DNA of 34,725 nucleotides from an uncultured Granulicella sp. Lineage in GTDB: Bacteria; Acidobacteriota; Terriglobia; Terriglobales; Acidobacteriaceae. The notes beneath the pieces are model-generated. The model saw only the letters and a program-made list of their open reading frames with translations, was not told the DNA's origin and did not search any database. Each line of letters starts with the position of its first letter. Positions within the stretch are counted from its first letter, which is position 1. Position numbers and translations under genes: made by a program. Of this stretch, positions 1 through 34,725 are shown one piece after another. Location: NCBI GenBank assembly GCA_937871785.1, contig CALMON010000141.1:1-34725 (forward strand). The letters are read 5' to 3'.

Positions 1-69
1 GCATAGCTCCCGCGGCACCCGTTCCACTTTCGCGCAGCTTCCGGGCGACGTACCCGGTACACTGGAGCC

Positions 70-927
70 ATGCCGAAAGCCGCCATCATCTCCAAGCCGC
101 AAAAGCCCGAGCTCGAGGACATTCTTCCCGGACTCCTGGCGTGGCTTGGCGACCACGGCTTCGAGTATCTGCTGGATCGCGAAACTGCCGGCTACCTGGA
201 CCTTTCCGACATTTGCGAGCGCGCCGAAATGCCGGAGCAGCGCCCCGACATTGTCATCTCGCTCGGTGGCGACGGCACGCTGCTGTCGGCGGCGCGCGCC
301 TTCGCGTTTACGCCGACGCCGATCGTCGCGGTCAATCTTGGTTCGCTCGGCTTCCTCACGGAAACTCCTGTCGCCGACCTGTACACCACGCTTGACGCCT
401 GGCTTGCCGGCACAGTCATTCGCGAGTCGCGCCGCATGATGCACGCCGAGCTGTGGCGCGACGGCCGGCTCTTTCGCGAGTGGGAAACCCTGAACGACAT
501 CGTCGCCGCCAAGGGCGCGATCGCCCGCATCGGCGACTTCGCCATCGCACTCGACGGCCAGTTTGTCGCCCGCTTCCGCGCCGACGGTGTCATCGTGTCC
601 ACCCCTACCGGCTCGACCGCCTACAATCTCGCGGCCGACGGGCCGATCCTGATGCCGAGCGTCGACGCCATGGTGATCACGGCCATCTGCCCGCACCTGC
701 TCACGATCCGGCCCATTGTGGTCCACGGCGGCGCGGAGGTGTGCCTCACCATCGACTCCGTCCCGCATGAAACGTACCTTACCGTCGATGGCCAGGAAGC
801 GGTCGAGCTCCTTCTCGAAGACCGCATCGTGTGCAAGCGCTCCGCGTACAGCGTCCATCTGCTTCGCCTGAAGCCGAACGGCCTGTTCAACGTAATGCGC
901 TCCAAGCTGAGCTGGGGCGAACGGTAG
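70..927 (+). CDS. nadK: NAD kinase
   Basis: 285-aa ORF with GGDGTLL and STPTGSTAYNLAADGPI motifs typical of ATP-NAD kinases. Confidence 0.95.
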   Translation: MPKAAIISKPQKPELEDILPGLLAWLGDHGFEYLLDRETAGYLDLSDICERAEMPEQRPDIVISLGGDGTLLSAARAFAFTPTPIVAVNLGSLGFLTETPVADLYTTLDAWLAGTVIRESRRMMHAELWRDGRLFREWETLNDIVAAKGAIARIGDFAIALDGQFVARFRADGVIVSTPTGSTAYNLAADGPILMPSVDAMVITAICPHLLTIRPIVVHGGAEVCLTIDSVPHETYLTVDGQEAVELLLEDRIVCKRSAYSVHLLRLKPNGLFNVMRSKLSWGER

Positions 928-992
928 AGCCGTCCCGCCGTTGCGGCTCAGTCAGGCGCGCCTCGCCTCCGGTGCCGTGATATCCCTTTCTC

Positions 993-1556
993 ATGACATC
1001 TTTGGCCGAGTGGCAGAACTTCTACGTTGTGATGGGCTCGGCCGGCGCGGCGCTTACCGGGCTGCAATTCGTCGTGATGGCGCTGATTGCGGACATCCCG
1101 ATGCGGCCCGGTGAGAACGAGACCGGCGAGGCGTTTGCGACGCCAACGATCGTCCACTTTGTTTCGGCGCTGATGCTGGCGGCCTCGGCCGTTGTGCCGT
1201 GGCATGGGCTTGGGCCGGCAGCGGTGCTGTGGGCGCTCGGTGGCATGGCCGGGCTTGTGTATATGGGAGCGGTCGTCCTGCGCATGGTGCGCCAGACGGG
1301 CTACCAGCCGGTGCTTGAAGACTGGATCTTCCATACGATCTTACCCGTGGTCGCGTACGCCGGCCTGCCGGTCTCGGCGTTATGCCTGCGGAGCCATGCG
1401 CGCGGTAGTTTGTTCGGGCTGGCTGCGGTTGTGGTGCTGCTGCTGGTGATCGGCATCCACAACTCGTGGGACAACGTCACCTTTATCGTGATGATGAAGC
1501 GCGAGCGCACGCACGAAGCTCCCCTGAAGCACGCCGCTACGCCGGAACCTCAGTGA
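993..1556 (+). CDS. hypothetical multi-pass membrane protein
   Basis: 187-aa ORF with about five hydrophobic segments; family not recognised. Confidence 0.7.
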   Translation: MTSLAEWQNFYVVMGSAGAALTGLQFVVMALIADIPMRPGENETGEAFATPTIVHFVSALMLAASAVVPWHGLGPAAVLWALGGMAGLVYMGAVVLRMVRQTGYQPVLEDWIFHTILPVVAYAGLPVSALCLRSHARGSLFGLAAVVVLLLVIGIHNSWDNVTFIVMMKRERTHEAPLKHAATPEPQ

Positions 1557-1682
1557 CGACCTGCATCGTCATGCTCGTCGCGAAGGGCAGCGTCGACCGA
1601 AGCCGGGAACCACGGGCGATACCGTCATCCGTTCCGGCTTGAGACTCGTCTACTCTTTAGAAGAAGCAGGAGCAGAACCGCA

Positions 1683-2261
1683 TTGAAGCTGAAAGCCGCT
1701 TTTCTGGCCGCCGCGCTGGCTGCCGTAAGTTCCACCGTAGCCCACGCGCAGGCCGCCGCGACCGCCACCCTCCCCGTGCAGATTTCCGCGTTTTTCGGCA
1801 TCACGGGAGCGTACACCGGTCTAGAAAGCAGCCGAAACCTGAGCGTTACCGGTGGCCTTGACGTCGGCGTGCGCAGCTTTTTCGGCATCAGCCCGGCGCT
1901 TGAAGTGCGCGGAACGTACCCGGTCGGCGATGGCCGCCTGGTGGCCGAGCGCAACGTGCTGGGCGGTCTCCGGCTCGCCAGGCGCTATAACCGGCTGCGC
2001 CCGTACGTCGACATTCTGTATGGCCGCGGCCAACTGGACTTCCTGCAGGGCGGCTACCCAAGCCCGGACCGGACGTTTGTGTATAACGAGACGACCTCGA
2101 ACGTCATTTCGCCGGGCGTCGGTGTGGACCTCGACCTCCTGCATCACCTGGCGGCGAAGGCGGACTTTCAACTGCAGCGCTACCCAACGCCTGCCGTGGC
2201 TTCGGGCAACATCTACGCCAAGCCGCTGACCCTCGGCGTTGTCTACCGCTTCGGATTCTGA
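1683..2261 (+). CDS. secreted outer-membrane beta-barrel-like protein
   Basis: TTG start; signal peptide MKLKAAFLAAALAAVSSTVAHAQA; alternating pattern and terminal YRFGF typical of outer-membrane barrels. Confidence 0.7.
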   Translation: MKLKAAFLAAALAAVSSTVAHAQAAATATLPVQISAFFGITGAYTGLESSRNLSVTGGLDVGVRSFFGISPALEVRGTYPVGDGRLVAERNVLGGLRLARRYNRLRPYVDILYGRGQLDFLQGGYPSPDRTFVYNETTSNVISPGVGVDLDLLHHLAAKADFQLQRYPTPAVASGNIYAKPLTLGVVYRFGF

Positions 2262-2377
2262 GCCGAAGCGTGGACCCAGGGGGATACCCGTCTCCGAGCG
2301 CGGCCATAAATATTTCGTCCATCGTGTTCTTCTTTCACACTGTGTTGCATCACACCACTGAAAAGGAGAACCACCAT

Positions 2378-2650
2378 ATGAGTCACGGAATTATTGCCTG
2401 GGTTATCATTGGCGCACTCGCGGGATGGATCACCGGCAAGCTGATGAAGGGCTCGGGATTCGGCTTCGTGATGGATATGATTGTCGGCTTGGTCGGCGCG
2501 TTCATCGGCGGGTTTATCTCCTACCATCTCGGTCTTGGCGGCGTGGGCGACCACGGCCTGATCATGAGCATCGTTATCGCCGTTGTAGGCGCCGTAATCC
2601 TTACATTCCTGATCCGGCTTGTCAGCGGCAACCGATCGGCTAATCTTTAG
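2378..2650 (+). CDS. GlsB/YeaQ/YmgE family (transglycosylase-associated) small membrane protein
   Basis: ATG preceded by AAAGGAGAA SD; MSHGIIAWVIIGALAGWITGKLMKG...GAFIGGFI... pattern of the family. Confidence 0.85.
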   Translation: MSHGIIAWVIIGALAGWITGKLMKGSGFGFVMDMIVGLVGAFIGGFISYHLGLGGVGDHGLIMSIVIAVVGAVILTFLIRLVSGNRSANL

Positions 2651-2670
2651 ACTCTGTAGAACGGAACGGC

Positions 2671-2716
2671 AACGGCTGCGTGCTCACAGGTTGAAGAGCT
2701 CACGCAGCCGTTTTGT
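2671..2716 (+). terminator. Rho-independent terminator-like hairpin
   Basis: AACGGCTGCGTG (2671-2682) pairs perfectly with CACGCAGCCGTT (2701-2712), followed by TTTTG; downstream of the GlsB-like gene. Confidence 0.65.
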
Positions 2717-3523
2717 CTGCGAACGGCTTACGGGGATCTCCGTTTGTTTGCGGTCGTCCATGCGTAGCTGATACGACGACTTGAACCACGGCACCACCTC
2801 GCGAATGTGTTGGATGTTGACCACGAATGATCGGTGCGCTCGCCAGAACTGGTCAGGGTCGAGCTGCTCCTGCAACTCTTCGAGCGTGCGGCAGTTCGAC
2901 TCGCCCTCCGCCGCCTTGGTGACGACCGAAATGGTTCCGCTTTCGATCGAGGCGAAGCAAACGTCGCGCTGATCGACCAGCAGCAAGCGGCTGGCGGCGC
3001 GGACGACCACCTTGCCGGAGCGCACGCTTGCCACGCCGGCTGAAGGAACACGCTCTTCAACCATCTTCAGCAGCGCGTCGAGTTTGGCTTCCGCGCTTGC
3101 GGCGGCGGTGGGGGCGGCTTGCGGCGGCGCAGCCGCTGAGGTAAGTGGCAAACGGGCGCGGACCTTGGCCAGGGTTTGCGACACGCGTGCCTGGTCGAAC
3201 GGCTTCAGCAGGTAATCGACGGCGTTGACCTCGAAAGCCTTGACGGCGTAGCGGTCGAAGGCGGTCGCAAACACCACCTGGGGCACGCGGTTGCGGCGAT
3301 CGGCCAGCACTTTTTTGAGCACGGCAAAGCCGTCCAGGCCGGGCATCTGCACGTCAAGGAAAAGAACGTCGGGCTGGTGCGTGCGGATCAGGTCCACGGC
3401 TTCAATGCCGTTGGTGCCCTGCGCGACGATCTCGACATCACCCGAAGATTCAAGGAGATACTGAAGTTCCTGCCGGGCGAGCGGCTCGTCGTCGACGATA
3501 ACGGCGGTGAGGGCGGAAGACAT
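2684..3523 (-). CDS. LytTR-family response regulator
   Basis: CheY-like receiver (VIVDDEPLARQ, LFLDVQMPGLDG, YLLKPF) plus C-terminal LytTR domain (FWRAHRSFVVNIQHIREVVPWF...PVSRSQTKRLRE); start taken at MSSALTAVIVDDE. Confidence 0.93.
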   Translation of the reverse strand: MSSALTAVIVDDEPLARQELQYLLESSGDVEIVAQGTNGIEAVDLIRTHQPDVLFLDVQMPGLDGFAVLKKVLADRRNRVPQVVFATAFDRYAVKAFEVNAVDYLLKPFDQARVSQTLAKVRARLPLTSAAAPPQAAPTAAASAEAKLDALLKMVEERVPSAGVASVRSGKVVVRAASRLLLVDQRDVCFASIESGTISVVTKAAEGESNCRTLEELQEQLDPDQFWRAHRSFVVNIQHIREVVPWFKSSYQLRMDDRKQTEIPVSRSQTKRLRELFNL

Positions 3524-3652
3524 GCTGCCTTCAGTATGCGCCGGATTGCCCCGGTGGTGCGTCCAGATTTCTGAATGGCTACGGAGCAGAAGGGAGGGCT
3601 CCGGGACGTTTGAGCGGACCTTGAGATCGGTCACCTAAACGGGTTGCACTTG

Positions 3653-3799
3653 CCTTCAGGGCTGAAGGACCGACATATACCAGCCTAGGCCGAAGGCCTA
3701 GGTGGAAAGGGGGTACAAAGGCCGAGCGCTAAAGGCGCGACATACAGGTCCTGGCCTGATGTCTGGGCTAAAGCCCAGACCTATCCAGAAGCAAAGACA
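3653..3799. repeat. intergenic hairpin array (REP-like dispersed element), copy 1
   Basis: Successive palindromes CCTTCAG-GG-CTGAAGG, CCTAGGCC-GAA-GGCCTAGG, GTCTGGGCTAAAGCCCAGAC separated by GACATA(T)AC spacers; 3758-3797 recurs inverted at 11432-11471. Confidence 0.8.
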
Positions 3800-3976
3800 C
3801 GGCCTCTGCACCTTCGGGTATCGGCTCTGGCGGTTCAGGCTGGCGCGTCGCAGTTGCGAAGGTCCCGCCCTGAGCAGCGCATTTGAGCGATAGGCTGAGG
3901 AAAGTCTTGCGCGGAGGCTCCCAGGACTTTTGAGGATTGTGCAGTACGTCGTCGGTTGGAAGGGTCAAGACCAGCA

Positions 3977-4513
3977 TCAGTCGCTATAAGCGCGCAACCG
4001 AGCCGGGGCGTTGTCTTCCGCCACATCGTGACCGCACTGTGTGCAATACACATCCGTGATGCGGACGCCACGATGGCATACGCCGCACACTGGGGCCATT
4101 TGGAACTGGCATTGCGGGCAAAAATGGTAAGAGTCGGCGATTTCGGTGGAACAATTCGGGCAGCGCGACAGGATGGGTTGCCGCAGCATGAAGTACACGA
4201 CCGCACCGATGCCCCCAGGCAAGACAACGCACACCAGCATCCACAAGCCGGCGGACATGCCGCGCCGTTTGACGTCGCGGCTCACATAGCCGAGCAGCAG
4301 GGCATAGCTGGCGAACAGGGCTCCCCAGGTGTAGCCCATGATCAGCCGCAGCGGGATCATTTCATGCTTATGGTGCGGCATGACGCCGTGAAAGATGTAC
4401 TGGATACCCGCAAACAGGACGATGGCCAACGCCATTGACCAGCGGGGAATCATGCGCAGTTCATCGTCTCCCGTGGAAGGCGCGCCGCGCTGCGAAGAAA
4501 GCCACTGCGTCAC
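3977..4513 (-). CDS. membrane protein with C-terminal double zinc-ribbon
   Basis: TM segments followed by CPNC...CPQC and CGVC...CTQC Cys pairs; 4-nt overlap with the upstream gene. Confidence 0.75.
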   Translation of the reverse strand: MTQWLSSQRGAPSTGDDELRMIPRWSMALAIVLFAGIQYIFHGVMPHHKHEMIPLRLIMGYTWGALFASYALLLGYVSRDVKRRGMSAGLWMLVCVVLPGGIGAVVYFMLRQPILSRCPNCSTEIADSYHFCPQCQFQMAPVCGVCHRGVRITDVYCTQCGHDVAEDNAPARLRAYSD

Positions 4514-4842
4514 CGCGGCACCTCACTTCCGGAACGGGAACGCCGCAGCCAAATGAAGCCGAGCGCCAGCACGGTGACCGGAAGAAACCAGATCAGCAGC
4601 ACCGGGAGCTGGTCGCTAGCATCCGGAATGCCGTTGGGCGTCAGGTCGTAACCGTCCAGCACGGCCCAGACTGCGTAACAAACCACAATCAGCAGCACAG
4701 ACGAAATACCGAGCGGCACCCACAGGTCGCGCGATCGCTTTTGCTGTTGGCGCATGTGCAAGGCCTGCTCTCGCACAATGCGGTGCGTGCGATTGACGAC
4801 CTCCGCGCGTGCGTTTCCGCCTTGTTGCCAGCCAGCATTCAT
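4510..4842 (-). CDS. small membrane protein downstream of ECF sigma factor (possible regulator)
   Basis: 110-aa ORF with two hydrophobic segments; start overlaps the sigma stop codon. Confidence 0.65.
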   Translation of the reverse strand: MNAGWQQGGNARAEVVNRTHRIVREQALHMRQQQKRSRDLWVPLGISSVLLIVVCYAVWAVLDGYDLTPNGIPDASDQLPVLLIWFLPVTVLALGFIWLRRSRSGSEVPR

Positions 4843-5468
4843 TAGCGTGCTCCTGCCTCTGTCCGTGCGCGAAGTGCCGTCAACTCCGGCTTCAGCGCGG
4901 CGAGACCACGATACAGTCGCGACTTCACAGTCGACAAGGGAGCACAGGTGACTCCCGCAATTTCCTCAAGTGACATTTCTTCATGGAAGCGCAACGTCAG
5001 CACTTCGCGGTAATTCGGCTCCAGTGTCAGCAGCACCTGTGCAATCTCCGCCGCGTCCTCGCGGCCCTGGAACTGCTCAAGCGGCGAAGGGCTGTCCTCG
5101 ATAATTTCGAACGGCCGCTCGTCTTCGCCGCCTTCCCGCATTTCGTCGAGGCTGGCCATGGTGCGCTTGCGGCTCAGGTCGATGACGAGGTTGCGGGCGA
5201 TGGTGAAAATCCAGGTGTCGAAACGGGCCTGGCCGTTGTATTGCGAGCCACGGCGCAGAACGCGGATCCAGGTTTCCTGAAACAGGTCTTCCGCCACTTC
5301 GCGCTTGCCGGTAAGGAACATCAGGTAGCGCATCAGGCGGTGCTGATAGGTGTCGATCAGGCGGTCGAGCAGGTCGGGGTCCTGACGCTTCAAACCACGG
5401 GCAATCGCGGCGTTTTCGCGTTGAACCTGCCGGGCGGCGGCAGCGGAAAGGATCATGGCTTGCCTCAT
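4842..5468 (-). CDS. ECF-type RNA polymerase sigma factor
   Basis: AEDLFQETWIRVLRR...FDTWIFTIARNLVIDLSRK (region 2) and EVLTLRFHEEMSLEEIAGVTCAPLSTVKSRLYRGLAAL (region 4); start could also be the ATG at 5456. Confidence 0.93.
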   Translation of the reverse strand: MRQAMILSAAAARQVQRENAAIARGLKRQDPDLLDRLIDTYQHRLMRYLMFLTGKREVAEDLFQETWIRVLRRGSQYNGQARFDTWIFTIARNLVIDLSRKRTMASLDEMREGGEDERPFEIIEDSPSPLEQFQGREDAAEIAQVLLTLEPNYREVLTLRFHEEMSLEEIAGVTCAPLSTVKSRLYRGLAALKPELTALRARTEAGAR

Positions 5469-5655
5469 TTCTCAAAAGACGAGGGGCTGCTTGGAAAAGT
5501 CTCGCGGGAGGACAACTTTACGTGATGCGGGAAGGGTGTCGGGCACCGTCGCCTGACGACCTTTCCAAGCATATGCGCGCAGGACGTGGTCTGGCAATCG
5601 AAGCCTCACTGCCGGACCCAAGGCGGCGATTGGTGCCCGGCGATACACTATCGGG

Positions 5656-6471
5656 ATGGACGTCTTATATGGCCTGCACCCTGTGGAAGAGGCCCTTCGC
5701 GCGGGAACCCGGCCGCTCGATCACGTCAGCGTCGCCCGCGAGCGCGAGGCTCGCCGCGATCCGCGGATGGACGCGGTGCTGGCCCTGTGCCGCCAGGCGG
5801 GCGTGCGCGTGACGACCGAGCCGCGCGAACTATTGACCCGCCACTGCCGCACCGACGCGCACCAGGGCATCGTGGCCTTTCTGCGCGAACGGAAGCTGCT
5901 GGCGCTCGAAGACCTGCTCCGCGCGCCGAAGGGGCCTTCGGGCTTCCACTTTTTTCTGGCTCTCGACGGCGTGGAAGACCCGCACAACTATGGAGCGCTG
6001 CTGCGGTCGGCCGATGGCGCGGGCATCGACGGCGTGGTGGTGCCGGAGCGGCGGTCGGCTCCGCTTTCGGCGGTGGCCGCGAAGAGCTCGGCGGGGGCCT
6101 CCGAGCATGTGCGCATTGCGCAGGTGACGAACGTGACGCGCGCGCTCGAAGCGATGAAGAAGCAAAATGTCTGGATCGTCGGGCTCGACGAGCGCGGCAC
6201 GCCGGACTACACGGATTTCGATTTTCGCCAGGACTGCTGCCTGGTGCTGGGCAGCGAAGGCAGCGGTCTGCACGAGCTGGTGAAACGCACCTGCGACCAT
6301 CTGCTGCGCATTCCGATGGCGGGTAGCGTGTCGTCACTGAACGTGTCCGTGGCCGGGGCGGTGGTGATGTATGAGGCGATGCGGCAGCGCCGGGTGGGGC
6401 CGGGCCGCGCGACCGGGCAGGCACCGCAGGCGCCGCAGCCGGCCAAGCCGCGCAAGGGCCTGGGGTCTTGA
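5656..6471 (+). CDS. rlmB: TrmH/SpoU-family RNA 2'-O-methyltransferase (RlmB-like)
   Basis: VLYGLHPVEEALR N-terminus; DGVEDPHNYGALLRSADGAGIDGVV; LVLGSEGSGL; IPMAGSVSSLNVSVAGAVVMYE SPOUT knot motifs. Confidence 0.93.
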   Translation: MDVLYGLHPVEEALRAGTRPLDHVSVAREREARRDPRMDAVLALCRQAGVRVTTEPRELLTRHCRTDAHQGIVAFLRERKLLALEDLLRAPKGPSGFHFFLALDGVEDPHNYGALLRSADGAGIDGVVVPERRSAPLSAVAAKSSAGASEHVRIAQVTNVTRALEAMKKQNVWIVGLDERGTPDYTDFDFRQDCCLVLGSEGSGLHELVKRTCDHLLRIPMAGSVSSLNVSVAGAVVMYEAMRQRRVGPGRATGQAPQAPQPAKPRKGLGS

Positions 6472-8582
6472 GCCCGAGCCGGCAGCCCCCGATGCCTGTC
6501 CGGAACGTCCAACGCACGATGTCTTTTGTTCGCGTTCCTGTCTTTCTTTTGTCGGGTGTGCTTTGCCCGGCATTGCTGGCAAGCCCGGCTTCCGCGCAAA
6601 CTTCCGCCCCGGCGCCGCATCAGGTTGAGCCCCAGACCGAGGCCACTCCCCGAAAAGGCGAGATCGTGGTGCAAAGCCACGGTGAGCCGCCGGAACCGCA
6701 GACCGTACCCCCATCGACCACAGCAGGGGCAGCCGTAACGACCGTCAAGCCGGAAGAAAACGCTGTCCCAGACCTTACCGACGTCGAGCGCGCCGCCATC
6801 CGCTTCACGGCCTACGATCTGGACGCGAGGCTGACGCCGGCTAGCTCCAGTCTCGCGATGCGGGCGCGGTTGACGGTTCGCAACGTGAGGACGGTTCCGC
6901 TAAAGGCGCTGGCGCTGCAGGTTTCCTCGTCGCTGCGGTGGGAAAGCGTGACGCTCGAAAGCGGCGCGGCGCGCGTGAAGCTGCCGCTGGCGCAGCACCT
7001 GCTGGAAACCGACGCGGACCATACCGGGCAGGTGTCTGAAGCTGTCATAACGCTCCCGGAGCCGCTCGCCCCGGGAGCGTCGGTGCGGTTGGACACATTT
7101 TACTCCGGCACGGTCGCCCAGAACGCGACGCGCCTGCAGCGGCTGGGCGCGAACGACGCGGCCGGCAAGGAAGCCGATTGGGACGCGATCGGCGCGGGAG
7201 GCGACGGGCCCGGGACTTCGACCGCGCTGCGCGGCTTCGGCGACGTGCTTTGGTATCCGGTGAGCGCGCCGCAGCTTTTTCTGGGGCAGGGAGCGCAGTT
7301 ATTTGAGGCCGCCGGCCGCTTGAGGCTCGCCAATGTCGCCACGGCCGTGCACCTGCGCCTGGCGGTGGATTACCTGGGCGACCCGCCCAGCGCGGCGTAC
7401 TTCTGCGGCCGCCGCCGCGCGCTGACGGCGGCCAGCGACAACGCGGACGCTCCCGTGGTGAGCTCGCCCGGGGTGGCTACGGCCGATTTTCCGGAGTCTC
7501 CGCTCGGCTTCAGGACGCTGAGCCTGTTTGTGATCGACTCGCCGGAAACGCTGCTGCCGGAAGCGGGGCAGTCAGCCCCGGCCGCTCCGCCGCTGGCGGT
7601 CGAGTCGGGCAAAACGGCCGTTTTCCCGCTGCTGGTGGCCAGTTCCACCGACGCTGCCGCGGTGATCACGGACTGGCTCGGGCCGAAGCCGCTTTCGTCC
7701 CTCGCGATCCTCGACCATGCCGGCCAGCCGTTTGAGGATGGTCCGCTGCTGGTGGCTCCGCTCTCGGCGCTGGCGGGGGCCGACGCCGCGCCGGCGCTGA
7801 CGCACAGCCTGACCCACGCCTGGGTGCAGACGGGCGTGCCCTGGATGGACGAGGGGCTGGCGCAATTGATGGTGTTGCTGGCGGTTGAGCGCAGCCGCGG
7901 TCGCGAAGCGGCGGAAGCGCAGCTTCAGGCGCTGGTGCAGCCCCTGGCTCTGGGTGACGTGGCTCCGAAGGCGGCCACTGCTGCTCCAGAAGGTGTTGGC
8001 ATCCCCCCAGCGAGCCTCGACAGCCAGCCGCAGGCGCAAGCGCTCACCGAGGCCTCAAGCGATATCTTTTACCGGCGCAAGGCCGCGGCCGTCTGGTGGA
8101 TGCTGCGCGACCTTGCCGGCGAAGAGCCGCTGAAGCTTGCCTTGCAGGCCTGGCGAGTGCAACCCGCTTCAAAGGAAGGCGCGGTGGCGCAGACGAAGGG
8201 GTTCGAAGCGCTGCTCGAAAAAGTCAGCGGCAAGGACCTGCGCTGGTTTTTCGACGATTGGGTGTTCCGCGACGTGGGTCTGCCCGACCTGACTATCGCC
8301 GAGGTGACTCCCCGTGAACTGGAGTCTTCGACAGGGCGCAAAACCGGCTGGCTGGTCGCGGTGACGGTTCGGAATGATGGCGCCGCCGCCGCGGATGTGC
8401 CCGTCATCGTGCGAGCCAGCGGGCTTAGCGCCACAGCGCGCATACGCGTTCCGGGCTTCGGCAGTGTCACGCAGCGCGTGCTGGTGGAAGCTCCGCCGAC
8501 CGAGGTCATCGTGAACGATGGGACCACTCCCGAGCAGCGGACGTCGCTGCACACCAAGGACGTGGTGGTGCGAGCCAAGTAG
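6468..8582 (+). CDS. secreted M1-aminopeptidase-like protein, probably catalytically degenerate
   Basis: Signal peptide (FLLSGVLCPALLASPASAQ); M1-like segment LTHSLTHAW...WMDEGLAQLM; TTG start at 6468 or a later ATG (6492 or 6519). Confidence 0.75.
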   Translation: MSPSRQPPMPVRNVQRTMSFVRVPVFLLSGVLCPALLASPASAQTSAPAPHQVEPQTEATPRKGEIVVQSHGEPPEPQTVPPSTTAGAAVTTVKPEENAVPDLTDVERAAIRFTAYDLDARLTPASSSLAMRARLTVRNVRTVPLKALALQVSSSLRWESVTLESGAARVKLPLAQHLLETDADHTGQVSEAVITLPEPLAPGASVRLDTFYSGTVAQNATRLQRLGANDAAGKEADWDAIGAGGDGPGTSTALRGFGDVLWYPVSAPQLFLGQGAQLFEAAGRLRLANVATAVHLRLAVDYLGDPPSAAYFCGRRRALTAASDNADAPVVSSPGVATADFPESPLGFRTLSLFVIDSPETLLPEAGQSAPAAPPLAVESGKTAVFPLLVASSTDAAAVITDWLGPKPLSSLAILDHAGQPFEDGPLLVAPLSALAGADAAPALTHSLTHAWVQTGVPWMDEGLAQLMVLLAVERSRGREAAEAQLQALVQPLALGDVAPKAATAAPEGVGIPPASLDSQPQAQALTEASSDIFYRRKAAAVWWMLRDLAGEEPLKLALQAWRVQPASKEGAVAQTKGFEALLEKVSGKDLRWFFDDWVFRDVGLPDLTIAEVTPRELESSTGRKTGWLVAVTVRNDGAAAADVPVIVRASGLSATARIRVPGFGSVTQRVLVEAPPTEVIVNDGTTPEQRTSLHTKDVVVRAK

Positions 8583-8603
8583 CCCCGGCGCCGGGGTTTG
8601 TTG
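8583..8603 (+). terminator. possible terminator between convergent genes
   Basis: CCCCGGCGCCGGGG palindrome followed by TTTGTTGT directly after the stop at 8582. Confidence 0.4.
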
Positions 8604-8604
8604 T

Positions 8605-10362
8605 CTACCTTCCCCGGCTGCGGCGAGGTGATTCCGGCGCGCGAGTCGGGTGGAGGTCTACGCACGTTTGCGGGCCTCCCCAGGCGCGGGTGCAGAGCAG
8701 GTCGATCCGCATCGGGGCAGTCGCGGGCGCGCTGGTTCCTGTCGCCGGCGCGGAAGCGGGCGTCAGCGCCGCGGGGGGAGCCTCGAGTGCCTGCGGGACG
8801 CCGTCGCCCAAGGGTGGCAACAGGGCGGTGAGCCGGCTGAGTTCGGCCGGGGTCGCCGTACCGGAGAGCTGGAGTCGGTAGAGTTCCGGGGTGGCGGTGC
8901 CGCTCAGGATAAGGGGTGGGTCGTCCCCCGTCGCAAGGTTCACAGGCTGCAGCGTCAGACTACCCTGCCCGAACGCGAGCGCAAGAGACGGAGGCCCGGG
9001 CTCTCCGGTCTTTATCTTCGACCGGTCTGGAATCCCGTTAGGGGCGGCTGCTGAAACAGACGTGGTGAAAACCCCGGACCAGAACGGCGGCACGGATTCC
9101 GCAGGAGCTGCCGCGTTGCCGATGCTCCCGGAAACCGTTCCGCCCCAGGATGCGTTCGCGGGAAGGCGCTGCGAGAAAAGCCGCGCCCAGTTCAGCAGCC
9201 AGGCTTCCGGAACTCCGGTCATACCCACGGTTGCTCCGGCAGCGTGACGGCTAGTCAGGTCCAGGGTGTCGGCGGTGGCGGCGATCACCCCGGCGGCATG
9301 ACCGTTTTGCGGCTGGTCGGTGTCGCCCAGAGGCAGGGTGCAGGCAGGGTTGTGGATGAGCCCGTCGGCCACATCGAGATGACCGTTACATTCCACATTG
9401 AATGTGAGCATGTCGGCGGGGATGAAGTCGCTGCGGCGCACATGCTTGAGCTTGACCGCCGTGGTGATCGCCGCGTTGCCGAGCGTGCCGTGCATCGTGG
9501 CTGTCGCGCCGATGTCGCCGCGCCAGCCCATGTCGTACCCGCTGACCAGAACGCTGGCCTGTCCGAGCGGCGCGCGCTTCCACTCGGCGGTCAGGTCGAC
9601 GGGAACGTCGGTGAGCCGGTCGGCGCGTTTCAGCGTGCCTTCAATCGTTAGCAGCCCGGTATCGAACACGCTGGTATCGGTGCGGGTCGGTTTGCCTTCC
9701 AGCCGCAAGCGCCATTGCTGCGGCGACGGCAGCCAAAGGGCAAAGTCGGTTTCGGTCAGGGCGAAGGGCTCTTTCTCGTAGCCCATTTTCACGTTGATTC
9801 GCGCTCCGGTCGCTTCAATGTATGGGAAGCGCGGCGCCGGCCCCGGCGTTGTTTGCGCGGTGGGGGCGGCTTCCTCGCGCGCGGCATGGAGCAGGATACT
9901 TTCAAGATTCCAACGTCCGTCCGCGCGGCGCACCAGGTTCAGGCTGGGGGCGGAACCGTTGGGGTCGACCACGAATCGGATGGATGACACTTCCACCTGC
10001 CGTCGCCACAGGGAGCTGACGCGGATCGTCGCTTCCACCCGGTTCGAGCGGATAACGGGCTCATATCCGAACGCGGGATCTTCGCTGACGACCAGATTTT
10101 CGAGCGTAAAGCCAGGCACGGGCAGCAGGTGCAACGACACATTATCAAGGTGAACGGGCCGGCCCAGGCTTTCGCTCATGCTGGTGGCGATGCGCCGGGA
10201 AAGGCGATTGGCGTTCAGCAGGGGAGGCCCCAGGGCGAGCACGAGCAGAAGGAAAACGACCCCGGCGGCGGCGATCAGTTTGCGTCGCCGCCGTCGTTGC
10301 CCTGGGGTTGCGGGCTCGGGTGCTTCGGCGGATGGTTCGTGCGGCTCGGCCATGGACGTCAA
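8605..10362 (-). CDS. AsmA-family-like protein
   Basis: N-terminal TM, then GRPVHLDNVSLHLLPVPGFTLENLVVSEDPAFG...VEATIRVSSLWRRQVEVSSIRF typical of AsmA N-terminal region. Confidence 0.8.
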   Translation of the reverse strand: MTSMAEPHEPSAEAPEPATPGQRRRRRKLIAAAGVVFLLLVLALGPPLLNANRLSRRIATSMSESLGRPVHLDNVSLHLLPVPGFTLENLVVSEDPAFGYEPVIRSNRVEATIRVSSLWRRQVEVSSIRFVVDPNGSAPSLNLVRRADGRWNLESILLHAAREEAAPTAQTTPGPAPRFPYIEATGARINVKMGYEKEPFALTETDFALWLPSPQQWRLRLEGKPTRTDTSVFDTGLLTIEGTLKRADRLTDVPVDLTAEWKRAPLGQASVLVSGYDMGWRGDIGATATMHGTLGNAAITTAVKLKHVRRSDFIPADMLTFNVECNGHLDVADGLIHNPACTLPLGDTDQPQNGHAAGVIAATADTLDLTSRHAAGATVGMTGVPEAWLLNWARLFSQRLPANASWGGTVSGSIGNAAAPAESVPPFWSGVFTTSVSAAAPNGIPDRSKIKTGEPGPPSLALAFGQGSLTLQPVNLATGDDPPLILSGTATPELYRLQLSGTATPAELSRLTALLPPLGDGVPQALEAPPAALTPASAPATGTSAPATAPMRIDLLCTRAWGGPQTCVDLHPTRAPESPRRSRGR

Positions 10363-10479
10363 TCGACTCGTTCAGAAACGGTGGCGCAGGCGGACGCTGG
10401 TTTTTCCGCTGCGCCGCGGAAAAGCTGGGGGAAGCGAGGCTGGTGCCGGCCTGCCCCCTCAAAGACAGACACGCTTGAC

Positions 10480-11424
10480 CTACCGGATGACGTGGAAGGT
10501 GCGTCCCCAACGGGTGCCGTCGAAGATGTGGATCAGCACGTGGAAGGCAAACGCGATGCGGTCGCCCATGCCGGTCTTGTCTTCCTGGTCGGCGGGAGTT
10601 TTGAACGACCAGTACACAAACATTGGGCGGCCCATGATGTTTTCCATCGGCACAAAGCCCCAGAAGCGGCCGTCGAGCGATTCGGTGCGGTTGTCGCCCA
10701 TGGCAAACACCTTGCCGGGGGGAACGACGATTTCACCGTTGACGATGTGGCTGGGAAGCTCGATGGACCAGAGTGTGGCGTGGTTGTTGCTGGCTTCGGC
10801 CTGGATGCCGGGGACGTCGGCGGGGAAGTCGTCGCGGTAGGGCGTGTAGGCGTGCTGCGGGTTGCCGTCGTCGCGCGGGGGAAGCTGGTACGGCTCGGTT
10901 TGCGCCACCCCGTTCAGGTACACGACGCCGTGCTGGAGGTGGATGCGGTCGCCCGGAACGCCGATGACGCGCTTGACCAGGATCAGGTCGGGCGATTCCG
11001 GATTGGGCTTCAGAAAGACGATGATGTCGCCGCGCTGCACGGGGCGGTAGTGCACAAACGGAGCCCACTTGGTCGCGGGAGACAGCGCGACCCGGTCGAC
11101 CATAAGGTGGTCGCCGATCAGCAGCGTGTTTTCCATCGAGGCCGAAGGAATTTCAAAGTTTTGCGCGATGAATCCGAAGCAGAACAGGGCCATCACGATC
11201 ACGGTGCAAATGGACGCCAGCGCTTCAAGTGGCGTTTCCTGCGGGTCGCCTTCGCGGAGGCGGCGGCCGTGGGCGCCGTACAAACGCGGCGCGGCGGGTT
11301 TCGGGACAACCCCCGCGGGGGCGGTGTCCGGCAGCGGCTCGAGCGTGGTTTGAGGGCGTGTGTCCAAGAGGGCGGCGTCTCCGTAATAAGTCTGGGCCTT
11401 GCCAGTGTACCGCGACGGAGGCAC
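10480..11424 (-). CDS. lepB: signal peptidase I
   Basis: IPSASMENTLLIGDHLMVDR (Ser box), RGDIIVFLKP...LVKRVIGVPGDRI (Lys box), MGDNRTESLDGRFWGFVP; N-terminal start uncertain (GTG at 11424 or downstream). Confidence 0.93.
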   Translation of the reverse strand: MPPSRYTGKAQTYYGDAALLDTRPQTTLEPLPDTAPAGVVPKPAAPRLYGAHGRRLREGDPQETPLEALASICTVIVMALFCFGFIAQNFEIPSASMENTLLIGDHLMVDRVALSPATKWAPFVHYRPVQRGDIIVFLKPNPESPDLILVKRVIGVPGDRIHLQHGVVYLNGVAQTEPYQLPPRDDGNPQHAYTPYRDDFPADVPGIQAEASNNHATLWSIELPSHIVNGEIVVPPGKVFAMGDNRTESLDGRFWGFVPMENIMGRPMFVYWSFKTPADQEDKTGMGDRIAFAFHVLIHIFDGTRWGRTFHVIR

Positions 11425-11431
11425 CGGGTCG

Positions 11432-11505
11432 TCTCTGCTTCTGGATAGGTCTGGGCTTTCGCCCAGACATCAAGACGCAACAAGAAACGGGCTTTAGCCC
11501 CGGGG
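11432..11505. repeat. intergenic hairpin repeat, copy 2 (inverted relative to 3758-3797)
   Basis: Reverse complement GATGTCTGGGCGAAAGCCCAGACCTATCCAGAAGCAGAGA matches copy 1 at 38/40 positions by eye; a second GGGCTTTAGCCC hairpin lies at 11489-11500. Confidence 0.85.
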
Positions 11506-11540
11506 ACTCGGCACCCTGAACAGCGGATAGGAAAGCTGCT

Positions 11541-12275
11541 CTACTGCACCAGCCGCTCGCTGGTCAGCAGGTGCCCGAGCCGGCCGGCGAAGGTTTGGCC
11601 CGGCGCCGGGGCGTTGGCGGAAAGCAGAACGGCGAGTGGGCGGCCTTCGATGCTGGCGTCCGGAACGAAGCCCCAGTAGCGGCTGTCGAGCGAATCGTTG
11701 CGATTGTCGCCGAGCACAAAGCAGTCGCCGGCGGGCACCAGCAGGTCGCCGTGGCTGGCATTGCGACGCAGGCTGACCCACCAGGCAGGCTCGACATCCT
11801 CGTTCAAGCGGTGGAGCGCAGGAAAGTCATCGCGAAAGGCATCCGGGCCGGACGGCGTGAATGTGGCGTACGGCTCGTTGACCGGCGCGCCGTTGACGAA
11901 GACGCGGCCCGCGCGCAGGTGAATGCGGTCGCCCGCGACGCCGACGACACGCTTGACCATGGGCGTTTCCGGGTGCAGCGGGTAGTGGAACACGACGACG
12001 TCGCCGCGCTGCACGCCGGAGCGCGGCAGCAGAACGCCTCCCCAGCGGCTCCAGCGGCCAAACCCCGCAGGCGAAAACGCTTGTTTGTCGCCCAGGAGAA
12101 AGTCGACGATGCGCAGCGTCGGCGACATGGAAGCGGACGGAATGCGCGAAGGTTGAAACAGAAACGTGACCGTGAACAGGGCCACGACGGTGAGCGACAG
12201 CAGCGATTGGATGGAGCGCAGGGCGCTTTCGCGCGGAAGCGGTGCGGCGGGCCGAAGCGTGGAAGGGCGAATCAA
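11541..12275 (-). CDS. lepB: signal peptidase I (second copy)
   Basis: IPSASMSPTLRIVDFLL, RGDVVVFHYP...MVKRVVGVAGDRI, LGDNRNDSLDSRYWGFVP. Confidence 0.92.
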   Translation of the reverse strand: MIRPSTLRPAAPLPRESALRSIQSLLSLTVVALFTVTFLFQPSRIPSASMSPTLRIVDFLLGDKQAFSPAGFGRWSRWGGVLLPRSGVQRGDVVVFHYPLHPETPMVKRVVGVAGDRIHLRAGRVFVNGAPVNEPYATFTPSGPDAFRDDFPALHRLNEDVEPAWWVSLRRNASHGDLLVPAGDCFVLGDNRNDSLDSRYWGFVPDASIEGRPLAVLLSANAPAPGQTFAGRLGHLLTSERLVQ

Positions 12276-13114
12276 GCTGTCTGCTCCATTGCCGCTGCGG
12301 GCGGAGCAGGGACGAGCTCCGGCCAGCGCCGCAGAGCCATTTCCGCAGCAAGCTGCTGGGCTTCTTTCTTGGTGGTAGCCTCGGCCTGCGCGAGCACCAG
12401 CGTGCCGGTGGAGCTTTCAAGCTGCGCCTCGATGGTAAAGCGGCGCTGGTGGGCCGGTCCGGTTTCCGCCACGTCGATGTAGCGCAAACGACCGGCGCCG
12501 GTGGCCTGGGCGCGTTCCTGCAGCAGCGTTTTATGGTCGCGCAACGCGCCGCCGGTGGAGCCCTCGAGTGCGGCGCGCATCGCCGCCATCTCCGGGGCGA
12601 CGACGGCGGTTTCCACCAGCGTACGCACGGGGTCGAGCCCGCCGTCCAGGTAGATGGCGGCGATCACGGCTTCGGCGGCGTTGGCGTGGAGCGCGGGTTT
12701 GGCGCGGCCGCCGGCCTGTTCGGCACTTGCGCCCAGCAGCAGGTGCTCGCCCAGCTTCCAGTCGAAACCGACCTCCGCCATGCGCTTGCGGCTGACGAGC
12801 GCGGCGCGCAGCCGGGTCAGCTCGCCTTCGCCGCACTGCGGAAACAGCTTGAAGATCGCTTCCGCGACGAGCAGGCCGAGCACGGCGTCACCGAGAAACT
12901 CGAGCTGCTCGTTGTCGTCACCCGGCAAGGCCAGACTTTTGGTGGAACGCTCGGCGGTTCGGGGGTCGATGCCGCGCGATTCATAGGAATAGGAGCGGTG
13001 CGTCAGCGCGAGGCGCAGCAGGTGAGCATTCCGAAACCGGTAGCCGAGCCGGGTTTCAAGCGCGACGAAGGGCTCGCCGCTGCCGTTAGCCGCTCGGGGT
13101 TTGCGCGATGCCAT
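12272..13114 (-). CDS. rnc: ribonuclease III
   Basis: LTHRSY, NEQLEFLGDAVLGLLVAE, NAAEAVIAAIYLDGG, C-terminal dsRBD; stop overlaps lepB2 start. Confidence 0.95.
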   Translation of the reverse strand: MASRKPRAANGSGEPFVALETRLGYRFRNAHLLRLALTHRSYSYESRGIDPRTAERSTKSLALPGDDNEQLEFLGDAVLGLLVAEAIFKLFPQCGEGELTRLRAALVSRKRMAEVGFDWKLGEHLLLGASAEQAGGRAKPALHANAAEAVIAAIYLDGGLDPVRTLVETAVVAPEMAAMRAALEGSTGGALRDHKTLLQERAQATGAGRLRYIDVAETGPAHQRRFTIEAQLESSTGTLVLAQAEATTKKEAQQLAAEMALRRWPELVPAPPAAAMEQTA

Positions 13115-13157
13115 GGATCGCCTCCGCTTTCATGGTACCGCCGCGGAAGGGGAAACT

Positions 13158-13622
13158 CTACCGCATCGACCGGCCTAGCCCGGCGAGCAGCGAGGTGACA
13201 ACATCGAGGCCGCGGCGGGAGTCTTCGCTGTTCATGCGGCGCACCAGCGTGAACAGCGAGGGCGTTTTGCGGCGAGGGTTCAACTGCTGCACGGCGTCGA
13301 CCGGGGGCGTCAGGCTTTCGACCACGTTCAAAAGCACCTCCGGGTCGATGGAGCCGAGCAGCCGCGCCACCGTAATGCCGTTGCGGATGGCCTGCGTGCA
13401 GACCGGCTCTTTCACGTACTCGGCAATCTTCGCGAAGATCTCATTCTTGCTGCCGACCGCGCCGTACAGGAGGTCCAGCACGCCTTGCCTGTGCGCTTCT
13501 TCGAGCAGGTCGAACGCTACCAGCAGAGCTTCGGCGTGCTCCTGCGGAGCGGCGGCCAGGCGGCGTTCGAGTTCGCGCCGGGGGTCGATAGCGGGAACCT
13601 GGAAAGCGATCGGATTGGCCAT
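13158..13622 (-). CDS. DUF1641 family protein (formate dehydrogenase-associated)
   Basis: 154-aa protein LLVAFDLLEEAHRQGVLDLLYGAVGSKNEI...VKEPVCTQAIRNGITVARLLGSIDPEVL resembling DUF1641/YjgD-like proteins; directly downstream of fdhF. Confidence 0.75.
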   Translation of the reverse strand: MANPIAFQVPAIDPRRELERRLAAAPQEHAEALLVAFDLLEEAHRQGVLDLLYGAVGSKNEIFAKIAEYVKEPVCTQAIRNGITVARLLGSIDPEVLLNVVESLTPPVDAVQQLNPRRKTPSLFTLVRRMNSEDSRRGLDVVTSLLAGLGRSMR

Positions 13623-13690
13623 GGTTTGCCTTTCTTGATGAGCGGTGAAGGCTGGCCGCGCGGTCGGGTGCAGCCAGCAGATCGACGAGC

Positions 13691-16720
<3,030 letters not shown>

Positions 16721-16835
16721 AAGTTGTTTCAGATGGTGACGGAGGTGTTGCCGTTGTGTCCGGTCGCGGCTTCCGTACGATCTTCGCTTTCGGGCCCCGC
16801 GTTGACCCGGCGGAGGGCAAAACCGTATAGTTTCG

Positions 16836-17004
16836 GTATCTGGTGTTCGGGAAGACGGTGGGAATCCGTCGCTACCGCGTAACTGTATTCGCTGAGAGCA
16901 GGGCAATTTGTTGAGGTCACTGGAACGAGTTTCGTTCCGGGAAGGCCGCCCTTGAAGTTGATGGACGCTCGTCGAGGCGTAAGTCAGGAGACCGGCCAGG
17001 TAAG
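16836..17004 (+). ncRNA. cobalamin riboswitch 1 (upstream of cobU/cbiA)
   Basis: GTTCGGGAAGACGGTGGGAATCCGTCGCTACCGCGTAACTGT, GTCACTGG...GGGAAGGCC, B12 box AAGTCAGGAGACCGGCC at 16981-16997; P1 TATCTGG/CCAGGTA. Confidence 0.95.
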
Positions 17005-17298
17005 GTGCGCAAGCTACCTGTTCGTGCGATTCGGGAAGAGGAGTTCGGTACCGTTTTCCATGAGGGAAACGGACATGAGTCTCCCCGCTCGGGAAACACC
17101 CACAGGGGTCTTGCGCTGGGCTTGCTTCAACTTCGCGAGGAGAGTTGAAGAGCATCGCTCGCCGCGCCCTTGGGGGCACGGGAGCACCGCTGCCTCCTGG
17201 TTTCGAATCCCGCTCTGCGTCCCCGTCCTTTGTTGAGAGGGGGGCGCAAGGAGCGACGTGCTTTGCCGGAAGATGTGCGGCCGCGCAGGGAAAAATCC

Positions 17299-19296
17299 GT
17301 GACGTTGGTGCTGGGCGGAGTTCGCAGCGGCAAAAGCCGCTACGCGCAGGCTTTCGCCGAACCGTTTGCCCGCGTCACGTTTGTGGCCACCGCCCGCTTC
17401 GACGTGGGCGACCCGGAAATGGCCGCGAAGATCGGGCGGCACCGCGTCGACCGGCCGGGCCATTGGCAGACGGTAGAGGAACCGCTGGAGTTGGCGCGAG
17501 TGGTCGCAGCGGCAGCGGAAGGCGGCTGCGTCGTGATCGACTGCCTGACGCTGTTTGCGGCCAATCTGCTGGAAGCCTGCGGCCGCGACCGGGTGAGTCT
17601 GGAGGCGCGGGTCGCCGGCTTGTGCGACGCGCTGCGCACGGCGGCGGTGCCGGTGGTGCTGGTGTCGAACGAGGTCGGCAGCGGGGTGGTTCCGGCGTAT
17701 GCGTCGGGCCGGCGTTTTCGCGATCTGGTGGGCGAACTGAACCAGCGCGTGGCGGCGGTCGCGGATAGCGTGGTGTACCTGGTGGCGGGGCTGCCGATGG
17801 TGCTCAAAGGGCAAGCGCCCACTTTTTTCGGGACAGATCATGAGACAAAAAAGGGCGTTGAATCCGACGAATTTGTTGGGAGTCGCAAGGGGGGCTGCCT
17901 GATCGCCGGCTCCGCGAGCGGCGTGGGCAAAACGACCGTGGCGCTGGCGATCGTTGCCGGTCTGCGGCGGCGCGGCGTGCGGGTGCAGCCGTTCAAGGGA
18001 GGGCCCGACTTCCTGGACACCGGACACCTGACGCGGATCGCCCGCCGCACGGCGCGCAACGTGGATACCTGGATGCTGTCGCCCGAGGCGAACGTAAAAG
18101 CGGTGCGTGCGGCTGCGGCGGATGCCGACTTCGTGCTGATCGAAGGCATGATGGGGCTGTTCGACGGCAAAAGCGGAGAGACCGACGCGGGCAGCAGCGC
18201 GGAGATCGCCCGGCTGCTGCGGCTGCCGGTGGTTCTGGTGGTCGACGCCGGCAAAAGCGCGCGCAGCCTGGCGGCGGTGGTGCTGGGTTTTGAGATGTTC
18301 GACGCGGCGACGCCGCTGGCCGGGGTGATTCTGAACCGCGTCGCGAGCGAGCGGCACTACGCGATGCTGGCCGCGGCTATCGGGCAGCGTTGCCGCACGC
18401 CAATCCTTGGCTGGCTGCCGCGTGAGCCGGCCATTGCCATTCCGGAGCGGCACCTGGGCCTGCGCACGGCGGAAGAAAGCGGCGGCGACCCTGAGGCGGA
18501 AACCGATCGCCTGGCCGCGCTGGCCGAGCGGTATCTGGACCTCGACGCGCTTGCGACGCTTGATTGCGGACTGCCGTTTCATGCCGCCGCCGTAGAAGCT
18601 CCGTCGGGAGGCGGCTTGCGCGTGCGCATCGGCGTCGCGCGGGACGCGGCGTTCTCGTTTTACTACGAAGACAATTTCGACCTGCTGCGTGAACAAGGGG
18701 CGGAGCTGGTCGAGTTCAGTCCGTTAGCCGACCCTCGCCTGCCGGAAAACCTCGACGCCCTGTACATTGGCGGCGGGTACCCGGAGCTCCATGTGGCGCA
18801 ACTGGCTGACAACCTGTCCATGCTGGCGGACATCCGCGAGTTTGCCGCGCAGGGAAGGCCAGTCTACGCCGAGTGCGGCGGCATGATGCTGCTGGGCGAG
18901 AGCCTGTCTGTGCTCAATCAGCCGCCGGGTTCCGGCGCGGTGGACTACGCCATGGCGGGGGTGCTTCCGCTGCGCCTGGAGATGACCGGCAAGCTGGTCA
19001 AGTTCGGCTATGTGACCGCCGAGTTCACCCGCGACTGCCTGCTGGGCGCGGCGGGAACCACCGCGCGCGGCCATAGCTTTCACTACTCGCGGCTGGTGGG
19101 CGAGCCCACCCTAGAAACGGCCTATCGCGTGCGCTACTCCCTTTCCGGCAAGGACGAAAAGGAAGGATTTACAGCAGGCAATGTGCTGGCGAGCTATGTG
19201 CATCTCCACTTCGGCGCGGCGCCTGCGCTGGCGAAGAGCTTTGTCGCGGCGGCGCAGGCAGCCAAGGGGCAGCGGCGGGTCTTGGTTCAAGTGTGA
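17299..19296 (+). CDS. cobU/cbiA: in-frame CobU-CbiA: adenosylcobinamide kinase/guanylyltransferase joined to cobyrinate a,c-diamide synthase
   Basis: CobU P-loop LVLGGVRSGKSRYAQ, ATARFDVGDPEM..RIGRHR-like, VVLVSNEVGSGVVP; then CbiA IAGSASGVGKTTVALA, PFKGGPDFLDTGHL, EGMMGLFDG, YIGGGYPELH, YAECGGMMLLG, HSFHYS. Start GTG 17299 or TTG 17263 or 17170. Confidence 0.93.
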   Translation: MTLVLGGVRSGKSRYAQAFAEPFARVTFVATARFDVGDPEMAAKIGRHRVDRPGHWQTVEEPLELARVVAAAAEGGCVVIDCLTLFAANLLEACGRDRVSLEARVAGLCDALRTAAVPVVLVSNEVGSGVVPAYASGRRFRDLVGELNQRVAAVADSVVYLVAGLPMVLKGQAPTFFGTDHETKKGVESDEFVGSRKGGCLIAGSASGVGKTTVALAIVAGLRRRGVRVQPFKGGPDFLDTGHLTRIARRTARNVDTWMLSPEANVKAVRAAAADADFVLIEGMMGLFDGKSGETDAGSSAEIARLLRLPVVLVVDAGKSARSLAAVVLGFEMFDAATPLAGVILNRVASERHYAMLAAAIGQRCRTPILGWLPREPAIAIPERHLGLRTAEESGGDPEAETDRLAALAERYLDLDALATLDCGLPFHAAAVEAPSGGGLRVRIGVARDAAFSFYYEDNFDLLREQGAELVEFSPLADPRLPENLDALYIGGGYPELHVAQLADNLSMLADIREFAAQGRPVYAECGGMMLLGESLSVLNQPPGSGAVDYAMAGVLPLRLEMTGKLVKFGYVTAEFTRDCLLGAAGTTARGHSFHYSRLVGEPTLETAYRVRYSLSGKDEKEGFTAGNVLASYVHLHFGAAPALAKSFVAAAQAAKGQRRVLVQV

Positions 19297-19335
19297 GGAA
19301 TCAGTGGTGAGTTGTGAGTGGTGGAGAGGTGAAAC

Positions 19336-20217
19336 ATGAGATGTAGAGCCGGATTGCGATGCATGCTGGGGCCGCTGTGGCTGCTGCTGTTCGGCGGCGC
19401 TGTGGCCTGCCATGCGAGCCACACGGTCGTCGATGAAACGGGCCGCACGGTGACGCTGCCGGACCACCCGCGCCGCATCGTGTCGCTGGTGCCCAGCATT
19501 ACGGATGACGTGTACGCTCTGGGCGCGGGCGACGACGTGGTCGGCATCAGCGACTTTGTGAAGTACCCGGCGGAAGCGACCTCGAAGCCTACGGTCGGCT
19601 CGATCCTGAACCCGTCGTTTGAGAAGATCCTCTCCCTGCATCCGGACCTTTTGCTGGGGCAGAAGGTGCAGAACCTGAAAGGCGTCGTAGACGAGGCGGA
19701 GCGTTTCGGCATCCCGTTGTACATCATCGACCCGCATGGCTTTGCGGGCATCTTCAGGTCGATCGCGCATCTGGGCGACGCGCTGAACCGGCAGGCACAG
19801 GCGGCAGCGCTGGACGCGCGGCTGGAGGCGCGCGTCGCCGCGGTGCGGGCGAGTGTCAAGGGCAAACCGGTGGTGAGCGTGTTTCTGCCGGTCTCGTATG
19901 ACCCGGTGATCACGACCGGCAAGGGATCGTTCCTGACCGAGATGATCGAGCTGGCGGGAGGCCACTCGATCACCGACGATATCGCGCAGGAGTGGCCGCA
20001 CGTCAGCATGGAGGCCGTAATCGCGCGGCAGCCCAGGGCGCTGCTCATGATGCGCGGAGGCTCGGTCACGCCAGCCATTTTGAAGACGCGGCCGGGCTGG
20101 GACGCGCTGCCGGCTGTGCAGACGGGGACGATCTATTTCCTCGACAGGAAGTCGAGCTTTTCAAGCCCCGTGGCGGTCGATGCGCTCGAGGACCTGGCCC
20201 GGCAATTTCATCCTTGA
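19336..20217 (+). CDS. btuF: corrinoid ABC transporter substrate-binding protein
   Basis: Signal-like N-terminus; RIVSLVPSITDDVYALGAGDDVVGIS and LNPSFEKILSLHPDLLLG typical of BtuF/FhuD-like SBPs; lies between two B12-riboswitch units. Confidence 0.88.
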   Translation: MRCRAGLRCMLGPLWLLLFGGAVACHASHTVVDETGRTVTLPDHPRRIVSLVPSITDDVYALGAGDDVVGISDFVKYPAEATSKPTVGSILNPSFEKILSLHPDLLLGQKVQNLKGVVDEAERFGIPLYIIDPHGFAGIFRSIAHLGDALNRQAQAAALDARLEARVAAVRASVKGKPVVSVFLPVSYDPVITTGKGSFLTEMIELAGGHSITDDIAQEWPHVSMEAVIARQPRALLMMRGGSVTPAILKTRPGWDALPAVQTGTIYFLDRKSSFSSPVAVDALEDLARQFHP

Positions 20218-20257
20218 ATTCTTGAGCCGGGTTTGTTCTCCGGTTCTGCCACCACAA

Positions 20258-20420
20258 CCACAGCAGGGTGTCGGGAAGCGCGGTGCGAATCCGCCACTAC
20301 CCCGTAACTGTAAGCGCCGAGAGCTTGTGCAGGATGTATTCACGTCACTGGGGCCGAACGGCCCTGGGAAGACAGCACATCGCTCGTTGACGCGCGAAGC
20401 CAGGAGACCGGCCCTGCTGC
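20258..20420 (+). ncRNA. cobalamin riboswitch 2 (upstream of btuB operon)
   Basis: GTGTCGGGAAGCGCGGTGCGAATCCGCCACTACCCCGTAACTGT, CGTCACTGGG...CTGGGAAG, B12 box GAAGCCAGGAGACCGGCC; P1 CAGCAGGG/CCCTGCTG. Confidence 0.96.
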
Positions 20421-20448
20421 CACAGAAAGACTCCCGAGGGGGAACACC

Positions 20449-22995
20449 ATGAAGACACAACGATTTTGCCGTGCCCGAGCACGCACGTACTACGCCGCGG
20501 GGAGCCTGGTGCTGGCTGCTTCAACAATTTCCGCCCAGGTGACGGGCAACACGGCGGCCCCGGTGCAGGTGAGCAAACTGTCCGACCGCACCGCCGCGCG
20601 CGGCACCGTCCACGGCAGGGTTCTGGACCCGCTGGGCGCGGCTGTGGCCGGAGCCAGGGTAGAGCTGCTGTCAGGCGAAACGGTGGTGGCTTCAGCCGTC
20701 GCCGATGGGAGCGGTTTTTACCAGGTGAGCCTGCTGAAGAGCGGCGATTTCCGCCTGCGTTCCGGCGCGGCGAGCTTTGAGCCATCGCTTACCAGTCCGC
20801 GTTATTTCTCCGCAGGCGCCTCTACAGCGATCGACCTGACCGTGGCGACGCCGACCGACACCGAGCAGATCACCGTGACCGCCACCGGAACGCCAACGCC
20901 CATCGCGCAGGTGGCCGGCTCCGTGACGGTGTTGAACGACGACCAGTTTTCGCATGTGCGCGACCTCCAGGAGCCGCTGCGCTACGTTTCCGGCGTGCAG
21001 ATCACGCAGACCGGCCAGGCCGGCGGTACCACCGGCCTGCGCATCCGCGGCTCCAACACGAACGCGAGCAAAGTAGTGATCGACGGCATCAGCGTGAACG
21101 ATCTGGGCGGCGCGGCGGAGTTCGCCAACATTGCCAGTGCGGGCATCGCGCGGATCGAGGTATTGCGTGAACCGGACAGCGCGCTGTATGGGTCCGACGC
21201 CCTGGCCGGGGTCGTGTCGTTCACCACGCGGCGCGGCGGCACACCGCTGCCGCTGATTGACTATGAGGGCGATGCCGGCAACTTCCACACCTACCGGCAG
21301 GAAGCGTCGGTTTCGGGCGCGTCGCATCGCTTCGACTACTTCCTCGACGGCGCGCGCCAGGACACGGGCAACAACCTGCCCAACGACGAATTCCACAATG
21401 CGACGTTCGCCGACAACGTGGGCTTTCAACCGAACGCGACGACCGACCTGCGCTTCACGTTCCGGCATGTTTCAGCCGAAGGCGGCAAGCCGAACGCGAC
21501 GGCGCTGTACGGCATTCCGGACTCGGCGTTCTCGACCGAGCATGACCTCGTGATTGGCGGCACGCTGGACAGCCGCACCACCGACCGCTGGCACAACGTG
21601 CTGCGCTACGGCGGCCTGCGACTGAACTACCAGTACAACAAGCTGGCCCTGGCGGGGATACCGGTTTATACGACGAGCAAGGGCGTCACCAGCATTACCA
21701 GCTACCTGGGCGCTCCGGTCACGATCGTCGGAGCAAACGGCTACAAGGTGAGTGGGCAGGCGACGCTGAACTTCAACCCAAGCTCCCTGGGTACCACGAC
21801 CAACCGGAGCCAGCGCGATTTCGTGTACGGGCAAACAGACTACCGGCTGGATGGGCTGTTCGGCGCGAACTCGCACACGCTGCTGCTGGCCGGCTTCACG
21901 TATACGGATGAGCGCGGCACGGGCATCAGCTCGACGCCGGCGAACCCGAATCCGGCGTACACGCCGGTGGAACGCGGCAACTACTCGACCGCGCTCGAGA
22001 TCAAGGGGGATGCGGCCGGGCGCTTCTTTTACACAGTGGGCACAGGGCTTGAAGACAACGCGGTCTATGGTTTTGCAGCCACGCCGCGCGGGTCGGCGGC
22101 GTATTACCTGGTGCGGCCTTCCAACAACAGCTTTCTGAACGGGACCAAGCTGCATACGAGTTTTTCGAAAGGCATCAAGGGACCGAGCATTTATATTCAG
22201 CAGCACTCGCTGTACTCGCTGATACTGCCCACCAACCCTACGCTCGTGCAGCAGGACAACATCGCGCAGGTCGGTGCGGAGCAGGCGCGCAGCTATGACG
22301 GCGGCGTCGACCAGGAGATCGGTCACGGACGCGCGCGTATCGGTGCAACGTACTTCCACAATGAGTATGGCAACGGCCTGGAGTTCGTATCGCAGGCAAA
22401 CCTGATCGCTACTGGATTTGCCGATGCAAGCAACACGGCGATCAACGGCGGCGCGTACGTCAACAGCCTGGCTTATCGCACGCAGGGGCTTGAGGTGGAA
22501 ATTGAATCCAAGCTCGGCGCTCATCTGTTCGCGCGCGGCGGCTACACGCTGACGGACGGTACGGTGCAGAGATCTTTTGCGTCGTCTGCGCTGAAGCCCA
22601 GCATCAACCCGCTCTTCCCCGGCATCCCGATCGGCACCGGGCCGTTGGTGGGTGGTCGTCCTTTTCGTGTCGCGCGCAACAGCGGCTACTTTGGCCTGCA
22701 GTACACCCGGTCGCGCTGGAACGCGCAACTGAACGGCACGCTGGTAGGGTTCCGCGACGACTCGGATTTTTTGTCAGGCAATCTCATTCTGCCGAACCAC
22801 AATCTGGACGGGCAGTATCAACGGCTGGAGCTTACGGGCGAGTATCGCGTGTCGCACCATCTGTCGGCGTACGTTGAGGCGCAAAACCTGCTTAGCGAGC
22901 GCTACACGGAGGCGTTTGGGTACCCGGCGCTGCCGTTCAACTTTCGGTCGGGGTTGCGCGTTTCGTTTGGTGGAGAATCGTGGAAACTGAAGTAG
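20449..22995 (+). CDS. btuB: TonB-dependent corrinoid receptor with N-terminal carboxypeptidase-regulatory-like domain
   Basis: CarboxypepD_reg-like GRVLDPLGAAVAGARVELLSG; TonB box TEQITVTATGTP; plug GLRIRGSNTNASKVVIDGISVND; C-terminal barrel; immediately downstream of riboswitch 2. Confidence 0.9.
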   Translation: MKTQRFCRARARTYYAAGSLVLAASTISAQVTGNTAAPVQVSKLSDRTAARGTVHGRVLDPLGAAVAGARVELLSGETVVASAVADGSGFYQVSLLKSGDFRLRSGAASFEPSLTSPRYFSAGASTAIDLTVATPTDTEQITVTATGTPTPIAQVAGSVTVLNDDQFSHVRDLQEPLRYVSGVQITQTGQAGGTTGLRIRGSNTNASKVVIDGISVNDLGGAAEFANIASAGIARIEVLREPDSALYGSDALAGVVSFTTRRGGTPLPLIDYEGDAGNFHTYRQEASVSGASHRFDYFLDGARQDTGNNLPNDEFHNATFADNVGFQPNATTDLRFTFRHVSAEGGKPNATALYGIPDSAFSTEHDLVIGGTLDSRTTDRWHNVLRYGGLRLNYQYNKLALAGIPVYTTSKGVTSITSYLGAPVTIVGANGYKVSGQATLNFNPSSLGTTTNRSQRDFVYGQTDYRLDGLFGANSHTLLLAGFTYTDERGTGISSTPANPNPAYTPVERGNYSTALEIKGDAAGRFFYTVGTGLEDNAVYGFAATPRGSAAYYLVRPSNNSFLNGTKLHTSFSKGIKGPSIYIQQHSLYSLILPTNPTLVQQDNIAQVGAEQARSYDGGVDQEIGHGRARIGATYFHNEYGNGLEFVSQANLIATGFADASNTAINGGAYVNSLAYRTQGLEVEIESKLGAHLFARGGYTLTDGTVQRSFASSALKPSINPLFPGIPIGTGPLVGGRPFRVARNSGYFGLQYTRSRWNAQLNGTLVGFRDDSDFLSGNLILPNHNLDGQYQRLELTGEYRVSHHLSAYVEAQNLLSERYTEAFGYPALPFNFRSGLRVSFGGESWKLK

Positions 22996-24092
22996 GCAAG
23001 ATCGCCGTTTCGCCGCTTGCGGCTGCTGCCCGAAGGCAGCGACCGGGCGGCGCTGCGGCTGCGCGAGCGTCCACAGCGCGGCAGTCTGCCGTGCTGCTGG
23101 TCCTCGGCGTGGTGCTGATCCTGGCGGTGCTGCTTTCAGCGTCGGTCGGCGCGGTGCGGCTGCCGATGCGGGGAATCGCTGCGACGGTGCTGGGCCGGGT
23201 CGGAGGGCTTGACGACATGCAGCGAACGATTTTGTTCGCGGTGCGGCTGCCGCGCGTGCTGGCCTCGGCGGTCGTCGGCGCGGCGCTGGCGGTGTCGGGC
23301 CTCCTGTTTCAAGGGCTGTTCCGCAATCCGATGGCCGACCCGTACATCATCGGCGCGAGCGGCGGTGCGGGGCTGGGCGCGTGCCTCGCCATTGTGTTCT
23401 TTTCGGAAGTCACGTTTCTGGGCTTCAGCGCGACGGCCTTATTCGCCTTTGCGGGCGCCGTGCTGACCATGGCGCTGGTGTACACGCTGGCGCGCAGCCG
23501 CGGACGCACCGGCGGCATTACGCTGCTGCTGGCCGGCTTTGCGGTCGGCACCATGTTGAGCAACTCGACGTATCTATTTGAGGTGTTCGACCCCAACGGA
23601 ACGCAGGGCGCGCGCATCGTGGCGGCATGGCTGCATGGCGTGATCGGCATTCCGCGCCCGCAGCAGCTTGCGATTACCGTAGGTTTGCTGAGTGCCGGCA
23701 TGCTGCTGGCGTACCCGCTCATGCGACGTCTGAACACGCTGGCGCTGGGCGATGAGTATGCCGACCAGCTCGGCATTCGCGTCGAAGCGACGCGCGTCGG
23801 CATCATCCTGGTGGGCTCGTTGCTCACCGCCCTGGCTGTGTCTTTAGGAGGCCTGATCAGCTTCGCGGGGCTGATCGTTCCGCACGTAGCGCGCCTGCTG
23901 CTCGGCCCCGATCACGTGCGGCTGCTGCCGGTCGTTGCGCTCGCGGGAGCCATTTTTTTAGTGGTGACGGACACCCTGGCACGCACGCTGTTTGCGCCGA
24001 CGGAAATCCCCGTCGGTATCCTGATGGTCTTTATCGGCGGGCCGTTTTTCCTTTGGCTGCTGCGCAAAAGCAAGCGGGAGTATGCGCTATGA
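22980..24092 (+). CDS. btuC: corrinoid ABC transporter permease (FecCD family)
   Basis: LFAVRLPRVLASAVVGAALAVSGLLFQGLFRNPMADPYIIGASGGAGLGA and GLISFAGLIVPHVARLLLGPDH signatures. Confidence 0.93.
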   Translation: METEVGKIAVSPLAAAARRQRPGGAAAARASTARQSAVLLVLGVVLILAVLLSASVGAVRLPMRGIAATVLGRVGGLDDMQRTILFAVRLPRVLASAVVGAALAVSGLLFQGLFRNPMADPYIIGASGGAGLGACLAIVFFSEVTFLGFSATALFAFAGAVLTMALVYTLARSRGRTGGITLLLAGFAVGTMLSNSTYLFEVFDPNGTQGARIVAAWLHGVIGIPRPQQLAITVGLLSAGMLLAYPLMRRLNTLALGDEYADQLGIRVEATRVGIILVGSLLTALAVSLGGLISFAGLIVPHVARLLLGPDHVRLLPVVALAGAIFLVVTDTLARTLFAPTEIPVGILMVFIGGPFFLWLLRKSKREYAL

Positions 24093-24868
24093 CAGCTTTT
24101 CCGGGAGTGGCGCTGCTCGACGTGCGCGGGGCTTCGTTCGGGTACGGGGAAAGACGCGTGCTGGAGGACGTTTCGCTGACCGTAAAGCAAGGCAGTTGCG
24201 TGGCCCTGATCGGGCCGAACGGCGTCGGTAAAACGACGCTGCTGCGGCTGATTTCGGGCGCCTTGCGGCCTTTGCACGGACAGGTGCTGCTGCGCGGCGA
24301 GGCGGTTGCGGATTTCGACCGCCGGCAGCGTGCGCGGGCGGTTGCCCTGGTGCCGCAGCAGCTCGATGTGCCGTTCGAGTTCACGGTGGAACAGATCGTT
24401 GAGCAGGGCCGCAGTCCCTATCTCGGCAGGTTGCGCGGGCTGCGGCGTGAAGATCGCGAGGCCGTAGAGTGGGCGATGGAGCTGGCCGACGTGACGGGGC
24501 TGCGCGACCGCGTGTTCAACGAGCTGAGTGGCGGCGAAAAGCAGCGCGTCAAGATTGCGCTGGGGCTGGCACAGGAGCCCGAATTGCTTCTGCTCGACGA
24601 GCCCACGCAGAACCTCGACATCGGCCGGCAGGTGGAGCTGCTCGACCTGCTCCATTGCCTGCGCGGCCGCGGCGTGACGATCCTGGCGTCGATCCACGAT
24701 CTGCACCTGGTCGCGGGCAATTTCGACGCGGTGCACCTGCTCGCTCCGGGGCATCGGCTGCGCAGCGGCGCGGCGGAAGACGTGCTGACGCCGGAGCTGC
24801 TGGCGGAGGCGTTCGGTTGCGCGCCGGGGCGGCATCCGCTGCTGATGCCGGCGGGAAGGAACGCATGA
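24089..24868 (+). CDS. btuD: corrinoid ABC transporter ATP-binding protein
   Basis: Walker A GPNGVGKTT, signature LSGGEKQR, Walker B LLLLDEPTQNLD. Confidence 0.94.
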   Translation: MTAFPGVALLDVRGASFGYGERRVLEDVSLTVKQGSCVALIGPNGVGKTTLLRLISGALRPLHGQVLLRGEAVADFDRRQRARAVALVPQQLDVPFEFTVEQIVEQGRSPYLGRLRGLRREDREAVEWAMELADVTGLRDRVFNELSGGEKQRVKIALGLAQEPELLLLDEPTQNLDIGRQVELLDLLHCLRGRGVTILASIHDLHLVAGNFDAVHLLAPGHRLRSGAAEDVLTPELLAEAFGCAPGRHPLLMPAGRNA

Positions 24869-25962
24869 GCGATCTTTGGCGCGAGCTGTGCGGCGGAATC
24901 GAGCCGGTTTCGGAAGCATGGCGCGAAACGGCGCTGCGGCGGCTCGATACGCTGACCAAACCGTTGGGAAGTCTCGGTCGGCTGGAAGCCGTTGCGGCGC
25001 AGTGGGTGGCGGTTCGGCGCGAGCGCTGGGACGAGCCGATGCGCAAGGGCGTGACGATTTTCGCGGCCGACCACGGCGTGACCGCGGAAGGTGTGAGTGC
25101 ATATCCGAGTGCCGTCACCGAGCAGATGGTGCTGAACTTCCTGCGCGGCGGCGCGGCGGTGAACGTGCTGGCGCGGCTGCATGGCGTGGACCTTAGCATC
25201 GTCGACGTGGGCGTGGCGGCGAACTTCGATGAGGCCCCGGGGCTCGTGCGGTGCAAGGTGGCGCGGGGAACCGCCAACCTGCGACGGGAAGCGGCGATGA
25301 CCGCGGAGCAGCTTGACGCGGCGCTGGCGGTCGGCGCGGAGATGGCGGACCGGGCAGCAGAGCGCGGACAAACGCTGGTTGCGGTCGGCGAGATGGGCAT
25401 CGGCAACACGACGGCGGCGAGTGCGATCACGTCTGTGTTGACGGGCCTTGCCGCGAGTGCCGTCGTGGGGCGCGGAACGGGGGCCTCGGCGGAGATGGTG
25501 GCGCGCAAGGTGGAGGTCGTTACGTCTGCCGTGCGGCATCACTTCGGCGTGGCGGCGAGGGTGCTGGCCGAAGACATTCTGCGCTGCGTCGGTGGGCTGG
25601 AGATTGCGGCCATGGCTGGCATGATGCTGCGCGCGGCGCGGCTCGGGGTTGCGGTTGTGGTCGACGGCTTTATATCGACGGCTGCTGCGGCGCTGGCTGC
25701 CGAAAGCGCACCGGGATTGCGCGGGTACCTGTTCGCAGGGCACTGTTCGGAAGAGCCGGGACACGGCTTGCTGCTGGAGCGGCTCGGATTGCGGCCGCTG
25801 CTGACGCTCGGCATGCGGCTGGGTGAAGGGTCGGGCGCAGTGCTGGCGATGCCGGTACTCGAGTCGGGCGTAGCCCTGCTGCGCGAGATGGCGACGTTTG
25901 CCTCGGCCGGCGTCAGCGAAGCGGATGTTGAACCGGCAGCGGCCAACGAGGCTGAAGGATGA
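24865..25962 (+). CDS. cobT: nicotinate-nucleotide--dimethylbenzimidazole phosphoribosyltransferase
   Basis: LTKPLGSLGRLE, FAADHGVTAEGVSAYPSAVTEQMV, GEMGIGNTTAASA, GFISTAAA. Confidence 0.96.
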   Translation: MSDLWRELCGGIEPVSEAWRETALRRLDTLTKPLGSLGRLEAVAAQWVAVRRERWDEPMRKGVTIFAADHGVTAEGVSAYPSAVTEQMVLNFLRGGAAVNVLARLHGVDLSIVDVGVAANFDEAPGLVRCKVARGTANLRREAAMTAEQLDAALAVGAEMADRAAERGQTLVAVGEMGIGNTTAASAITSVLTGLAASAVVGRGTGASAEMVARKVEVVTSAVRHHFGVAARVLAEDILRCVGGLEIAAMAGMMLRAARLGVAVVVDGFISTAAAALAAESAPGLRGYLFAGHCSEEPGHGLLLERLGLRPLLTLGMRLGEGSGAVLAMPVLESGVALLREMATFASAGVSEADVEPAAANEAEG

Positions 25963-26720
25963 GCAAGCCCTGGGCCGATTTCCTGTGCGCCGTGCAGTTT
26001 TTGACGCGGCTGCCGGTGCCGGCGTACGGTTATCGCGACGATTCGCTGTCGAGCGCGGTCAAGTTTTTTCCGCTGGTGGGCGCGTTGCTCGGCGCGGCCG
26101 CGGGCGGGGTGTGGCTGCTGCTCGACCCGCACCTGCCCAGGCTCGTGACCGCCGCTGTGACGGTGGCGTTTCTGGTGCTTGCGACCGGCGCGCTGCACGA
26201 AGACGGCCTGGCCGACTGCGCCGACGGGTTCGGTGGCGGTGTAACGCGGGAGCGGACGCTGGCGATCTTTCGCGACAGCCGCATCGGCAGCTACGGCGGG
26301 GCCGCGCTGGCGTTGAGCCTGCTGTTGCGGGTCGGGTTGCTGGCCGCGTTGACGCGACAGGAAGCGCTGCCCGTGCTTGTGGCGGCGCAAATGCTTTGCC
26401 GCTGGTCGACTCTGCCGTTGAGCCGCTTTTTAGATCCTGCCCGCGCGCGGACGCCGGAAAGCGGCAGCGACGGCCAGGGCGCGCGCGTGGCTCGGCTAAC
26501 ATCGGCCGGGACGCTCGTGTTCGGCACGATCCTTACGTTCGTCGTTGCGGTCGCGCTGCTCCGCGTCCGCGGGCTGACGGCGTGCGCGTCCGCCTGCGTG
26601 GTTACGGGGCTCACGGGCCTGTACTATCGGCGGCGGCTGGGCGGCGTGACGGGCGACTGCTTCGGCGCGACGAATCAACTCACGGAACTTGCCGTGTACG
26701 TGTGCGCGGTGTGGGTATGA
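25959..26720 (+). CDS. cobS: adenosylcobinamide-GDP ribazoletransferase (cobalamin synthase)
   Basis: AVQFLTRLPVPAY, FFPLVGALLGA, ALHEDGLADCADGFGGG, DSRIGSYG, GGVTGDCFGATNQLTE. Confidence 0.96.
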   Translation: MSKPWADFLCAVQFLTRLPVPAYGYRDDSLSSAVKFFPLVGALLGAAAGGVWLLLDPHLPRLVTAAVTVAFLVLATGALHEDGLADCADGFGGGVTRERTLAIFRDSRIGSYGGAALALSLLLRVGLLAALTRQEALPVLVAAQMLCRWSTLPLSRFLDPARARTPESGSDGQGARVARLTSAGTLVFGTILTFVVAVALLRVRGLTACASACVVTGLTGLYYRRRLGGVTGDCFGATNQLTELAVYVCAVWV

Positions 26721-27280
26721 CGGAGATCGTCTTCGTCCGGCACGCGACGACGGACCTGGCCGGGACGTTTTGCGGCCAGCTTGACCCGCCGTTGAACGCC
26801 TTGGGACGGGAACAGGCACGCGCGCTTGCGGCGGCGGGCGTGGCTCGCGGCGCCGGTGCCGTGTACGCGAGCGATCTTCTCCGCTCGCGCGAAACGGCGT
26901 CCGTGTTCGGGTTTCCGGTCACGCTGGATCCGGCGTGGCGAGAGATCGGCTTCGGTGCCTGGGAAGGCCTGACGTGGGCGGAGGTCGAAGCCCGGGACCG
27001 CGCATACGCGCAGCGCTGGGTGGACGAGTTTCCCCATTGCGCCGCTCCGGGAGGCGAGGCGTTTGAGGATTTCCGCGCAAGGGTATTACGAGCGGCCGAT
27101 GCCTTGCGGCACGAAGCGCCGAGCAAGGGTCGCGTGGCGGTGATCACGCACGGCGGCGTGCTGCGCGTGGTGCTTGAAACGGTGTGCGGCGTTCCTCCGG
27201 CAGAATCCTGGAAGCGGACGCGCGACTACGGTGCCGCCTTTCTGCTAACGGCCGATGGCCGTGCCGAGGCGATCGCATGA
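26717..27280 (+). CDS. cobC: alpha-ribazole phosphatase (histidine phosphatase family)
   Basis: EIVFVRHATTDLAGTFCGQLDPPLNALG, YASDLLRSRETA, WREIGFGAWEGLTWAEV, ITHGGVLR. Confidence 0.92.
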   Translation: MTEIVFVRHATTDLAGTFCGQLDPPLNALGREQARALAAAGVARGAGAVYASDLLRSRETASVFGFPVTLDPAWREIGFGAWEGLTWAEVEARDRAYAQRWVDEFPHCAAPGGEAFEDFRARVLRAADALRHEAPSKGRVAVITHGGVLRVVLETVCGVPPAESWKRTRDYGAAFLLTADGRAEAIA

Positions 27281-28092
27281 GCGGCCCGGCGGGGGTGACT
27301 GTGCGGGAGTTGGCGGCGTGGGGTTTCGACGCGTACGCGTACCGGCCGACGGAAATGCGAGCTTTGCCCACGGCTTCGGTGAGTGTCCGAGTCTCTCGTG
27401 AAGCGGCGGTCTCGGAGCTGTCGCCTACACTGCAAGCCGTTGCTGAAGGGCATAGAACTCGCGCCGATCTCCACTTCGAAATGCGCGGTCTCGACTGGTC
27501 GATCGCGGAGGTCGATCTCCGCGCGCTGCTGTCGTTTCAGCGCCGGGTGGCGTTCCCTCCGGAAGCTCTCGCGTCGGCGCTGCCCGCGGCGAACGACCCC
27601 GAGGGGCTCGTCTCGTTCTGCTTTCCCCCGTCGCGTTCCGTGGCGTACCACCTTCTCCCGCAGGAAGGAAGCGCGGCTGTCTTCGACTCGGTCGATCCGA
27701 ACCTGCAGCTTCGCGTCGACCCCGGCTCTGCGACGCCGCTTTCACTCTACGCGGGTAGCCCGTTTGTGGAGGCCGCGATGTTTGGCGGGCGGGTGTTTCT
27801 GCGCGACGGGTATCATCGGGCGTACCGGCTGTTGCGCGCCGGTGTCGTGCGGGTGCCGGCGATCGTTGTCCGGGCGCGCACGCTCGCCGAACTCGGCGCG
27901 GACAGGCCATGGTTTTTTCCGCCGGAGGTCCTGTTCTCAAACGACCCGCCGCGCGTGCGTGACTTCCTCGACGACGCGAAAACGATTTCCTACTCTCGGC
28001 CCGTCCTGCGCAAAAGGCTGCGTCTGATGGTGAAGGAAGAGCTTGTGCCTGAAGAGCTTACCTCGCAAGACAACAAAGGAGAACGACGATGA
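27277..28092 (+). CDS. uncharacterised protein X with ParB/sulfiredoxin-like DGYHR segment, inside B12 operon
   Basis: 271-aa ORF, ATG overlaps cobC stop and its stop overlaps pduO start; RVFLRDGYHRAYRLLRAGVVRVPAIVV resembles ParB/Srx-fold motif. Confidence 0.85.
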   Translation: MSGPAGVTVRELAAWGFDAYAYRPTEMRALPTASVSVRVSREAAVSELSPTLQAVAEGHRTRADLHFEMRGLDWSIAEVDLRALLSFQRRVAFPPEALASALPAANDPEGLVSFCFPPSRSVAYHLLPQEGSAAVFDSVDPNLQLRVDPGSATPLSLYAGSPFVEAAMFGGRVFLRDGYHRAYRLLRAGVVRVPAIVVRARTLAELGADRPWFFPPEVLFSNDPPRVRDFLDDAKTISYSRPVLRKRLRLMVKEELVPEELTSQDNKGERR

Positions 28093-28664
28093 GCATTGCA
28101 ACCAAGCGCGGCGACGGCGGGCAGACAGGTCTGGCCGGCGGCATCCGCGTGTCGAAAGCCGACCTGCGCGTGGAGGCGTACGGCACGGTCGACGAGCTGA
28201 ACAGCTTTATGGGTTTCGCGCGCAGTATCTGCTCGCACGAAGAAATTTCCGCGTGGACCGAGGACATTCAGCGCACACTGTTTCGTGTCGGCTCGGCGCT
28301 CGCGACGCCACCTGAAAGCAGCAAGAAACCGCCGGCCATCACGGGGGAAGACGTCGACAAGCTGACCGGGTGGGTGGAGCACATTGAGGGCATCGAAGGC
28401 GTGCTTTCGGACTGGTCGCTGCCCGGCGCGCATCGTGAATCGTCTGCCTATGAGATGGCGCGCACGGTGTGCCGCCGCGCGGAACGCTGCGCGGTGCGGT
28501 TTGTGGAAAGCGGCGGCGTGACCGAGCCGACGGTCATCGCGTACCTCAACCGCCTGTCCGACCTCCTGTGGCTGATGGGCCGCTGGATTGAGTTCAACGC
28601 GGGCATCGACGCGCGGCTGCGCGACGACTCCAAGGCGGGGCCCAAGTGGTCGCGGGCCTGGTGA
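28089..28664 (+). CDS. pduO: cob(I)yrinic acid a,c-diamide / cob(I)alamin adenosyltransferase, PduO type
   Basis: KRGDGGQTGLAGG, VEAYGTVDELNSFMG, YEMARTVCRRAER, YLNRLSDLLWLM. Confidence 0.94.
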   Translation: MSIATKRGDGGQTGLAGGIRVSKADLRVEAYGTVDELNSFMGFARSICSHEEISAWTEDIQRTLFRVGSALATPPESSKKPPAITGEDVDKLTGWVEHIEGIEGVLSDWSLPGAHRESSAYEMARTVCRRAERCAVRFVESGGVTEPTVIAYLNRLSDLLWLMGRWIEFNAGIDARLRDDSKAGPKWSRAW

Positions 28665-29389
28665 GCGAAGAGGCACAAGGCTTCGTCGGGGCGGGAGCCG
28701 CGAAAGCTAAGCCGGGCTCAAAAGCCGCGCCGTTCAGCGACGGGGAGCGCGCGGCGGTGTATCGCGCGATCGCCGAACGGCGAGATGTGCGCCGGGGGTT
28801 CTTGCCGGAGCCGCTGCCTGACGACGTGCTCGACCGCCTGCTGCACGCGGCGCATCAGTCGCCCTCGGTAGGCTTGATGCAGCCGACACGCTTCATCGTC
28901 GTGCGCGACGCGCAGGTGCGGCGAAGGGTGTACGAAGCGTTTTTGCAGGCCAACGTGGCCGCCTCCGCAGGGTACGATGACGTGCGCCGCGAGCGGTATG
29001 CCGGGCTAAAGCTCGACGGTCTGCTGGAAGCTCCGCAACATATCTGCCTCGTGTGCGAAACCGGAAGCGCGCGCGGGCACGGGCTGGGACGGCAGACGAT
29101 GCCGGAAACGGCTGTGTACTCGACCGTCTGCGCGGCGCAGAACCTGTGGCTGGCGGCACGCGCGGAAGGCGTCGGCGTAGGCTGGGTAAGCATTTTTGAG
29201 CCGGCGGCGCTGCGGGCGATCCTTGAACTCCCCGAAGCGCTGACGCCGGTGGCGTACCTGTGCGTCGGCTATGTGGATCGCTTTGCCGAGGGGCCCGACC
29301 TGGAGCGTTTCGGCTGGGAATGGCGCGCGAAGCTGACGGAGTGTGTGCGCTACGAACGCTGGGGTGGCGCGAGCGAGGATGGACATTGA
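28661..29389 (+). CDS. bluB: 5,6-dimethylbenzimidazole synthase
   Basis: Nitroreductase-like RRDVRRGFLPEPLPDDVLDRLLHAAHQSPSVGLMQPTRFIVV, GLGRQTMPETAVYSTVCAAQNLWLAARAEGVGVGWVSI; GTG 28661 or 28646 start. Confidence 0.94.
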   Translation: MSEEAQGFVGAGAAKAKPGSKAAPFSDGERAAVYRAIAERRDVRRGFLPEPLPDDVLDRLLHAAHQSPSVGLMQPTRFIVVRDAQVRRRVYEAFLQANVAASAGYDDVRRERYAGLKLDGLLEAPQHICLVCETGSARGHGLGRQTMPETAVYSTVCAAQNLWLAARAEGVGVGWVSIFEPAALRAILELPEALTPVAYLCVGYVDRFAEGPDLERFGWEWRAKLTECVRYERWGGASEDGH

Positions 29390-30963
29390 GGGCGCGCGCG
29401 CTGATGGTGCTCGGCACGGGATCGCACGTGGGCAAATCGCTGCTGACGGCGGGGCTTTGCCGCGTGCTGGCGCAGGAAGGCGTGCGGGTAGCGCCGTTCA
29501 AGGCGCAGAACATGTCGCTCAACTCCGCCGCCACGGTCGAAGGCCTGGAGATTGGCCGCGCGCAGGCGATGCAGGCCGAAGCCTGCGGGGTCCCGGCGTC
29601 GGTGCACATGAATCCCGTGCTGCTGAAGCCGTCGGGCAACATGACGTCGCAGGTGGTGGTGCGCGGAAAAATCTGGGGGCAGCTTTCAGCGGCGGACTAC
29701 CATCAGCGCCGCGTCAAAGAGTTGCTGCCGTTGATCGCCGAAAGCTACGAAACGCTCGCGGCGGCGTATGACGTCATCGTGCTCGAAGGCGCGGGCTCGC
29801 CTGCCGAGATCAATCTGAAGCAGAACGACATCGTGAACATGCGCATGGCGGCGCTGGCCGACGCGGCCTGCGTTCTGGTCGGCGACATCGACTGCGGCGG
29901 CGTGTTCGCGTCGCTGTTCGGCACGGTCGCGCTGCTGGAGCCGGACGAAGCGGAGCGCATCCGCGGCTTCGTCGTCAACAAATTTCGCGGAGATGTCGCG
30001 CTGCTGGAGCCCGGCATCGCGATGATCGAAGATCGGCTCGGGAAGCCGTGCGTGGGCGTGGTGCCGTGGCTCGCGGGGCTTGCAGTCGACGAAGAAGACA
30101 GCGTGTCGCTGGAGAGCCTGGCCGGCAACCCTTCCGAATGGGCTGACCGCAGCCATCCGTGGCGTCGCCTGCGCGTGGCGGTAATCGCGCTGCCGTCGTT
30201 TTCAAACTTCACGGATTTCGATGCGCTACGTTCCGAGCCCTGCGTTTCGCTGGTCTTTACCCGCGAGCGCCACGTGCTGGCGCAGGCGGATGTCGTGGTG
30301 CTTCCGGGCAGCAAGGAAACCGCGGCCGACCTCCTCTGGATGCGCGACCACGGGCTGGCCGCTGAAGTGAGCCGCTTCGCCGAGCGTGGGCTCGTGACCG
30401 GAATTTGCGGCGGCCTGCAAATGCTTGGGGAAACCATTGCCGACCCGGAGGGCATCGAGAGCGGCGGTGGGTGCGCCGGGCTCGGCCTGCTTCCGTTGCG
30501 CACCGTGATGCAGCCGCGTAAAACAACGCAGCTTGCTTCCGGCACGACCGTGGGCGGCACGCTGTTCGGGCAGCCCTGCCCGCCGGTTCCGGTGGCGGGG
30601 TATGAGATTCACGTGGGCTCGAGCCTGGCGCAGGTCGGCGCGAGTGCGTTCGCGGACTTGCGCGTCGCCGGTGCCACGCAGTCCTTTGCGGACGGTTGCG
30701 TATCCGCCGACTCGCGCGTCTTCGGCACGTATCTGCACGGCGTCTTCGATGCCGATGAGTTTCGCCACGCGTGGATCGCGGCGGCGCGCTCCTTCCATGA
30801 GCTTACCCCCGCGGACACCCTGGAGCGCTGGGGCGAAAAGCGCCGCGAGTCGTTTGATCGCCTTGCCGACGCGGTTCGGTCGGCCATGGACCTGCCGCGT
30901 ATCTTCGGCTGGCTCGGCCTGCCTTACCGTGGCTCTTCTGAAGAAGCGCGAGGACCGCAGTGA
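29386..30963 (+). CDS. cobQ: cobyric acid synthase
   Basis: MVLGTGSHVGKSLLTAGLCRVLAQEGVRVAPFKAQNMSLNSAAT, GRAQAMQAEACGV, EGAGSPAEINL, GICGGLQMLG, GTYLHGVFD. Confidence 0.96.
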   Translation: MRARALMVLGTGSHVGKSLLTAGLCRVLAQEGVRVAPFKAQNMSLNSAATVEGLEIGRAQAMQAEACGVPASVHMNPVLLKPSGNMTSQVVVRGKIWGQLSAADYHQRRVKELLPLIAESYETLAAAYDVIVLEGAGSPAEINLKQNDIVNMRMAALADAACVLVGDIDCGGVFASLFGTVALLEPDEAERIRGFVVNKFRGDVALLEPGIAMIEDRLGKPCVGVVPWLAGLAVDEEDSVSLESLAGNPSEWADRSHPWRRLRVAVIALPSFSNFTDFDALRSEPCVSLVFTRERHVLAQADVVVLPGSKETAADLLWMRDHGLAAEVSRFAERGLVTGICGGLQMLGETIADPEGIESGGGCAGLGLLPLRTVMQPRKTTQLASGTTVGGTLFGQPCPPVPVAGYEIHVGSSLAQVGASAFADLRVAGATQSFADGCVSADSRVFGTYLHGVFDADEFRHAWIAAARSFHELTPADTLERWGEKRRESFDRLADAVRSAMDLPRIFGWLGLPYRGSSEEARGPQ

Positions 30964-31949
30964 AGCGCGAACACCTGCTGACGCTTTCCGTGCTCGCCGA
31001 CGCCGTGGCGGGTGACCCCGAGTGGTTCCCCCATCCGGTGCGCCTGATTGGCTGGTGCATCGGCCGGGGGGAGCGCGCCTTGCGTCGGCCGGGGCAGAGC
31101 GCGTTGGCGGAGTTTGCGCTGGGTGCGGCGTTGACCGGCGGCGTCGTGGCCGGTACGTATGCCGCAACGTCGGTGAGCCTCGGCCTGCTTCGGCGTCGTT
31201 CACCACTGCTGGGTGAGGCCGCGGACCTGCTGCTCGGCTGGACGTGCCTTGCCGCGCGCAATCTCCGCGACGAAGCGGCCTGCGTCGTCCGCGCCCTTGC
31301 GGCCGAGGACCTTCCGCTGGCCCGTCGGCGGCTGGCGCGCATCGTTGGCAGGGATACGGCGGACCTTGACGCCTCCGAGATCAGCCGCGCGGTGGTGGAA
31401 ACTGTGGCGGAAAGCGCTTCGGACGGCGTGGTCGCGCCGCTGTTCTACCTGGCCGTGGGCGGCGCTCCGCTGGCGATGGCGTACAAGGCGGTCAATACGC
31501 TGGACTCAATGATCGGCAATGCGGACGCGCGCTACTTCTATTTCGGCAAAGCCGCGGCGCGGCTGGACGATGCGGCAAATTTCCTTCCCGCCCGGCTGAC
31601 CGCCGCTGCTCTGGTCGCCGCTGCGGCGGCTTCAGGCCAGGGCCGCGTCGCCTTCAACACCTGGCAACAGGACGGCGGCCTGCACAAAAGCCCCAACGCC
31701 GGTCAACCTGAAGCCGCGATGTCCGGGGCGCTGCAGGTGCGGCTGGGAGGCGGCAACCACTATGCCGGCGAGTGGATTGCGGCGGCAGCCATCGGCGGAG
31801 ACTACCCGCCGCCCGCCGCGGCCGACGCACGCCGGTCGGTCCGCCTGATGGCGGCCGCCACCCTGCTGGCCACTGCCGTGCTGGCCACTGCTGCCATGGC
31901 CGCCGCCGCCATAGCCGCCGGTAGGCGGCCACGCGAGGCACGGTTATGA
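30960..31949 (+). CDS. cbiB: adenosylcobinamide-phosphate synthase
   Basis: DAVAGDPEWFPHPVRLIG, VETVAESASDGVVAPLFYLAVGG, AYKAVNTLDSMIG, FGKAAARLDDAANFLPARLTA. Confidence 0.95.
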   Translation: MKREHLLTLSVLADAVAGDPEWFPHPVRLIGWCIGRGERALRRPGQSALAEFALGAALTGGVVAGTYAATSVSLGLLRRRSPLLGEAADLLLGWTCLAARNLRDEAACVVRALAAEDLPLARRRLARIVGRDTADLDASEISRAVVETVAESASDGVVAPLFYLAVGGAPLAMAYKAVNTLDSMIGNADARYFYFGKAAARLDDAANFLPARLTAAALVAAAAASGQGRVAFNTWQQDGGLHKSPNAGQPEAAMSGALQVRLGGGNHYAGEWIAAAAIGGDYPPPAAADARRSVRLMAAATLLATAVLATAAMAAAAIAAGRRPREARL

Positions 31950-33028
31950 TGCGAGACATGGCGCACGACACCCAACACGGCGGCCAGCCCCACGCCGTGG
32001 CTCGACAACTCGGCCTGCCGGCGGCGGACTTCCTCGACTTCAGCGCAAACATCAACCCCGACGGCCCTCCGCCTGGAGTGCTCGACGGCTTGCGGGATGC
32101 GCTGGGAAACGCCGGCACGTTGACCCGCTACCCGGACCTCGGCAACCGCGATCTGAAGCAGGCGCTTTCCGCTTACGTGGGCGTTTCGCCGGAGCAGATT
32201 GTGGTGGCAAGCGGCTTCGTTTCGCTGCTGGAAGCCGCGCTGCGCGTGCTGCCGATCCGCTCCTGCGTGGTTCCCGTGCCCGCGTTCAACGAGTATCGAC
32301 GCTGCCTGGAACAGGACGGCGTCGACATGGTGCCGCTGCCGTTGCGGCCGGATCAGGGCTTCGCGTACGCAACAAGTGAGTTGCTCGGGGGATCCGCCGA
32401 CGCGATCCTCCTGGCCAATCCGCAGAATCCCACGGGCGTGCTGGCGAGCGCGGCGCGTTTGACCGAGCTCGTCGACGGCGCGCGGCGACAAGGCAAATTT
32501 GTGTTGCTCGATGAAGCGTTCATCGACTATGCGCCGGCCGACTCCATGACACCGCTGGTCGAGGCGAACGACCACCTGATCGTCTTCCGATCGTTGACGA
32601 AATGCTTCGCTATCCCCGGCCTTCGTGTGGCGTACGCCGTCGCGGCGAAAGCGGTAGCAGGCGAGCTTGAAGAGCACGTGGCGCCCTGGTCTGTGACGAC
32701 GCTGGCGAGCGTCGGCGCGATCGCGGCGTTAGGGGACCGGGACTACATCGCGGCCCTTTCGGAGCGGAACCGCCTGCGCCGCGAGGTCCTGCGTGAGGGG
32801 CTGCGGGTGCTCGGTGTGGCGACGTACCCGGGCGCCGCCAACTACCTGCTGGCACGGCTGCCCGCGGGTGTTTCGGCGGCCGATCTGTGGCGATCGCTGG
32901 CGGCACGCGGCTTTTTGCTGCGGGCCTGCGACAACTTCGAAGGCTTGGGCCCCGGCCACCTGCGTCTAGCGGTCCGAAGCGACAGCGACAACGCTCTGCT
33001 GCTCAGGGAGCTACGCCGCCGCGTATAG
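31946..33028 (+). CDS. cobD: threonine-phosphate decarboxylase / CobD-type PLP aminotransferase
   Basis: HGG, FLDFSANINPDGPP, YPDLGNRDLKQALSAYVGV, NPQNPTG, DEAFIDY, SLTKCFAIPGLRVAY (PLP lysine). Confidence 0.92.
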   Translation: MMRDMAHDTQHGGQPHAVARQLGLPAADFLDFSANINPDGPPPGVLDGLRDALGNAGTLTRYPDLGNRDLKQALSAYVGVSPEQIVVASGFVSLLEAALRVLPIRSCVVPVPAFNEYRRCLEQDGVDMVPLPLRPDQGFAYATSELLGGSADAILLANPQNPTGVLASAARLTELVDGARRQGKFVLLDEAFIDYAPADSMTPLVEANDHLIVFRSLTKCFAIPGLRVAYAVAAKAVAGELEEHVAPWSVTTLASVGAIAALGDRDYIAALSERNRLRREVLREGLRVLGVATYPGAANYLLARLPAGVSAADLWRSLAARGFLLRACDNFEGLGPGHLRLAVRSDSDNALLLRELRRRV

Positions 33029-33062
33029 CTCCCGCGACACTTACGGCACCTACAATCGCTTC

Positions 33063-33293
33063 GTGTTCGTGGTCCTCATCCTTGTCGCGTTGCTTGCCCT
33101 GATCCTTTTACAGCGATATGCCCCTTCGCAGCGAAGAGGTTTGAACCCGATCGTCGTCCTTCTCTTGCTGTCTTGCGGTGTTGTCCCTGCGTTTCTTTAC
33201 CTGCTTACCTGCTCGTACGCACGGGAGCCTTCGGCACGACGGGGACTGCGGGCGGCGTTGGAGGAAGCGGCGAAGCGGCCGACGTCTTCCTGA
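33063..33293 (+). CDS. possible small membrane protein
   Basis: 76-aa ORF with two hydrophobic segments (VVLILVALLALILL; IVVLLLLSCGVVPAFLYLL); 3' end overlaps the convergent gene by about 89 nt. Confidence 0.35.
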   Translation: MFVVLILVALLALILLQRYAPSQRRGLNPIVVLLLLSCGVVPAFLYLLTCSYAREPSARRGLRAALEEAAKRPTSS

Positions 33294-34725
33294 GAGTCAC
33301 GTCCCCATCGCTCGTCTGGATATGGACGCTGGGCCCTCCCTGGCCGACGGTCGCCGAAAGCTCCGGAGAGCCGTCCGACCCCTGCGGATGCAGCCCAAAA
33401 TCGTTTTCGATCTCGCCGTGATGCGTCGCCGCCTGCAGTGTAAAGCTCGCATTTGCCGGTACCCCTACATCGACGGAACCGCGTTTGTTCACGATGTTGA
33501 GAGTGCCCAGCGGGCTCAGGCTCGTCAGCGTCACCGCGCCGTTGCTGTTTTGTACCTGCACGTCGCCTTGCACGCGGTCGAGCGTGATCACCCGGTCCGA
33601 GGTCTTCAACAGCACCGGTCCGACAATCCCGTCGGCGTGAAAGTCCGAGCCTGTGTCGAATTCCATTTCGCCGTCCAGGCGGCCGATCTGCAGGTCGGTC
33701 CGGCTGGTGTGGTAGAGCAGGGGCCCCCCCACTTTTTCCATATGCGTGGTGCCGAAGAAGTTGCCGTTCAGCGAAACCGGCCCACGCACATCGCTCACGT
33801 TCAGGTCTCCCGTATGGCCGTCGACCGTAAACGACCCGCTGATGTCGTGCGCGGAGACCGTCGCGTCGCTGCTATGCATGTGCGCAACGATCGCGCCTTC
33901 GAGCCCGCTCAGGTCCACGTCGCCGCGGTTGCCATTGACGGTCACGGCGGCATGCATCCCGTTGACGCGGACGTCGCCGTGGGTGGTCGTCAGCGTCAGC
34001 GCGGTGCCCTTGGGCAGCGTGACGCTCAGCCCGGCTTTGCCGTCTTCGACGTACGGCACGCGCACCGCCAGGTCGTTGCCGCTCGCCTGCAGCACCGGCT
34101 GCAGCCGGCCTTCGCGCTGCGCCGCGTCGCCGTCATTGTAGGCGTACACCTCCTTGTGAATGTCCAGGTGCAACTGCCCGTCGTCGCTGGTGCCGGCGAC
34201 GGTAATGTCGCCCTGCGGGTTGTCGATCGTGACGGAGCCGCCGGGCGCGAGGGCCTGCGTCAGCGAGTCGTCGCTGTCATGCGCATTCCCCACCGCGTGG
34301 AGCCAGTCGAAGCGGAGACCGGGAGCGTGGCCATCGCTGAAGCTGTGGTAGCCGCGGTACAGGCCCTGCGTGGAGCGGGCACCCGCGCCGACAAGGGCCA
34401 GCAGGACCAGCAGCCAGATGACGCCGCTGCCGAGGCGGCGGGGGCCATAGACCGGAAGCCCCGCGGCACCGCGCTGATCCTGCGCTGCAGGATCGATCGC
34501 GCGCCGGTCCAGCGCCCACTCCGCGACCAGCAGGAGCCCGGCGGCGATCAGCAGCAAAGGCCACCAGTTGCCGAACCAGAGCAGCGCAGTCTCCCAGGGC
34601 AGCCGGCCAAGCTGGATGAACAGGGCGACCACGCCGAGGACGACCAGAAAGATCGGTCCCAAAAACGAGCGGCGGCGGCTGGCGGCCCGGAACGCTCGCC
34701 GTTCGCTGCGCGTGAGAGGCCGGGG
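33205..34725 (-). CDS. LiaF/DUF5668-like transmembrane plus DUF4097-like beta-strand-repeat protein (5' end truncated by window edge)
   Basis: GPIFLVVLGVVALFIQLG...FGNWWPLLLIAAGLLLVAEW two-TM module; repetitive GDVRVNG/GDVDLSG/GDLNVSDVRGPVSLNG beta-helix. The frame stays open from TTG 34662 to the window end (PRPLTRSERRAFRAASRRRSF). Confidence 0.8.
   Translation of the reverse strand, partial: PRPLTRSERRAFRAASRRRSFLGPIFLVVLGVVALFIQLGRLPWETALLWFGNWWPLLLIAAGLLLVAEWALDRRAIDPAAQDQRGAAGLPVYGPRRLGSGVIWLLVLLALVGAGARSTQGLYRGYHSFSDGHAPGLRFDWLHAVGNAHDSDDSLTQALAPGGSVTIDNPQGDITVAGTSDDGQLHLDIHKEVYAYNDGDAAQREGRLQPVLQASGNDLAVRVPYVEDGKAGLSVTLPKGTALTLTTTHGDVRVNGMHAAVTVNGNRGDVDLSGLEGAIVAHMHSSDATVSAHDISGSFTVDGHTGDLNVSDVRGPVSLNGNFFGTTHMEKVGGPLLYHTSRTDLQIGRLDGEMEFDTGSDFHADGIVGPVLLKTSDRVITLDRVQGDVQVQNSNGAVTLTSLSPLGTLNIVNKRGSVDVGVPANASFTLQAATHHGEIENDFGLHPQGSDGSPELSATVGQGGPSVHIQTSDGDVTLRKTSAASPLPPTPPAVPVVPKAPVRTSR

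Follow-up and report, generated by a model that had tools for sequence, protein, structure and literature searches.

A probable lineage-specific fusion of cobU and cbiA at a normally overlapping gene junction in an uncultured Granulicella

In the Acidobacteriaceae (Granulicella, Edaphobacter, Terriglobus, and Silvibacterium), CobU and CbiA are encoded as two proteins by an adjacent gene pair with a stop-start overlap of 1-4 nt. The locus described here has the same genes, order, domains, and pathway as this pair, but encodes one protein with a 26-aa linker. Among fused cobalamin enzymes, bifunctional CobBC (NF053748) likewise joins CbiA/CobB to another enzyme of the pathway; however, the partner in the present protein was CobU at the N-terminus, and the score against the CobBC model (359.9 bits) was far under its cutoff of 950. 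A further system for comparison is the frameshift site of Escherichia coli dnaX, which is accompanied by an upstream Shine-Dalgarno-like sequence and a stable downstream hairpin. The junction here shared with dnaX the in-phase A AAA AAG and an early stop in the -1 frame, but neither of these two elements nor conservation was found here.

The window, i.e., the whole stretch of DNA analyzed (34,725 nt), is a contig of the draft genome of a soil-type acidobacterium (3.95 Mb, 269 contigs, 83% complete), probably binned from a metagenome. The features of the locus are as follows.

16824 to 17014, plus strand: cobalamin riboswitch upstream of the fused gene (Rfam RF00174, 86.9 bits)
17299 to 19296, plus strand: fused cobU-cbiA gene, 665 aa, GTG start, a single open frame with both domains complete
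17299 to 17811, plus strand: CobU domain, with the C-terminal end GLPMVLKG, aligned over its full length with CobU of relatives
17812 to 17889, plus strand: linker between the CobU and CbiA domains, 78 nt (26 aa), GC approximately 51%, absent from relatives
17823 to 17829, plus strand: T TTT TTC heptamer (T6 at 17823-17828), in the X_XXY_YYZ phase of the frame from GTG 17299
17840 to 17843, plus strand: out-of-frame ATGA, in which ATG 17840 overlaps TGA 17841
17847 to 17853, plus strand: A AAA AAG heptamer (A6 at 17847-17852), in the same X_XXY_YYZ phase of the frame from GTG 17299
17890 to 19296, plus strand: CbiA/CobB (cobyrinic acid a,c-diamide synthase) domain, with P-loop and GATase_3 parts, from profile matches

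Both halves of the product were full-length members of their families. The Pfam profile of CobU matched residues 2-168 (E value of 7e-54), with 182.3 bits for PF02283 (curated cutoff of 27) and 175.1 bits for NF004469 (cutoff of 161), and the domain showed 56-70% identity to CobU of relatives in most pairs. The NCBIfam profile of CbiA/CobB matched residues 201-638 (approximately 200-640; E value of 2e-145), with 484.7 bits for NF002204 (cutoff of 254), 142.7 bits for PF07685, and 63.7 bits for PF13500; identity to the orthologs of the genus was 61-68%. No in-frame ATG, GTG, or TTG was found between 17800 and 17923 from which the CbiA part could start on its own. Thus, one open frame united two proteins that are separate neighbors in relatives. 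Elsewhere in the window, another cobalamin riboswitch (RF00174, 84.1 bits; 20249-20430, plus strand) was located directly upstream of a TonB-dependent receptor-like ORF (20449-22995), and a cob-cluster protein (27268-28092, plus strand) without a Pfam match had homologs at the same place in the clusters of relatives. An Acido-Lenti-1 RNA match (3658-3702, minus strand) scored 37.4, barely over the gathering score of 37, and a 97-nt tRNA-Ala predicted by ARAGORN (6393-6489, minus strand), which overlaps two successive ORFs at their end and start, respectively, was probably false.

The alignment of orthologous junctions, a check proposed in the initial annotation of this DNA, comprised 40 distinct junctions: that of the window and 39 adjacent cobU-cbiA pairs, nearly all from Acidobacteriaceae (Granulicella, Edaphobacter, and other members of the genus and family). 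The two genes were separate in all 39, with a 4-nt overlap (ATGA or GTGA) in 37 and a 1-nt overlap in two. The CobU-to-CbiA spacing of these relatives was 8, 11, 20, 23, or 26 nt, always 3n+2, against 78 nt (3n) in the window. Their CobU ended 2 to 8 residues past the LKG motif (+6 to +8 being usual), and their CbiA start abutted the first conserved strand (typically M/V-K/R-G-F/L-L). None of the 39 junctions contained a run of at least 6 nt or either heptamer. Searches of approximately 400 family genomes and of approximately 400 sampled across the phylum revealed no fused CobU-CbiA, and the plasmid matches listed were all annotated as separate genes; the fusion is, therefore, known from one genome only. 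Since 19 of the 28 same-genus genomes searched (several nearly complete) gave no cobU-cbiA match, the B12 pathway is patchy within the genus.

The linker itself was approximately 52 nt longer than the junction of the sister species (same-genus spacing of 26 nt), and this net gain is 3n+1 and, therefore, enough by itself to put both frames in register. Its GC content was 51% against 68% for the rest of the gene (GC3 of 0.48 against 0.82), and no 81-nt window in the rest of the fused gene was as GC-poor. No homolog of the linker was found in its own genome or in the genus. An inserted repeat or palindromic element was rejected as its source: the genome yielded no further copy, and both of the short matches from the genus sit in unrelated sequence. 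A conserved domain was also rejected: in an order-wide search with the linker region, good matches spanned little beyond the CbiA start. A hairpin pairing T6 with A6 (17814-17859; z of -1.91) was equaled in 8 of 200 shuffles, and encloses the runs, such that it is not a downstream stimulator; a terminator was ruled out by the wrong order of its parts, the T run lying ahead of the right arm.

The reading of the linker given in the initial annotation was confirmed on the sequence, including the place and phase of both heptamers, the hidden ATGA, and the stops in the -1 frame (TGA 17841-17843 and TGA 17859-17861). Its description of the ATGA overlap as a device used throughout the operon was borne out in part: several cob genes overlap here, and the overlap is the rule at the cobU-cbiA junction of relatives. 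Two in-phase heptamers within 31 nt were unusual for the coding DNA of this genome because they are rare in approximately 247 kb of other long ORFs (TTTTTTC in phase five times and AAAAAAG once); the stretches sampled from other contigs of this genome totaled approximately 245 kb. In dinucleotide-preserving, stop-free shuffles of the linker, two strong in-phase runs appeared in approximately 0.4%, and an ATGA or GTGA near the orthologous place in approximately 12%, both figures being post hoc because the spot was picked for its runs. The ATGA at 17840-17843 is 29-32 nt past the LKG motif, against 24-27 nt for the overlap of same-genus relatives, an offset within 5 nt. This motif may derive from the stop-start overlap of the ancestor; however, since chance gives such a motif there at the frequency above, its position hints only faintly at this origin.

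The phase of the two heptamers raised programmed -1 frameshifting, which would free CobU beside the fusion in the manner of dnaX gamma in E. coli. The -1 stops directly follow the sites, and both heptamers were shift-prone in E. coli tests, while the best V_VV.A_AA.G motifs without stimulators gave approximately 0.3% there (PMC4066793). On the other hand, the motifs were conserved in none of the 39 relatives. No GAGG, GGAG, AGGA, GGNGG, or AGGKG was present 6-17 nt upstream of either site, and RNA downstream of the sites was no better folded than shuffles (z of -0.18 and 0.40); such upstream and downstream stimulators are not obligatory in bacteria. Moreover, a -1 shift frees CobU but never CbiA alone, and in-phase TTTTTTC also occurred in other long ORFs, as counted above. 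Programmed frameshifting is, accordingly, very unlikely, and it is just as improbable that recoding at the linker runs, by -1 frameshifting or slippage, undoes a fresh fusion and thereby keeps up a supply of separate CobU.

Slippage during transcription, at A6 or T6, would instead produce mRNAs of mixed length, such that a single gene would encode the fusion as well as the separate proteins; with one A added, CobU would terminate at TGA 17859 and ATG 17840 would become the start of CbiA. A and T runs are avoided in bacteria as slippage-prone, commonly from 9 nt, with a length that differs among bacteria (PMC1088944). The runs of 6 nt here were below this common, organism-dependent threshold and were not conserved in the 39 relatives, making slippage extremely improbable. 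Both forms of recoding had been put forward in the initial annotation, and neither gained comparative or contextual support.

The same runs may be explained by sequencing or assembly errors, another of the initial proposals. In this case, one or two true 7-nt runs (A7 alone, or T7 and A7) would have been written as 6, and cobU and cbiA would really be separate; CbiA, starting from ATG 17840, would then carry approximately 17-18 additional residues at its N-terminus. A single A7 by itself already splits the genes, T7 would end CobU at 10 residues past LKG, near the usual position, and the ATGA is close to that of the orthologous overlap. Nevertheless, the extension was missing in all 39 relatives, and the Shine-Dalgarno sequence before ATG 17840 was at background level (-4.0 kcal against a mean of -7.7 in relatives, with weaker values in three of the 39). 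The many short contigs and the 10-N gaps in those sampled suggest a short-read platform, on which runs of 6-7 nt are rarely miscalled. In the window, 11 further homopolymers of 6-7 nt sit in full-length ORFs, its remaining cob genes were unshifted relative to the proteins of three relatives, and a rough coding-phase scan of a 280-kb sample revealed, away from gaps, no convincing shift of 1 nt. Because of the short-read-like gaps, intact homopolymers, unshifted cob genes, and clean scan, undercalling is unlikely.

These results suggested that a genuine, lineage-specific cobU-cbiA fusion, caused by an indel at the overlapping junction, is the best explanation, and we consider it probable. The ancestor would have had separate cobU and cbiA with a 4-nt ATGA or GTGA overlap, presumably translationally coupled. 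An insertion or duplication-type indel at the junction, with the net gain relative to the sister species described above, would have removed the in-frame stop of CobU and, at the same time, aligned both reading frames, giving a single CobU-linker-CbiA polypeptide behind the cobalamin riboswitch. T6 and A6 would then be incidental pieces of an unconstrained AT-rich linker. If the ATGA at 17840 is a relic, an N-terminal insertion in CbiA together with small indels would be required; if not, a single insertion at the junction would suffice. The recent fusion by two 1-nt deletions envisaged in the initial annotation was, thus, correct as to a derived fusion at a junction that normally overlaps by 4 nt, but the deletions are not the whole story, in view of the longer linker and of a CbiA extension from ATG 17840 that no relative shares. 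Two points weigh against the fusion: it comes from a single draft genome without a close relative (the best CbiA match being 68% identical), and two undercalls would leave just such an out-of-frame ATGA near the ancestral place, with a homopolymer on each side. Production and function of the fused protein are inferred, as are the exact mutational steps. The fusion is probably tolerated or neutral, given that cobU and cbiA share a pathway and that their products were already synthesized next to each other.

The fusion, an ordinary if neat joining of neighboring genes, adds little new mechanism, and the recoding reading, which would matter more, is without support. Among the genomes searched, a CobU-CbiA fusion was met nowhere else. 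If real, it would represent a clean case in which two genes that overlapped, and were probably coupled, became fused, and for which dozens of relatives document the ancestral state.
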